From contig OX638323.1 of NCBI GenBank assembly GCA_951812715.1, forward strand, positions 1,964,577 through 2,028,576: DNA of 64,000 bases, given 5' to 3'. How positions within the stretch are numbered: the first letter of the stretch is position 1; every line of letters begins with the position of its first letter. Positions 1 to 64,000 of the stretch are shown one piece after another. The stretch is from an uncultured Pseudohongiella sp. GTDB taxonomy: Bacteria; Pseudomonadota; Gammaproteobacteria; Pseudomonadales; Pseudohongiellaceae. The notes beneath the pieces are model-generated. The model was not told where the DNA came from and did not search any database. It saw nothing but the letters and a program-made list of their open reading frames with translations. A program made the position numbers and the translations under genes.

Positions 1-830
1 ACATCCTGACCTGTCACGAGGCTGCCGCGAACATCGACCCGCGCCGGATCAAGCAGCCGCACACCCGCGGACAGTAAACTTGCCGCCTTGCTCATCCGGT
101 AATGCCCCTCCAGCGCCGACAATTGCGCCTGGTCGTTGACCCCTTGTACTTCCCTGTCGTCGTCAATCTTCATCGCGCGCACCGGGCAGTTCTCGTCCCG
201 GGCCATGGCAACGACGTCCGTCAAATAGTATTCCCGCTGGGCATTGTCGCAATCGAGCCGGTCCAGCCATTGCCGCAGCCGCCCGGCGGGAAGCACCATT
301 ATGCCACTGTTGATCTCGGATATTCGTTTCTGTTCCGGGTCGGCGTCACGCTCTTCGACGATAGCTTCCACCTCGCCGTCCGCGCCGCGGATGATCCGGC
401 CGAGACCCTCGGGCCGCGATGTTTCCAGGGTAAGCAGGGCGATATTGCCTGGATCTGCCAAATCGATCAGATTCCGCAAAGTATCCGGCAGCACCAGGGG
501 CACATCACCGTATAGCACAAGCACCAGGTCGGCAGTTACCCGAGGCATGGCCTGCTGCACCGCATGTCCGGTGCCGAGTTGCTGCTGCTGCAGCACCCAG
601 TTCAGGCCCGCGAGGCCAGCAAAGGGGAAATCGGGGTTTTGGAAGGTCCGGCGCACGAGTTCGGCGCCATGGCCGATGACTGTGTGAATCCCGGATTGTT
701 CGAGTGAAGCCGCGGCTTCCAGCACATGAGCCAGCAACGGTCGGCCGCCAAGGCGCTGTAGCGCCTTGGGCATCGAGCTGTGCATGCGGGCGCCTTTGCC
801 GGCGGCGAGAATGACGATTTCAAGTTTCAT
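1..830 (-). CDS. glmU: Bifunctional UDP-GlcNAc pyrophosphorylase/GlcN-1-P acetyltransferase, partial
   Basis: This is the N-terminal part of GlmU; the 3' end lies beyond the left edge of the window. The enzyme makes UDP-N-acetylglucosamine in the cytoplasm for peptidoglycan and lipopolysaccharide. The start is the ATG at 828-830, giving MKLEIVILAAGKGARMHSS with the nucleotidyltransferase loop LAAGKGxRM near residue 8. Further on YGDVPL, the metal-binding Asp region of the uridyltransferase domain, and EINSGIMV are visible. The left-handed beta-helix acetyltransferase domain is only begun. It follows atpC by 43 bases on the same strand, the usual position of glmU downstream of the atp operon in gammaproteobacteria. 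Confidence 0.93.
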   Translation of the reverse strand, partial: MKLEIVILAAGKGARMHSSMPKALQRLGGRPLLAHVLEAAASLEQSGIHTVIGHGAELVRRTFQNPDFPFAGLAGLNWVLQQQQLGTGHAVQQAMPRVTADLVLVLYGDVPLVLPDTLRNLIDLADPGNIALLTLETSRPEGLGRIIRGADGEVEAIVEERDADPEQKRISEINSGIMVLPAGRLRQWLDRLDCDNAQREYYLTDVVAMARDENCPVRAMKIDDDREVQGVNDQAQLSALEGHYRMSKAASLLSAGVRLLDPARVDVRGSLVTGQD

Positions 831-873
831 TCCGGCGCTGGCCCGTGGTTTTCGCGGCGGTTTCCGCGGCGGA

Positions 874-1296
874 TCAGGAACGTTCTTTTCGCAACTGCCG
901 CAACGCCCGGAGTTGCGCCGCGGCCTCCGCCAGTTGCGCGGCGGCGGCGGAATACTCGAATTCGGCATCCTGGTTGGCGATGGAGCGCTGGGCGTCTTCG
1001 AGCGCCTTGCGCGCGGCGGCTTCGTCGACGTCATGGGCGCGCGCCGCGGTATCGGCGAGCAGCGTTATCTTCTTTGGCTGCACTTCGAGGAAACCGCCGG
1101 AGACGTAGAAAACCTCTTCCGTGCCGTCCTCAAGATCGAGTCGCACCGAACCGGGCAGCAAATCGGTCAGCAACGGCGCGTGACCCGGCGCGATGCCGAG
1201 TTCTCCCAAATTGCCTGTAACGACCATGAACGCCACCGCGCCGGAGAAAATGCTTTTCTCCGCGCTGACGATATCGCATTGAATGGTATTGGCCAT
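874..1296 (-). CDS. atpC: F1 ATP synthase epsilon subunit
   Basis: Epsilon subunit of the F1 sector, 140 residues, which fits the family. It links the central stalk to the c-ring and can inhibit ATP hydrolysis. The N-terminal beta-sandwich is recognisable (IVSAEKSIFSG, LGIAPGHAPLLTDLLPGSVR, FYVSGGFLEVQP), followed by an Ala-rich helical hairpin from about residue 85 (DEAAARKALEDAQ). It is the last atp gene of the operon, 24 bases after atpD, and is followed by glmU. Confidence 0.95.
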   Translation of the reverse strand: MANTIQCDIVSAEKSIFSGAVAFMVVTGNLGELGIAPGHAPLLTDLLPGSVRLDLEDGTEEVFYVSGGFLEVQPKKITLLADTAARAHDVDEAAARKALEDAQRSIANQDAEFEYSAAAAQLAEAAAQLRALRQLRKERS

Positions 1297-1320
1297 GATG
1301 TCGCTTCCGCTTTGCCGCGC

Positions 1321-2724
<1,404 letters not shown>

Positions 2725-2767
2725 TTAATTTACCCTTAGTCAAAATCTCTCTCGTTTTCGGGGAGCC

Positions 2768-3628
2768 TCACACCGCCGCCGCGCCGGCGGCGATTTCGGA
2801 CAACTCCTGGGTGATGGCCGCCTGGCGTTCCTTGTTATAGGCCAGTTCCAGCTCGTCCATCAGATCGCCCGCGTTATCCGAGGCATTCTTCATGGCAATC
2901 ATGCGCGCTGCCTGCTCGCAGGCGATATTTTCCACCACCGCCTGATACACCTGGGATTCGATGTAGCGCAGCAACAGGCCGTCAAGCAATTCCTTGGCAT
3001 CGGGCTCGTAGAGATAGTCCCAATGATGCTTGAGGTGCTCGTCTTCCGCCGGCAGCAAGGGCAGCAGTTGGATCACCGCGGGCCGGTGAATCATGGTGTT
3101 GACGAATTCGTTGCTGATAATGAACAACTTGTCGATTTCACCCCGGTCGAACTTGTCCAGCACGACCTTGACCGCGCCGATAACATCGGCCACTTCCGGT
3201 CGGTCGCCCAGATGACGCACCGCGGCCACTACATTACCGCCATATTTGTTGAAAAATGTCGCCGCTCGCGCACCGATGGTGCAGACGTCGATTTCGATGT
3301 TCTGCTCGTTCCATTCCTGCATGGAAGCTACAGTTGCCTTGAATGCGTTGATGTTCAATCCGCCGCACAGCCCGCGATCCGTCGATACGATGATATAAGC
3401 GACCCGCCGCACTTCGCGGTTTTCGAAATAGCCGTGGCGGTATTCCGACGAAGAAGTGGCGATATGTCCGATCATCGCGCGGATATGCCGCGCATACGGT
3501 TTGCCAAGGCGCATGCGTTCCTGGGCCTTCCGCATCTTGCTGGCGGAAACCATTTCCATCGCCCTGGTGATCTTTTGCGTGTTTCTGATGCTCGAGATCT
3601 TGCTACGTATTTCCTTGCCGCGGGCCAT
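2768..3628 (-). CDS. atpG: F1 ATP synthase gamma subunit
   Basis: Central rotor shaft of F1, 286 residues, usual length. The N-terminal coiled-coil helix is recognisable ([24 protein letters not shown]), as is the C-terminal helix ([31 protein letters not shown], read in part). The central Rossmann-like part contains [11 protein letters not shown]. It couples proton-driven c-ring rotation to conformational change in the alpha-beta hexamer. It lies between atpA and atpD in the standard order. Confidence 0.96.
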
Positions 3629-3664
3629 CGCTCCAACTGCCTCTTGTAGTTGCCTTTACGCCCT

Positions 3665-5209
3665 TTACCAGGTCTGGGTGGCCTTGAACTGCTCTATCGC
3701 CACTTTGAACTTGCCTTCGATTTCATCATCGAAATCTCCGGTGGCATTGATGTGGGCGAGCAATTCCTCGTGTTCGCTGTTCATGTAGGAAAGCAGGGCG
3801 CTTTCGAAATCAAGCACCTTGTTCAGCGCGACATCCCGCAGATAGCCTTCATTGGCGGCGTAGAGGGAAACCCCCATTTCCGCGATGGAAAGCGGCGAGT
3901 ATTGCTTCTGCTTCATAAGTTCGGTGACGCGCTGGCCATGCTCGAGCCGCGCCCGGGTATCGTCGTCAAGGTCCGAGGCGAAGGCCGCGAAGGCCGCCAA
4001 CTCCCGATATTGCGCCAGGGAAATGCGGATGCCGCCGCCGAGCTTTTTGATAATCTTGGTCTGGGCCGCGCCACCCACCCGCGAGACCGAGATGCCCGGA
4101 TTCATCGCCGGGCGGATGCCCGAGTTGAACAGATCGGTCTCGAGAAAGATCTGGCCGTCGGTAATCGAGATCACATTGGTTGGAACAAATGCGGAAATAT
4201 CGCCGGCCTGGGTCTCGATGATCGGCAGGGCGGTCAGGGAACCGGTGACTCCGGCGACTTCGCCCTTGGTGAACTGTTCCACGTAATTAGCGTTAACCCG
4301 GGAGGCCCGCTCGAGCAGCCGCGAGTGCAAGTAGAATACGTCGCCGGGATAGGCTTCCCGCCCCGGCGGTCGCCGCAGCAACAGGGAAATCTGGCGATAC
4401 GCCCAAGCCTGTTTGGTTAGATCGTCATAAATGATCAAGGCGTCCTGGCCGCGATCGCGGTAATACTCGCCCATGGTGCAACCGGCATACGGGGCGATGA
4501 ACTGCATCGACGCCGGGTCGGAAGCGCTGGCGGAAACCACCGTGGTGTATTCCATCGCGCCATGCTCTTCCAACTTGTGCACCACGCTGGCGATCGAAGA
4601 GGCTTTCTGCCCTATCGCCACATAGATGCATTTCAGGTTCTTGCCTTTCTGGTTGATGATGGTGTCGATGGCGACGGCGGTCTTGCCCACTTCGCGGTCG
4701 CCGATGATGAGTTCGCGCTGGCCGCGGCCGATGGGCGTCATGGCATCGATGGATTTCAGCCCGGTCTGCACTGGCTGCCCTACCGACTGCCTGGCGATCA
4801 CTCCCGGCGCCACTTTTTCGATGGCGTCGGTTATGGATGCGCCGACCGGTCCCTTGCCGTCAACCGGTCGGCCGAGGGCGTCCACCACGCGGCCTTCGAG
4901 CTCGGGACCCACCGGCACTTCGAGAATGCGGCCGGTGCAGCGGCAGCTTTGCCCTTCCTTTAGCTTCAGATAATCGCCGAGCACCACGGCGCCGACGGAG
5001 TCGCGTTCCAGGTTCAGCGCCATACCATAGATGCCGCCTTCGAATTCGATCATCTCGCCATACATGACCTCGGTCAGGCCATGGATGCGAATAATGCCGT
5101 CGAGCACGCTGACGATGGTGCCTTCGTTGCGAGCCTGCACGGAAGTATCGAGGCTCTTGATCCGCTGCTTGATGATTTCACTGATTTCCGCGGGATTCAG
5201 TTGTTGCAT
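3665..5209 (-). CDS. atpA: F1 ATP synthase alpha subunit
   Basis: Non-catalytic nucleotide-binding alpha subunit, 514 residues, full length. It starts [17 protein letters not shown]. The P-loop is [15 protein letters not shown] near residue 170, and the family signature [17 protein letters not shown] is present near residue 365. The gene is separated from the upstream atpH by 251 bases, unusually wide for this operon. That gap holds a 26-base palindrome and two dispersed repeats (see separate entries). The spacing to downstream atpG is normal. Confidence 0.97.
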
Positions 5210-5238
5210 GTTTGTTTCCTGGTTACTGATGCGTTAAA

Positions 5239-5264
5239 GCAAGCTCCGATTAATCGGAGCTTGC
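5239..5264. repeat. Perfect 26-base palindrome in atp mRNA
   Basis: The two 13-base halves, GCAAGCTCCGATT and AATCGGAGCTTGC, are exact reverse complements with no spacer. In the leftward atp transcript it would form a long hairpin just upstream of the atpA ribosome-binding site. It could be a transcript-processing or stability element, or simply part of an inserted repeat. There is no T-run suggesting a terminator on the transcribed strand. Confidence 0.8.
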
Positions 5265-5282
5265 GCGCGACACACGGATGTG

Positions 5283-5350
5283 GCGCCGAAATCGATGGCG
5301 CAAGCCATTGAATTCGTGAGCAAAACAAAGCCAAGCTTTGGTTTTGCGGC
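5283..5350 (-). repeat. Dispersed intergenic repeat A, copy 1
   Basis: Read on the minus strand this closely matches 40739-40810 on the plus strand: GCCGCAAAAC, then TTTGTTTTGCTC, then CGAATTC and GGCTTGCGCC occur in the same order and spacing with scattered substitutions. The other copy also lies between two genes of one operon. Confidence 0.7.
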
Positions 5351-5368
5351 AATGAACAATTCCATGGG

Positions 5369-5445
5369 TGAAGGCAAGCGTTTTCGAAGCGTAGCCTCGA
5401 GCGCGGCCTGACCGGCGCAGAGCTGTGCTCTGCGACTGGACCGGA
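5369..5445 (+). repeat. Dispersed hairpin repeat B, copy 1
   Basis: It begins GTGAAGGCAAGCGTTTT, continues AAGCGTAGCCTCGAGC, and contains the 17-base stem-loop GCAGAGCTGTGCTCTGC at 5417-5433 followed by GACTGGACCG. The reverse complement of 8197-8279 has the same blocks in order. The stem differs from the 39428-39444 copy (GCCGAGC/GCTCGGC) at paired positions, so base pairing is kept. Confidence 0.7.
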
Positions 5446-5460
5446 TTTGTTCAGTTACAT

Positions 5461-5997
5461 TCAAGTCCTCATGGTTTCGGCCAGTTTTGCCAGCTTACCC
5501 CGGATGGAACTGTCTATGACCTGGTCGCCGGCCCGGATTACGGCGCCTCCGATCAAAGCGGGGTCAACGCTGGCGGTCAACCTGATATCGCGTTTCAGGC
5601 GCGCCCGCAAAGCTTGTTCGAGATGGTCCGAGGCGGCTCCGCTGACCGGAAAGGCAGTGATGAATTCGACCTCCACCGATCTTTCCTGGATTGCCTTGAG
5701 TTCATCGAACAGAACACAAATCTGCGGCAGCAACAGCAGCCGTTTGTTTTCCGCAAGCAGGCTGACGAGATTCTGGGCCTGCCCGTTCAGTTCCTCGCCA
5801 CAAAGATCGCTGAACAAGTCGGCAACCTGTTGCCAGGAGCGGCCTGGATCGGTCAGCGCAACGTGCACGGCAGGTTGTTTGCTTACCGCCGCCGCCATGC
5901 CGAGCATGCGCGACCATTCGCCGAGCGCGTTCGTTTCGCGCGCGGATTCGAATGCCGCCTTCGCGTAGGGCCGGGCCAATGTGATGGGGTCAGCCAT
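5461..5997 (-). CDS. atpH: F1 ATP synthase delta subunit
   Basis: Peripheral-stalk delta subunit (OSCP homologue), 178 residues, typical. It starts MADPITLARPYAKAAFESA, the characteristic RPYAxAxFE opening. The C-terminal half has the LVxSxIDPALIGGAVIRAGDQVIDSSIRGKL type signature, seen here as VDPALIGGAVIRAGDQVID. It joins the alpha-beta hexamer to the b-subunit stalk. It lies 9 bases after atpF and 251 bases before atpA. Confidence 0.95.
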   Translation of the reverse strand: MADPITLARPYAKAAFESARETNALGEWSRMLGMAAAVSKQPAVHVALTDPGRSWQQVADLFSDLCGEELNGQAQNLVSLLAENKRLLLLPQICVLFDELKAIQERSVEVEFITAFPVSGAASDHLEQALRARLKRDIRLTASVDPALIGGAVIRAGDQVIDSSIRGKLAKLAETMRT

Positions 5998-6006
5998 GGC
6001 TTCGCC

Positions 6007-6477
6007 TTATAACTCCGCGGCCAGTTGCGTCAGCATTTCTTCGTTGGCCGCCTGGTCTACCGCCCGACCGAGAATCTTCTCGGCGCCGGCAATGGCTATG
6101 CTCGAGACCTGGGTGCGCAGTTCTTCCTTGGCGCGATTCGCTTCTTGCTCAATCTCGGCCTGGGCCGCGGCCATAACGCGCTCGGCTTCCACCTGAGCCT
6201 GTTGTTTGGCCTCATCGATGATCTGCGCGGCGCGCCGGTTTGCCTGATCGATGATGCCAGCGGCGGAAGTTTTCGCTTCTTCCAACTGTTCGGTGGATTG
6301 GCGACTGGCGGATTCGAGCTTCAGTTCCGCCTGCGCGGCCGCTTCCAGCCCTTCGGCTATGGTGCGCTTGCGCTCTTCCAATACATTGGCGAACAACGGC
6401 CAGACGTATCGATGGCAGAACCAGCAAAAGATCGCGAATGCGACCGACTGTCCAATGATGGTCAGGTTTATATCCAC
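6007..6477 (-). CDS. atpF: F0 ATP synthase b subunit
   Basis: Membrane-anchored stator b subunit, 156 residues, exactly the usual length. It has one N-terminal membrane helix (about residues 5-27, [20 protein letters not shown]) followed by a long charged, Ala/Gln/Glu-rich helix that dimerises ([20 protein letters not shown] onward). It connects the a subunit and c-ring to delta. It sits between atpE and atpH in the operon. Confidence 0.95.
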
Positions 6478-6504
6478 TTCAGACTCCTGCGTACAGGACT
6501 GTTA

Positions 6505-7682
<1,178 letters not shown>

Positions 7683-8069
7683 TCACTGGTATTTGCTGGT
7701 CGGACCGCGGGTCATCCAGCCGCTAACCGATATGCCAATGAGATGAGCAAACAAGAACCCTGAAAACAGCGCCACCACGTTCAGGTTTTCCAGAAAATTG
7801 AAGCTCAGGGCAAACAGCAAGACCGCTATAAGAATCTTGCCGATTTCACCTTTCAGGAAACTCCTGACAACCTTATCCGCATTGTCGGCGCCCTGGTAAC
7901 GGAATGCCTGAACCGCGAAGTAGCTGTTCGACAAGGCGCTGATCAGGCCACCTGCGAGCACATCGCGGGCCACGACCGCGTCTGTCGTCCACAGAAAAGT
8001 GGCGGCAAGCAGGGCCGGGCCGATCAATTGCGCCAGGATGACCTTGTACGGCCGCACTCGAAAAGACAC
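7683..8069 (-). CDS. atpI: ATP synthase accessory protein I
   Basis: Small membrane protein of 128 residues with about four hydrophobic segments, first gene of the atp operon, 18 bases before atpB. AtpI assists c-ring assembly or ion supply in other bacteria and is not part of the mature enzyme. It is identified by position and by the general pattern (SNSYFAVQAFRYQGA, KGEIGKILIAVLLFALSF) rather than by a catalytic motif. Confidence 0.85.
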   Translation of the reverse strand: MSFRVRPYKVILAQLIGPALLAATFLWTTDAVVARDVLAGGLISALSNSYFAVQAFRYQGADNADKVVRSFLKGEIGKILIAVLLFALSFNFLENLNVVALFSGFLFAHLIGISVSGWMTRGPTSKYQ

Positions 8070-8508
8070 TGTAAGGCGGCTACCGCCAGGGCAGCCGCAT
8101 TATAGGGAGATTACGGGCGCTAATCAACACGAATCAGACTTTGTCCAGGTGTGCTTCGGGCAGGATCGAGCGGGGGCGCCAGTTCGCTCAATCTCGCCTC
8201 GGCGGTCCAGTCGCCGAGCTTAGCCCGGCGCCGATTTGGCGGCGCTCGAAGCCGACGCTTGAAAAACGCTTGCCTTGACTTGTCCATGGCGCGCCGCGAC
8301 TCCCATGACGCGTTCAGGCTTTACCTCATGGCCCCATACATCGAGCGGTTGCCATTACTTTGCCGCCCGAGCCTGGAATGCGTTCCCAGCTTGCGCCGAG
8401 TCCGTTTCAAGTGCCGTATCGCGGCAATTTTTACACCGTGAATATAGTTCTCTACCCGCGCTAGCGGGATGCAGGCGGCGTTAGTGGCCGGGCTTTCGAG
8501 TCAAGCGC
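8070..8508. other. Spacer upstream of atpI, repeat-bearing
   Basis: This 439-base stretch contains no convincing gene. It must hold the atp operon promoter near 8070-8150, but I cannot place it reliably. From about 8171 to 8313 it carries dispersed repeat sequence (next entry). The remaining 8314-8508 shows nothing I recognise. Confidence 0.6.
8171..8313 (-). repeat. Dispersed repeats B and D, nested copy
   Basis: The centre (8197-8279) is an inverted copy of hairpin repeat B: its reverse complement contains AAGGCAAGCGTTTTT, CAAGCGT and GGCGACTGGACCG as at 5369-5445, with the stem-loop at 8213-8229 (GCCGAGC/GCCCGGC, one mismatch). The flanks, GTTCGCTCAATCTCGCCTCG near 8182 and TCCATGGCGCGCCGCGACT near 8282, match the ends of the element at 46560-46684. 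Confidence 0.65.
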
Positions 8509-9303
8509 TCAGTTGCCGTCGATGATTCGGCCGATGCCGCCCAGCAGCGAGCCCTCGCCCTTGTTCGAGCCGCCGTGGCCGGGAGCGCTGTCGATGATGC
8601 GATCCGCAAGCCGTGAGAACGGCAGACTTTGCAGCCATACCGTACCCTTGCCGCGCAAGGTCGCAAGGAACAGACCTTCGCCGCCAAAAAGCATGGACTT
8701 CAGATTGCCGGCCTGCTCGATGTCGTAATCGATGCCTTGGGAAAACGCCACCAGACAGCCAGTGTCCACTCGCAGCGTCTCGTTGCGAAGCTGCTTGCGC
8801 ACCAGCGTGCCGCCCGCGTGTACGAAAGCCATGCCGTCACCTTCGATCTTCTGCAGCAGAAACCCCTCTCCGCCGAAGAATCCCGCGCCCAGCTTCTTGT
8901 GAAAGACAATGCTGATCCGGGTGCCAAGCGCCGCCGCCAGAAAAGCGTCTTTCTGACAGATCAGCTCTCCGCCTTCTTCCGCCATGTCCAACGCTACGAT
9001 CGTACCTGGATAGGGCGCCGAAAATGCCACGCGCCGCTTGCCCGCCCCGGTATTGGTGAAGTGGGTGGTAAACAGCGACTCGCCTGTCAGCATTCTCTTG
9101 CCGGCGCTGAAAAGCTTGCTCATCATGCCTTGATCCGGCTCCGAGCCATCGCCCATCCTGGTCTGAAAATCTATGTTTTCCTCCATGTAGGTCATGGCGC
9201 CGGCTTCGGCGACCACGGTTTCGTTGTAGTCGAGCTCGACTTCCACGAGTTGGATATCGTGACCGCTGATTTCGTAATCGACTTCGTGACAAGTTCTTTG
9301 CAT
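8509..9303 (-). CDS. AIM24/TIGR00266-family protein
   Basis: A 264-residue protein of the AIM24 beta-helix family, related to yeast mitochondrial Aim24 and bacterial TIGR00266 proteins, whose biochemical role is poorly defined. Features seen: [21 protein letters not shown] near the N-terminus (the GExVxAExGAMxYM pattern), [21 protein letters not shown], then repeated Gly-rich turns [14 protein letters not shown] and [22 protein letters not shown], split here for length. No signal peptide or clear membrane segment. It sits alone between the atp operon and parB, which is not part of the usual gene order. Confidence 0.82.
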
Positions 9304-9379
9304 GGATAGCTGCCTTCCGTTTCGTCTTCGAGTGGGTTGCGGGGACCGAGCGACGCTAACTGGTCCCGGATTGCAAATT

Positions 9380-10258
9380 TTACTGGATGTGCGAGAGGAT
9401 GCCCTCGAGTTCGGCGACGCTGCCGTAGCTGATAACGAGTTTGCCTGTGCCTTTGGCGCTGTGCCGGATTGCTACTTTCGAGCCGAGTTTCTGCGCCAGA
9501 CTTTCTTCCAGCCGCAGCAGGTCCGAATCCCGCTCGCGGCCGGGTTCACGGGTTTCCGCGCCGGCCAGTTGGCGGCGCACGAGATCTTCGGTCTGGCGCA
9601 CGGACAAGCGCTTGCGCACCACTTCCCGAGCGAGTTTCGCCTGGCTCGGGCCCGATACGCCGAGCAACGCCCGGGCGTGCCCCATTTCCACTTCGCCCTG
9701 CTCCAGCATCGCGCGCACATCGGCTTCCAGGCCCAGCAGTCGCAGCAGATTGGCCACGGACTCGCGGGATTTACCGACCGCGTTCGCCACTTCTTGCTGG
9801 GTCAGCCCGAATTCTTCCTGCAACCGTTGCAGCGCCACCGCTTGCTCCATGGGATTGAGGTCTTCACGCTGGATGTTCTCGATCAGGGCCATGCTGATGG
9901 CGTCCCGGTTCGAGGCCGACTTGACGATGGCGGGAATAGCTTTCAGACCGCTGAGTTGGCAGGCGCGCCAGCGCCGTTCGCCCGCGATCAGTTCAAAGCG
10001 GCCCGATTCGATTTCGCGCACAACGACCGGCTGCATGACTCCCTGCTGATGAATCGACTGCGCGAGTTCTTCCAGCGACCGCGCGCGCATGTCCTGCCGT
10101 GGCTGAAACGCGCCCGGCTGGATAAGATCAATCGGAATTTCCCGCAGCGCGCCTTCCTGGATCTGCCGCGTTGGCGGATCCTCCGACAGTTTTGCCATCG
10201 ACTCGATATCGCGGCTTCCCAGCAGCGCCTCCAACCCTTTACCCAGTTTCCGTGACAT
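9380..10258 (-). CDS. parB: Chromosome partitioning protein ParB
   Basis: CTP-dependent DNA clamp that loads at parS sites and, with ParA, segregates origins. 292 residues, normal. The N-terminal CTP-binding region has QPRQDM and [13 protein letters not shown] (the GERRxRA motif, near residue 93). The helix-turn-helix is [20 protein letters not shown] near residue 152. The C-terminal dimerisation region is Leu/Lys rich. It starts [14 protein letters not shown], the usual opening. It lies 19 bases after parA, and two parS-like sites occur about 11-12 kb away in recF. Confidence 0.95.
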
Positions 10259-10277
10259 TATCTGCTACCTTCAATTT

Positions 10278-11069
10278 TCATGTGGCGCCCGCGGCTGTCG
10301 CGGCCTGCTCACGCCGGCGCAGCAATTCGCCCGCCAGCGCCAGATAGGCCAGCGCACCGCGCGATCGGTGGTCATAACTAAGCGCCGCCTTGCCGAAACT
10401 CGGCGCTTCCGCCAATCGTATGTTGCGCGGTACGACCGTCCGGAATACGGCATTGCCGAAGAACTTGAACAATTGCGCGTTTACTTCGGCGGTAAGCTTG
10501 TTGCGGGGATCGTACATGGTGCGCACGATGCCTTCTATTTTCAGCTTCGGATTCGATCTCGACCTGATGGCTTCCATGGTCTCGATCAGCGCGGACAGGC
10601 CTTCCAGCGCATAGTACTCGCACTGCATGGGTATCACCAGACCGTCGGCCGCGGTCAGGGCGTTGATCGTCAGGATATTCAGCGTCGGCGGGCAGTCGAT
10701 CAGAATGAAATCGTAGTCGTTCCTGGCCGGCGCTAGCAATTCGCGCAGACGGATATCGGCGTGACCGTTTTGCATCAGCCAGACTTCGGCGGCAACCAGG
10801 TCGCCGTTCGCCGGCAACAGGTCGAAGCCGTTGTCCACCTGCCGCAGCAGCGCCTGATCCAGCCGCGCATCGCCCATCAGCAGTTCGCAGACCGAAGATT
10901 CCAGCTCGGCTTTCGCTACGCCGCAACCCATGGTGGCATTGCCCTGGGGATCGATATCCACCAGCAACACCGAGTTGCGCGTGGCATTTAGCGACGCCGC
11001 GAGATTGACCGCGGTAGTGGTCTTTCCCACCCCGCCTTTCTGGTTCGCTATAGCCAGGACCGCGCCCAT
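10278..11069 (-). CDS. parA: Chromosome partitioning ATPase ParA
   Basis: Deviant Walker A ATPase (KGGVGKTTTAVNLAASL near residue 11), 263 residues. Walker A' is seen in LLVDIDPQGNATMGCG and Walker B in FILIDCPPTLNILTINAL. It forms ATP-bound dimers on the nucleoid that pull ParB-parS complexes apart. It is a Soj-type chromosomal ParA without an N-terminal DNA-binding extension. It is followed by parB and preceded by rsmG on the same strand. Confidence 0.96.
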   Translation of the reverse strand: MGAVLAIANQKGGVGKTTTAVNLAASLNATRNSVLLVDIDPQGNATMGCGVAKAELESSVCELLMGDARLDQALLRQVDNGFDLLPANGDLVAAEVWLMQNGHADIRLRELLAPARNDYDFILIDCPPTLNILTINALTAADGLVIPMQCEYYALEGLSALIETMEAIRSRSNPKLKIEGIVRTMYDPRNKLTAEVNAQLFKFFGNAVFRTVVPRNIRLAEAPSFGKAALSYDHRSRGALAYLALAGELLRRREQAATAAGAT

Positions 11070-11109
11070 TGCAATCTATATCCGATATCCCGATCAGTCG
11101 CGTTTCATT

Positions 11110-11760
11110 TCATCCGCGGCAGCTTATGCCCACTATATGGCGGTTTGACGCGCCCGGCACATGCACGCGGTGCAAGAATTTCACCGTAAAGGCGTCCGGC
11201 AGCAGCGCGAGCTCCTGGCCGGGATGGCGCCCCTTCATCGCCAGCAGTGTAGCGCCGCGAGAGAGGATATGCTGCGTTTTCGCCGCGCTCCGCGCAAGTG
11301 TCGACAACGCCCGGCAGACTACGAGGTCCGCCGGACCCCGATAATCCTCGACCCGGCAATGCGCCACGGTCAGGTTTTCCAGGCCGAGGCTCAACTTCGC
11401 CTGGAACAGGAATCGCGCTTTCTTGCCGTTGCTGTCGATCAGCACGAACCGCTTGTCCGGAAACAGCGCGGCCAGCGGTATTCCCGGCAAACCCGCGCCG
11501 CTGCCGGCATCGGCCACTGTGTCACCGGTCACCCATGGCGCAATCGAAAGGCTGTCGAGCACATGTCGGTCCAGCATCTGGCCGATGCCGGTGACGCCAG
11601 AAAGATTGAACCGCGTATTCCATTGCTCCAGCAATTGGAGGTAATCAAGCAGTACGCCCGCGCCGGCGTCGGTCAGCGGCGCTTTCACGGCGGCGGCGCC
11701 CGCCAGCAGTCTGCCGCGCAGGCCGCCACTTCCTTTCACCTCTTGTTGAACTCTGCTCAA
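11110..11760 (-). CDS. rsmG: 16S rRNA (guanine-527-N7) methyltransferase
   Basis: RsmG (GidB), 216 residues, methylates G527 of 16S rRNA using S-adenosylmethionine. The SAM-binding segment is [16 protein letters not shown] near residue 84, followed by [14 protein letters not shown], both diagnostic. [21 protein letters not shown] matches the family FNLTxI..RHxLDSL region. Its start overlaps the stop of mnmG by four bases, so the two are translationally coupled. Confidence 0.95.
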
Positions 11761-13664
11761 CTGGCCTTGCGCCGGATCAACTGCTGCTTCTTCAGATAAA
11801 TCAGGATGAGGGAAAGCGCGGCCGGCGTCATTCCCGGTATCCGCGCGGCGCGGCCGAGGTTTTCGGGCCGGGCTTCGAGCAGCTTTTGCTTGAGTTCATT
11901 GGACAGGCCGGACATGCCCGCATAGTCCAGATCAGGCGGCAGATACGTATCTTCCTGCCGACGCAGCCGTTCGATTTCTTCCTGCTGCCGATCGATATAT
12001 CCCTGGTACTTGATCTGTATCTCTACCTGCTCGGCCACTTGCTCTTGCAGCGGCGAGCCGTCTGCCCGCGGTGCATCGGGATCGGCCAGGTTTAGCAGTT
12101 TGCCGTAACTCAACTCCGGCCGCGCCAACAGTTGCGCCAAACTCTTTTCCCGCGCAAGCGGCCGCTCAAGCTCCTCGCCAAGCCGCCGGGCCGCATCGCT
12201 GTCCGGGTGAACCCGATAATCGCGCAAGCGTTGCAATTCGGCTTCCAGCCGCTCCCGCTTTTCCTTGAAAAAGCGCCAGCGCTCATCGTCGACCAGATTC
12301 ATTTCACGGCCGGCCGGCGTCAGACGCAGATCGGCATTGTCTTCGCGCAAGGTGAGCCGATATTCGGCGCGGCTGGTGAACATGCGATACGGTTCGTTGG
12401 CGCCGAGCCGAATCAGATCGTCGATCAGTACGCCGATATAGGCCTGATCTCGCCGCGGACACCAGTAATCCTTTCCGGCCGCGGCACGGGCGGCGTTCAG
12501 CCCGGCCAGCAGGCCCTGGGCCGCGGCTTCTTCATAGCCGGTGGTGCCGTTGATTTGTCCGGCCAGATAAAGACCGGGAATGAACTTGCTTTCCAGAGAG
12601 TAATGCAAATCCCTCGGGTCAAAGAAATCGTATTCGATCGCATAGCCGGGGCGAGTGATATGCGCATTCTCGAAACCACGAATGCGCCGCACCATTTCCA
12701 CCTGCGCGTCGAAAGGCAAGCTGGTCGAAATACCGTTGGGATAAATCTCGGCGGCATCAAGGCCTTCCGGTTCGACAAAAATCTGATGCGAATCCTTGTC
12801 GGCGAAACGCGTTACCTTGTCTTCAATGGAGGGACAATAGCGCGGTCCCGCCCCATCGATCACGCCGGTATACATCGGCGACCGGTCCAGTGCGCCGCGG
12901 ATGATCTCGTGGCATTCTTCATTGGTGGCGGTGATGTGGCAATTCACCTGCCGCGGATGGTCGGCCCGGCGGCCCAGGAACGACATTACCGGCGCTGGTT
13001 CGTCGCCTTGCTGGACTTGCATGACCGAGAAGTCGAGGCTTTTCGCGTCCAGTCGCGGCGGCGTGCCGGTTTTCAGCCGATCGACCCGAAATGGCAGTTC
13101 CCGCAGGCGCCGCGCCAGGGCAAGGGCCGGCGGGTCTCCGGCGCGGCCACCGGCGATGTTCGCCAAACCGACGTGGATGCTGCCGCCGAGGAAAGTTCCC
13201 GTGGTAAGCACCACTGCCCGCGCCCGGATTTCAATGCCAAGTCCGGTTACTACGCCAACGGCGCGAACGCCATCCATGATCAGATCGTCCACGGATTGCT
13301 GCAGTACCGACAAACCGGGTTGATGTTCCACCGCTCGACGGATCGCGCCGCGATACAACACCCGGTCGGCCTGGGCCCGGGTCGCCCGGACCGCGGCCCC
13401 CTTGCTCGCGTTGAGTACGCGGAACTGAATGCCGGCGTGATCCACGGCAAGCGCCATCGCACCGCCGAGGGCGTCGATCTCGCGCACTAGATGGCTTTTG
13501 CCGATGCCGCCGATCGCCGGATTGCAGGACATCTGACCGATGGTTTCGATGCTGTGTGTAATCAGCAGCGTGTGCGCGCCCTGCCGCGCCGAAGCCAAAG
13601 CGGCTTCCGTGCCGGCGTGACCGCCACCGATCACGATGACGTCAAAGCTGTTGCCGTAGCGCAT
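11757..13664 (-). CDS. mnmG: tRNA uridine-5-carboxymethylaminomethyl modification FAD enzyme
   Basis: MnmG (GidA), 635 residues, normal. With MnmE it modifies wobble uridine-34 of several tRNAs. The FAD-binding motif is [19 protein letters not shown] near residue 9. The family segments [22 protein letters not shown] and [11 protein letters not shown] are present (read in part). The C-terminal MnmE-binding domain ends in [19 protein letters not shown], which contains the GxTPAA motif. It is transcribed leftward with rsmG and faces a 301-base spacer to mnmE. Confidence 0.97.
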
Positions 13665-13965
13665 GTTCCGGGCCTGATTTCGAGAAGCGGCGGAGTATAC
13701 CGCTTAATATGTTAAGTATATATGTGTAAAAGAATTAAAAGCATAGTAGCAGTCGTAACAGTGCAAGCCTGAAACTGTTGAAAACCGAATATTCCCCGCC
13801 TGACTCAAGCAGTTGGCTGGTGCAAAACCCGGTGCGTCGGCTGGTATTTTCCTCGGTGCAACCGATGAGCCGGCCGGGGACAAATTCTGAGCCGGATTCA
13901 AGCCGCCAATTTCATCCAGAACTTATCCCATTCTCGAAGGTGGTTATCAACAGGTAGTGAGCAAC
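13665..13965. other. mnmG-mnmE spacer with DnaA-box-like sites
   Basis: No gene in this 301-base gap. The 13700-13745 part is AT-rich. Near its other end it has TTATCAACA (13944-13952, one mismatch from the DnaA box TTATCCACA) and a weaker TTATCCCAT at 13923. In Enterobacteria oriC lies beside mnmG, so this is the second-best origin candidate after the rpmH-dnaA spacer. Confidence 0.4.
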
Positions 13966-15375
13966 TTATTTTCCGATGCAGAAGCGGCTGAATATTTCGC
14001 CCAACAGGTCATCGGAAGTGACCTCGCCGGTGATCCGGCCGAGCGCCGCCTGCGCCAGCCGCAGATCTTCCGCAATCAACTCAAGCGGACTTTGCGCTGT
14101 CAGATTTTCGGTCGCCGCCCGGCATTGCTCCCGGGCCTCTTCAATCGCTTCAAGATGGCGCGCCCGGGCGACGAACGCATCTTCGCCGCCGGCAAAGGCG
14201 ACAAAGGTCTTCAGATGGTTGGTAAGCAAGTCGATACCGGAGCCGTCTCTCGCGCAGAGGCGAATAAGCGCAAGTTCGATTCCGTCAATCCGCGTTTGCT
14301 CCGCCGCCGGAGGTAGCGGCAACAGGTCGGTCTTGTTCAGCACCAGGCTGGTGCGGCGCAACACATCGCCTCGGTCTTCGCTGTTTTGCAGGAATTCCTC
14401 GAGCGGTCGCAGCGCCTGGCGCAGATCGTTCGCTCCAAGGCCTTCGCCGCGGTCGGGAAACAGTGTCGAATCTATAACGAGCAGAATGACATCGGCGGTT
14501 TCGATCGCGCCCCTGGCGCGGTTGACTCCTTCTCGCTCAATGACGTCCCCGCTTTCGCGCAGACCGGCGGTATCGATCAACTGCAATGGCAAATCGTCGA
14601 CCAGGATACGCTGAGAAAGCACATCCCTGGTGGTGCCCGGGATAGGCGTAACGATAGCGGTCTGCTGTCCTGACAGACAGTTCATCAAGCTGGATTTGCC
14701 AGCATTGGGCAAGCCCGCCAGGACCACGGTTATGCCCTGATTGAGCAAGGCGCCCTGGCGGCTTTGAGCGTGAATTCTATCCAGCCGCTCAATAATGCCT
14801 GCCAGGCTTTGCCGCAATTCCTCCCATTGCAGCACTTCGATATCGCTATCGGAAAAATCGATAGCGCTTTCGGTCTGGACGCGCAACTGGGTCAGCAATG
14901 CCGTAAGCTCTTGAATGCGAAGGGAAAAATCGCCGGTAAGAGTGCGTATCGCGGAACGCGCGGCCTGACGGGAATCGGCGTCAATCAAGTCGGCGATGGC
15001 CTCGGCCTGGACCAGATCCATTTTGCCGTTCAGGAAGGCGCGCTCGGAAAACTCACCCGGCCGCGCCGCGCGGGCGCCAAGCGCCAAAGCGCGGTCCCGC
15101 AGTGATTCGAGTACCACGCGGCCGCCATGGCCTTGTAATTCGAGCACGTCCTCGCCGGTAAAGGAATTTGGCGCCGGGAAGAAAAGCGCGATGCCGCGAT
15201 CAAGAATGGCGCCGTGCTCGTCTAGGAAATCGCAGAAATGCGCCCGCCTCGGCGCGGGCCGAAAGCCGAGCAGGCTTGCGGCCATGCCGGCCAGCGAGTT
15301 GCCGGAAATTCGCAAAACGCCAATGCTGCCTCGCCCTGGCGCGGTGGCGATGGCGCAGATGATGCGATCATCCAT
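13966..15375 (-). CDS. mnmE: tRNA modification GTPase MnmE
   Basis: MnmE (TrmE), 469 residues from the chosen ATG at 15373-15375 (MDDRIICAIATAPGRGSIGV), where family members begin; an in-frame ATG at 15426 would add 17 residues. The N-terminal tetrahydrofolate-binding domain, central helical domain, and inserted G domain are visible: G1 GLPNAGKSSLMNCL near residue 224, G2/G3 GTTRDVL and DTAGLR, G4 NKTD. The C-terminus is CIGK, the catalytic C-(I/L/V)-G-K motif. It partners MnmG, encoded downstream. Confidence 0.95.
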   Translation of the reverse strand: MDDRIICAIATAPGRGSIGVLRISGNSLAGMAASLLGFRPAPRRAHFCDFLDEHGAILDRGIALFFPAPNSFTGEDVLELQGHGGRVVLESLRDRALALGARAARPGEFSERAFLNGKMDLVQAEAIADLIDADSRQAARSAIRTLTGDFSLRIQELTALLTQLRVQTESAIDFSDSDIEVLQWEELRQSLAGIIERLDRIHAQSRQGALLNQGITVVLAGLPNAGKSSLMNCLSGQQTAIVTPIPGTTRDVLSQRILVDDLPLQLIDTAGLRESGDVIEREGVNRARGAIETADVILLVIDSTLFPDRGEGLGANDLRQALRPLEEFLQNSEDRGDVLRRTSLVLNKTDLLPLPPAAEQTRIDGIELALIRLCARDGSGIDLLTNHLKTFVAFAGGEDAFVARARHLEAIEEAREQCRAATENLTAQSPLELIAEDLRLAQAALGRITGEVTSDDLLGEIFSRFCIGK

Positions 15376-15457
15376 GATTGGAATGCGGAAATTGGCGCCG
15401 GTCTGACGCAAGGCTGTTGGGATCATCCATTGCTGGATTCCGGTTGTTGATGCCGGT

Positions 15458-17137
15458 TTAGCGGGAGACTCCGTATTCGGCGTCGATCTTGCGGGTGATA
15501 TACCACTGTTGCAGGATGCTCAGAAGGCCGTTGGTCAGCCAGTACAGCACCAGGCCGGAAGGGAACCAGAGAAAAAGCACGGTCATCATGATCGGCATGA
15601 ATTTCATCATCTGGGCATGCATGGGATCCGCCGGCGCGGGACTCATGCTCGTTTGCAGATACATGGTGGCGCCCATCAGCAACGGCAGCACAAAAAACGG
15701 ATCGCGCACCGACAGATCGTTCAGCCAGAGCAGGAACGGCGCATGGCGCAGTTCGACGCTTTGCATCAGCACCCAGTACAGCGCGATGAACACGGGCATC
15801 TGCACCAGCAGCGGCAAACAGCCGCCAAAGGGATTGATTTTTTCCTTCTTGTACAATTCCATCTGTGCCTGCTGCAATTTCGCGCGATCATCCCCAAAGC
15901 GTTCCTTTAACTGCTGGATTTTAGGCATCAGCCGGCGCATTCCGGCCATGGAGCGGTATTGTGTTTCGGAAAGCTTGTAGAAAATCAGCTTGACCACCAG
16001 CGTCAGCAGGATGATGGAAACGCCATAGTTGCCGACGAATGAATCGATCCGCGTCAGCAGCCAATAGATCGGCGCGGCCAGGAACCAGAGAAAACTGTAG
16101 TCTACGGTCAGATCGAGGTTGTCGGAGATTGCCGCGAGCGAATATTGATCTTTCGGACCGGCATAAAATTGCATGTTGGCCGAACCCGAAGCGCCGGGGG
16201 CGACTTGCAGGGATGAACCGGTGAACTCACCGATGAATTGGCCGGAGGTGCTTCTGCGCAAGGTATAACGATTGGGCGCTGTGGTATCGGGTATCCACGC
16301 GCTGAGAAAATAGTGCTGGCTCAAGCCCACCCATCCGCCGGTCTGCTCAAGCGAAAAGGGGGCGTCGGCGATATCATCGAAATCAAGTTCCTGATAAGGG
16401 TCGTCGTCGCTGGTGATGACATAGCCGAGATAGGTTCTGGTCAAACGGCTGCTGCTGCTTGGGTCGGAAAAATCATGCCGGCGAATCTGCCCGAACGGAT
16501 TGGCTTGCCAGTTTTGCCCGGAACGGTTCTCGACAATGAATGAGATATCGATCAGATAGCTATCGCGGGTAAAGGTGAAACGCTTGGTGACATCGATATT
16601 GTTTACCGTGGTCAGCCGCAGATCCACGTTCAGATTGTCGGCGCCATCGGCGAGTCGATATTCGGACGCCGCGGCGCGATATCGAGCGCGGCCATTGTTG
16701 TCGATGCCGTCCGGGCCGACCAGCCCGCTTGTGGATACGAATTCTCGGCCCGGTCCGGATTCCAGCAACACGAACGGATCGTTCGCAACTTCAAGTTCGC
16801 GCAAATACTTGGGCAGGGCCAGGTAGACTATGTCGCCCCCCGCCGGGTCGATCCGCAAGTCCAGGGTATCCGTGCTGACATGGATCAGTCCGGTTCGTTC
16901 GGTGATGGTCTGGAGCGCCACGGATTCACTGGAGGCGGCAGGTATATCGCTGGGAACCTGCACTGGCAAGTCGGGCGCCGCTATAGCCGCCGCCGGTTCC
17001 GGCAGTTCGGATTGCGCCGCCGGCGCCTCCTGACTGCCGTCGTTTATCGTCGGCGGATAGTCTTCCTGCCAGGCCAGCAGCATCAGATAGGTGATGACCG
17101 CTAGCGATGTATATAGCAAGTAACGCGCGAATTTCAC
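15458..17137 (-). CDS. yidC: Membrane protein insertase YidC
   Basis: YidC/Oxa1 insertase, 559 residues, the long Gram-negative form. One N-terminal membrane helix (residues 5-22) is followed by a large periplasmic beta-sandwich (about 60-340) and then five membrane helices in the C-terminal third. Conserved segments include YRSMAGMRRLMPKIQQLKERFGDD (read in part) and NPFGGCLPLLVQMPVFIALYWVL, with the hydrophilic-groove region. It inserts inner-membrane proteins, including the F0 c subunit, alone or with Sec. It follows yidD by one base on the same strand. Confidence 0.97.
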   Translation of the reverse strand: MKFARYLLYTSLAVITYLMLLAWQEDYPPTINDGSQEAPAAQSELPEPAAAIAAPDLPVQVPSDIPAASSESVALQTITERTGLIHVSTDTLDLRIDPAGGDIVYLALPKYLRELEVANDPFVLLESGPGREFVSTSGLVGPDGIDNNGRARYRAAASEYRLADGADNLNVDLRLTTVNNIDVTKRFTFTRDSYLIDISFIVENRSGQNWQANPFGQIRRHDFSDPSSSSRLTRTYLGYVITSDDDPYQELDFDDIADAPFSLEQTGGWVGLSQHYFLSAWIPDTTAPNRYTLRRSTSGQFIGEFTGSSLQVAPGASGSANMQFYAGPKDQYSLAAISDNLDLTVDYSFLWFLAAPIYWLLTRIDSFVGNYGVSIILLTLVVKLIFYKLSETQYRSMAGMRRLMPKIQQLKERFGDDRAKLQQAQMELYKKEKINPFGGCLPLLVQMPVFIALYWVLMQSVELRHAPFLLWLNDLSVRDPFFVLPLLMGATMYLQTSMSPAPADPMHAQMMKFMPIMMTVLFLWFPSGLVLYWLTNGLLSILQQWYITRKIDAEYGVSR

Positions 17138-17138
17138 T

Positions 17139-17381
17139 TCATTCAGCCCTTTGCCGCGCGAGTTCCGAGCCCGGTACCGGATCGCAGCCGCCCTCGTGCC
17201 ATGGATGACAGCGGCAAATCCGTTTTATGCCCAGCCAGAGTCCCTTGCCGGCGCCATGAATTGCTATGGCGTCCCGGGCGTATTGCGAGCAACTGGGGTA
17301 AAAACGGCATTGGGAAAATAGCAGGCGGCTGAGCGTAAGCTGGTAGCAGCCGATCAGCTTGATGAGCGCGTATCTGATCAT
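17139..17381 (-). CDS. yidD: Membrane insertion efficiency factor YidD
   Basis: Small 80-residue YidD-family protein (UPF0161). It has the three conserved cysteine regions: RFYPSCSQYARDAI and RICRCHPWHEGGCDPVP (read in part). The N-terminus is amphipathic (YALIKLIGCYQLTLSRLL). It is thought to assist YidC-dependent insertion. It overlaps the end of rnpA by four bases and is followed at once by yidC, the classical arrangement. Confidence 0.95.
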   Translation of the reverse strand: MIRYALIKLIGCYQLTLSRLLFSQCRFYPSCSQYARDAIAIHGAGKGLWLGIKRICRCHPWHEGGCDPVPGSELARQRAE

Positions 17382-17779
17382 GATAGAGGCGATTCCTGCC
17401 GGTTGTTCGCGCCGCCGCCGCGCATTTTGCCCATCAGATCATTCCATAAGCCATTGAGCTTCTGATTAATAGACACATTCGCGAGCTTGTGAGCGTCCTT
17501 TCTTGCCAAAACGACCAGATCGACTCCGCAAAGTTCTGCCCGCCGCTTGCGAAAACCTTCCCGGATCAACCGCTTTACGCGATTGCGCTGTATAGCGGCC
17601 GGAACGTTTTTTCGCGAGACAACCAGGCCAAGTCTTGCCGTGGCTGCCTCATTCGGTATCCCAAGCACGAGGAAATGGCGGCAGGAAACCTTGAATCGAG
17701 CGTTGGAAAAGACCGCCCGGAACTCCCCGGCGCGCAGCAACCTTGAAGTTGGTGGCAAACCGAATACGGTCACGGCCAA
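17378..17779 (-). CDS. rnpA: Ribonuclease P protein component
   Basis: RnpA, up to 133 residues, the protein cofactor of RNase P that helps mature tRNA 5' ends. The RNR motif region is present as AAIQRNRVKRLIREGFRKRR near residue 60. The first possible start is TTG at 17777-17779, immediately after an in-frame TGA; a GTG two codons later at 17771-17773 is an equal candidate. It follows rpmH by 30 bases. Confidence 0.94.
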   Translation of the reverse strand: MAVTVFGLPPTSRLLRAGEFRAVFSNARFKVSCRHFLVLGIPNEAATARLGLVVSRKNVPAAIQRNRVKRLIREGFRKRRAELCGVDLVVLARKDAHKLANVSINQKLNGLWNDLMGKMRGGGANNRQESPLS

Positions 17780-17809
17780 AGTTCACGGCGCCGAAGCTGA
17801 TGTAATGAC

Positions 17810-17944
17810 TCAGGCAGAAAGTCGGCTACGGCCTTTTGCCCGCCGCCGAGCCAGCACCTGGCGACCGCTTCGCGTTGCCATGCGAGCCCGGAAGCCATGA
17901 TTCCGGGCGCGCTTGATCCTGCTTGGCTGAAAAGTTCTTTTCAT
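17810..17944 (-). CDS. rpmH: 50S ribosomal protein L34
   Basis: A 44-residue protein beginning [20 protein letters not shown] and ending GRSRLSA. It has the invariant L34 composition: very Arg/Lys rich, with [19 protein letters not shown]. The start is the ATG at 17942-17944 and the stop TGA is at 17810-17812. It is the first gene of the rpmH-rnpA-yidD-yidC operon, transcribed away from dnaA, so it borders the likely origin. Confidence 0.98.
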
Positions 17945-18441
17945 GACTGTGTCCGATTCGCCAAGGCAAACCTTGGGCACCTGAAACCTGGGGCACGGAT
18001 TTTAGTGGTTTTAAGGGCATGTTGCAATTGCGTGCGCGGGCGCCGGTAGCAGCGTTCGCGCCGGTCGCGCAATTCACCGCTTCGTGCTTGTCAGATTAGA
18101 TCCGCGCCTTGGCACATTGTCGCCACATTTGTGCTCCCAAGCGGAGAAACAAGCATTGGATTGCCTTTGATTTTCAGCGAGTCTGCATACGAGTTCGGCG
18201 ACCTCGAACTTAGCAACAAGTTATCCACAGGTAATGCAGGCGGCCCCATAAAACGCGAAAAATTTTTTTACGGCGCTTTCTTTCGGAAGCCCGCAACGTT
18301 GCTGTTGTAAGGTTCTGAATATCCGAATAAAACAGCGTTATTCGAACACTGGGGGATGGTTGTTGCAATATTTGGAATAGCCGCGGACTTGCCGCTAGAA
18401 TGGTCAGAAAGTTGACACATTCTCAAGGCAGAGGAATCAAA
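17945..18441. other. oriC: Candidate replication origin between rpmH and dnaA
   Basis: A 497-base spacer between divergent rpmH and dnaA. It contains a perfect DnaA box TTATCCACA at 18221-18229, followed by an AT-rich run AAAAATTTTTTTA near 18259 that could be the unwinding element. All genes to the left in the window read leftward and the next four to the right read rightward, as expected at an origin. Only one perfect box is seen, fewer than in well-studied Pseudomonas origins, so the assignment is probable rather than proven. Promoters of rpmH and dnaA must also lie here. Confidence 0.6.
18221..18229 (+). promoter_or_regulatory. Perfect DnaA box
   Basis: TTATCCACA, an exact match to the high-affinity DnaA-binding consensus, 212 bases upstream of the dnaA start. 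It may serve in origin firing, in dnaA autoregulation, or both. Confidence 0.75.
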
Positions 18442-19866
18442 GTGACAGTGCCAATTTGGCAGAAATGCATCCAAACGCTACAAACCGAGATTTCACAGGG
18501 ACAATTCAATACCTGGATCCGTCCGCTCAGCGCCGAATTGGAACCGGATGGCAAGCTACTCTGGGTAAAGGCGCCCAATCGATTCATTCTCGATTGGGTC
18601 AGTTCCAAATTCATGATGCGAATCCGGGAGTTGATGCTGGAGATCGAACCCGGTCTGGAGGATGTCGCACTCGAAGTGGCGCCCGCGGAGAGTCATTCTC
18701 CAGCATATCGAAAGGCCGACCCGGACGCTACAAAAGAACTGAAAGCCGGCGCTGTGGCGCCCTGGCTCAGAGCCAATGGCGCCGGGAGTTCCAGGTCCGT
18801 TCTGCCCGCGGTCAGCGACTCGGCGGTCGGCAGAAAGTCGCGCCTGGAAGCCGACGTAAACCGATCCTGCACATTCACGAATTTCGTGGTAGGGCAGTCA
18901 AATCAACTGGCCCAGGCGGCGGCGTTGCAGGTAGCGGAAAATCCGGGCCGGGCGTATAACCCGCTGTTCATCTACGGTGGCGTCGGACTTGGCAAGACAC
19001 ACCTCATGCACGCGGTCGGCAACCGCATGCTTGAGCGAAATCCCGATGCCACCGTGAAGTTCGTCGATTGCGAAAAGTTCGTGAATGCCATGATCCAGGC
19101 ATTGCGGTTCAATGCCATGGATGAGTTCAAGCGCTATTACCGGTCGGTGGATGCACTATTGCTGGACGATGTTCATTTCCTCGCGCGGAAAGAGCGCTCG
19201 CAGGAAGAATTCTTCCATACTTTCAATACCTTGCTTGATGGTGGGCAACAAATTATTTTGACCTGCGACCGTTACTACAAAGCGATCGACGGCATTGAGC
19301 CAAGACTCAAATCGAGGTTTGGCTGGGGGCTATCCGTGGCGGTGGAGCCACCCGAACTGGAGACCAGGGTAGCAATTTTGATGAGCAAGGCCGGGGAAAT
19401 CGGTCTGGACCTTCCTAGTGACTCCGCGATATTTATCGCGCAGAAAGTTTGCAGTAGCGGCCGGGAGTTGGAAGGCGCGATAAAGAAAGTCAAAGCCTCG
19501 GCCCAATTTAAAGGCAGAGAGGTCGATATTGCCCTGGTAAAAGAGGCGCTATGGGACCTGTTTGCCCAACAGGACAAGTTGATCAGTATCGATAATATTC
19601 AGCGAACGGTTGCCCGATATTACAAGATCAACATGCGGGATATGCTATCCAAGCGCAGAAGCCGCTCGGTTACCCGGCCGCGGCAAGTGGCGATGGCCTT
19701 GACCCGGGAGCTTACTAGTCATAGTCTGCCGGAAATCGGCGAGGCCTACGGCGGCAGGGATCATACTACCGTGCTCCATGCTTGCCGCCAGGTAACGCGG
19801 TTGCGGCGCGCCTCGAAGGCTATGGAAGACGACTTTAATAATTTGCTGCGAGCATTGACCAACTGA
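18442..19866 (+). CDS. dnaA: Chromosomal replication initiator DnaA
   Basis: DnaA, 474 residues from the GTG at 18442-18444, which is preceded by GAGGA at a 6-base spacing; an upstream in-frame ATG at 18400 would add 14 unrelated residues. Domain I starts [15 protein letters not shown]. The AAA+ domain III has Walker [16 protein letters not shown] near residue 175 and Walker [11 protein letters not shown]. Domain IV ends with the DnaA-box recognition signature [15 protein letters not shown]. It opens DNA at oriC and loads the replicative helicase. Confidence 0.97.
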
Positions 19867-19928
19867 ACATTCGGTTATGATTGGTCGCTGGCCACCGCTC
19901 GAACAGCACGAACCCAGGAAAACACAAT

Positions 19929-21032
19929 ATGCAATTCAAGATCGCGCGGGACGCGCTGCTCAAGCCGCTGCAACTTGTCAGCGCGGTAGTTGAGCGGCGT
20001 AGCACGCTTCCAGTGTTGTCCAACCTCTTGCTGGAGCTGCAAGGCAGTCGGCTCTTGCTGACAAGCAGCAATCAGGAACTGGAACTTTCGGCGGCAGTGG
20101 ATGTATCGGATGTAGGCGCCGAAGGCCGAATCACGGCATCCGCGCGCAAACTGTCCGATATCTGTCGGTCATTGCCGGAAGAGGCAGAGATTCAGTTGTC
20201 GCTGGAAGGCGCGCAGTTGAGGATCAAATCAGGCCGCAGTAATTTCACCCTTGCCACTTTGCCGGCGGAAGACTTCCCGAAGTCGGACAACGAGATCGAC
20301 ACCATCGCCCTGACGGTTACCCAGGGCCAACTTGCCGAGTTGCTGGCAAGCACGAGTTTTGCCATGGCGGCAAAGGACTTCCGACCGTATCTTAATGGGA
20401 TGCTTATAGAAGTAGATTCCAGTAGCTTACGTGCGGTAGCCACCGATGGCCACCGTCTCGCCCTGCACAGTTTGCAGGTAGAGAGCAAAACAGAGGAAAA
20501 GCAACGTCTGATTCTGCCGCGGCGTAGCGCATTGGAGATGGCGCGCCTGCTGCAGGATGATGAAGAACCGGTCACCTTGACCGGTGGGGCCAATCATTTT
20601 CGCGCGCAGATGAATAGCTGCACTCTGGTTTCCAAACTCGTCAACAGCCGTTATGCCGATTACGAAAGAGTAATACCGCGTAATGGCGCCAACGCGCTGG
20701 TCGGAAATTGTGCGGAATTGCGCCATGCCTGCCAGCGCGCGGCTATCCTGTTCAGCGAAAAATACCAGATCGCCAGCTTTCATCTTCGATCCGATGAGTT
20801 CAAGGTGGTGGCGCGGAATCCGGATCAGGAGTTTTCCGAAGAGTCGGTATCTGTCGATTATAAGGGAGAACCAATCGAAATCGGCTTTAACGTAAGCTAT
20901 CTGATCGACGTTTTTTCGGCCATCAGGACAGAGAAAGTACGCATGGAATTAACGGATGCAAACAGCGCCGTATTGATCGAGCCGGTGGAAAACTATGGCG
21001 CCTCCTTTGTTGTCAGCCCGTCTAGACTGTAA
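19929..21032 (+). CDS. dnaN: DNA polymerase III beta sliding clamp
   Basis: Beta clamp, 367 residues from the ATG at 19929 (MQFKIARDALLKPLQLVSAV). The in-frame upstream extension from 19881 is not conserved-looking. Three similar clamp domains can be followed: RRSTLPVLSNLLLEL, then ATDGHRLALHSL in the second, and a C-terminus ending AVLIEPVENYGASFVVSPSRL (read in part). The last residues differ from the usual VxPMRL but keep PSRL. It lies in the dnaA-dnaN-recF-gyrB operon. Confidence 0.96.
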   Translation: MQFKIARDALLKPLQLVSAVVERRSTLPVLSNLLLELQGSRLLLTSSNQELELSAAVDVSDVGAEGRITASARKLSDICRSLPEEAEIQLSLEGAQLRIKSGRSNFTLATLPAEDFPKSDNEIDTIALTVTQGQLAELLASTSFAMAAKDFRPYLNGMLIEVDSSSLRAVATDGHRLALHSLQVESKTEEKQRLILPRRSALEMARLLQDDEEPVTLTGGANHFRAQMNSCTLVSKLVNSRYADYERVIPRNGANALVGNCAELRHACQRAAILFSEKYQIASFHLRSDEFKVVARNPDQEFSEESVSVDYKGEPIEIGFNVSYLIDVFSAIRTEKVRMELTDANSAVLIEPVENYGASFVVSPSRL

Positions 21033-21053
21033 GGTTTCTAGCTGGCGATACTA

Positions 21054-22139
21054 ATGGGTGAGCTGACCAAGCTGGAAGTCACTTCATTCCGAAATATCAA
21101 GCATTGCGCGATCGCCCCTCACCGCGAACTGAACATCCTCGCCGGGCCCAACGCATCCGGCAAAACCAGTCTTCTTGAAGCCATTCATTACCTTGCTCTG
21201 GGCAGATCTTTTCGCACAAGCAATGTAAAACGCGTCATCAGAAGTGGCGATAGCGAAACGGTGTTGTACGCGGAACTTGGCAGCGGCGCGAAATCCGGAT
21301 TAAGGAAATGCCGAAAAGGAGACCAACAACTTAAATTGAATGGAAAGCTATTGCGCGGCTGGGAAAGCGTCGCGCGGGAGATCCCGATCCAGTTGCTTGA
21401 TGCCACATCTTTCTCCTTGTTAAATGATGGCCCACGATTAAGGCGGCGATTTCTCGATTGGGGAGTGTTCCACGTGGAACATCAATTCTTGCCGACCTGG
21501 CGACGAACCCGAAAGGCGCTGCTGCACAGAAACGCCTTGCTCAAACGGCCCGGCAGAACCGACGAGAGCCAACTGGCCGCCTGGGAAGAAGAACTGGTTG
21601 TCGGCGCCTTGCAGATAACCAGATCCAGGGAACAATACTTCGAGCGCCTGCAATTGGCATTCGGGCGAGTTCTTGCCAGCTTGAACGAAGAGCTGGAGAA
21701 AACGGTCAGCTTGCAGTTCCACGCCGGTTGGAACCAGGAACATGAGCTCGATCAGCTTCTGGTCGAGAACAGGAGTCTGGACAAAAGTCATGGTCTAACC
21801 AGGTATGGCCCCCACCGGGCGGACATTCTGGTAAAGGCCGAATATGGAAGGGCAGTCGACGTCCTGTCCAGGGGACAACAAAAGCTCGTGGTATCGGCAT
21901 TGAAGGTGGCGCAAGGAGAGTTGTTTTTTGAGACTGGCAAGCAACGGCCGATCTATCTGGTAGATGATCTTGCCGCGGAGTTGGACGAGGCCAATAGGGG
22001 AAAAGTACTTCAATTGCTACGATCGCTTGGCGCCCAGTTGTTCGTAACCTGCGTTGATGTGGAAGTGTTCGAATCCTGCCTTCCGCGGGGAGTGGAAAAG
22101 AACTTGTTCCACGTGGAACGTGGTACAATAACGGCTTGA
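21054..22139 (+). CDS. recF: DNA replication and repair protein RecF
   Basis: RecF, 361 residues, ABC-type ATPase of the SMC class that aids RecA loading at gaps. Walker A is GPNASGKTSLLEAIHYL near residue 32; the signature region is DVLSRGQQKLVVSALKVAQ and Walker B is IYLVDDLAAELDE. It starts 21 bases after dnaN. Two 16-base palindromes matching the parS consensus lie inside the coding sequence, at 21466 and 22105; the second encodes FHVER near the C-terminus. Confidence 0.96.
   Translation: MGELTKLEVTSFRNIKHCAIAPHRELNILAGPNASGKTSLLEAIHYLALGRSFRTSNVKRVIRSGDSETVLYAELGSGAKSGLRKCRKGDQQLKLNGKLLRGWESVAREIPIQLLDATSFSLLNDGPRLRRRFLDWGVFHVEHQFLPTWRRTRKALLHRNALLKRPGRTDESQLAAWEEELVVGALQITRSREQYFERLQLAFGRVLASLNEELEKTVSLQFHAGWNQEHELDQLLVENRSLDKSHGLTRYGPHRADILVKAEYGRAVDVLSRGQQKLVVSALKVAQGELFFETGKQRPIYLVDDLAAELDEANRGKVLQLLRSLGAQLFVTCVDVEVFESCLPRGVEKNLFHVERGTITA
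21466..21481. promoter_or_regulatory. parS: parS centromere site 1
   Basis: TGTTCCACGTGGAACA is a perfect 16-base palindrome, identical to the parS consensus used by Pseudomonas-type ParB. It lies inside recF, about 3 kb from the proposed origin. The matching parAB genes are at 9380-11069. Confidence 0.9.
22105..22120. promoter_or_regulatory. parS: parS centromere site 2
   Basis: TGTTCCACGTGGAACG matches the parS consensus at 15 of 16 positions. It lies near the 3' end of recF, 639 bases from site 1. Clusters of a few parS sites within tens of kb of oriC are normal. Confidence 0.85.
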
Positions 22140-22154
22140 TTTTATTGGAAGTAG

Positions 22155-24635
<2,481 letters not shown>

Positions 24636-24643
24636 TCGCGGCG

Positions 24644-25213
24644 CTAGCCACCGCTTCTATCGCTGAGTAGGGCATGCGCCGCCTGGCGCAAGTCGTCAAA
24701 TACGTCTACTTCACCCAACTCATTGTTTTTAAGACATTTTTCAGTTTCCAATCCATTCCCGGTGCGAACCAGCACTGGCCGGCAGCCATGATCCCTGGCC
24801 GCTTGCAGGTCGCGCAAGCTGTCGCCGATAAACCAGCGATTCCGCAAACTGCAGCCGAATTCCGTTTCAATCTGTTCAAGCATTCCGGTAGCCGGCTTGC
24901 GGCAGCGGCAACCGTCTTCGGGACCGTGGGGACAGAAGAAAATTCCGTGCACGGTTCCGCCTTCCCGTTCCACCAGGTTTCTGAATTTCTCATGGATCGA
25001 ATTGAGCGCCGCGAAATCGAACAGACCGCGCGCGAGTCCGGATTGATTGGTCGCCAGGGCAATCAGAAAGCCAGCGCGGCTCAAGTCGGCGATGGCTTCA
25101 ATGCTGCCCGGCAGTGGCTGCCACTCCGAGGGGCGCCTGATGAATTCATCGGAATCCCGATTGACGACTCCGTCCCGGTCCAGCACTACCACCTTGGCGG
25201 CTTTGCCACTCAA
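24644..25213 (-). CDS. gmhB: D-glycero-beta-D-manno-heptose 1,7-bisphosphate 7-phosphatase
   Basis: HAD-superfamily phosphatase of 189 residues, GmhB type, needed for ADP-heptose in the lipopolysaccharide core. Motif I is VVLDRDGVVNRDSDEFIR near residue 9 (nucleophile Asp and DxD), motif II TNQSG, motif III/IV GDSLRDLQAARD. The zinc-binding loop is CPHGPEDGCRCRKP. The start appears to be TTG overlapping the glyS stop (TTGA), implying coupled translation. Position after glyS matches Pseudomonas. Confidence 0.92.
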   Translation of the reverse strand: MSGKAAKVVVLDRDGVVNRDSDEFIRRPSEWQPLPGSIEAIADLSRAGFLIALATNQSGLARGLFDFAALNSIHEKFRNLVEREGGTVHGIFFCPHGPEDGCRCRKPATGMLEQIETEFGCSLRNRWFIGDSLRDLQAARDHGCRPVLVRTGNGLETEKCLKNNELGEVDVFDDLRQAAHALLSDRSGG

Positions 25214-27297
25214 AGCAGCGAAATGTCCGCGACTTGAAGGAACAGATCGCGCAATTCCCGCAATAAACGCAAGCGATTAGCGCGCACCGAAGGATCGTCA
25301 ACCATTACCATAACCTCGTCAAAAAACCGGTCCACGTCGTCTCGCAAGGATGCCAGTCGAGTCAATCCGTCGCGATAATTGCCGGCTTCGAACAAGGGCG
25401 CGACTTCGTTGCGTTGCTCCTCGAGGCGCTTCATCAGGCGTTTTTCCGCCGCTTCGGACAATAATTCGGCGGCGACATCGCCTCGCGCTGCTTCGTCTTC
25501 GTTCTTGCTGAGTAAATTGGAAACCCGCTTATTGGCTGCCGCGAGCGCTTCCGCTTCCGGCCTGCCGGCAAAATCCGCCACGGCTTCGACGCGGCGATGA
25601 AAATCCAGCGGGCTCGCCGGATTCAGTGACCGTACGCAAAGATACACGGAAGCATTGATTCCGGCATCGGCGTACCAGGCGCGCAGGCGATCAAGTATGA
25701 ATTCGAACAGTCGCCGCTGGCAATCTTGCTCCGGTTCCAGGTCTGCGTAGCCATCCACGGCCGATGCTATCGCCGTAATGAGATTAAGTTCCAGTTCGCC
25801 TTCGATCAGAATTCGCAAAACGCCCAGGGCGGCGCGACGCAAGGCAAAAGGGTCGCGCGATCCGGTTGGCGGCTGACCGATAGCGAACAATCCCGCCAGC
25901 GTGTCGAGCTTTTCGGCAAGGGCGACCACCTGGCCGGCCGGGGTCGCGGGCAGCCGGTCTCCGGTATGCCTGGGCAGATATTGTTCGAAAATTGCTGTCG
26001 CGACGGCTTCCGGTTCGCCGTCATTTTGCGCGTAGTAAGAACCCATCAGACCCTGCAACTCGGCGAATTCACCTACCATATCGCTGATCAGGTCACATTT
26101 GCCGAGCGTGGCCGCCCGCTCGCAGGCACTCGGCTCGATCGCCAGCAGCTTCGCGATCAACCCGGAAAGTCTTGCAACACGACGGGACTTCGCTCCGACG
26201 GCGCCAAGCTGTTCCTGAAAGACAACCTTGTCCAGCGCGGGCAGGCGTGATTCCAGGGTACGGGATTTATCGGATTCGAAAAAGAACCGGGCATCCGCCA
26301 GCCGCGGTCGGATAACCCGCTCATTTCCAAGTATTACCTGGTCCGCATCAAGACTTTGAATATTACTGACGGTCACGAAATAGGGGATAAGGTGGCCATC
26401 TTTATCTTCCAGGCAGAAACATTTCTGATGATGTTTCAAGGTGAGAATCAGCGCTTCGTCCGGTAATTCGAGGAATTCGCGGTCAAACCGCCCGGTCAGC
26501 GCCACCGGGTACTCGACCAGGCTTGCCACTTCATCGAGCAGTTCCTCATCCATTGCTACCCGGGCGTCAAGCCGTCGCGCCTGTTCCGCTACCAGCTTCT
26601 GGATCATTTCCCGGCGCCGCGCGAAATCGGCTATCACATGACCCGGATTTTCCAGGACCGCCGCATAATCGCCAGGGTTCGCCAGGGTGATCGATTTGCC
26701 GCAATGAAATCGGTGTCCGAAAGTGCGGTTGCCCGCCGCTACTCCAAGAATCGTGGCCGGAACGACATCTTCGCCGAACAGCATCACCGCCCAATGCACC
26801 GGACGAATGAATTCCGCTCGAGAGCTGCCCCAGCGCATACGTTTCGGTATCGGCAAAGCCGACAGCGCGGCATCTGCCAGCGCCGGCAGCAGTTCGATGG
26901 TTGGCGTACCGGGCTCCAGCCGCGTGAAGCGGAGTTTTGCGGCGCCTTGCCGCTCCGCGCTGTCCAGCTCCGCGACCGTTACGCCGCAGGAGCGCGCAAA
27001 ACCGGTAGCCGCGGCCGTTGGCGCTCCGTCCCCATCGAAAGCCGCGGCAAGCGTCGGCCCGAATCGCTCAAGCCGCCGGTCGGGCTGTTTTTCCGCCAGA
27101 TCGAAAACCAGCAGCGCAAGCCGTCGGGGCGTGGCAAAGCTGCGCACCGGGCCATGTATCAGGCCGGCTTGCTCAAGCCGGGAACGAAAATCCGTCTCCA
27201 GCGCCTGCGACAGGCCGCGCAGGGCTTTGGGGGGCAACTCCTCCGCGCCGAGTTCGAACAGGAAGTCCCGCGTCGCGATCTGATTTGCGTCAGGCAT
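25210..27297 (-). CDS. glyS: Glycyl-tRNA synthetase beta subunit
   Basis: Beta subunit of the tetrameric bacterial glycyl-tRNA synthetase, 695 residues from the ATG at 27295-27297 ([20 protein letters not shown]). The in-frame extension to 27375 overlaps glyQ and is not expected to be translated. Family segments include [26 protein letters not shown], and a C-terminal HD-like and anticodon-binding region ending [18 protein letters not shown]. Its ATG overlaps the glyQ stop by eight bases. It contributes tRNA binding to GlyQ. Confidence 0.95.
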
Positions 27298-28213
27298 GGT
27301 CACGGCGAAGTTCTTCCGGCGCCAATGGGAAGCCGAGCTTTCTCCTGCTTTCCAGATAAGCCTCGGCCACCCCACGCGCCAGGGTCCTTACGCGCAGGAT
27401 GAAGCGCTGCCGCTCGGTCACCGATATGGCCTTGCGGGCATCCAGCAAGTTGAAGTAATGCGATGCCTTGAGCACCTGCTCATAGGCGGGAAGCGCCAGA
27501 TGCCGGTTCAGCAACTCGTGGCACTGGCTTTCGCAGTCGTCGAAATATCCAAACAGCTTGCCGGTATCGGCAATTTCGAAGTTGTAGGCGGACATCTCGA
27601 TCTCGTTTTGCAAGAACACGTCGCCATAGGTCACCACGCCATCCGGCCCATTGCGCCAGACGATGTCGTAGACACTGTCAACCTGCTGCAGATACATGGC
27701 GATGCGCTCTATTCCGTAAGTGATTTCTCCGCTGACCGGATAGCACTCCAGGCCGCCGACCTGCTGGAAGTAGGTAAACTGGGTAACTTCCATGCCATCG
27801 AGCCAAACCTCCCAACCCAGTCCCCAGGCGCCAAGCGTCGGCGACTCCCAATTGTCTTCGACGAAACGCACATCGTGCACGGCCATGTCGATGCCGAGAA
27901 AGGAAAGCGAGTCAAGATATCGCTGCTGGATGTCCCGCGGCGAAGGTTTGAGGATTACCTGGTATTGGTAATAGTGCTGCAACCGGTTCGGGTTTTCGCC
28001 ATATCGGCCGTCTCCGGGGCGGCGGCTGGGCTGAACGTAAGCGCAATTCCAGCTTTCCGGTCCGATGGCGCGAAGAAAGGTGGCGGGATGGAAGGTGCCC
28101 GCGCCGACTTCCATATCGAGTGGCTGCAATATCACGCATCCCTGGCCTGACCAGAACTGTTGCAGCGCCAGAATCAGTCCCTGGAATGTTTTCAGGTCGG
28201 CGGCGGCGTTCAC
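27290..28213 (-). CDS. glyQ: Glycyl-tRNA synthetase alpha subunit
   Basis: Catalytic alpha subunit, 307 residues if it starts at the GTG at 28211-28213 ([20 protein letters not shown]), which matches the E. coli length of 303. The longer frame from 28435 is upstream DNA. Diagnostic segments: [21 protein letters not shown] (read in part), [20 protein letters not shown] and [19 protein letters not shown]. It activates glycine. The start codon is only about 13 bases from the proposed start of the divergent acyltransferase gene. Confidence 0.94.
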
Positions 28214-28226
28214 TTTCGAATCGGGG

Positions 28227-29174
28227 ATGGCTACAACAAAGGGCGCGATTATCCTAGAATTCCCTTGCTTTATCCACAAGGCAAGGAATAGCGCTATCGT
28301 TAAATACCTTCTTTTCCGGCTGCTGCTGGCGCTTACCGCCCGCCTGCCGCTGTCCCTGCTACATGGCGTGGCTCGCTCGCTCGGCTGGCTTCTGATGAGA
28401 TTGCCCAATCGGGCCGCAAGCACGACCTTGTGCAATGTGCAGACCTGTTTTCCGGACCTTGATCACGCAAGCGCCAGGAATCTCGCTCGCGCCAGCTTGC
28501 AGAATTCGCTTTGCTCGCTGCTGGAAATGGGCCGCGCCTGGTTGTGGCCCTTGCCGCGAACGATAAATTTGTTGCGAGAATCGGAAGGGGTCGAGGCATT
28601 TCGGCGAGCGGCCGAATCAGGCAACGGCGTGATTTTGCTGGCCCCCCATCTTGGCAACTGGGAAATATTCGGAATTTCCATGAGTTATGGAATTCCCTCC
28701 CATTTCATGTACTTGCCGCCAAACCAGCCTGGTTTCGATCGGCTGTTACGGCAAAGTCGAGCCCGCGGCGGACTGCGGATGGCCGCGGCAGGCAAGGCGG
28801 GCGTGGCAAAACTGCTGCGCGCGTTGCGTGGCGGTGAACTGATCGGCATGCTGCCGGACCAGGTGCCTGTCGACGGCAGCGGGACCTTCGCGCTCTTCTT
28901 CGATCAGCCGGCCTACACCATGACCCTGGCCTGCAAGTTGGCCCAGCGGCCGGGGGTCAGGGTATTTTGCGGCTATGCCCGCCGCCTCCCGGGCGGGGCC
29001 GGTTTCCGCGGCATCATGCGCGAACTGAATCTGCGCCGGGACAATCTCGACGAATCGGTAGCAGCCATGAACCAGGCAATTGAAGAACTGGTGCGGGAAT
29101 GCCCCGAACAATACCAATGGGAGTACAAGCGCTTTCGCCGCCAGCCCGATGGCGAGGAATTCTACCTGGCCTAG
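28227..29174 (+). CDS. LpxL/HtrB-type lipid acyltransferase
   Basis: Lysophospholipid/lipid A acyltransferase family, 315 residues from the only in-frame ATG (28227). The family usually begins near [19 protein letters not shown], about 25 residues further on, so a non-ATG start near 28296 is possible. The catalytic HX4E motif is [11 protein letters not shown] near residue 141. Later [21 protein letters not shown] matches the conserved DQ.P region. One N-terminal membrane helix. It probably adds a secondary acyl chain to lipid A at the inner membrane. Its TAG stop shares CTAG with the convergent trkH stop. Confidence 0.88.
28270..28278 (+). promoter_or_regulatory. Isolated perfect DnaA box
   Basis: TTATCCACA, an exact DnaA-box match, inside the N-terminal stretch of the acyltransferase frame or, if the gene starts later, in the glyQ-acyltransferase spacer. 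A single box about 10 kb from the origin could titrate DnaA or be chance. Confidence 0.4.
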
Positions 29175-30619
29175 CGTCGCCAGAACATCGGCGTGAAAAG
29201 CACCAGCAAGGTGAAGACCTCGAGCCGGCCAAGCAGCATGGCTACACACAATATCCATTTGGCGCTTACCGGCAGGGTTGCGTAGGTTGCCGATACGCCT
29301 TCCAGTCCCGGTCCGAGATTATTGATGCAAGCGCCTACCGCGCTGAACGCGGTGATGATTTCGACGCCGGAGGCGAGCAACGCCAGCAGCATTAGCATGA
29401 AGACCATCACGTAGACGGCGAAAAATCCCCATACCGACTCGATAATCCGGTCCGGCACCCGCTTGCTGCCCAGTTTGATGGGTATGACCGCCTTGGGATG
29501 TATCAACCGCTGTACTTCGCGGAACCCCTGTTTGAAGATCAGCAGGATACGGATCACCTTGATGCCGCCGCCGGTTGACCCGGCGCAGGCGCCGATAATC
29601 GCCGCGTACAACAGCATATAGGGCAAGAACAGCGGCCAGGAGTTGAAGTCGTCGGTAACGAAACCGGTAGTTGTGGCAATGGAAACCACCTGAAACATTC
29701 CCTTGATGACCGCCTCGGAGAAGCTGTCGTAAGTTGCGGTTACATAAAGAATGCCGACCGCGGCGACAGACAATGAAGCGAGAATGAAAGCGTAAAAACG
29801 AAACTCTGGGTCCCGCAGGTAGTGTTTCACCGAACGCCGCTGCCAGGCGGTGAAATGCAAGGCAAAATTGACGCCGGCGATAATCATGAAAACGATCGCC
29901 ACGAGATCCACCGCCGGATTGTTGAAGTAGCCGATGCTGGCGTCATGGGTGGAAAAGCCGCCGATGGCCACCGTGGTGAAAGCGTGGCCGATGGCGTCGA
30001 AGGGCTCCATGCCCACCACCCAGTAGGCCAACGCGCAAGCCAGCGTCAGGGACAAATAGATATACCAGAGCGCCTTGGCGGTTTCCGCCAGCCGCGGCAC
30101 CAGTTTATTGTCTTTCAGGGGTCCTGGCGTTTCCGCCTGATAGAGCTGCATGCCGCCGATGCCGAGCATGGGCAGCAGGGCCATGGCCAACACGATGATG
30201 CCCATGCCGCCCATCCATTGCAGTAATTGCCGGTAGAACAGAATGGATCGGGGCAGTTCATCGAGGCCGACAAGAACCGTTGCCCCGGTCGTTGTCAGGC
30301 CCGACAGCGACTCGAAAACGGCATCGGTTAGCGTCAGGTCAAGAGCCAACGTCAAGGGCAGACAGCCGGCCACCCCCAGAACGCTCCAGAACAGGGTCAC
30401 AACCAGAAATCCGTCGCGAATGGAGAGTTCCCCGCGAGTCCGGGCAGTCAGACTCCACAGGCCCGCTCCGAGCAGGAACAAGGTCAGAAAGGTGGTGAAG
30501 AAAACACCGGTCATGCCGTCCCGGTACAGCAGCGACACCAGAATCGGTGGCAGCGTTCCGAGCAAGCTGAACAGCATTAATAGAATGCCTAGCAGCTTGA
30601 TGATCGTTAATGGGTGCAT
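29171..30619 (-). CDS. trkH: Trk potassium uptake channel TrkH
   Basis: TrkH/TrkG family, 482 residues, about ten hydrophobic segments in four M-P-M repeats. The selectivity filters appear as SLSGLTTTGATVL, FTTVAIGGFST, IATTTGFV and SAVGACINNLGPG, each with the key Gly. It transports potassium across the inner membrane, gated by TrkA. It follows trkA by six bases. The stop codon overlaps that of the convergent acyltransferase gene in a CTAG. Confidence 0.95.
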   Translation of the reverse strand: MHPLTIIKLLGILLMLFSLLGTLPPILVSLLYRDGMTGVFFTTFLTLFLLGAGLWSLTARTRGELSIRDGFLVVTLFWSVLGVAGCLPLTLALDLTLTDAVFESLSGLTTTGATVLVGLDELPRSILFYRQLLQWMGGMGIIVLAMALLPMLGIGGMQLYQAETPGPLKDNKLVPRLAETAKALWYIYLSLTLACALAYWVVGMEPFDAIGHAFTTVAIGGFSTHDASIGYFNNPAVDLVAIVFMIIAGVNFALHFTAWQRRSVKHYLRDPEFRFYAFILASLSVAAVGILYVTATYDSFSEAVIKGMFQVVSIATTTGFVTDDFNSWPLFLPYMLLYAAIIGACAGSTGGGIKVIRILLIFKQGFREVQRLIHPKAVIPIKLGSKRVPDRIIESVWGFFAVYVMVFMLMLLALLASGVEIITAFSAVGACINNLGPGLEGVSATYATLPVSAKWILCVAMLLGRLEVFTLLVLFTPMFWRR

Positions 30620-30625
30620 GGTTAC

Positions 30626-32002
30626 TCAGAAATGCGCGAAGCCCGCCCCGAACAGGCGCTCCACCAAGGCGACATGTTTGCGGTCTACCAGGAACAGGAT
30701 GACATGGTCGCCGGACTCCACCCGGGTATCGTCGTGGGCGATCAGCACTTCGTCTCCGCGGACGATAGCGCCGACAGTTATGCCATCCGGCAAATTGAGT
30801 TGGCGCAGTTCGCGCCCAATGACCCTGGAAGAGGCGACATCGCCATGCACAACGGCTTCAATCGCTTCCGCCGCGCCACGGCGAAGCGAGTGCACATTGG
30901 CGAAATCGGCCCGCCGCACCTTGGTCAATACGCTGCCGATAGTGGCCTGCTGGGGCGAAATGGCGATATCGATCTCGCCGCCCTGGATCAGATCCACATA
31001 ATCGGGATTGTTGATCAGCGCCATGACCTTCTTGGCGCCGAGGCGCTTGGCCATCATGCAAGTCATGATATTGGCTTCGTCGTCATTGGTTAGCGCGACA
31101 AAAACATCCGCGTCTTCGATGTTTTCGCTGATCAGCAGTTCCCGGTCCGATGCCTCCCCATGCAATACCAGCGTGCGGCGAAGTTGCGCCGTTAGTAAAT
31201 CGCAGCGCCGCTCGTTGCGTTCGACCAGCTTGACCTTGTAGCGCGACTCCAGTTGCCGCGCCAGACGCAATCCGATGTTGCCGCCGCCGGCGATGAACAC
31301 GCGGCGATAAGGCCGGTCCATACGGCGGAGTTCGGCGATACAGGCGGGGATATCGCCTTGGGCGGCGACGAAGAATACTTCGTCTTCAGCTTCGATCACG
31401 GTCGAGCCTTCCGGGACGATCGGCCGGTCCTTGCGAAAAATCGCGGCGACCCGAGTGTCGATCGAAGGCATGTGCTGGCGCAACAGGCGAATTTCCTGGC
31501 CGACCAAGGGTCCGCCGTAGACCGCCTTTACCCCAACCAGTTGCACCTTGCCGTCGGCAAAATCGAGTACTTGCAGCGCACCGGGCAAATCGATGAGCCG
31601 CTCGATATAGTCGGAAACGATCATTTCCGGACAGATCGGCGTATCGACCGCGATGCCTTGCTTGCCGAACAACTCGTCCCTGAAAGCGATGAACGAGGAA
31701 GAGTGCACCCGGCAAATTTTCTTCGGCGTGCGATATAGCGAGTAGGCCACCCGGCAGGCGACCATGTTCAACTCGTCGTTTTCCGACACCGCGATGATCA
31801 GGTCGGCGTCTTCGACACCGGCCTGTTCCAGCACGTCGGGATGGGAACCGCGGCCACTGACGACCTGAATGTCCATGCCCTGCTTGAGCCCTTCCAGCCG
31901 CGTTTCGTTGCTGTCGACAAGGGTTACGTCATTGGACTCGGCTGACAAGGTGCTTGCCAGACTGATGCCGACCGGGTTCGCGCCAAGAACGATTATTTTC
32001 AT
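30626..32002 (-). CDS. trkA: Trk potassium uptake regulatory protein TrkA
   Basis: Cytosolic gating subunit with two tandem RCK units, 458 residues. The first nucleotide-binding motif is IIVLGANPVGISLASTLS at residue 2, where many have GAGxVG, so the second Gly is replaced by Asn-Pro. The second is VFIAGGGNIGLRLARQLE near residue 233. Each unit is followed by a C-terminal RCK_C domain. It binds NAD(H) or ATP and controls TrkH, encoded directly downstream. Confidence 0.95.
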   Translation of the reverse strand: MKIIVLGANPVGISLASTLSAESNDVTLVDSNETRLEGLKQGMDIQVVSGRGSHPDVLEQAGVEDADLIIAVSENDELNMVACRVAYSLYRTPKKICRVHSSSFIAFRDELFGKQGIAVDTPICPEMIVSDYIERLIDLPGALQVLDFADGKVQLVGVKAVYGGPLVGQEIRLLRQHMPSIDTRVAAIFRKDRPIVPEGSTVIEAEDEVFFVAAQGDIPACIAELRRMDRPYRRVFIAGGGNIGLRLARQLESRYKVKLVERNERRCDLLTAQLRRTLVLHGEASDRELLISENIEDADVFVALTNDDEANIMTCMMAKRLGAKKVMALINNPDYVDLIQGGEIDIAISPQQATIGSVLTKVRRADFANVHSLRRGAAEAIEAVVHGDVASSRVIGRELRQLNLPDGITVGAIVRGDEVLIAHDDTRVESGDHVILFLVDRKHVALVERLFGAGFAHF

Positions 32003-32256
32003 ATCAAGATACCGCGCTCAGCGGAAGCAATTCTCGTTTCGGCCAAATGGGCGCCAAGCGCGGATCGCTGTGCGCGCCATTTCTGGCGCGGCACCATCGG
32101 TTTCGCCAAGCCCCGGTCTTGCCGGCCCAGCCGGCGAACCCCACTCGACGGCGCGCGGCCTGCGCATGAAGCCGCGCCGCACAACCGCTTGCCCTCGCCC
32201 ATGGCGAGCCGTTCAGGCCGCGAGAGATGTTGCTTGCCGGCCGCGCCGACCGGACC
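32003..32256. other. rsmB-trkA spacer with dispersed repeat C
   Basis: A 254-base gap inside what is otherwise a compact def-fmt-rsmB-trkA-trkH unit. No gene is seen. The 32076-32150 part is a copy of a repeat also found at 59719-59800. Confidence 0.6.
32076..32150 (+). repeat. Dispersed intergenic repeat C, copy 1
   Basis: Blocks GCCATTTCTGGCGCGG, then CCAAGCCCCGGTCTTGCCGG and CCAGCCGG occur in the same order near 59719-59776 (GCCATCCCTGGCGCGG, then CAACCCCTGGTCTTGCCGG, TCCAGCC). Confidence 0.6.
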
Positions 32257-33549
32257 TCACGCTTTTTCCAGCAGGCAATAGTAGAAGCCGTCCGGACCAT
32301 CGGCGCCGCCCGGCGGCAACTGTATTCCATGACCGCATTCTATTCCCCAATCGGCAGTGATGCGCACTGTTTTAGCGTCCTCGGCCGCGGCCAGGAAACG
32401 GGAAATGACCTGCTCGTTCTCCTGGCGCAATATGGAACAGGTAGTGTAAAGCAGGCGGCCGCCGGGTTTCAGGCAGTTCCAGAGCGCATAAAGCAGACTG
32501 AATTGGGCCTTGCTATGGCTGTTGGCGTCTTCCGGCCGCGAGAGCAACTTGATGTCTGGATGGCGGCGGATAACACCGCTGGCGGAGCAAGGCGCATCAA
32601 GCAGTATCCGATCGAAAGCGCGGTCGTCCCACCAGGCTGGCAGGTCGCGGACATCGGCGACGGCGAGTTCGGCATCGAGACCAAGGCGGTCGAGATTTTC
32701 CCGGATCTTGTCTGATCGGCGCTCATCGCGGTCGAGCGCCAGGCAGGAACCCAGCTCAGCCATGGACTCGAGCATGTGGCAGGTCTTTCCGCCGGGCGCG
32801 GCGCAGGCATCGAGCAAGCGATCGCCGGGCGCGGGGGCGAGCAATTCCGGCGCCAGTTGCGAAGCTTCGTCCTGCACGCTCAGCAAGCCTTCGGCAAAGC
32901 CAGGAATCTCGCGAACCGGCCGCGGTTTGTTCAAATAGACGGAAGATGGCGCCAGGCCGCCAGCGGCACATTCAAGTCCGGCCTGTTGCAATAGCCGCAT
33001 AGTCTCATCGCGGGAGCCGCGGAGACGGTTGACCCGTAAACACATGGGCGGACGGCGGTTATTGTGCTCCAGAATCGACCGCCATTGTTGGGGCCAGTCG
33101 GCGCGAATGGCATCGGTCAGCCAGACCGGGTGGTTTAGTTGAACGGATTCCGGCTGTTGCAAAATGCGGCTCTCGAAGTCGGCGCGACCGCGCTGAAAGT
33201 TACGCAATACCGCGTTAACCATGGGTTTTGCCCAGGATTTGCGGAGCTCGCCGGCCGCCTTCACGGTTTCGTCGATTACGGCGTATTCGGGAACGGATAA
33301 CTCGCGTAACTGATATATCGCGCTCAGCAGCAAGTACTTCAAATCGGAATCGCGCTTGCGCAAGGGCCGCTCAAGCAGTTGCTCCAACAAAAAGGCCAGC
33401 GACTGATGATGGCGGCAAACGCCATAGCATATTTCCTGCAACAGCCCGAATTCCCGCAACTGTCTGTGCGGTTCGAACTGGTCGCCAAGCGCACCGCCAT
33501 GATCTGTCAGGCGGGCAAGAATGCAGGCGGCAATGGCGCGCAATTCCAT
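32257..33549 (-). CDS. rsmB: 16S rRNA (cytosine-967-C5) methyltransferase
   Basis: RsmB (Sun), 430 residues. The N-terminal NusB-like RNA-binding domain (about 1-140) is followed by a Rossmann methyltransferase domain. SAM motif: LLDACAAPGGKTCHMLE near residue 247. Motif IV DAPCSASGVIRRHPDIK and motif VI TTCSILRQENEQV carry the two cysteines of m5C methyltransferases. It is downstream of fmt by six bases, the usual operon. Confidence 0.95.
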   Translation of the reverse strand: MELRAIAACILARLTDHGGALGDQFEPHRQLREFGLLQEICYGVCRHHQSLAFLLEQLLERPLRKRDSDLKYLLLSAIYQLRELSVPEYAVIDETVKAAGELRKSWAKPMVNAVLRNFQRGRADFESRILQQPESVQLNHPVWLTDAIRADWPQQWRSILEHNNRRPPMCLRVNRLRGSRDETMRLLQQAGLECAAGGLAPSSVYLNKPRPVREIPGFAEGLLSVQDEASQLAPELLAPAPGDRLLDACAAPGGKTCHMLESMAELGSCLALDRDERRSDKIRENLDRLGLDAELAVADVRDLPAWWDDRAFDRILLDAPCSASGVIRRHPDIKLLSRPEDANSHSKAQFSLLYALWNCLKPGGRLLYTTCSILRQENEQVISRFLAAAEDAKTVRITADWGIECGHGIQLPPGGADGPDGFYYCLLEKA

Positions 33550-33555
33550 GGCGGC

Positions 33556-34515
33556 TCAGCCGGTCGCTTCGCAATGGAAGCGTGCGTCCGCCGCGAACGG
33601 ATTCGATGGCGAATTGAGCAAGGCGCCCACCTCCACCGGAATCTTACCGGGCAGTTGCACGCTTGCGATGCGCAGGGCGCCGGCGCCACAGGCGACCAGC
33701 AGACCCTCCTTGCCGGCGGAAAGGATCGTTCCCGGCGGCCCGGTCCATTCGCGCGGTTCCGGCATGGCGCGCAGTATCCGCACCCGATGTTGCCGGATGA
33801 AAGCAAAAGCCGGGGCTCGGCCAATCCCGGCCCGCACCTGCCGGCCGATGAATTCGGCGCTCGCGTTCCAGTCGATCAAGGCGTCGGCTTTTTCGAGCTT
33901 GTGTGCGTAAACCGTTGCTTGTTCGTGTTGCGGCCGCGCGTTCGCGAGCAATTCCGGCAAATTGTCCAGACTGTGCAATAGCGCGGCGCGGCCGGTCTCG
34001 ATGAGTTTCGATTCCAGTTCAATACGATCGTCGCCAGCCGCGATCTCTACTTCCCGCTGATACAGAATATCGCCGGTATCGAGACCTTCGTCCATGCGCA
34101 TGATGGTAATCCCGGTAGTGCGATCGCCCGCCAGCAAAGCACGTTCGATCGGCGCCGCACCGCGCCAGCGCGGCAGCAGTGAAGCATGGACGTTTACGCA
34201 GCCAAGGCGGGGAACCGCCAGAATCGATGCCGGCAGGATCAATCCATAGGCGGCAACTATCATAACGTCCGGCGCGAGCGAGGCCAACGCGTTGATTTGT
34301 TCGTCGGCGCGCAAGCTGTCCGGCTGGTACAGCGGTAACCCGCGGTCCCGCGCTACCGAGGTCACGGCGCTGGGCAGCAGTTTGCGCCCGCGTCCGGCGG
34401 GACGGTCCGGTTGGGAGTACACCGCCGCGATTTCATGCGGGGAATCCAGCAGCGCGGTAAGATGCGCGGCCGCGAAGGCCGGCGTGCCAGCAAAACATAG
34501 TCGCAATGCCGACAT
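33556..34515 (-). CDS. fmt: Methionyl-tRNA formyltransferase
   Basis: Fmt, 319 residues from the ATG at 34513-34515 (MSALRLCFAGTPAFAAAHL); the longer frame overlaps def. The formyl-transfer motif is NVHASLLPRWRGAAPIERAL near residue 110, with the catalytic Asp in TGDILYQ context (MDEGLDTGDILY). The C-terminal tRNA-binding domain follows. It formylates initiator methionyl-tRNA using 10-formyltetrahydrofolate. It is five bases after def, whose product removes the formyl group again. Confidence 0.96.
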   Translation of the reverse strand: MSALRLCFAGTPAFAAAHLTALLDSPHEIAAVYSQPDRPAGRGRKLLPSAVTSVARDRGLPLYQPDSLRADEQINALASLAPDVMIVAAYGLILPASILAVPRLGCVNVHASLLPRWRGAAPIERALLAGDRTTGITIMRMDEGLDTGDILYQREVEIAAGDDRIELESKLIETGRAALLHSLDNLPELLANARPQHEQATVYAHKLEKADALIDWNASAEFIGRQVRAGIGRAPAFAFIRQHRVRILRAMPEPREWTGPPGTILSAGKEGLLVACGAGALRIASVQLPGKIPVEVGALLNSPSNPFAADARFHCEATG

Positions 34516-34520
34516 TGGGA

Positions 34521-35027
34521 TCAGGCAGACTTCTTGTGTTCTTTTTCCAGCTTGCCGCGGATGCGCTGCCGCTTGAGCGGGCTGAGATAGTCGACAAACA
34601 ACTTGCCGTTGAGGTGATCGATCTCGTGTTGAATGCACACGGCAAGTACATCCCGCGCCTCCATTGCGAAACTTTCGCCATGTGGGTCTTGGGCTTGTAC
34701 GCGGATAGCCCGGGGCCGGGAGACTTCCTCGAAAAATCCGGGCACCGATAGGCAACCTTCCTGGTATTCCTGCAATGCTTCCTCGATTACTTCGAATTCT
34801 GGATTAACGAAGACTAGCGGACTATCCTTTTCCTCGGAGATATCGAGCACTAGCAGGCGCTTGTGCACATTAACCTGGGTCGCGGCCAGACCGATCCCTT
34901 CAGCTTTGTACATGGTCTCGAACATATTATCGACCAGGTTGCGCAAGCCGTCGTCAAAGCTGGTGACCGGGACTGCTACCTTGCGCAGCCTCGGGTCTGG
35001 AAATTCCAGAATCGGTAACAGTGCCAT
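34521..35027 (-). CDS. def: Peptide deformylase
   Basis: Peptide deformylase, 168 residues. All three motifs are present: [10 protein letters not shown] (motif 1, near residue 46), EGCLSVPGF (motif 2, metal-binding Cys) and [12 protein letters not shown] (motif 3, HExxH, here HEIDH). It removes N-formyl groups from new proteins. The C-terminal tail is Lys-rich ([19 protein letters not shown]). It is the first gene of the def-fmt-rsmB operon and divergent from dprA. Confidence 0.96.
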
Positions 35028-35110
35028 CAGAACTCCGGTTGGTTCAGCAGGCGGCGGACTAAAACCTCGCCTGGACCGAAAATTATAGCAGCCCAGAGGA
35101 AATTTGTGTC

Positions 35111-36223
35111 ATGGACGACCCCCTGATCAGCGATTACCTCGGTCTGGCGCATCATGGCGTGATCAATGCGGGGCTGCTGGCAAGAATGCTCGGCGAGCTT
35201 GGACCCTTGAGCCGCGTTCGGCAGTTGTCGAAAGCGAAATTGCTCGAAGTCGGTTTCTCCGAAGCGCAGATCGCGGCGCTGATGTCTCCCGATCCCGCGC
35301 GCCAGCGCCGCACAAAGGTTCAGTCCGAGCTTGCATGGGCCGCCGTCCCGGGCCGGGCCATCGTCCACTTCGAATCTTCGGATTATCCTGCATTGCTGCG
35401 CGAAATCGCCGCCCCGCCGCCAGTGCTATACGTCGAAGGCCGGCTGGCATGCCTGAATGATCCCGGCATCGCGGTAGTCGGCAGCCGCCGCGGCAGCGCC
35501 TACGGCCGGCGGCACGCGCAATGGCTTGCCCATGAACTGAGCGAGACTGGGCTTACCATCAGTTCGGGCATGGCTTTGGGCATCGATACCGCGGCCCACG
35601 AGGGCGCGCTCAAGGCAGGCGGATACACGATCGCGGTCATGGGCACCGGCGTTGATATCTGTTATCCGCCTCGCAATCGCGATCTTCGCGAACGGATCCG
35701 CGCCCAGGGCGCGCTCGTCTCGGAATTTCCTCTTGGCTCGCCCGGCGTCCGCGCCAATTTCCCCCGCCGCAATCGCATCATCAGCGGACTTTGCGCTGGA
35801 GTGATCGTGATCGAGGCAAGCCTGAAAAGCGGATCGCTGGTAACCGCGAAACTGGCGCTGCAACAGAACCGCGAAGTATTCGCCATGCCCGGGCCCATCT
35901 CCAGTCCGATCTCCCGCGGCTGTCACCAGCTAATTCGCCAGGGCGCCACTCTGGTGGAAACGCCGAACGATATCTTGCGGGAATTACACGACATCATTCC
36001 TCTCGACAAATTTCGTCCCAAACCGGCAAGCGCAACTCCCGTCAAACCCGCCCTCGCCCCGGCCGACGCAAAACTGCTATCCTTCCTCGAAGAATCCGGC
36101 TCCCTCCCCGAAACCCTGGCAAGGCAGACAGGCCTTTCCCAACAACAGCTCATCGCAAAACTTCTGCAACTTGAACTGGCCGGCGCCGTAATCCACCAAT
36201 CCGGCCGCTACTTTCGCGCCTGA
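35111..36223 (+). CDS. dprA: DNA-processing protein DprA
   Basis: DprA (Smf), 370 residues, binds single-stranded DNA and loads RecA during natural transformation. An N-terminal helix-hairpin domain (SKAKLLEVGFSEAQIAALM) precedes the Rossmann-like core with GIAVVGSRRGSAYGRRHA near residue 117 and SGMALGIDTAAHEGAL. A winged-helix C-terminal domain follows (LARQTGLSQQQLIAKLLQLE, read in part). A GAGGAA stands about 10 bases before the ATG. The LysM-domain gene commonly between def and dprA in Pseudomonas is missing here. Confidence 0.94.
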   Translation: MDDPLISDYLGLAHHGVINAGLLARMLGELGPLSRVRQLSKAKLLEVGFSEAQIAALMSPDPARQRRTKVQSELAWAAVPGRAIVHFESSDYPALLREIAAPPPVLYVEGRLACLNDPGIAVVGSRRGSAYGRRHAQWLAHELSETGLTISSGMALGIDTAAHEGALKAGGYTIAVMGTGVDICYPPRNRDLRERIRAQGALVSEFPLGSPGVRANFPRRNRIISGLCAGVIVIEASLKSGSLVTAKLALQQNREVFAMPGPISSPISRGCHQLIRQGATLVETPNDILRELHDIIPLDKFRPKPASATPVKPALAPADAKLLSFLEESGSLPETLARQTGLSQQQLIAKLLQLELAGAVIHQSGRYFRA

Positions 36224-36515
36224 TTTGGAAATGCGGTTTGGGCTTGGCCGCCTGCAAAAACGTATCTTCGATCAGGACCGGGAGGGATAACGCCCAGGCG
36301 CTTGATTTCGCCTCGACCTAGGTCAGGACGGGCGTTTTCAAAGCGAAAGCTTCGCGCGTAAGCCAAACGATGCCGAGCTATGCCCGGCGCCTGGGCCGCC
36401 GAGACCAAAATTGGCGCTCGGAACCTTCCCCAGGCGCTGCCCGCACGGCCCAGTCCCTTGCATAGCGAAAAATACTAAGGTAGCTTCCCCGATTTCCCAA
36501 GCGGAGTCAGGGCGA
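36224..36515. other. dprA-purE spacer with degenerate repeat B
   Basis: No gene. Around 36320-36400 the sequence resembles hairpin repeat B: GCGTTTTCAAAGCG, GTAAGCC, and the stem-loop GCCGAGCTATGCCCGGC at 36372-36388 (one mismatch in the stem). The purE promoter must also lie here but is not obvious. Confidence 0.55.
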
Positions 36516-37016
36516 ATGAGCGAGTCTTTTGTTGCGATTTTGATGGGATCCAAGTCGGATCTCGAAACCATGCGGGCAGGCGCCGAGGTGCTGCAAAAGT
36601 TCGGCATTCAATACGAGATAAAGATCAGTTCCGCCCATCGCACCCCCGACGCAACCCGGCAGTACGTGGAACATGCCGTCGAACGCGGCTGTCAGGTCTT
36701 CATCGCCGGCGCCGGCCTCGCCGCTCATCTTGCCGGCGCCATCGCCGCCCATACCACCCGCCCCGTAATCGGCGTGCCAATGGATGCGGGTCCGCTTAAC
36801 GGCTTCGACGCCCTGCTATCCACCGTGCAAATGCCCGCCGGCGTACCCGTTGCATCTGTCGCCATCGGCAAGGCCGGAGCGCGCAACGCCGCCTATCTTG
36901 CCGCGCAGATCCTGGCCTTGGCCGACAGCGGGCTCGCCGAGCGAGTCACCGCCGACCGCCGGGCCGACGCCGACCGCGTGCAGGCTCAGGATCGGGCGTT
37001 GCAGCAGCAACAGTGA
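36516..37016 (+). CDS. purE: N5-carboxyaminoimidazole ribonucleotide mutase
   Basis: PurE class I, 166 residues from the ATG at 36516 ([19 protein letters not shown]); the upstream extension from 36411 is intergenic. [14 protein letters not shown] near residue 46, and [25 protein letters not shown] (read in part) form the active site. It moves the carboxyl group of N5-CAIR to make CAIR in purine synthesis. Its usual partner purK is not adjacent; tsaC follows instead. Confidence 0.94.
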
Positions 37017-37029
37017 GCCGTCGCCGCCA

Positions 37030-37584
37030 GTGACCGCGAGCCAGGCCGAGAAAGCCGCAAGGCGGCTGCGGCAAGGAGAGCTGATTGCCTATCCCACCGA
37101 AGCGGTCTGGGGCATCGGCTGCGATCCTTTCAATCGGCAAGCCGTGCTGCGCCTGCTGCGGCTGAAACAACGATCCGCAAGCAAGGGGTTGCTGCTCGTC
37201 GCGGCGGGTATGGACCAGATCGGGAAACTGCTGACGCAATTGACCGCTGCCCAGATCGCCACCTTGCGGGCGAGCTGGCCCGGGCGCGTCACCTGGCTGG
37301 TGCCCGATCCCGCCAGACTTTATCCTGGCTGGATACGTGGCGATCATTCGTCCGTAGCGATTCGAGTCAGCGCACATCCCCTGGTACGGGAATTGTGCCT
37401 CGCTTTCGGCGAGCCCATTGTTTCCACATCGGCAAATCTCGCCGGCGAACGTGAAATTCGCACAATTGAAGAGATGCGGCGGCAGTTTGCCGATACCATC
37501 GACTACGTCGTCGAAGGCAATCTCGGCGGACATGACAAGCCCTCGGAGATCCGCGACCTGGTCACGGGTGAGCGAATTCGTTAA
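37030..37584 (+). CDS. tsaC: Threonylcarbamoyl-AMP synthase
   Basis: TsaC (YrdC family), 184 residues from the GTG at 37030 (VTASQAEKAARRLRQGELIA). It makes threonylcarbamoyl-adenylate for t6A37 of ANN-decoding tRNAs. The N-terminal pattern GELIAYPTEAVWGIGCDPFN and later SVAIRVSAHPLVRELC and PIVSTSANLAGE are the family signature. The longer frame from 36784 overlaps purE and is not credible. No strong ribosome-binding site is seen, which suggests coupling to purE, 13 bases upstream. Confidence 0.92.
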   Translation: MTASQAEKAARRLRQGELIAYPTEAVWGIGCDPFNRQAVLRLLRLKQRSASKGLLLVAAGMDQIGKLLTQLTAAQIATLRASWPGRVTWLVPDPARLYPGWIRGDHSSVAIRVSAHPLVRELCLAFGEPIVSTSANLAGEREIRTIEEMRRQFADTIDYVVEGNLGGHDKPSEIRDLVTGERIR

Positions 37585-37621
37585 ACATGGAATTGCGCGG
37601 AAAATCCCGGAGTAACCGCTA

Positions 37622-38527
37622 ATGAGCCAAGTGAATTGCCAAGCCGTGCGGCAGTTCCTGCTCGGATCGCAGGAAAACATCTGCGCGCGGCTGGCCGCCG
37701 CCGACGGCGCCGGCGAGTTCATCACCGACCGCTGGGAGCGTGGCGATGGCGGCGGAGGCGTTTCCCGGGTAATGAGCGAAGGCGCGATATTCGAAAAGGC
37801 CGGCGTAAACTTCTCCCATGTCTTCGGCAAATCGCTGCCGCCCTCGGCCACTGCCACCCGGCCGGAGCTTGCCGGGCGCGGTTACCAGGCGATGGGCGTC
37901 TCCCTTGTTATCCACCCCTGGAATCCCTTCGTGCCGACCTCCCACGCCAATTTCCGCCTGTTCGCCACCACCGGGGAAGAATCGGTCTGGTGGTTCGGCG
38001 GCGGTTACGATCTCACTCCCTTTTATGGCTTCGACGAAGATTGCCGGCATTGGCACAGGACCGCCCGGGACGCCTGTGATCGATTCGATCCCAAGTTCTA
38101 TCCGCGCTTCAAACAGAACTGCGATGATTACTTCCACTTGAAACATCGCGACGAGCGCCGGGGCATTGGCGGGATATTCTTCGATGATTTCGATGAGGGC
38201 GGCTTCGAACGCAGCTTCGCTTTCGTCCGCGCCTTGGCCGCAAGCTATCTTCAGGCATATCTGCCCATCGTCGCGCGCCGCGAATCGCATGCCTATAGCG
38301 CCGAACAACGCAAATTCCAGGAGTACCGCCGCGGACGCTATGCCGAATTCAATCTTGTCTTCGACCGCGGCACTTTGTTCGGTCTGCAATCGGGCGTCGG
38401 CCGCATCGAATCGATTTTGATGTCGCTGCCGCCGACGGTGCGCTGGATCTACAACTGGCGGGCCGAACCTGGTAGCGAGGAAGAAAAGCTCACCAGCCAT
38501 TACCTGACGCCGAAGCAATGGGTATGA
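37622..38527 (+). CDS. hemF: Oxygen-dependent coproporphyrinogen III oxidase
   Basis: HemF, 301 residues, converts coproporphyrinogen III to protoporphyrinogen IX using O2. Typical segments: [20 protein letters not shown] (read in part), [43 protein letters not shown], and the C-terminal [12 protein letters not shown]. No membrane segment. It fits an aerobic organism needing haem for the cytochrome genes nearby. Its end overlaps the aroE start. Confidence 0.96.
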
Positions 38528-39339
38528 ACTCGCTTCCCGTCCGATACGCGGTGGTCGGCAACCCGATCAGTCAGAGCAAATCGCCGCTGATTCATTCCAT
38601 GTTCGCGCAACAGACCGGCGAGCGGATCGCGTATGCGGCACTGCTTGCCACGCAAGACGAGTTCGATGGTCTGGTCGGTGAATATTTTCGCGCCGGCGGC
38701 GGCGGGTTGAATATCACCTTGCCTTTCAAACGGTCAGCCTGGTCCATGTGCCGGCATCTGTCGCCTAACGCCGCCAGGTCGAAAGCGGTCAATACGCTTT
38801 ATCTGCGTGAAGACGAACTCGCCGGCGCCAACACCGACGGCATCGGTCTCGTGCGCGACATTCGCGGTAATCTCGGCATTGACATCGGCGGGCGCCGCAT
38901 ATTGCTGCTTGGCGCGGGCGGCGCCATGCGCGGCGTCATACCCGCGCTCAAGGAGCAAGCGCCGGCTTCGATGACAGTCTGGAATCGCACCGTCGAGCGC
39001 GCGGCCGAACTCGCGCGGGATTTCGGCGGCGATCTGACAGCGGCGGGTATCGATGATTTACATGGCAAACAATTCGACCTGATAATCAATGGCACCTCCG
39101 GCAGCCTGCAAGGCCGCCTGCCCAAGGTCGACGCGTCCTGGCTCGCGCCCGGTTGCTGCTGTTATGACATGGTCTACGCGGAGGAAGATACGGTTTTCGT
39201 GCGCTGGGCGCGGGACGCAGGCGCGGCCGCCGCCGCGGACGGTCTCGGCATGCTGGTCGAACAAGCCGCCGAATCGTTTCGCATCTGGCGCGGCGTCACC
39301 CCCGATACCGAACCGGTTATCCGCCGCCTGCGAAATTAG
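38518..39339 (+). CDS. aroE: Shikimate 5-dehydrogenase
   Basis: AroE, 273 residues, reduces 3-dehydroshikimate with NADPH in aromatic amino acid synthesis. Substrate-binding motif [18 protein letters not shown] near residue 12; catalytic Lys/Asp region [15 protein letters not shown]-binding [16 protein letters not shown] near residue 128. It may start at the ATG at 38518 or 38524; both overlap the end of hemF, so it is coupled. The substrate loop KRSAW has Arg-Ser-Ala where most have K.xA, a mild variation. Confidence 0.95.
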
Positions 39340-39387
39340 AGCGAGCCCTTCGCTGCAATTTCCTATTGGACCGTCATGATCTTTGGG

Positions 39388-39455
39388 TGCGAAGGCAAGC
39401 GATAGCCTTGCGCCAGGCTCAAGCGACGCCGAGCTGTGCTCGGCGGCCGGCCGGA
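39388..39455 (+). repeat. Dispersed hairpin repeat B, copy 3
   Basis: GTGCGAAGGCAAGCGATAGCCT is followed by the perfect 17-base stem-loop GCCGAGCTGTGCTCGGC at 39428-39444. The block order is the same as at 5369-5445. Confidence 0.65.
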
Positions 39456-39504
39456 CGCTTGCGCTATTCAGGCGCTGGCGCCCGGATTTCCAATCTCCGG
39501 GCAC

Positions 39505-39538
39505 AAAAAAGCCGGCGCCAATGGACGCCGGCTTTTTC
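39505..39538. terminator. Bidirectional rho-independent terminator
   Basis: AAAAAA, stem GCCGGCG, a short loop, CGCCGGC, then TTTTT. It lies between convergent aroE and the cytochrome oxidase operon and has a T-run on either strand, so it can end both transcripts. Confidence 0.92.
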
Positions 39539-39551
39539 CCGTGAAATTTGC

Positions 39552-39965
39552 CTAGTGGGCTTCGGCGGCAACGTCACCCTCGCCGTGATCCTCGCCCGTC
39601 CCATGGACTTCGGCCGGTGTCAATGCCACCGCATTGGGGTCGTGGCCCATATAGTCATAGCGAGTGCCAGAGGTGTACCCGCCTTCCACCGCCATGAAAC
39701 TGATCAACAGCAACAGCACGCCCGGCGGGCCGAGAATGGTCAGGCATAGCGCCAGCCGTTCCCAGAACGCATGCATGAAGATGGCGATGATGAAGCCGGC
39801 CTTGACCAGCATGAATACGATGACCAGCGTCCAGCGCATGGCGCCTTGGACGTCGAAGTAGTCAACTGCGTAGGAAAAGGCGCTGACCACGAACAGCAGC
39901 ACCCAGATCTTGTAGTAAATTCCTAGTGGATGCTGTTGTCCCGCGGTGTCCGATGACGATGCCAT
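39552..39965 (-). CDS. Cytochrome c oxidase subunit IV family protein
   Basis: A 137-residue prokaryotic COX IV-type membrane protein, last gene of the oxidase operon. Three hydrophobic helices (about residues 17-38, 43-65, 74-95) contain MLVKAGFIIAIFMHAFWERL, a pattern seen in this family. The hydrophilic His/Asp/Glu-rich C-terminus (GEDHGEGDVAAEAH) is exposed. It likely stabilises the oxidase complex. It is 12 bases downstream of the second subunit III gene. Confidence 0.85.
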   Translation of the reverse strand: MASSSDTAGQQHPLGIYYKIWVLLFVVSAFSYAVDYFDVQGAMRWTLVIVFMLVKAGFIIAIFMHAFWERLALCLTILGPPGVLLLLISFMAVEGGYTSGTRYDYMGHDPNAVALTPAEVHGTGEDHGEGDVAAEAH

Positions 39966-39977
39966 TGCTGTTTCCCC

Positions 39978-40658
39978 TTACAGAAGATAGAAGAATGCGA
40001 AAATGAATACCCAGACGAGATCAACGAAGTGCCAGTAGAGCCCGGCGATTTCGACGATCTCGAAGCCTTTCTTGTCGTAGTAGCCCGCCCTGATGCGAAA
40101 CGCCACCCACATCAGGTAGATCACCCCGGCCGATACGTGCAAGCCGTGGAATCCCGTGACCATGAAGAATACCGAGCCGAACTGCGGCGCTCCGAAGGGG
40201 TTGCCCCAGGGCCGCACGCCCTCCTCGAGGATCAGCTTGGACCATTCGAACGCCTGCATGCCGACGAAGGTCGCGCCAAAAAAGGCGGTCGCGGCGATGA
40301 GCCAGAACGTCTTCTTCTTATCCCCGCGATAGCCGTAGTTCACCGCCAGCGCCATCGTGCCCGAACTCGTGATCAGCACCATGGTCATGATCGCGATCAG
40401 GAGAAGCGGGACGGGGGCCCCGAGAAAATTCAAGGAGAAAATCTCGCTTTGCGACGGCCACGGCTCGGTCGTGGTCATGCGCACATTGAGATACCCGGTC
40501 AGAAAGCAACTGAAAATAAAGGTGTCGCTGACCAGGAAAATCCACATCATGGCCTTGCCCCAAGGCACATGATAGGCTTGTTTGTCGGCCGTCCAGTCGT
40601 CAACCAGGCCAGTTACCCCGTCATTGGGGGAGACACTTGTTGCAGCAGCTTCACTCAT
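39978..40658 (-). CDS. Haem-copper oxidase subunit III (copy 2)
   Basis: A 226-residue subunit III-type protein with about five to six membrane helices. The family ending GLYWHFVDLVWVFIFAFFYLL (read in part) and the internal FFMVTGFHGLHVSAGVIYLMW are diagnostic. Subunit III carries no redox centre and stabilises proton uptake in subunit I. It is separated from the other subunit III gene by a 271-base repeat-bearing gap. It is the more typical of the two. Confidence 0.92.
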   Translation of the reverse strand: MSEAAATSVSPNDGVTGLVDDWTADKQAYHVPWGKAMMWIFLVSDTFIFSCFLTGYLNVRMTTTEPWPSQSEIFSLNFLGAPVPLLLIAIMTMVLITSSGTMALAVNYGYRGDKKKTFWLIAATAFFGATFVGMQAFEWSKLILEEGVRPWGNPFGAPQFGSVFFMVTGFHGLHVSAGVIYLMWVAFRIRAGYYDKKGFEIVEIAGLYWHFVDLVWVFIFAFFYLL

Positions 40659-40929
40659 GCTTGGTTATTCCTGTAAATTGCCGGTCCGCCGGCAAATTAA
40701 GTTTTCTCGGAAGAACTCCATCCCCGGGATTCTTCGTTACCGCAAAACAAAAGCGAGGTTTTGTTTTGCTCGCGAATTCCACGGCTTGCGCCGTTGACTT
40801 CATCGCGCGCATCCATGCGTACGACCCTTCGGACGCTTCGGCTTCGCCGAAGCTTGCATTCTTGTTCCCCAACTACTGTCGGCGGCGATTCCATGCGCCG
40901 CGCGGAAGCCCTTATGGATCAAGGCTTCC
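40659..40929. other. Spacer between two subunit III genes, repeat A
   Basis: A 271-base gap in the oxidase operon, with no gene. It contains repeat A copy 2 and, near 40824-40855, short inverted GCTTCGG/CCGAAGC sequences that could form a hairpin. The 98-residue reading frame crossing it is translated repeat sequence. Confidence 0.6.
40739..40810 (+). repeat. Dispersed intergenic repeat A, copy 2
   Basis: It matches the reverse complement of 5283-5350: ACCGCAAAAC, TTTTGTTTTGCTCGCGAATTC, GGCTTGCGCC (given in pieces). Both copies lie inside operons between genes of the same pathway. Confidence 0.7.
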
Positions 40930-41544
40930 TTAGGTATTCGAAAGAACCGCGAACATCACCAGCCACACCACCAGCAGAAAATGCCAGTAGAGCGTGCACA
41001 ACTCGATGCTGAGGCGGACGTCTTTCGGCTCGGCGCCGGACACCAGCCGGATCGAGGTCTTGCTCCAGACCCACAGGCCGCCAAGCAGGTGGGCGGCGTG
41101 CACGCCGGTGAGCAGATAGTAGAACGACGCCGCCGGATTGGGAGTCAGGTACACTCCGGCTTCCTGCAGTCCGTTCCATACCATCAATTGCCCGCCGATG
41201 AACAGAAAGGCAGCTATGCCTCCAGCCAGATACAACGTGAACACATTGCGGGCCTCGCCCCGGCTGACCTTGTTGCGGGCAAGCTGAAACAGCACGCTGC
41301 TCAACAGCAGCAGTCCGGTGTTGAACCATAACTGCGCCGGTTCCGCCAATGGCCGCCAGTCCGGCAACTCCATGCGAATGAAATAGCTGATCGTGAACAG
41401 GCTGAACAGCACCGTGGCGACGACGAGAAAGAAGCCAAGAGCTACCTTTTCCGCCGCGGTGTCGAAGGCGCCTTCGGGCTTGAGCCCGCCGATGATGCCC
41501 TTGCGTTCCCAGGGCTTGTCGGTCAGATGTTTAAGCGATTTCAC
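40930..41544 (-). CDS. Haem-copper oxidase subunit III (copy 1)
   Basis: A 204-residue subunit III-family membrane protein with about five helices. LLTGVHAAHLLGGLWVW and the ending LCTLYWHFLLVVWLVMFAVL identify it. It is shorter and more divergent than the 39978-40658 copy. Its start overlaps the coxA stop by four bases (ATGA), so it is translated with subunit I. Paired subunit III genes occur in some oxidases with split or duplicated subunit III. Confidence 0.88.
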   Translation of the reverse strand: MKSLKHLTDKPWERKGIIGGLKPEGAFDTAAEKVALGFFLVVATVLFSLFTISYFIRMELPDWRPLAEPAQLWFNTGLLLLSSVLFQLARNKVSRGEARNVFTLYLAGGIAAFLFIGGQLMVWNGLQEAGVYLTPNPAASFYYLLTGVHAAHLLGGLWVWSKTSIRLVSGAEPKDVRLSIELCTLYWHFLLVVWLVMFAVLSNT

Positions 41545-43325
41545 AGATCCGCCTTGGATGCATCGTGATCCGGATCGAAATGCTCTTCGTCCACCGTGGG
41601 CTCGACGCTCTCCGGCGTGTTCTGCGGAATGAAGTCCTCATGCGCGCCGGGCACGCTGTAGTCATAGGCCCAGCGGTAGACCGTCGGCAGCTCGTCGCCC
41701 CAGTTGCCGTGGATCGGCGGAGTATCCGGAGTCTGCCATTCGAGTGAATTGGCGCCCCAGGGATTGGGCCCGGACTTTTCTCCGTTGCGCAGGCTCCAGA
41801 ACACGTTAATGAAGAACAACAACTGGGATGCGCCGACGAATAGCGCCGCGACGGTGATGGCGGTATTGGCGTCCTGGGTCGCTGGCGCCATGAACTCGGT
41901 TGAGCCGAGCGCGTAATAGCGCCGCGGTACGCCATGGATGCCGAGGTAGTGCATCGGCAAATAGATCGCGTAAGTGCCGAGGAAGGTGCACCAGAAATGC
42001 AGCTTGGCCATGCCTTCGTGATACATGCGGCCGGACATCTTCGGGAACCAGTGATACAGCGCCGCGAACAGCACCAGGATCGGCGACACGCCCATGACCA
42101 TGTGGAAATGCGCGACCACGAAATAGGTGTCGGACAGCGGCAGGTCGATCACTACGTTGCCCAGGAAAAGACCAGTCAACCCGCCATGAATGAAGGTGAA
42201 AATGAAACCGATGGCGAAATACATCGGCGCGTTCATGCGGATATCGCCTTCCCACAGGGTCAATACCCAGTTGTATACCTTGAGCGCTGTCGGCACCGCG
42301 ATGATCAGCGTGGTGGTGGCGAAGAAGAAGCCGAAATAGGGGTGCATGCCGCTGACGTACATGTGATGCGCCCAGACGATGAAGCTAAGCAGGCCGATGA
42401 CGATGATCGCCCAGACCATCATGCGATAACCGAATATGTTTTTGCGGGCATGGGTGCTGAGTACGTCGGACACAAGGCCGAAAGCCGGCAGCGCCACGAT
42501 ATACACTTCGGGATGGCCGAAGAACCAGAACAGATGCTGGAACAGGATCGGGCTGCCGCCGTCGTAGTCCAGCGCCGTGCCGGACTCGATGACCGCCGGC
42601 ATGAAGAAACTGGTGCCGAGCAAGGTGTCGAACAGCATCATGATCGCCGCTACCAGCAACGCGGGGAAAGCGAACAGACCCAGCACGGTGGCGACGAAGA
42701 TGCCCCATACCGCCAGCGGCAGGCGCATCATGGTCAGCCCGCGGCAGCGGTATTGCAGCACGGTGACGACATAGTTGAGGCCGCCCATGGTGAAAGCGAC
42801 GATGAACACCGCCAGCGACAGCAGCATGAGCACGATGCCCATGTCATGCCCGGGCGTTCCCGCCAGCGAGGTCTGCGGCGGATATAACGTCCAGCCCGCC
42901 CCGGTTGGCCCGCCGCCGACAAAGAAGCTGGCCAGCAGAATGATCACCGAAACCAGGTATACCCAGTAACTGAGCATGTTCATGTACGGGAAAACCATAT
43001 CCCGAGCGCCGCACATGAGCGGAATGAGATAGTTGCCGAAGCCGCCGAGGAACAGGGCCGTAAGCAGGTAGATCACCATGATCATGCCGTGCATGGTCAC
43101 GGACTGGTAGTATGAATTTGGGTCGATGAGGTCGAAGGTCTCGGGGAAGCCGAGTTGCATGCGCATCAACAGCGACAGCACCAGGGCTACGAGCCCGACG
43201 GCAATGGCGGTGCCGCCGTATTGAATGGCGATCACCTTGTGATCCTGGCTCCAGACATACTTCGTCACCCAGCTATGCGGGTGATGAAGTTCGATCTCCT
43301 GGTCCGCCAATGGTACGTATGCCAT
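41541..43325 (-). CDS. coxA: Cytochrome c oxidase subunit I, A1 type
   Basis: Catalytic subunit, 594 residues, 12 membrane helices. Ligands visible: low-spin haem His in VTMHGMIMVIY, CuB/Tyr crosslink motif FGHPEVYIVALPAFG, CuB pair in WAHHMYVSGM, and haem a3/haem a pair in VAHFHMVMG. The Glu of GHPEVY and the Asp of GARDMVFPYMN indicate a D-channel; Lys in PTALKVYNW marks the K-channel. These make it an A1-type, proton-pumping aa3 oxidase. The C-terminal hydrophilic tail (about 50 residues) is Asp/Glu/His rich. Confidence 0.97.
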   Translation of the reverse strand: MAYVPLADQEIELHHPHSWVTKYVWSQDHKVIAIQYGGTAIAVGLVALVLSLLMRMQLGFPETFDLIDPNSYYQSVTMHGMIMVIYLLTALFLGGFGNYLIPLMCGARDMVFPYMNMLSYWVYLVSVIILLASFFVGGGPTGAGWTLYPPQTSLAGTPGHDMGIVLMLLSLAVFIVAFTMGGLNYVVTVLQYRCRGLTMMRLPLAVWGIFVATVLGLFAFPALLVAAIMMLFDTLLGTSFFMPAVIESGTALDYDGGSPILFQHLFWFFGHPEVYIVALPAFGLVSDVLSTHARKNIFGYRMMVWAIIVIGLLSFIVWAHHMYVSGMHPYFGFFFATTTLIIAVPTALKVYNWVLTLWEGDIRMNAPMYFAIGFIFTFIHGGLTGLFLGNVVIDLPLSDTYFVVAHFHMVMGVSPILVLFAALYHWFPKMSGRMYHEGMAKLHFWCTFLGTYAIYLPMHYLGIHGVPRRYYALGSTEFMAPATQDANTAITVAALFVGASQLLFFINVFWSLRNGEKSGPNPWGANSLEWQTPDTPPIHGNWGDELPTVYRWAYDYSVPGAHEDFIPQNTPESVEPTVDEEHFDPDHDASKADL

Positions 43326-43364
43326 GTCTACCTCCTGATTCGATTTTCAGACCCTTCGGACCTG

Positions 43365-44777
43365 TTATTCCCCGACCTCAATGCGATTTGACGCGAGCGT
43401 ATTGATGTACGCCGCCACATCTTTGATTTCTTCCTCGTCCGCCATCGCCGTGGCCATTTGCACCATCTGCTCGCCGTAATCGTCTTCCGCATGCATGCCG
43501 CGAATTCCGGCGCGGAAATTGGCTAGCTGGGTTACCAGATACCAGTCGCTCTGGCCCGCCAGCGGCGGCGCGTCGGTGTACCAGGTGCCGGCGCCGTCAT
43601 CGAGATGGCAGGCGGCGCAGTTGCGATCGTAAATATCCTGGCCGTTGGCGATATCGCCGACAATGGTGCGCTGGGCGGGGACATTCGGCAGCGAGGCAAT
43701 ATATGCCGCCATGTTGCGAACCGCTTCATCGTCGGCAAGGGTCGCCGCGAAAGCCGCCATTTGCTGACCCATGACATCGTCCGCGCCGCCACGCACCCCG
43801 CTTTTGAAATACTGGAGTTGTCGCTCAATATACCAGGCCGGCTGTCCGGCGAGCTTTGGGCCATTGGTGGGGCCAGGCTCCGCTCCCTGGGGCTGAACCC
43901 CTTCTCCCTGTCGTCCGTGGCAGGTAGCGCATACGACATACTGGGCCTGCCCCGCCGCCGGATTGGCGGCGACCATGTTCTGGGTTTCGGCGAAAGTCGG
44001 CTGGGTGGCCAGCCAGGCGTCAAAATCTTCCTCGGTTTCGACGACGACCTGACCGCGCATGACGAAGTGGCCGATGCCGCAAAGTTCTTCACATAACACA
44101 TCGTAAGTTCCCACCTTGGTCGGCGTGAACCACATGTAGGAAATCAAACCTGGCACCAGATCCATCTTCACGCGGAACTGGGGTACGGTGAAATTATGCA
44201 GCACGTCGTTCGAACGAAACAGTATATGCGCGTCCTGATCTACCGGCAGTCGCATCTGCGGATCGTTGACTACCACATCGTCCTGACCGTTGGGATCGTC
44301 CGGATTAACGCCGAAAGGATTGCCTTGCGAGACCAGAGCGGTGTCGGCCGTGCCGAGAATGCCATCGGCGCCGGGATACCGGTATTGCCATTGCCATTGC
44401 TGGGCCAGAACCTCATAGTCGCGCGCCTCTTCCGGCACATTGACGAAAACCGCCCAATAAAACAGGCCCGGCGTGAGCATCAGCACAACGCCGGCCGTGG
44501 TGACCACGGAAAGCCAGATTTCCATTTTGTGGTTTTCCGGTTCGTATACCGCCTTGTGGCCTTGCCGGTGGCGGAAGCGCCAGACGCAGTACGCCATGAA
44601 CCCGTTGATGGCGACAAATACAATGCCAGTCACCCACAGCGTGATGTAGACCGTGATATCTATGCCCACCCAGTCGGCGGCGAGTGGCGTGAACCACCAG
44701 CCGAAGTAGTAGGCAAAGACAAAATGCAGAACGACGGTGCCGATAACAAGCAGGAAAAGCGCGATTGCTAATGACAT
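43365..44777 (-). CDS. coxB: Cytochrome c oxidase subunit II fused to two cytochrome c domains
   Basis: A 470-residue fusion. Three hydrophobic N-terminal segments are followed by the cupredoxin domain with the CuA site (VLHNFTVPQFRVKMD and CEELCGIGHFVMRG, near residues 195-235). Two class I cytochrome c domains follow, with CATCHGRQGEG and CAACHLDDGAG, each with a later Met ligand candidate (MGQQMAAF, GEQMVQM). Electrons could pass from the haems to CuA without a soluble donor, as in caa3 oxidases, although those usually have one haem. It is the first gene of the operon. Confidence 0.93.
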   Translation of the reverse strand: MSLAIALFLLVIGTVVLHFVFAYYFGWWFTPLAADWVGIDITVYITLWVTGIVFVAINGFMAYCVWRFRHRQGHKAVYEPENHKMEIWLSVVTTAGVVLMLTPGLFYWAVFVNVPEEARDYEVLAQQWQWQYRYPGADGILGTADTALVSQGNPFGVNPDDPNGQDDVVVNDPQMRLPVDQDAHILFRSNDVLHNFTVPQFRVKMDLVPGLISYMWFTPTKVGTYDVLCEELCGIGHFVMRGQVVVETEEDFDAWLATQPTFAETQNMVAANPAAGQAQYVVCATCHGRQGEGVQPQGAEPGPTNGPKLAGQPAWYIERQLQYFKSGVRGGADDVMGQQMAAFAATLADDEAVRNMAAYIASLPNVPAQRTIVGDIANGQDIYDRNCAACHLDDGAGTWYTDAPPLAGQSDWYLVTQLANFRAGIRGMHAEDDYGEQMVQMATAMADEEEIKDVAAYINTLASNRIEVGE

Positions 44778-45069
44778 AAAGTGGCAATCCTTCTATGCAG
44801 ATCCGAAATATTCCGGAGGGCGCGGTTCGCCGGACGAGTCGCCGTTCGCCATGCCGAATTCGGGGGGCTGGTTCATCTTGTACTCTAATCTCCGGAAATC
44901 GCTGATTTCCGGCGCGATTCACCGCGATCGGTTATGGTTCGCGAGGATGAGTATGGCCTAAATTTCGCGGGGCGGATGGTATAGAATTTTGCTTCTGGCC
45001 GCAAGTCCGTTGCGCGGCCGCGCGAGTATCAAGCCCAAGCAACCGCGATCGTCGGAGAGGATGTCGAAA
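44778..45069. promoter_or_regulatory. Divergent spacer coxB / M24 peptidase
   Basis: This 292-base region must contain the promoters of the oxidase operon (leftward) and the peptidase (rightward). I see no reliable -35/-10 pair and no repeat. Confidence 0.4.
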
Positions 45070-46458
45070 ATGACCGAGACAGTGAACGCAATGAGCGGGA
45101 AAAATTTGGCCTTTCTGTTCGCCGCCCTGCTCGCCCTTGCCGTCGGACCCTTGCCGGCGCAGACGCGGGACTACAACCCCGATCAGCCCTTCGGCAGTTT
45201 GCGCGAACAGGCCCGCACCCGGCAGGCCTGGCTCGAAGAACGGCTGGAGCGCAACCTGCCAATGCTCATGCGCAAGCACGGCGTGGACATGTGGGTCGTT
45301 ACCATGCGCGAGTATAACGAGGATCCCGTCTTTCGGGCTCTGGTCTCGCCGACCACCTTCGCCGCCCGGCGGCGGACGATCTACATCTTCCACGACCGCG
45401 GCCCTGAAGAAGGAGTTGAGCGGCTGGCGCTGGGCGGCGCCTCGCAAGGCGGCGCCTTCGAGGCGATCCGCGCCACCGCGACCGCCCCAGACGGCCGCGA
45501 CGCCGAGCTCTGGGGCAGCGACCAATGGGACCTGTTCGCGCGCATGGTGCGCGAACGCAATCCCGGGCGGATCGCCGTCAACATTTCCCGCGACCACAAT
45601 TTCGCCGACGGATTATCGGCGGGTGAATGGGAACAGATGGAACAAGCGCTCGGCCCCGAATTTGCCGGCCGTGTCGTGCGCGAGCCGCTGCTCGCCATCG
45701 ACTACCTGGCCATGCGCGTTCCTTCCATGACTCCCGTATACCGGAAAATGCAGGCCATGGTGCACGAGATCATCGCCACGGCCTTCTCCGATGTGGTGAT
45801 CGTTCCCGGCCAGACCAGCACCGCCGATGTGGAATGGTGGATGCGCCAGCGGGTTCACGATCTGGGACTGGATTCCTGGTTCCAGCCGTCGGTGTCCTTG
45901 CAGCGGCGAGGCGCGTCGATGACCGACGCGGCCGCGCCAATCATAGCGCGAGGAGATGTGCTGCATTGCGACTTCGGACTCGTTGCGCTGGGTCTGGCGA
46001 CCGATACGCAGCACATGGCCTATGTATTGCGCGAGGGCGAAACCGAAGCGCCGGCTGGACTGCGGCAAGCTCTGGCCAATGCCAACCGCTTGCAGGACAT
46101 CCTCTTCGAGGAGACCGAAGTGGGACGCAGCGGCAACGAAATTCTCGCCTCGGTGCTGGAAAAGATGCGAAACGAAGGTCTCAATGGCACCATGTACACC
46201 CACCCCATCGGCGATCACGGCCATGGCGCCGGCCCGCTGATCGGGCTTTGGGATTATCAGACCGGGGTGCCGGGGCGCGGCGATCCGCCGGTAATTCCAA
46301 GTATGTGGTTTTCCACCGAGATGCAGGTGACCACGCCGGTGCCCGAATGGGACGGCCAGCCGGTGCGCATGGCGCTGGAGGAAGAAGCCGAGATCACGGC
46401 GGAAGGCGAGATGCAATGGATGCTGCGCCGCCAGACCGAGCTTCATCTCATACGCTGA
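45070..46458 (+). CDS. Exported M24-family metallopeptidase
   Basis: An aminopeptidase P/prolidase-like protein, about 462 residues from the ATG at 45070, nine bases after GGAGAGG (the ATG at 45061 touches that site). A signal peptide is visible (NLAFLFAALLALAVGPLPAQT). The C-terminal pita-bread domain has the dimetal ligand pattern: Asp in LHCDFGL, Asp in ATDTQHM, His in THPIGDHGHGAGPL, Glu in FSTEMQVTT, Glu in EEEAEIT. It probably cleaves Xaa-Pro peptides in the periplasm. The last residues RQTELHLIR recur 50 bases downstream in a remnant. Confidence 0.85.
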   Translation: MTETVNAMSGKNLAFLFAALLALAVGPLPAQTRDYNPDQPFGSLREQARTRQAWLEERLERNLPMLMRKHGVDMWVVTMREYNEDPVFRALVSPTTFAARRRTIYIFHDRGPEEGVERLALGGASQGGAFEAIRATATAPDGRDAELWGSDQWDLFARMVRERNPGRIAVNISRDHNFADGLSAGEWEQMEQALGPEFAGRVVREPLLAIDYLAMRVPSMTPVYRKMQAMVHEIIATAFSDVVIVPGQTSTADVEWWMRQRVHDLGLDSWFQPSVSLQRRGASMTDAAAPIIARGDVLHCDFGLVALGLATDTQHMAYVLREGETEAPAGLRQALANANRLQDILFEETEVGRSGNEILASVLEKMRNEGLNGTMYTHPIGDHGHGAGPLIGLWDYQTGVPGRGDPPVIPSMWFSTEMQVTTPVPEWDGQPVRMALEEEAEITAEGEMQWMLRRQTELHLIR

Positions 46459-46468
46459 CCAAGGCGCG

Positions 46469-46513
46469 CACAGGATGCTACCAAGACAAACCGAGTTACA
46501 CCTCATTCGCTGA
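46469..46513 (+). pseudogene. Remnant 3' tail of a second M24 peptidase gene
   Basis: In one frame this reads HRMLPRQTELHLIR then TGA. The end of the intact upstream gene reads QWMLRRQTELHLIR then TGA. Eleven of 14 residues agree, but many codons differ synonymously. This looks like the tail of a diverged paralogue left after deletion or recombination, not a recent tandem copy. Confidence 0.65.
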
Positions 46514-46559
46514 CTACACGCCTGACCGGCGGGGACAGTGGCTTCGAGCGGCTCCACGG

Positions 46560-46684
46560 GCGGGAGCGCCTGTTCGCTTAATCTCACCTCGCTATCCATG
46601 GCGAGGTTCGAATCGGGTCATCGCCGCTTTGGGCCATCCATGGCGCGCGACGACTCCCACGACGCGAACAGGCGCTCCGGCCCG
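46560..46684. repeat. Dispersed repeat D with terminal inverted repeats
   Basis: Perfect 14-base inverted arms, GAGCGCCTGTTCGC at 46564-46577 and GCGAACAGGCGCTC at 46664-46677, bound an element of about 115 bases. Its left part (TTCGCTTAATCTCACCTCG) and right part (TCCATGGCGCGC, CGACTCCCACGACGCG) match the flanks of the 8171-8313 element. It is MITE- or REP-like, with no coding capacity. The rest of 46514-46836 shows nothing else. Confidence 0.7.
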
Positions 46685-46836
46685 CGGACCCTTGCGCAGT
46701 GCGGAACGCATTGATCCGGGCTTCGATGCCTGCATGAGAAATGCTGAAAGCCAGCGCACGGTCTGGTCATGGGGGGTAATACATTGGATAATCCGCGGTT
46801 CGTGTTTTCCAATTCCCGAAACAAAGAGGAAAAACA

Positions 46837-48000
46837 ATGCGTCGTTTTCTGCTAGTCCTCGCCTCCACCGGTCTGCTTGCAACCGCGGCGGCCACGGCAA
46901 ATGCACAGTCCGACACTTATTTTTCGGCTCACCATGATTACCAGGTGGTCGAGGTCACCGGCGGCTTGATTCAGCCCTGGTCCATGGCCTGGCTGCCGGA
47001 CGGCGACATGCTCGTCACCGAAAAGCCCGGCCGTCTGCGGGTGGTTCGCAACGGCGAATTGCTGCCCGAAGCCGTTCCCGGCGTACCGGAAGTTTTCTAC
47101 CAGGGTCAGGGCGGCCTGTTCGAAGTCGCGCCGCATCCCGATTTCGCCGAAAACCGCTGGGTATATCTGACGTTCTCCAAGCCGGTCGGCGACACCTCGA
47201 CCACGGCCATCGTCCGCGGCCGCTTCGAGAACGACGAACTCACCAACGTAGTTGAAATCTTCGCCGCCCAATCGACCGGCTTCGGTCATTACGGCGGCAA
47301 GCTGGCGTTCGATGACGAAGGCTACATGTTCCTAGTCGTCGGCGATCGCCAGGCCCCTTCCATCGGCGATCTGACCATCCATCCGGCGCAGGATACGACC
47401 AACCACAACGGCACCGTCATGCGGCTGCACGACGACGGCAGCGTGCCCGACGACAACCCCTTCGTCGGCAGTAACGACGTGCTCCCGGAAATCTGGAGTT
47501 TCGGACATCGCAGCCCCCAGGGCCTGGCGATTCATCCGGAAACCGGGGATCTGTGGGAAACCGAGCACGGCCCCCAGGGCGGCGATGAGCTCAACCGCAT
47601 CGAGCCCGGCGTCAATTACGGCTGGCCGGTGATCGGCTACGGCGTCAACTACGGCGCCGTCGGCAGCCCGATCCACGTCGGCATCGGCCAGGACGGCATG
47701 CGCGCGCCGGACCACATCTGGGTGCCTTCGATCGCAGCCTCGGGCCTGATGATCTACTCCGGCGACAAGTTTCCCGGCTGGCACGGCAGCATTTTCGCCG
47801 GCGGCCTGATGGGCGAGCAGCTCGCGCGCCTGCACCTGAGCGACGACTATCGCGAAGTGATCGTGGAAGAAACCCTCGCCTATGACATGGGCCGCATCCG
47901 CGACGTGCGGCAGGGCCCGGACGGCTACATCTATCTTGCCATCTCCGACCGCCGCGGCGAAGAAGAAACCCCAATAGTCCGCCTGGAGCCAGTCGAATAA
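46837..48000 (+). CDS. Exported PQQ-dependent sugar dehydrogenase
   Basis: Soluble aldose dehydrogenase family (YliI/Asd-like six-bladed beta-propeller), 387 residues. A signal peptide is clear (MRRFLLVLASTGLLATAAAT, cleavage probably after ANA). Family segments: LIQPWSMAWLPDGDMLVTEK, the catalytic His region GHYGGKLAFDDEGYMFLVVG, and SFGHRSPQGLAIHPETGDLW with TEHGPQGGDELN. It oxidises sugars in the periplasm with pyrroloquinoline quinone and calcium. No PQQ synthesis genes are in the window. Confidence 0.92.
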   Translation: MRRFLLVLASTGLLATAAATANAQSDTYFSAHHDYQVVEVTGGLIQPWSMAWLPDGDMLVTEKPGRLRVVRNGELLPEAVPGVPEVFYQGQGGLFEVAPHPDFAENRWVYLTFSKPVGDTSTTAIVRGRFENDELTNVVEIFAAQSTGFGHYGGKLAFDDEGYMFLVVGDRQAPSIGDLTIHPAQDTTNHNGTVMRLHDDGSVPDDNPFVGSNDVLPEIWSFGHRSPQGLAIHPETGDLWETEHGPQGGDELNRIEPGVNYGWPVIGYGVNYGAVGSPIHVGIGQDGMRAPDHIWVPSIAASGLMIYSGDKFPGWHGSIFAGGLMGEQLARLHLSDDYREVIVEETLAYDMGRIRDVRQGPDGYIYLAISDRRGEEETPIVRLEPVE

Positions 48001-48125
48001 GCCGGGCTGTATGCAACTAACCATCTACGGAGAGCCTGCACCGGCCTGATCAATTATGCTGCTCTACTACAATGTCGGATAGTGATTTTCTTGCCAAAAT
48101 CCGGTCGCGCCGCTGGCATTGCCTC

Positions 48126-48366
48126 ATGAACAGCATAGACGTCGCGTTGCCCGGAACGCTCAAGAACTTTGTTGACGATCAAGTTTCCGCGCAAGGCTAA
48201 GGTGCTTCGAGCGAATACGTTTGCGAGTTGATCCGCAAGGAGCAGGATCGCCAGCGATTGCGCGCCCCCGTCCTCGAAGGGGCGGCTTCACCGCGGGAAA
48301 ACAGTTGCGGACGCGGAGTACTTTGACCAGCTTCGCGGTTGGGTTCTCGAGTCAGGGCGGACGTGA
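48126..48366 (+). pseudogene. Decayed ParD-type antitoxin
   Basis: It starts MNSIDVALPGTLKNFVDDQ, a ribbon-helix-helix ParD opening, then hits an in-frame TAA at 48198-48200 after SAQG. The same frame continues GASSEYVCELIRKEQDRQRL, clearly ParD. The family-like C-terminus AEYFDQLRGWVLESGRT is in another frame and ends at 48364-48366. So there is one nonsense change and at least one frameshift. Its final TGA overlaps the GTG of the toxin remnant (GTGA), the canonical operon overlap. Confidence 0.85.
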
Positions 48367-48731
48367 TTGCAAAGCCCTTGAGCTTGCGCCGACTGGCGCG
48401 ACAGGACATCGACGAAGCGATCGAATTCTATCTTGCCGAAGCTGGCGTTACGGTGGCGATCCAGTTATTCGATTCCCTGAAATCATTCCTGGTTCGCGTC
48501 CAAAATTAACCGGCATCCGGTTCGACCCGCTACGCGCACGAGTTGGACGTTCCCGGTCTGCGCACCCTGGCAGTTGGCAAGTTTCCCCAACTTGTTTTCT
48601 ACGTCGAGAAAGACGATGAGATCGATATCTGGCGCGCGCTTCACGGCGCCAGGGATATCCCGGCCTGGTTAATCGAGCTGGAGAACTGGAAGGGGTTGTT
48701 TCCACGACTGATTGTCCTATGGGTGTCCTGA
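48363..48731 (+). pseudogene. Decayed ParE-type toxin
   Basis: From GTG at 48363 it reads VIAKPLSLRRLARQDIDEAI, a RelE/ParE-superfamily opening. After LKSFLVRVQN there is an in-frame TAA at 48507-48509. The same frame resumes as PASGSTRYAHELDVPGLRTL and then FPQLVFYVEKDDEIDIWRAL with ALHGARDIPAWL, the characteristic ParE C-terminal half. The residues just before the stop do not look like the family, so a small deletion or double frameshift is likely there. Non-functional as read. Confidence 0.82.
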
Positions 48732-48984
48732 TTGCATATTTGGTGCACGTTTTCAAATCAAACACCAAATCTAATTACTGGCTACTCGATGAACTGGCTT
48801 GGTATGCCGGCAATTGTCATTTTTTAATACTTTGAATGTATATACGGTCATTGTTAGAATTAGCAATCAGTTGTACTTTCTGACTTGGCTTAAGTTACGC
48901 TGCAACCTTAAAGGGTTACGATTATAAATTTGACCATTAGTTTGACTAACCTATAAGAAAGATACAGCTGGAATCAAGCATTCT
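48732..48984. other. AT-rich spacer at island edge
   Basis: The base composition drops sharply here compared with the core genes on either side. No gene, terminator or clear repeat is seen. It probably carries the promoter of the following AT-rich gene. Confidence 0.5.
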
Positions 48985-49467
48985 ATGAATTATGATCTTC
49001 TGATTATATTCGCCCTTGTTGCTAGTTTTTCCGTGATAACAGCGATAGCAACACGTGCAATAAGGCGAAAATTTGGGTACAAAAAATATTTGATATTTTT
49101 TGGACAGTTACTCCTATTATTACCTTGGCTTAGTCACTACAATTATTTTCTGAGGATGGCAAATTCAAACGAATTTTCCTGGCAGGTTTTCTTGGTCCCT
49201 TTTGCCATATTGATGCTAGTTATTTTGATAGTGCAGATAGATTCTATGATATTAAGAGCTGCTAATTTTCTAGTCCCTAGTTTGGCATACATGGCAACAT
49301 ATTATTATGTAATGCCAACAGTATATGCAGCAACACAAAACTATGTTTTCGATAATATCCCCACAATCTGGCTATTTTTTTGGACAATTGTGGCGACATC
49401 AATCCTGTTGGCATACGTTTTTCCGGTACAAGCTCTTAAATTGGGAAAGCACGATAGGAATAATTAG
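48985..49467 (+). CDS. AT-rich orphan membrane protein
   Basis: A 160-residue protein I do not recognise. Four hydrophobic segments: residues about 4-25, 35-52, 65-85 and 125-147 (LLIIFALVASFSVITAIAT; YLIFFGQLLLLLPWL; VFLVPFAILMLVILIVQI; IWLFFWTIVATSILLAYVF), with basic loops (RAIRRKFGYKK). There is no signal-peptidase site or catalytic motif. Codon use is far more AT-rich than the neighbours, so it is likely acquired. It lies beside a bacteriocin-like locus and could be an immunity protein, but only location suggests this. Confidence 0.6.
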   Translation: MNYDLLIIFALVASFSVITAIATRAIRRKFGYKKYLIFFGQLLLLLPWLSHYNYFLRMANSNEFSWQVFLVPFAILMLVILIVQIDSMILRAANFLVPSLAYMATYYYVMPTVYAATQNYVFDNIPTIWLFFWTIVATSILLAYVFPVQALKLGKHDRNN

Positions 49468-49689
49468 TTCCTGTCCGAAAATTCCCCTTTCCATTGGTGG
49501 AATTGCTCCGGCAAGGTGCGGGAACTTTCCGCTCAAGCCCTGTCGATGCCGTTTTCTCTTGATATTATTTGATGTCGAGTGGATTTTGCCGTGCGGGGGC
49601 CGCGAATCCGGGATTTTCAGAATTGCGGGCAATGTCGAATCTCTGGCGCCGAGGGCCGGCCCGGTTTTATCGCATACGCACATGCTGGG
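49468..49689. other. Spacer without recognised features
   Basis: Between the orphan membrane gene and the transposase debris. Part of it may be the outer end of the decayed insertion sequence, but I could not find terminal inverted repeats. Confidence 0.4.
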
Positions 49690-50570
49690 ACCGATCTGGT
49701 GAGATGCAATCGCGCCAATATTACCAGGTTGTGGGTGAAGGCCGCGGATTGTACTCAAGCCTTGAAGCGCGCCAAGCTCCGCCAGTGGCAGCGCGCCAGT
49801 CCGAAGCGACGCTTGGGGTAGGAGATGCCGGCTTCCACCACCACATAGAGCACCAGGTCGCTGTGGCCCGTGGCCAGATTGATCTTGTGACCGTATGCGG
49901 CTCGAACAGGCTGACGATCTTTTCCATGGCTGGCGTGTTCTCTTCCAGCAGCACGCGTCGCGCCGCCTGCCTTTGCCAGCGCGCGGACCACGCATTCCGC
50001 AGCGCCGCCACCTGCATGCAGCCGGGCGGCATCGGCATGATCCAGCGCGGAGCGCGAGCCGGAACAGCTTGCGATACGTGCGTTTTCGCCGCGCCGCGCC
50101 GCGCCGCGCTCCGTTGCGTGCGCGCCTTCAGTTCGCGTCGCTTCGCGGCCCGAAAATGATCCTGGTATACGATCACATCCCCCTAGGTATTGGCGGGTGG
50201 GCGCCAGCAAGCGCGTCAGCACACGTGCGCCGTACAAGAATCAGACGGTTGTCCGTCGGCGCCTATATATGGGTCTCGGTGACGGTGCTATCGGCGCGCA
50301 CCGCTCCTACACTCGCCTGCAAGGCGAATTACCCCGGCGGCCGCAACCGGCCTAGACGCACGAACCGGCTCATCGATTGCGAGTCCCGCAGGAAAAACTC
50401 CAGACCGCGACAGCTCAATTGATGCTAATGCCCGATTACGGCGCAGCGCAGTACGGTCGCGCAACTCAACCCAAACGGCCGCGGGTCTGGCTGTGCACGG
50501 CGCCGAGATCGGCAGCCACGGCATCAAGCAGCTCGGGGTGACTGTCCAGCCAAGTGCTGGTATCGGGTCA
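49690..50570 (-). pseudogene. Decayed insertion-sequence transposase (ISNCY-like)
   Basis: Read leftward across frames, recognisable transposase pieces occur in order: LDSHPELLDAVAADLGAVHS, SCRGLEFFLRDSQSMSRFVR, VRVLTRLLAPTRQYLG-like and VIVYQDHFRAAKRRELKART, then AMEKIVSLFEPHT, YGHKINLATGHSDLVLYVVV, EAGISYPKRRFGLARCHW, and FKA-stop-VQSAAFTHNLVILARL. There are several frameshifts and stops. From memory of the family, the segment between FEPHT and YGHKI is shortened, and most of the catalytic core is missing where two EAG motifs would be joined. Family name from memory, tentative. Confidence 0.75.
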
Positions 50571-51349
50571 ATTGAATCCATGCGGGAAATGATGTCTCCC
50601 GCATGGCGCTTTTCGAAATAGGCCGCGGGTAGACGAATCAGGTGCCGCAGCACATTGCCTGCCATTTGAAAGGTCATTGACTGGCCTAGCAACAAAATTA
50701 CCCAGGATCGCAGCGCGACGGTCACGGCACGAATCAGATAGAGGCAACCGAAACCAATTCCTAGCAGAAACAGAAAATCCGTATCGAACCGAGTCACCGC
50801 CTCGTCGATGACAAGTTGCAGATAGAAGGGCGAAGCCAAGCCAAATAGTTGAATTACGACGGACAGGATAAGAATCTGTATCAAGGATCGCTTTAGGCCG
50901 GACAGGCGGGACCACAAGCTGGTCAATCGCGTTCTGGTTCGGGCCACGATTGGCTGAAAGTCAGTGGCGGGAGTCACCTCCAGCGCAACGCCGGTGAAGT
51001 GTTTCGATATTTCATCGAGAGAATAGGTTACTCGGCCGTGGGCTGGATCGAACACGACGAATCGGTTTCGCCGAATTTCCTTCAACACCACGAAATGATC
51101 CATATCCCAGTGCAGAATCACGGGAAGCGAAATATCCTTCAATCGTTGGGGTTCGAGTCGCAGAGCGCGCGAGCCAAGCATAAGCTGCTCGGCGATCTTC
51201 ATCAGATCGCGTAACCGCGACCCCTTAAGCGATGAACCGAAACGCTGGCGCATGGCGTTCAGATCGATTTTGTGACCGTGGTGTTGGGCCACCATCGCCA
51301 AAGACGCAAGGCCGCACTCGGCGGCCTCACTTTGCAGAAAAATCTTCAA
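50571..51349 (-). pseudogene. Truncated C39-peptidase ABC exporter (bacteriocin type)
   Basis: The first 260 residues of a peptidase-containing ABC transporter that cleaves double-glycine leaders and exports the peptide. The N-terminal C39 peptidase has catalytic Cys12 in SEAAECGLASLAMV, His85 in HWDMDHFVVL and Asp101 in VFDPAHG. Two membrane helices follow (about 155-184 and 192-222), then AAYFEKRHAGDIISRMDSI. After this the frame enters transposase debris and stays open to 50288 as an unrelated tail. The remaining helices and the ATPase domain are absent from the window, so export by this protein alone is not expected. The peptidase domain looks intact. Confidence 0.85.
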
Positions 51350-51425
51350 TGTTGCACAGCCAAGAAATTAATTGCTGGGAGAAGATAGAAAAATAGGGAA
51401 AAGCGAGAAATTTAAATAATCCTTT

Positions 51426-52001
51426 TTAAGGAATAGCAGGTAATAATATCGCGATAAGGTTGCACAAGCCATGCAAGATGCTCACGGAGAGAATTGGATG
51501 TCCATTTTTTCGTTCGATCTCTGTTATGGACAAAATGGTGAATAAGAAAGCAGACAAAATTACTGCTAATGCGTACAATAAACCGAAGTAATTGAGGCCA
51601 AAATTTACCGCATGAGAGGAAGAAAATAGCAAGCTTGTGATCAGAAAAGAATAAATCCAGCTATTTGATTTGGTAATCCAATCAGTGATTTTTTTTACTG
51701 TTAGTAAAATGATGAACTGAAAAATCAAAGTCTCCAAGAATGGAGCGACTATTGCAGCAATAGTAATCACCCAAATCAAAGGTAAAGAGGAAAAAATTTC
51801 TGCATCAGCGGAATCCACTGCTATCAAAAATTCTGGTTCGATAAGATACAACAATTCCAATGTGATCAAATCTGTAATTAAGATAACTGCCCAAAATGTA
51901 AGAATCAATTTTAATCTATTGATCTGAGCTAGGTAAGCAATAACTTTTTTCATTAGTGGGATATCTTTTAACTGGTGGAGTTCTATAGAATTAGGAAGCA
52001 T
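51426..52001 (-). CDS. CPBP-like intramembrane protein
   Basis: A 191-residue AT-rich membrane protein with about six hydrophobic segments, resembling CAAX protease/bacteriocin-processing (CPBP/Abi) proteins. The motif regions are present but altered: APFLETLIFQFII in place of EExxxR, then FSSSHAVNFG, and HGLCNLIAILL. The second Glu and the Arg of motif 1 are replaced. Such proteins often serve in bacteriocin immunity or maturation. An internal ATG at 51951-51953 (MKKVIAYLAQINRL) is an alternative start. It lies between the exporter and the leader-peptide gene on the same strand. Confidence 0.7.
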   Translation of the reverse strand: MLPNSIELHQLKDIPLMKKVIAYLAQINRLKLILTFWAVILITDLITLELLYLIEPEFLIAVDSADAEIFSSLPLIWVITIAAIVAPFLETLIFQFIILLTVKKITDWITKSNSWIYSFLITSLLFSSSHAVNFGLNYFGLLYALAVILSAFLFTILSITEIERKNGHPILSVSILHGLCNLIAILLPAIP

Positions 52002-52095
52002 ATCAAAGAGTTGAAATTTGGGAAATGGTAACTGATTATGATGATCTGAGCAACACTTAGTGATTTTCTATTAATATCGCAATATAATCCTCAAT

Positions 52096-52128
52096 AAAAA
52101 CGAGGGAAGGCAAAGCCTTCCCTCGTTT
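52096..52128. terminator. Terminator after the peptide gene
   Basis: An 11-base perfect stem, CGAGGGAAGGC / GCCTTCCCTCG, with an AAA loop. On the minus strand it is followed by TTTTTATT, so it terminates the leftward peptide transcript. It would also restrict read-through into the CPBP-like gene, so the peptide is probably its own transcript. Confidence 0.9.
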
Positions 52129-52162
52129 CGAACTGAAAACTCAATAGTGTTTTCTCAATAAC

Positions 52163-52435
52163 TCAATAATACGGTGGCCTAGGTAAGGGATTTTCTTGGA
52201 GATAATCTCCCAACTCTCGAGCTTGTTCCTTAATCTTTTGTCGATTTTTCCAAGCTTCTGCTGCTACTTCAATAGCAGATATTATTCTCCCGACTGGTCC
52301 CAAGATTTTTTTTATCAATTTCTTTATCCCGCTTGGCTCTTTTTTTTCCCCTCCGCTAACCAAGTCGATCTCTTTACTTGACAGTTCCAGGATTCCGTAA
52401 TCCATATCTGAGCCGCCGATTGAAAAATCTTTCAT
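52163..52435 (-). CDS. Double-glycine leader peptide, putative class II bacteriocin precursor
   Basis: A 90-residue precursor. The leader ends LSSKEIDLVSGG at residues 18-29, matching the double-glycine leader pattern (LSxxEIxxVSGG) of lactobin A/cerein 7B-type bacteriocins and the substrate of C39 peptidases. The predicted 61-residue product is cysteine-free, with net charge about +5. Its first half is cationic and probably amphipathic (SGIKKLIKKILGPVGRI, then ISAIEVAAEAW) and it ends PLPRPPYY. A strong ribosome-binding site AGGAG stands 7 bases before the ATG. Its own terminator follows. I recognise no named bacteriocin; antibacterial function is inferred. Confidence 0.78.
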   Translation of the reverse strand: MKDFSIGGSDMDYGILELSSKEIDLVSGGEKKEPSGIKKLIKKILGPVGRIISAIEVAAEAWKNRQKIKEQARELGDYLQENPLPRPPYY

Positions 52436-52620
52436 GTTCCTTCTCCTGCTTAGATTCTAGTGATTGGCTATAGCCATTATTTATCTTGACTCATTCCGGA
52501 CAGCATCTATTTCAAATTCAACTCGATTTAAATTTTCATGTCATCACAAGAAATCGTCAAGATATTAAAACTCTACCCCCAACCCGGCGGCGACGGTTCG
52601 AAGCCACATTCAGTAAACCT
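52436..52620. promoter_or_regulatory. Leader region of the peptide gene
   Basis: An AT-rich 185-base region upstream of the peptide gene (leftward). It contains the ribosome-binding site at 52443-52447 and a perfect 12-base palindrome TGGCTATAGCCA at 52465-52476, just upstream, which could be an operator. A TTGACG on the minus strand lies further upstream, but no convincing -10 box at 17 bases was found. Confidence 0.45.
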
Positions 52621-53256
52621 TTATAGGTCTTCCGCCGGTGATTGACCGTAGGTCGGTGCGTCGCCGGCCAGGTAAGCTAGCTCTTCTTCGGTGGACTCTC
52701 TTCCCAATGTCTTGTTGCGGTGCGGGAAGCGGCCGAAGCGGGCGATTACGTCCCGGTGATCGCGGGCGTAGGGGGCCTGTTCCCCGGAAAAATTCTCGAA
52801 AGCCGCCAGGCATTCCGCGTCCATTTCCTTCGTCACCCGCACCGACAACTCCTGCGCCGCCAGATCTTCCGCATGTTGCAGCGGCATGTAGTAGAACGCC
52901 CGCTCCAGCAACCCGACTTCCCGATCCATGCCCTGGTCGATAGCGTTTAGCGCCAGGGCAAGCGCCCGCTCGTCGCCGGCAAATGCGCCGGCGCGCCCCC
53001 GGCAGATGTTGCGGGTGAACTGGTCGAGCACGATGATCAGCGCGAGGCGCGGCAGTGCTTCCGCCTCCCAACCCTGGCAAGACCCGGCAAGCACCGCCTT
53101 GACCAGAGTCCCGAATCGCTCCTGGATCAACGCATCGGTAGCGGAATCGAAGCCATACCAGAGCTTGAGCCGTTCGCCCAGGTCGTCCGGCCGCAACGGC
53201 AGGCGCCCGAACCAGAACGCAATCACTTCCTGGTAGGTCATTTCCGAATGATTCAT
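52621..53256 (-). CDS. DUF924 family protein
   Basis: A 211-residue cytoplasmic protein of the DUF924 family, helical and TPR-like, of unknown function. It starts MNHSEMTYQEVIAFWFGRL; an ATG five codons later is also possible. The family pattern includes the initial IxFWF, GWEAEALPRLALIIVLDQFT and RNICRGRAGAFAGDERAL, then FYYMPLQHAEDLAAQE, FGRFPHRNKTLGRESTEEE and YLA near the end. Normal GC content, so it belongs to the core side of the island border. The reading frame is open further upstream to 53700, but that part is intergenic. Confidence 0.85.
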   Translation of the reverse strand: MNHSEMTYQEVIAFWFGRLPLRPDDLGERLKLWYGFDSATDALIQERFGTLVKAVLAGSCQGWEAEALPRLALIIVLDQFTRNICRGRAGAFAGDERALALALNAIDQGMDREVGLLERAFYYMPLQHAEDLAAQELSVRVTKEMDAECLAAFENFSGEQAPYARDHRDVIARFGRFPHRNKTLGRESTEEELAYLAGDAPTYGQSPAEDL

Positions 53257-53496
53257 TCCAATTGCCCCGGCCGCCGCGGTAACGGAACACCTGGCTATAC
53301 TACAGGCGATGACCGGAGTTCGCATCGTGGCGCTGCGTGCGCGCGCGCTCGCGCCGTCGGCATTGTGAGCGTTGATCGTTCTATACTGGTGCGCGGAAGC
53401 CCGGCTTGAGATTCGGGCCGAAAAATGCTTGAATGCGCGCGCATTCGGCGCCGCATGATTCCGGCCGGCGCCGCCCCACGACTGGCTCATTTGTCC

Positions 53497-54384
53497 ATGA
53501 CTGAAACCGCGGCCCGGCAAGTATCCGCCTCCTGGCGCGACTACTACGAGATGTGCAAACCCCGCGTGGTCATGCTCATGATCCTGACCTCGCTGGTGGG
53601 CATGTTCCTTGCCGTGCCCGGCATGGTTTCCTGGCGCATCCTGCTGCTCGGCAACCTGGGCATCGCCTTGGTCGCCGGTTCCGGCGCCGCGGTAAACCAC
53701 CTCATCGACCGCCGCATCGATCGCATTATGGGACGCACTTCAGGCCGGCCGCTGCCCCAGGGCCGGGTCGACCCGATGCAGGCGGCGATATTCGCCTTGC
53801 TGCTTTGCGCCAGCGGCATGGCGATCCTGCTGATTTGGGTCAATCCCTTGTGCGCCTGGCTGACGCTGGCTTCCTTTGTCGGCTATGCCTTCATCTACAC
53901 CGGCTACCTGAAACACGCGACGCCGCAGAACATCGTCATCGGCGGTCTCGCCGGCGCCATGCCGCCATTGCTCGGCTGGTCGGCGGTAACGGGAACCATC
54001 GAACCGGACGCCGTTGTGCTGGTGCTGATCATTTTCGCCTGGACACCACCGCATTTCTGGGCTCTGGCGATCCACCGCAAGGATGAGTATGCGCGCTCGG
54101 GCGTGCCCATGTTGCCGGTCACTCATGGCGAATACGCCACCCGGGTGCATATCATCGTCTATACCGTGATTCTGGTGGTGGTGAGCGTCGTTCCCTGGTT
54201 CACCGGCATGGGCGGCTGGATTTACCTGGTTTCCGCGCTCTTGCTCGGCGCCGGTTTCCTGTATTGGTCCGGACGCTTGATGTTCCGCCCGCGTCCGGAT
54301 ATTCCGATGCGCACTTTCGGTTATTCCATCGTCTACCTGGCGCTGTTGTTTGTTGCCCTGCTGGTGGACCACTACCTGGCTTGA
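53497..54384 (+). CDS. ctaB: Protohaem IX farnesyltransferase (haem O synthase)
   Basis: UbiA-family prenyltransferase CyoE/CtaB, 295 residues from the ATG at 53497 ([20 protein letters not shown]). The prenyl-diphosphate motif is [18 protein letters not shown] with DxxxD near residue 68, followed by [20 protein letters not shown] and [13 protein letters not shown]. About eight membrane helices. It makes haem O, the precursor of haem A, for the aa3 oxidase encoded 9 kb to the left. A haem A synthase gene (ctaA) is not in the window. Confidence 0.94.
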
Positions 54385-54391
54385 GCGGCGC

Positions 54392-55051
54392 ATGGCTGCC
54401 ATTCGCTTGACCAAGACCGTCTGGATCGCATTCGCGCTGGCGAATGTGCTGTTGCTGTCGCTTATCGTCCTGTTGTTGCAGTTCCGCGCCGAGCGGGCAG
54501 AGCAGTCGCGGTTGAGCGAGTTGGGCGCGGCGCTCTACCCGGAACCGATTCCCTTGGCCGAAATCGAATTGACCGACCAGCACGGACAGCCGTTTCGGCT
54601 CGACCGCATGCGCGGCGCGTGGAGTCTGGTGTTCTTCGGTTTCAGCAATTGTCCGGACATGTGCCCCATGACCCTGGCGCAACTCGAACGCTACTACCGC
54701 GACCGGCCCCAATCGGCGCGGCCGCCATTGCAGGTGTTGTTTGTTTCCGTCGATCCCGCGGACACGCCTGAAATCATCGGCGAATATTTGCAAGGCTTCC
54801 ATTCGGAATTCATCGGCCTCGGCGGCAACCCGGATGCGGTAAGCAATTTCGCCAGCCAACTGTTCGTAAATACCGGCGCCGGCGAGATGCCCGGCCATGG
54901 GCCGCCCGCCGGCAGCCCCGAGGGCTTTATCAGCCACAGCGTCCACATCGGCGTTGTCAATCCCGCGGGCGAGCTTGCCGCCCTGCTGCGTCCGCCGCAT
55001 CGCGCCGCCGCGATCTCCCAGGCGCTGGCGCTGATTGTTCAGCGGGCCTGA
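54392..55051 (+). CDS. SCO1/SenC copper chaperone
   Basis: A 219-residue SCO-family protein, start ATG at 54392 (MAAIRLTKTVWIAFALANVL), with one N-terminal membrane anchor and a periplasmic thioredoxin fold. The copper-binding motif is FFGFSNCPDMCPMTLAQLE (CxxxC, near residue 90) with the distal His in ISHSVHIGVV. It delivers copper to CuA of oxidase subunit II. It follows ctaB by seven bases, so these two form an oxidase-assembly operon. Confidence 0.92.
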   Translation: MAAIRLTKTVWIAFALANVLLLSLIVLLLQFRAERAEQSRLSELGAALYPEPIPLAEIELTDQHGQPFRLDRMRGAWSLVFFGFSNCPDMCPMTLAQLERYYRDRPQSARPPLQVLFVSVDPADTPEIIGEYLQGFHSEFIGLGGNPDAVSNFASQLFVNTGAGEMPGHGPPAGSPEGFISHSVHIGVVNPAGELAALLRPPHRAAAISQALALIVQRA

Positions 55052-55068
55052 AGCGAGGCGGCGGCAAA

Positions 55069-57846
55069 ATGGCTGAATCCAACGACAAGCCCGCATTGAT
55101 CCTGGTAGACGGCTCTTCCTACCTGTTTCGCGCCTTCCACGCGCTGCCGCCCATGATGACCGGCAGCGGCCGCCCGACCGGCGCGGTGCGCGGCGTCATC
55201 AGCATGATCCGCAATTTGCGGAACAAGTACGCCGGCAGTCGCATCGGCATCGTTTTCGACGCCAAGGGCAAGACCTTCCGCAACGAGATTTATGCCGAAT
55301 ACAAGGCGCACCGGCCGCCGATGCCCGATGAGCTGCGCTCTCAGATCGAGCCTATCCTGCAGATCATCCGCGCCATGGGGCTGCCCTTGCTCATCGTCGA
55401 TGACGTTGAAGCCGACGACGTCATTGGCACCTTGGCGACCGCGGCCGGCAAGGAACGGATATCCACGCTGATTTCCACCGGCGACAAGGATCTGGCCCAG
55501 CTTGTGACCGGTCACGTCACGCTGATCAACACCATGAACGATGAACTGCTCGACCCCGCCGGCGTCGAGTCGAAGTTCGGCGTGCGCCCGGATCAGATCA
55601 TCGATTATCTCGCGCTGATGGGCGACAAGTCGGACAACATCCCGGGCGTTCCGGGAGTCGGCGCCAAGACCGCGGCGAAATGGCTGCAGGAATACGGTTC
55701 GATGCGGGGCATAATCGATAACGCTGGCGCCATCAAGGGGAAAATTGGCGAGAAGTTGCGCGACAACCTGGAATTGCTCGAACTTTCCTACCGGCTGGCC
55801 ACGATCCGCACCGATGTGCCGCTGGAACTGAATTACGCGCAACTCGAAGGTCGAGCCGAAGACAAGCAGGAACTGCATCGCCTGTTCAGCGAGCTGGAAT
55901 TCCGCACCTGGCTGCGGGAACTCGAAGCCGATGGCGTCTCCGCGGCGCCGTCGGCGGAAGCCGGCGAGGCGGATGACGCGGCACGGCAGCAGGCGCGGGA
56001 AGACCCTGACCCGGCAGATCCGGCGCAAATGCCCGCGGGCACGCAATCCAAGGTCATCACCACCGAAGCCGCGCTACAGGAATTGCTCGGCGAACTGCAT
56101 GCCGCGCCCCGGTTCAGTTTCAATCTCGAAGCCGAGCCCGGCCATATCTTCGACGCCCGGGTCGTCGGCATCGCGTTTTGCCCGAAGCCCGGCACGGCCG
56201 CCTATATCCCGCTGGACCACGACTACGTCGGCTGCCCGCGATTGCTGCCCGCCGAGCGGGTTTTCGCGGCCGTGCAACCCCTGCTCGAAGATGCGCTCAA
56301 GCGCAAGTGCGGCTACGACCTGAAACATCAGATGCACCTGTTGCGGAATCTCGGGATTGACTTGCAGCCGGTGAAGTCCGACGTGCTGCTGGCCTCGTAT
56401 GTGGCCAACTCCGTTGCCGTGCGCCACCAGCTCGACGCGATTGCCCTTCGCTATCTAGAATCCGCGCCGCCGAATCTGGAAAGCCTGACCGGCAAGGGCC
56501 GCGGGCGGTTGGCGATGCACCAGCTCGCCATCGATGACTTTGGCGCCTGGGCCGGAGAACGCGCCGACTTGATTCTGCGGCTGGCGGGCGTGCTTGAGCA
56601 GCACCTGCGCGACAATGGCCACCTCGAAGGTCTCTACCGCTATTTCGAAATGCCGCTGGCGCCGGTGCTGCAACGCATGGAGCGCAATGGCATCCTGCTC
56701 GACCCCGAAGCATTGCAGCGGCAAAGCGCGGAGTTGGCGGTTCAACTCGAAGCGCTGGAACAGTCCGCGTTCGAACTGGCGGGAGAAAGTTTCAACCTGT
56801 CTTCGCCAAAGCAATTGCAAGCGCTGCTCTACGACAAACTGCAATTGCCGGTAGTGCGCAAGACTCCCACCGGCCAGCCTTCCACCGCCGAGGACGTATT
56901 GCAGGAATTGGCCGCGAGTTACGAGTTACCGCGGCTGCTGTTGCGGCACCGTTCCCTGACCAAACTCAAGTCGACCTATACCGACAAGCTGCCGCAGGAA
57001 TTACATTCTCGCACGCGGCGCATCCACAGCAGTTTCCAGCAGGCGGTAGCGGCTACCGGCCGGCTTTCCTCCACCGACCCGAACCTGCAGAACATCCCGG
57101 TGCGCACCGCGGAAGGCCGCCGCGTGCGTCAGGCATTCGTCTGCAAGCCCGGCTACAAGCTGGTCGCGGCGGACTATTCCCAGGTGGAACTGCGCATCAT
57201 GGCCCACTTGTCGGGCGATGCCGGCCTGCTCGAAGCTTTCTCCCGCGCCGAGGACATCCACCGCGCTACCGCCGCCGAAGTGTTCGGCGTCGCGCTCGAA
57301 GCGGTGGAGCCGGATCAGCGCCGCAGCGCCAAGGCGATCAATTTCGGCCTGATCTACGGCATGTCTGCGTTCGGCCTCGGCCGGCAATTGAACATCGCCC
57401 GCAACGAAGCCCAGCAATACGTCGATCGCTACTTCGAACGATACCCCGGCGTGCGCACTTTCATGGACCGCACCCAGGCCCAGGCCACCGAACTCGGCTA
57501 CGTCGAAACCGTATTCGGCCGCCGTCTCTACCTGCCCGACCTGCGCGCCGGCCGCGGCATGTTGCGCCGGGCGGCCCTGCGCACCGCGATCAACGCGCCT
57601 ATGCAAGGCACCGCCGCCGACATCATCAAACAGGCCATGATCGACATCGACCTCTGGCTCGAAAGCGAACCCATCGACGCGCGCATGCTGTTGCAGGTCC
57701 ACGACGAACTCGTGTTCGAAGTCAATGAGAACGACCTGCAACTGCTATGCGACGGCGTAAAATTCCGCATGATCAGCGCCGCCGCCCTCGACGTGCCCCT
57801 CGTCGTAGACATCGGCATCGGCGACAACTGGGACCAAGCCCACTGA
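55069..57846 (+). CDS. polA: DNA polymerase I, proofreading site degenerate
   Basis: PolA, 925 residues, full length. The N-terminal 5'-3' nuclease (about 1-290) shows LILVDGSSYLFRAFHALPP and STGDKDLAQLVTGHV. The polymerase domain has DYSQVELRIMAHLSGD, INFGLIYGMSAFGLG and LLQVHDELVFEV. The middle 3'-5' exonuclease domain keeps the fold but not the site: motif I reads FSFNLEAEP instead of FxFDTE, motif II GYDLKHQMHLL lacks the Asp, and motif III is AGERADLILRL without the YxxxD pattern. It starts 17 bases after sco. Confidence 0.95.
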   Translation: MAESNDKPALILVDGSSYLFRAFHALPPMMTGSGRPTGAVRGVISMIRNLRNKYAGSRIGIVFDAKGKTFRNEIYAEYKAHRPPMPDELRSQIEPILQIIRAMGLPLLIVDDVEADDVIGTLATAAGKERISTLISTGDKDLAQLVTGHVTLINTMNDELLDPAGVESKFGVRPDQIIDYLALMGDKSDNIPGVPGVGAKTAAKWLQEYGSMRGIIDNAGAIKGKIGEKLRDNLELLELSYRLATIRTDVPLELNYAQLEGRAEDKQELHRLFSELEFRTWLRELEADGVSAAPSAEAGEADDAARQQAREDPDPADPAQMPAGTQSKVITTEAALQELLGELHAAPRFSFNLEAEPGHIFDARVVGIAFCPKPGTAAYIPLDHDYVGCPRLLPAERVFAAVQPLLEDALKRKCGYDLKHQMHLLRNLGIDLQPVKSDVLLASYVANSVAVRHQLDAIALRYLESAPPNLESLTGKGRGRLAMHQLAIDDFGAWAGERADLILRLAGVLEQHLRDNGHLEGLYRYFEMPLAPVLQRMERNGILLDPEALQRQSAELAVQLEALEQSAFELAGESFNLSSPKQLQALLYDKLQLPVVRKTPTGQPSTAEDVLQELAASYELPRLLLRHRSLTKLKSTYTDKLPQELHSRTRRIHSSFQQAVAATGRLSSTDPNLQNIPVRTAEGRRVRQAFVCKPGYKLVAADYSQVELRIMAHLSGDAGLLEAFSRAEDIHRATAAEVFGVALEAVEPDQRRSAKAINFGLIYGMSAFGLGRQLNIARNEAQQYVDRYFERYPGVRTFMDRTQAQATELGYVETVFGRRLYLPDLRAGRGMLRRAALRTAINAPMQGTAADIIKQAMIDIDLWLESEPIDARMLLQVHDELVFEVNENDLQLLCDGVKFRMISAAALDVPLVVDIGIGDNWDQAH

Positions 57847-57912
57847 CACCCGTCCGAGGCTTACACTGGAAACTCAATTTAGTTATATTTTAGTTTAACT
57901 TTAGAGGCAGCC

Positions 57913-58169
57913 ATGAATACAGTAAAACCCCGCAAAGTCGGCGGTTCCGTCATGCTCGCATTGCCCCGGCCCTCCTTAATACGATGAAACTCGGGGCCGG
58001 CGCCAGCGTCGAGATCGAAGTGGACGAGGGCTGCCTCATCATCAAGCCGCATACGCGGCCGAGCTATTCGCTCCAGGAGCTTCTGGAGCAATGCGACGAA
58101 ACCATCGGGACTTCCCCGGAGGATAAGGCCTGGATTGACTCCGAGCCGGTTGGAAAAGAGCTTATTTAG
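57913..58169 (+). pseudogene. Frameshifted MazE/AbrB-type antitoxin
   Basis: From ATG at 57913 after an AGAGG site it reads MNTVKPRKVGGSVMLALPRP, the DNA-binding N-terminus of PemI/ChpS-type antitoxins, and then stops. The rest, ALLNTMKLGAGASVEIEVDE and the toxin-binding tail PSYSLQELLEQCDE, is in the next frame and ends at 58169. A single-base deletion near 57962-57976 explains this. An internal ATG at 57984 could yield the 61-residue C-terminal part alone, but has no good ribosome-binding site. A sequencing error is possible. Confidence 0.78.
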
Positions 58170-58501
58170 TGGAACGTGGAGAAATCTGGCTCGTAAGCCT
58201 GGACTCGACGGCAGGCCACGAGCCAAAGGGAACTCGTCCGGTAGTGCTGGTTTCCCCAGCCGCCTTCAACCGACTGACCGGTGCGCCGGTAGTGCTGCCC
58301 GTAACAACCGGTGGAAACTTCGCCCGGAGAGCCGGATTCGCCGTATCTCTCAAGGATTCAGGCATAACAACAAGCGGAATAATCCGTTGCGATCAGCCTC
58401 GCGTTCTGGACGTGACCGCCAGGAACGGCAGGCGCGTTGACAAAGTCCCGGATTCGCTCATGGAAGAAGTGCTTGCCCGACTCGCCACGATTCTGGAATA
58501 A
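58169..58501 (+). CDS. MazF/PemK-family endoribonuclease toxin
   Basis: A 110-residue intact toxin of the MazF/ChpB class: GTG start, MERGEIWLVSLDSTAGHEPK, then GTRPVVLVSPAAFNRLTG, VLPVTTGGNFARRAGFAV, IIRCDQPRVLDV. These match the conserved GxIWxVxLDP, G.E..G.RP.lVvs and RCDQ.R patterns. MazF enzymes cut mRNA at short sequences. Its GTG overlaps the antitoxin stop (TAGTG). With the antitoxin frame broken, either the short antitoxin product suffices or the toxin is silent. Confidence 0.88.
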   Translation: MERGEIWLVSLDSTAGHEPKGTRPVVLVSPAAFNRLTGAPVVLPVTTGGNFARRAGFAVSLKDSGITTSGIIRCDQPRVLDVTARNGRRVDKVPDSLMEEVLARLATILE

Positions 58502-58536
58502 AGCTCACCCGTACCTGGACCTTTCGAACCTGTTTT

Positions 58537-59130
58537 TCAGACCGCAAGCCAGGAATCGAGGCGTTCGCGCGCCTGTTCGAGACCGATGCCCGCGGTCGCC
58601 GAGAACAATTGCACTTCCAGCGCGCCACGCCCCGCCAGCTCTTTTCTCACCTCGGACATGGTGTTATGGGCGGGGTTCCGCTTCAGTTTGTCGGCCTTGG
58701 TCAACAGCAGATGCAAAGGCAGGCCGGCGCCCTGGGCCCAATCGATCATCTGCCGGTCGAATTCCTTCAACGGATGCCGAATATCACTGAGCAACACAAT
58801 CCCCCGAAGCTGCCCCCGCCCGTTCAGATAATGCTGCATCTCCCGCTGCCATTGCTCCTTGACCTCAAGCGGCACCTTCGCATAACCATAACCAGGCAAA
58901 TCAACCAGATAACGCCCCGCAACGCCCGGCACCAGGAAGAAATTAAGCATCTGCGTGCGCCCCGGCGTCTTGCTCGTGCGCGCCAGCCGCGACTGCCGGC
59001 AAATCGCATTGATCGCACTCGACTTCCCAGCATTCGAACGCCCCGCAAACGCCACCTCCGCCAAGCTATCCACGGGACACCCATCGAGCGAAACGGCGCT
59101 TAACGTAAAAGTCGTCTGGCTGTAATTCAT
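58537..59130 (-). CDS. engB: Ribosome biogenesis GTPase EngB (YihA/YsxC)
   Basis: EngB, 197 residues from the ATG at 59128-59130 (MNYSQTTFTLSAVSLDGCPV); the open frame upstream to 59283 is intergenic repeat. G1 is EVAFAGRSNAGKSSAINAI near residue 27; G2/G3 TPGRTQMLNFF and LVDLPGYGYAKV; G4 LLTKADKLKR; G5 LFSATAGIG. It is needed for 50S subunit assembly. A fragment of its 5' end is repeated at 59614-59679. Confidence 0.95.
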   Translation of the reverse strand: MNYSQTTFTLSAVSLDGCPVDSLAEVAFAGRSNAGKSSAINAICRQSRLARTSKTPGRTQMLNFFLVPGVAGRYLVDLPGYGYAKVPLEVKEQWQREMQHYLNGRGQLRGIVLLSDIRHPLKEFDRQMIDWAQGAGLPLHLLLTKADKLKRNPAHNTMSEVRKELAGRGALEVQLFSATAGIGLEQARERLDSWLAV

Positions 59131-59180
59131 GAAGAATTTCCAAATATCGAAGCCAGGGTTCCAGAAACCATACAATCTGA

Positions 59181-59293
59181 GTCGCCGTCGGTGTGCGGGG
59201 AGTATAGCGGGCGTGCGAGGCAGGATGCCGAGCCCGAAGCCTACAGGGACGTATTTACGGCGTCCACTATACTCCCCGCACACCGACGGCGAC
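59181..59293. repeat. 113-base element with perfect 26-base inverted ends
   Basis: The left arm 59181-59206 starts GTCGCCGTCGGTGTG and the right arm 59268-59293 is its exact reverse complement. The spacer is 61 bases. No target-site duplication is visible (TCTGA before, GGATC after) and there is no coding capacity. It is probably a non-autonomous mobile element or a large hairpin. Confidence 0.8.
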
Positions 59294-59568
59294 GGATCGA
59301 GGCCACAAACCGGGGAGCATAACAGACAGATTGGATCCCCAAAGTGTTTTCCAATTCGGAGATGAGCCTGTAATTGGATCCTGGCCGAGCTGTGCCGCAG
59401 TTTCGGGGATGTTGGCTTTCAGTACCCGACATGCTGAAGAATTTGTTGACTTTCGGCAAGGCAAATTTGAGTCGGCGGGCATCGGCGCGTAGTTGCCGGC
59501 CCTGTGGAATTGTGGGCGAGAGGCGCGCGCCCCGGCCCGATCATGACCGCCACGGTCATCAACCTCAG

Positions 59569-59637
59569 AGCTGTCCATGGTGTCCATGGGACACCCATCG
59601 AGCTGTCCATGGAGCTGTCCATGGGACACCCATTGAG
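59569..59637 (+). repeat. Tandem short-unit repeat (GAGCTGTCCATGG)
   Basis: GAGCTGTCCATGG-type units occur three times, and GTCCATGGGACACCCAT twice, within about 70 bases. The unit GGACACCCATCGAG equals a piece of the engB 5' region, so the array seems to have grown by slippage from the duplicated engB fragment. Confidence 0.7.
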
Positions 59638-59679
59638 TGATACCGCGCTCAGGGAGAATGTTGTTTGGCTGTAATTCAA
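59614..59679 (-). pseudogene. Duplicated 5' fragment of engB
   Basis: On the minus strand this encodes LNYSQTTFSLSAVSLNGCPM, compared with MNYSQTTFTLSAVSLDGCPV in engB. The ATG has become TTG. The match begins at the start codon and ends about 22 codons in. It is out of context and not a functional gene. Confidence 0.8.
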
Positions 59680-59718
59680 GCGGGTGATTGTAAACCGGCG
59701 CGGATTCAGTTTGTGCAT

Positions 59719-59800
59719 GCCATCCCTGGCGCGGCCTCTTTGGATTCTCCAACCCCTGGTCTTGCCGGTCCAGCCACTGAGTATAGCTCGGCGTCGTTCG
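59719..59800 (-). repeat. Dispersed repeat C copy 2, with degenerate B core
   Basis: It shares GCCAT-CCTGGCGCGG, CTGGTCTTGCCGG and CCAGCC blocks with 32076-32150. Next to it, the minus strand reads CGACGCCGAGCTATACTC, similar to the repeat B core at 39425-39440, which links the two families. Confidence 0.55.
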
Positions 59801-59880
59801 AACTTTGCTCCAAGCTGCGCTCAAGATGAAAGTGATCTGATCGCAATACATGCAAAGTCCTGCGCGATGCAAGGGGCCGT

Positions 59881-60007
59881 GAGCGGGCAGCGCCTGGGAG
59901 CGTCGTAGAGGCGGAACGAGCCACGGAAGGCCCACAGTGAGGCCGATTCGATTCTCATCTCGTCAAGGATGACGAGATGAGATTAAGCTCGCAGTCGCTG
60001 CCCGCTC
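59881..60007. repeat. Nested inverted repeats
   Basis: Outer arms GAGCGGGCAGCG (59881-59892) and CGCTGCCCGCTC (59996-60007) are perfect. Inside them a second hairpin, TCTCATCTCGTC / GACGAGATGAGA, with a 6-base loop, lies at about 59953-59982. The inner arm extends to GAGATTAAGC, the complement of the GCTTAATCTC seen in repeat D. Confidence 0.7.
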
Positions 60008-60178
60008 GCGGCTCCGCTCGAAGCCATCGACCGCAAAATCAGCAAGCATGGCAGAGATGCCGGAGTCGAAATGGAGAGGCGCTGAAAATCAGGCTATAAT
60101 CCGCGTCCGCCCGGACGCGCGCCATTTGCGCGAAGATCCCGGCCGAGTCTTTGATTGCCGATCCGCGGGAAAGAGGAA

Positions 60179-60790
60179 ATGAGAAAATCGCTACTGCTGT
60201 CGCTGTCCGCCATCGTCGCCGCCGTATTCGCGCAAGTGGCGCCCGCCCAGGGCGACCCCGCCGCCGGTGAGGCGAAATCCGCCCTGTGCGCGACCTGCCA
60301 TGGCCCCGACGGCAATAGCGAACTAGCCGTAAATCCCAAGATCGCTGGCCAGAATGCGCGCTATATGATCAAGCAGTTACAGGACTTCAAGTCCGGCGCC
60401 CGTCCCGGTCCGATCATGGCCGCCATGGTCATCAATCTCAGCGATGAAGACATCGAGGATCTGGCGGCATATTACGCTGCCCAGACGCCGACCTTGCTCG
60501 GCGCCGACGCGGATCAGGTCGAACTCGCGGAAACCCTGTATCGGGCCGGCAATGGGGACCTGCAAGTGATTGCCTGCTCCGCCTGCCATTCGCCGACCGG
60601 ATCCGGCAACGCTCCCGCGGGCTTTCCTGCTCTCGGCGGCCAGCATCCCGAGTATACCTTGCAGCAACTCAAGGATTTTCGCTCCGGCTTGCGCGCCAAC
60701 GATCCCGACGGCATGATGCGCATCGTCACCGAGCGCTTGACCGATCCCGAACTCGAAGCCCTGGCAAGCTATCTGGCCGGCTTGCACTAG
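60179..60790 (+). CDS. Cytochrome c4, dihaem
   Basis: A 203-residue periplasmic cytochrome from the ATG at 60179, with signal peptide MRKSLLLSLSAIVAAVFAQV. An in-frame TTG at 60155 is possible but less likely. Two class I cytochrome c domains have haem motifs CATCHGPDG (near residue 37) and CSACHSPTG (near residue 138), each followed by a Met region (PGPIMAAMVINLSDEDI and DPDGMMRIV). The duplicated architecture is that of c4, an electron donor to terminal oxidases. Gene order engB-c4-dsbA matches Pseudomonas. Confidence 0.92.
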   Translation: MRKSLLLSLSAIVAAVFAQVAPAQGDPAAGEAKSALCATCHGPDGNSELAVNPKIAGQNARYMIKQLQDFKSGARPGPIMAAMVINLSDEDIEDLAAYYAAQTPTLLGADADQVELAETLYRAGNGDLQVIACSACHSPTGSGNAPAGFPALGGQHPEYTLQQLKDFRSGLRANDPDGMMRIVTERLTDPELEALASYLAGLH

Positions 60791-60876
60791 CAAGCTTCCG
60801 GTGCGCATGGCGAGGGCCGGCAGCTTGTGATAGCTTCCAACGATATAGAATATCTGAACGAATCCGAGGTAAATCC

Positions 60877-61518
60877 ATGATCAGACCATCGCTCGCGATA
60901 TTATCTCTTGTGCTTTTGCTGCCTGTCGCCAGCACCGGTTACGGGCAGATTGAACGATTCGTGGACGGCACGCATTACGTGACGCTGCCGGCCCCGGTCA
61001 ATACCCGTGACAGCTCCCGCGTCGAAGTGATTGAGGCTTTCTGGTACGGCTGCTCGGCTTGCTTCCGGTTCGAACCGCTGATCGAAGACTGGGCTGCGAA
61101 TGCGCCCCAAGACGTCGATTTCATGCGCTTCCCCGCCATGTGGAACGGGCTGATGAAGATTCACGCCCAGATCTATTACACCGCCGAAGCGCTCGACGCC
61201 CTCGACCTCGTGCACGAGCCGGTTTTCAACGCCATCAATCTCGAAGGCAATCGCCTGCAGAACGAAAGACAGATCAGCGATCTGTTCGCGCGACACGGCA
61301 TCGACAAGGAAGAGTTCAGCCGCGCCTTCAATTCGTTCGGAGTGCGCACCCGGATCAACCAGGCCGAAAGCCGCATGCGGAACTATCGCATCCAGAGTAC
61401 GCCAAACATGATCGTCAACGGCAAGTATCTGGTCGCTATCGGCCCGGATGTCCCGACCCAGCAACTAATACTGGAAGTCGTCGACTTCCTGGTAGCCAAA
61501 GAACGCGCAACCCTTTAG
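60877..61518 (+). CDS. dsbA: DsbA-family thiol:disulfide oxidoreductase with CSAC active site
   Basis: A 213-residue periplasmic DsbA homologue: signal peptide MIRPSLAILSLVLLLPVAST, thioredoxin fold with helical insert, and cis-Pro loop in IQSTPNMIVNGKYLV. The redox motif is CSAC (residues 59-62 in AFWYGCSACFRFEPL), where canonical DsbA has CPHC and proteobacterial relatives keep a His. The position after cytochrome c4 matches Pseudomonas dsbA. It probably still introduces disulfides, but the dipeptide change should make it less oxidising. Confidence 0.88.
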   Translation: MIRPSLAILSLVLLLPVASTGYGQIERFVDGTHYVTLPAPVNTRDSSRVEVIEAFWYGCSACFRFEPLIEDWAANAPQDVDFMRFPAMWNGLMKIHAQIYYTAEALDALDLVHEPVFNAINLEGNRLQNERQISDLFARHGIDKEEFSRAFNSFGVRTRINQAESRMRNYRIQSTPNMIVNGKYLVAIGPDVPTQQLILEVVDFLVAKERATL

Positions 61519-61839
61519 CCTCGTTCCATACTCAAGGACTGTGGAACTTGGGATAAACGAAATTTCCGCGGCGCTGTTCCGCCTGTTATTCGCCGAGCGG
61601 AAGCGGCAACTTCCCGGCGCGGTTCTCCGCTCTCGGCAACGATCCCGGTACCGCGATGCGTTCTGATTGCCGGTTCCCGGTCATTAATGGATTCAGATTG
61701 GTTTCTGGTCACCCTTCCGGACTCACTGAGTACGTCAGGTGTATGCGATGGCCTCCCTCCGCGGCGTTCCGGGCGTGACGCGTCCTCTTGGAGCGAATTC
61801 CCGCGCGCGATGGCGGTGGAGGAATTCATCCGCCGCGGC
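61519..61839. other. Spacer with nothing recognised
   Basis: A 321-base gap between convergent dsbA-like and P450 genes. No terminator hairpin with a T-run, no repeat, and no credible gene were found. Confidence 0.5.
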
Positions 61840-63204
61840 TCAAGGAGCATCGAATTCAACAATGAAACGCTCTGGAAACGCGGTGTCGCCGGTGTTGATC
61901 TCGCCCATGCTCCCAGGGGCTCGACGCAGGTTTTCGCGTTTCAATAGAGGTTTGAGAATGGCGGGAATGATTGCCCGGTTGATCTCGCCGCCAAAGCACT
62001 GGTGCATGCCATTGCCCCAAAGAATATAGGTTTCCCAGGGACGGTCCGTCCGAAACTGGTTGGGCGCCGGAATCGCGCGGCGATCGAACATGGCGGAGAG
62101 ATTGGCCGCGAAAACCAGCTGACCCTTTTTAACGGTGATTGATCGCAAACTGGAACGGGCAATCACCGCGTCTCGCGTGGCGCGACGGTAGATAACCGGA
62201 TTATGCGGATTGAAACGCAATGCCTCCCACAGGCACTGGCTCATGAGGTCGTGGTCGCCCGAGCGGGCCGCGCGCCGCGCGCAAGCCAACGCCTTCGGTC
62301 TGCGTAGCAATTCGTCCAGCGCCAGACAACACGCCTTGGAAATAGTCGGAATAGCGCCGACAAGAATTCCCAACAGATTGTTTCTGATTCCCAGATCGCT
62401 CATCCCGGGCGTGCCGGCGGCCTGCAGCGCAAGGCATCTATTCAACACGTCATCGGCGCCGGTCGGCGTCGCCTTCCTGGCGGCGACCGCTGCGTCAAGA
62501 TAGCTCCGCAGCTCCGAGGCGTCCCGCATGGCTTTTTTCCCGATCTCGGGACTCGCTCCGAGATCACCGAAAAGATAGTAAAAGAGTACGGCGGTCCATC
62601 TCTGCATGGCGTCGGCGGACGGCCCGCCCACGCCGAAATAGGTGTTGGTCATATCCCACGGCACCTGAAGTGTTAATCCCGGCGGCAAATCCAGTTTCCC
62701 ACCGCTTTCGGCCACCAGTTTTTCCGCCAGAGCCGATGCTCGCGGCAGGACTATTTCGGACACGTCGCTGCGCCGCGCCGCCAGCCGCATGGCCGAAACG
62801 TCGCGCTCGTATTCCCATCCTGGCTGCATTCCCAAAAAGAAATTGCTGCCGCCGGTCAGTTCGCGCATTCTCGGACCGTAAACCACCTCGAAATCCTCGT
62901 CTCGGGACAGAACGTCAAGTACGTCTTGCCGCCGGGTCACGATGCTGGCGCCGGTGTTTTCGTAGGATTTGACGAATGTCCGCGAAATCGTCACATTGGG
63001 CAAGAACGCTCGCAAGGCGGAGAGAATGGCTCGCTGCGTCGGCGCGGCGGCAAACCTGGCGGCCAGACGATCTTGCAATGTACCCTGACCGATTAAAGCC
63101 GACAGCCCAATTCCGATTACATGGATAGCGGCCCATGCCCCCTCCAGCCAAATGAGGATTTGCCGCGAGGGCGCCACAACGATGTTTTTTGCGAAGGAAA
63201 GCAT
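61840..63204 (-). CDS. Cytochrome P450 with atypical I-helix
   Basis: A 454-residue P450. The haem-thiolate loop is LWGNGMHQCFGGEINRAIIP near residue 397 (GxGxHxCxG, with Cys). The K-helix ExxR is LWEALRFNP. The I-helix region reads NLLGILVGAIPTISKACCLA, with no (A/G)Gx(D/E)T oxygen-activation motif. Losing that Thr/acid pair is a feature of P450s that rearrange peroxides rather than use O2. A hydrophobic N-terminus may anchor it. It is 119 bases downstream of a DyP-type peroxidase gene, so the two may act on a common substrate. The substrate is unknown. Confidence 0.88.
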   Translation of the reverse strand: MLSFAKNIVVAPSRQILIWLEGAWAAIHVIGIGLSALIGQGTLQDRLAARFAAAPTQRAILSALRAFLPNVTISRTFVKSYENTGASIVTRRQDVLDVLSRDEDFEVVYGPRMRELTGGSNFFLGMQPGWEYERDVSAMRLAARRSDVSEIVLPRASALAEKLVAESGGKLDLPPGLTLQVPWDMTNTYFGVGGPSADAMQRWTAVLFYYLFGDLGASPEIGKKAMRDASELRSYLDAAVAARKATPTGADDVLNRCLALQAAGTPGMSDLGIRNNLLGILVGAIPTISKACCLALDELLRRPKALACARRAARSGDHDLMSQCLWEALRFNPHNPVIYRRATRDAVIARSSLRSITVKKGQLVFAANLSAMFDRRAIPAPNQFRTDRPWETYILWGNGMHQCFGGEINRAIIPAILKPLLKRENLRRAPGSMGEINTGDTAFPERFIVEFDAP

Positions 63205-63323
63205 TGCAATGTTCTCGGCGGCAAGCGCGATTCGCCAACGTATCCCGCCATAATGCCGGCGGTGAAGTCCACTGTGAAGCCTCTTTGTCCGTGTACAGGC
63301 GTTATTATTACCGTGCTCAATCG
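63205..63323. other. Short spacer between peroxidase and P450
   Basis: 119 bases with no clear terminator, compatible with co-transcription of the two haem enzymes. Confidence 0.4.
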
Positions 63324-64000
63324 TCAGCTTGGATCCACGATTCCTTCACTAATCATCCGCAGCGCCGTCAGGCTCGGCAGAAAGAAATAGCCTCCGCCGC
63401 GCGTCTCGACAAATCGCGGAATACCGCTGCAGAAATAGGGCGCCTTATTCGAGCCCGGCTCCGCGGGGAAAATCATGCGGCCGGTACCCTTGCCGGCTAC
63501 CATTTCATGGCTTCCGACCAGTGGATCCTTGTCGTTAGCGGTTTTGAAATCGTTACCGTAATTGATCCATTGTTGTTGCACGAACTCGAATTGGCGTTCG
63601 ATGCTGGCGCCGATCGACATGAAGATGATGCCATGATTGCCATCGTCGTTCGAACTCTCGTCCGACTCGCCGTAAGGCAGCCCCCTGCGCAATATCCGCC
63701 GCCGATTGATCAGCGCGCCCGGCGTCTCGAAAGCGCCCTTGACGCCGAATTCCAAGGCGCCGCGCGGATTCGCGCGGCGCATATGAGCGCTGATGGGACA
63801 GCGGCCGCCAGCCAGGTCATTTTGGTAGTTGAAGCCAACGAATTTGCTAGCAAGTTTGGCGTATTCCAATTTGGCGGCGGCCCTCGCGACCTGGTTCGCC
63901 GCCGCCGCCACCGCCTTCTTGGCCGCGGCAAACTCGGCCACGAAGCGGTCGGCTTCCTTTTTTGTCGAATAGCTCGTTATTGGCGCGCCGTGTCTCCAGC
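63324..64000 (-). CDS. DyP-type haem peroxidase, C-terminal part
   Basis: The frame is open to the right edge, so only the C-terminal 225 or so residues are seen. The proximal haem ligand region is GGRCPISAHMRRANPRGALE (His in SAHMRRANPR). It is followed by INRRRILRRGLPYGESDESS, HGIIFMSIGASIERQFEFVQ and QQWINYGNDF, all typical of DyP-type peroxidases of the larger subclass. The distal GxxDG motif would lie beyond the window. These enzymes use hydrogen peroxide or organic peroxides. It is upstream of and co-directional with the P450. Confidence 0.85.
   Translation of the reverse strand, partial: WRHGAPITSYSTKKEADRFVAEFAAAKKAVAAAANQVARAAAKLEYAKLASKFVGFNYQNDLAGGRCPISAHMRRANPRGALEFGVKGAFETPGALINRRRILRRGLPYGESDESSNDDGNHGIIFMSIGASIERQFEFVQQQWINYGNDFKTANDKDPLVGSHEMVAGKGTGRMIFPAEPGSNKAPYFCSGIPRFVETRGGGYFFLPSLTALRMISEGIVDPS

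Follow-up and report, generated by a model that had tools for sequence, protein, structure and literature searches.

PCATs cleave their substrates after a double-glycine (GG) motif and export the products through an ABC-HlyD-TolC route. In Aliivibrio wodanis, a locus of pAWOD920 (AWOD_p920_61-66) encodes a GG peptide, a C39-type transport peptidase, HlyD and a PF02517 (Abi/CAAX) protein; the PF02517 protein was proposed to provide self-immunity, and isolates carrying the locus inhibit others (PMC4462113). McbABCI of Moraxella catarrhalis is a proven bacteriocin system with a separate immunity gene, and its leader motif covers residues 25-39 of 101 (PMC2761928). In lactic acid bacteria, SkkI, PlnI and PlnL are Abi/CPBP (PF02517-type) membrane proteins that are encoded with bacteriocins and protect the producer (reviewed in PMC8538875). 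The locus described here belongs to a general kind known from other Gram-negative bacteria, and its sequence family is new. A sequence-only reading had called it undescribed, which holds for the sequence family and not for the architecture, as the latter was reported in A. wodanis (PMC4462113).

The window, i.e., the whole stretch of 64,000 nt that was analysed, covers positions 1,964,577-2,028,576 of a 3.54 Mb single-contig genome (G000). We consider that the locus is probably what remains of a class II microcin-like bacteriocin operon, the original plan of which is seen in intact relatives. Judged by its gene content, the window copy is broken and would no longer be able to secrete its own product by itself. 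The relatives were G057 (an uncultured Pseudohongiella MAG, OX638341.1), with the loci G057a (L043) and G057b (L044), and G021 (a Pseudomonadales MAG, JANQSV01), with the locus L042. The features of the window locus were as follows:

48084..48732, no strand assigned: right flank, where synteny with G057 restarts (blastn, 85% identity to L043 15550-16198)
48733..50554, no strand assigned: foreign DNA in place of the missing exporter sequence and the HlyD gene (nothing matching in the syntenic G057 locus)
50288..50557, minus strand: foreign sequence through which the truncated exporter ORF runs on to its stop, about 90 codons (alignment, blastn)
50558..51349, minus strand: 5' part of the C39-peptidase ABC exporter gene (PF03412, E 1.6e-36; PF00664, partial; alignment to 690-aa intact exporters)
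51426..52001, minus strand: CPBP/Rce1-like membrane protein, 191 aa (PF02517 and alignment of eight operon-encoded homologues)
52097..52128, minus strand: Rho-independent terminator directly after the peptide gene (RNA fold)
52163..52435, minus strand: precursor peptide, 90 aa (ORF and homologues in G021, in G057 (two) and at a second locus of this genome)
52443..52447, minus strand: AGGAG ribosome-binding site (sequence and alignment, kept in 5/5 upstream regions compared)
52576..52585, minus strand: decayed promoter G tract GGGTTGGGGG (comparison with L042, L043 and L044)
52621..53290, minus strand: DUF924 gene, left flank, start approximate (PF06041, E 8.1e-57)

The precursor gene, the CPBP gene and the 5' part of the C39 exporter gene all lie on the minus strand, and the local GC content was 41-48% versus approximately 60% in the surrounding region, in agreement with the earlier description of three genes on one strand in AT-rich DNA. 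The DUF924 gene is on the same strand as the peptide gene and directly upstream of it. The 90-aa ORF with a double-glycine leader ending in LELSSKEIDLVSGG was present as described, and the precursor consists of a 29-residue leader (MKDFSIGGSDMDYGILELSSKEIDLVSGG) and a 61-residue cationic core. The C39-type leader positions L-12, E-8, I-7, V-4, G-2 and G-1 were all present, and the leader was conserved in five precursors. The leader profile matched the other four precursors with E values of 1e-17 to 1e-18; because the same sequences built the profile, independent support comes from position, as three of the four head the same operon in relatives. The AGGAG ribosome-binding site lies 7 nt upstream of the ATG, and the peptide stop is followed by a strong hairpin and a T-run, both as originally noted. 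The segment 52080-52145 folds at -34 kcal/mol (z -8.3), none of 200 shuffles folded as well, and comparable hairpins follow the peptide genes in L042, L043 and L044.

The window core contains no Cys and has a net charge of +5 and a pI of 9.7; its N-terminal stretch was amphipathic (shuffle p 0.006). The absence of cysteine, which had been pointed out from the sequence, is a property of the window copy but not a family trait: the two nearest relatives, G021 and G057a, carry a C-x6-C loop at an aligned core position, and this loop is missing from the window core. Cationic cores (pI 9.7-11) were found in the window, in G021 and in both G057 members. Two other GG peptides of this genome have acidic, unrelated cores (pI 4.1 and 4.4), which are less typical of membrane-active bacteriocins and count against the bacteriocin reading. 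The precursor matched no family in Pfam, gave only one sub-threshold match in NCBIfam (a CTB-family bacteriocin, E 0.14), had a best value of 0.07 against PDB sequences (designed proteins) and found no match among plasmids by tblastn. A low-confidence structure model of the peptide (pLDDT 58), with two helices at 36-48 and 54-81, led to no useful fold match. An NHLP/Nif11-type RiPP was rejected, as the precursor showed no nitrile hydratase or Nif11 leader match in Pfam/NCBIfam. This genome does carry a separate NHLP-type locus (L040 12754-14094 and 5335-10486; G000:C1:1818000-1837000), in which a larger protein bears a nitrile-hydratase-like leader and a cyclase-like domain, and which includes a C39 exporter of 740 aa.

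Clear members of the precursor profile occurred in 3 of the 84 genomes of the genus, namely this genome, G021 and G057. Among 391 genomes of the order, a sample that did not include G021 and G057, the peptide profile found this genome alone. The intact operons of G021, G057a and G057b share one plan: peptide, terminator, CPBP, C39 exporter and HlyD, the HlyD gene of G021 running off the end of a short contig. G057a is located at the same chromosomal place as the window locus, beside polA, ctaB and DUF924 and with the same right flank, and G057b lies elsewhere. The intact exporters are 690-699 aa long and show full-length similarity (E 1e-99) to PCAT1, a solved bacteriocin exporter. In the search for the peptide-CPBP-C39 trio in related genomes, which had been set beforehand as a refutation check, homologous leaders adjoined C39 exporters in G021 and G057; the proposal that the locus encodes, or once encoded, a secreted peptide is thus well supported. 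We infer an antibacterial action from the gene content, the cationic core and the diversification of core and CPBP.

Two further operon copies were found in this genome. The copy at 2.41 Mb has another GG peptide, CPBP, an intact exporter and an intact 414-aa HlyD. The copy at 3.1 Mb has the same leader type with a different core, three tandem CPBP genes, an intact exporter and an HlyD truncated to 237 aa. A complete PCAT was thus present in G021, in G057 and at the 2.41 and 3.1 Mb loci, HlyD was present in the G057 loci and at 2.41 Mb, and TolC-family OEP genes (PF02321, best E 4.7e-33) were found in the genome. The sequence features that define class II microcins were seen in the intact relatives; the window copy lacks two of them, a complete PCAT and an MFP, and is therefore described as a decayed, not a working, microcin locus, a state partly foreseen in the 'or once encoded' of the sequence-only reading. 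No modification enzymes were seen between the genes of the intact operons, and an ATP-grasp-like fragment was found near a decayed G057 copy. This decayed copy (L135 8282-11017) comprises CPBP, a C39 fragment, the ATP-grasp-like fragment and a 428-aa ORF, and its position corresponds to that of the 3.1 Mb locus. Additionally, the DUF924 3' end is present as direct repeats (275 bp, 96%) on either side of the intact G057a operon (L043 9048-9322 and 15232-15506), which suggests a recombining cassette inserted at this site.

GG precursors also accompany related exporters outside this group. In Alphaproteobacteria, tiny precursors with cores of 6-7 residues lie directly downstream of exporters approximately 50% identical to the window type (L075 10181-10285, L076 10203-10307, L077 10237-10383, L079 10289-10381 and L071 3160-3255). 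These cores share a pattern (VPIVIRN, TPIVIRN, GPIVIDF, NPIVIDF and GPVIDW) and look like secreted oligopeptide signals. In Undibacterium, the exporter is flanked by seven to eight GG precursors, the short cores of which (PEVDVESGGG) hardly differ (L089 4614-6226 and 10246-10425; L101 4976-6383 and 10245-10677).

The upstream regions of five precursors were compared. A palindrome (AATTTGTTRCAAWTT), followed by a TTGAC hexamer and then a G tract, was common to G021, G057a and G057b. The tracts, which sit between the TTGAC/TTGAT hexamer and the GG-precursor gene, comprise 16 G in G021 (L042 3587-3602), 11 in G057a (L043 9472-9482) and 12 in G057b (L044 9741-9752). A fourth precursor, on G021 contig 283, has the palindrome, TTGAT and an interrupted G10 (L138 around 760-810), and the 3.1 Mb copy has TTGACA without a G tract. 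In the window copy, only GGGTTGGGGG was present; the TTGAC and the palindrome of the relatives were absent at that place. Counted from overlapping matches and match counts, there were four distinct G runs of at least 11 in the 3.4 Mb of G057, two of which are these precursor tracts, and two in G021, one of which is the precursor tract. By a simple rate, the probability of two such coincidences in G057 is near 5e-8. The other inspected G runs of at least 11 in G057, G021 and G000 lay in repeats, transposase remnants and intergenic or coding sequence, and a comparable promoter was not seen among them.

Phase variation is known to arise from promoter G tracts of variable length. It is a tentative possibility, which we rate as somewhat short of probable, that a slippage-prone poly-G promoter in the intact members switches the peptide on and off stochastically and separately from CPBP and the exporter, the genes of which sit behind the precursor's terminator, and that the window copy is a locked, decayed allele. 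Length variation within one population was not seen, and homopolymers are error-prone in assemblies; therefore, phase variation is offered only as a hypothesis. If true, the promoter of a class II microcin-like bacteriocin would be subject to phase variation. A palindrome, AATTTGTTRCAAA, was considered as specific to the peptide genes and dropped: it is found genus-wide, upstream of diverse genes and in 48 of 84 genomes, and hence is not a family marker. It was far more common in the genus than its reversed control (e.g., L172, L181, L190 and L206) and is probably the operator of some regulator.

The C39 exporter of the sequence-only reading turned out to be only a fragment, with homology ending at 50555-50560, after residue 263 of about 690. 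In the stump, the C39 domain is complete, the transmembrane domain is represented by about 130 residues and the ATPase domain is absent. The C39 catalytic residues recognised earlier are in place under the PF03412 match, and Q6, C12, H85 and D101 were invariant across relatives. The best NCBIfam score of the fragment, to TIGR03796, was below the cut-off. An HlyD adaptor gene was missing from the window locus by blastn against the syntenic G057 locus. Because 48733-50554 is unmatched where G057 has the exporter remainder and a 410-aa HlyD, the window copy has lost the exporter motor and the adaptor. This block contains degenerate transposase remnants, pieces of which match a transposase-like ORF elsewhere in the genome, and the debris beside the stump remained unnamed in the Pfam search. 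The ATPase half of the exporter and the adaptor gene were evidently lost to an IS-associated replacement. The block also holds, in AT-rich DNA, an ORF for a 160-aa predicted membrane protein (48985-49467, plus strand) with no Pfam match; beside this ORF, a fragment at 48339-48509 resembles a ParE toxin.

The window copy might still function in trans, transcribed from another promoter (e.g., by read-through from DUF924) and exported by the 2.41 Mb exporter and HlyD. Its ORF, ribosome-binding site and terminator are intact, the 2.41 Mb exporter, which is accompanied by an intact HlyD, shows 88.6% identity across the 263 residues that both copies contain, and microcins sharing an export system are known (PMC9746304). 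However, the promoter -35 region, the palindrome and the G tract have been lost, and the CxxxxxxC loop of the relatives is gone from the core, so we regard function in trans as somewhat unlikely. Since the precursor and CPBP are kept intact, the window copy may be maintained as an immune non-producer, or it may make use of the 2.41 Mb exporter.

Among the operon copies, leaders were 48-72% identical and exporters 82-99% identical, whereas cores were only 13-32% identical where the pair could be usefully aligned; fewer than 10 aligned codons underlie two of the comparisons that involve the 3.1 Mb core. Between the window and G057a, the DNA identity was 91-100% in the exporter and 70-87% in CPBP, and it changed abruptly at the border between the two genes. 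When the copy at 2.41 Mb was compared with that at 3.1 Mb, the exporter was 99.3% identical (dN/dS 0.05) and CPBP 79.6% identical (dN/dS 1.09), and this contrast between exporter and CPBP was significant (Fisher p 4e-10). A constant exporter combined with a changing core and a changing CPBP is what a bacteriocin and its immunity protein would be expected to show, but relaxed constraint or recombination could also play a part in the rapid change in CPBP.

The CPBP-like membrane protein proposed from the sequence was recovered by PF02517 (E 2.5e-6, 28.1 bits versus a Pfam cut-off of 22.4). E90, H130, H177 and N181 are conserved (EtxxxQ, FxxxH and HxxxN); specifically, E90, F126xxxH130 and H177xxxN181 are invariant in the operon copies, and the motif-1 Arg position is occupied by Gln. 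This residue is R in many members of the CPBP family, so catalysis is uncertain. A CPBP model built from four sequences was of poor quality (pLDDT 68) and had no PDB match with E < 0.001, and the CPBP profile matched no PDB sequence. CPBP was present, and diversified, in every complete operon, and it is probably the immunity protein. Orphan CPBP genes of the same family occur elsewhere in the genus, with no GG peptide found nearby; thus, CPBP is not exclusively an immunity gene. Such orphans are L133 (G000:C1:2319643-2320173), L117 and L126. In G000 and G022, the orphan lies between a gpmI-like gene and a rhodanese/secB-like pair, and it is broken there in G021. The CPBP of the operons may have come from this chromosomal gene.

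CPBP proteins include genuine intramembrane proteases, and the conservation of E90, H130 and H177 in all operon copies would also suit a second protease that processes or modifies the peptide in place of an immunity protein. We consider this role unlikely: immunity accounts better for a rapid diversification that goes along with that of the cores and for the tandem triplication at 3.1 Mb, and self-protection against plantaricins and sakacin 23K has been associated with PF02517 proteins (PMC8538875).

A still less probable reading takes the peptide for a secreted pheromone-like signal or for a factor aimed at a host, with CPBP acting in its reception or maturation. C39 exporters also export signals, the alphaproteobacterial exporter relatives adjoin GG precursors with conserved, signal-like cores such as NPIVIDF and TPIVIRN, and an operator-like palindrome is conserved upstream of the peptide genes. 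However, signals are usually conserved, whereas the cores here are hypervariable and 53-61 residues long beside a conserved leader and exporter, and the intact operons showed neither a receptor kinase nor a regulator gene. Finally, a chance reading frame beside the exporter fragment, as a short ORF without a database family might suggest, is effectively ruled out by homologues that share the conserved leader and ribosome-binding site at four other loci, and the terminator at three of these.

For the class II microcin-like bacteriocin, we infer cleavage, secretion, killing and immunity as follows. An intact operon would make its double-glycine precursor from a separate, terminated transcript, and the C39 domain of the exporter would cut it after GG. 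The ABC transporter, the HlyD adaptor and a TolC-type channel would then secrete a mostly cationic core of 53-61 residues, which may act on competing, probably related, bacteria. The co-encoded CPBP would protect the producer; the likeliest way is that it binds or cuts the core within the inner membrane. Cores and CPBP diversify while the exporter stays conserved. In the window, the peptide gene has lost the -35 region of its promoter, the exporter its ATPase half and the operon its adaptor gene.

With this locus, the few Gram-negative candidates for double-glycine bacteriocins are joined by a peptide family from uncultured Pseudohongiella-like bacteria. The paralogous operons, with a changing core and CPBP and a fixed exporter, offer natural pairs for asking if CPBP by itself determines immunity in Gram-negative bacteria. 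The window copy shows one route of decay, in which the exporter and the promoter are gone and the precursor and CPBP are kept, and the relatives present a possible case of promoter phase variation in bacteriocin production.

Compared with known systems, the Pseudohongiella operon is likened by gene content to the A. wodanis pAWOD920 locus, with which it shares the gene set, both being gammaproteobacterial. The A. wodanis locus, unlike the Pseudohongiella one, has mceI/mceJ-like maturation genes and lies on a plasmid; a further difference is the broken state of the window copy. Class II microcins of Enterobacterales (microcin V, CvaABC type) have in common with this family a GG leader, a core below 10 kDa, a PCAT, a membrane fusion protein and a small membrane immunity protein, putative in this family (PMC9746304); the window locus differs in its 29-residue leader, in its PF02517 immunity candidate and in having neither ATPase nor HlyD. 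McbABCI is similar in being Gram-negative, with an extended GG leader, HlyD and a C39 ABC exporter (PMC2761928), but its immunity factor McbI is a 74-aa protein without database relatives, not a CPBP, and its gene order is different. SkkI, PlnI and PlnL differ in belonging to Gram-positive systems and in the motif-1 residue, which is Q in the window CPBP. The Neisseria nap island likewise combines a Gram-negative host, cationic GG-motif peptides and a poly-G tract suggesting phase variation (PMC11798529). The nap tract lies inside a reading frame (napR), whereas that of the Pseudohongiella relatives lies in the precursor promoter region.
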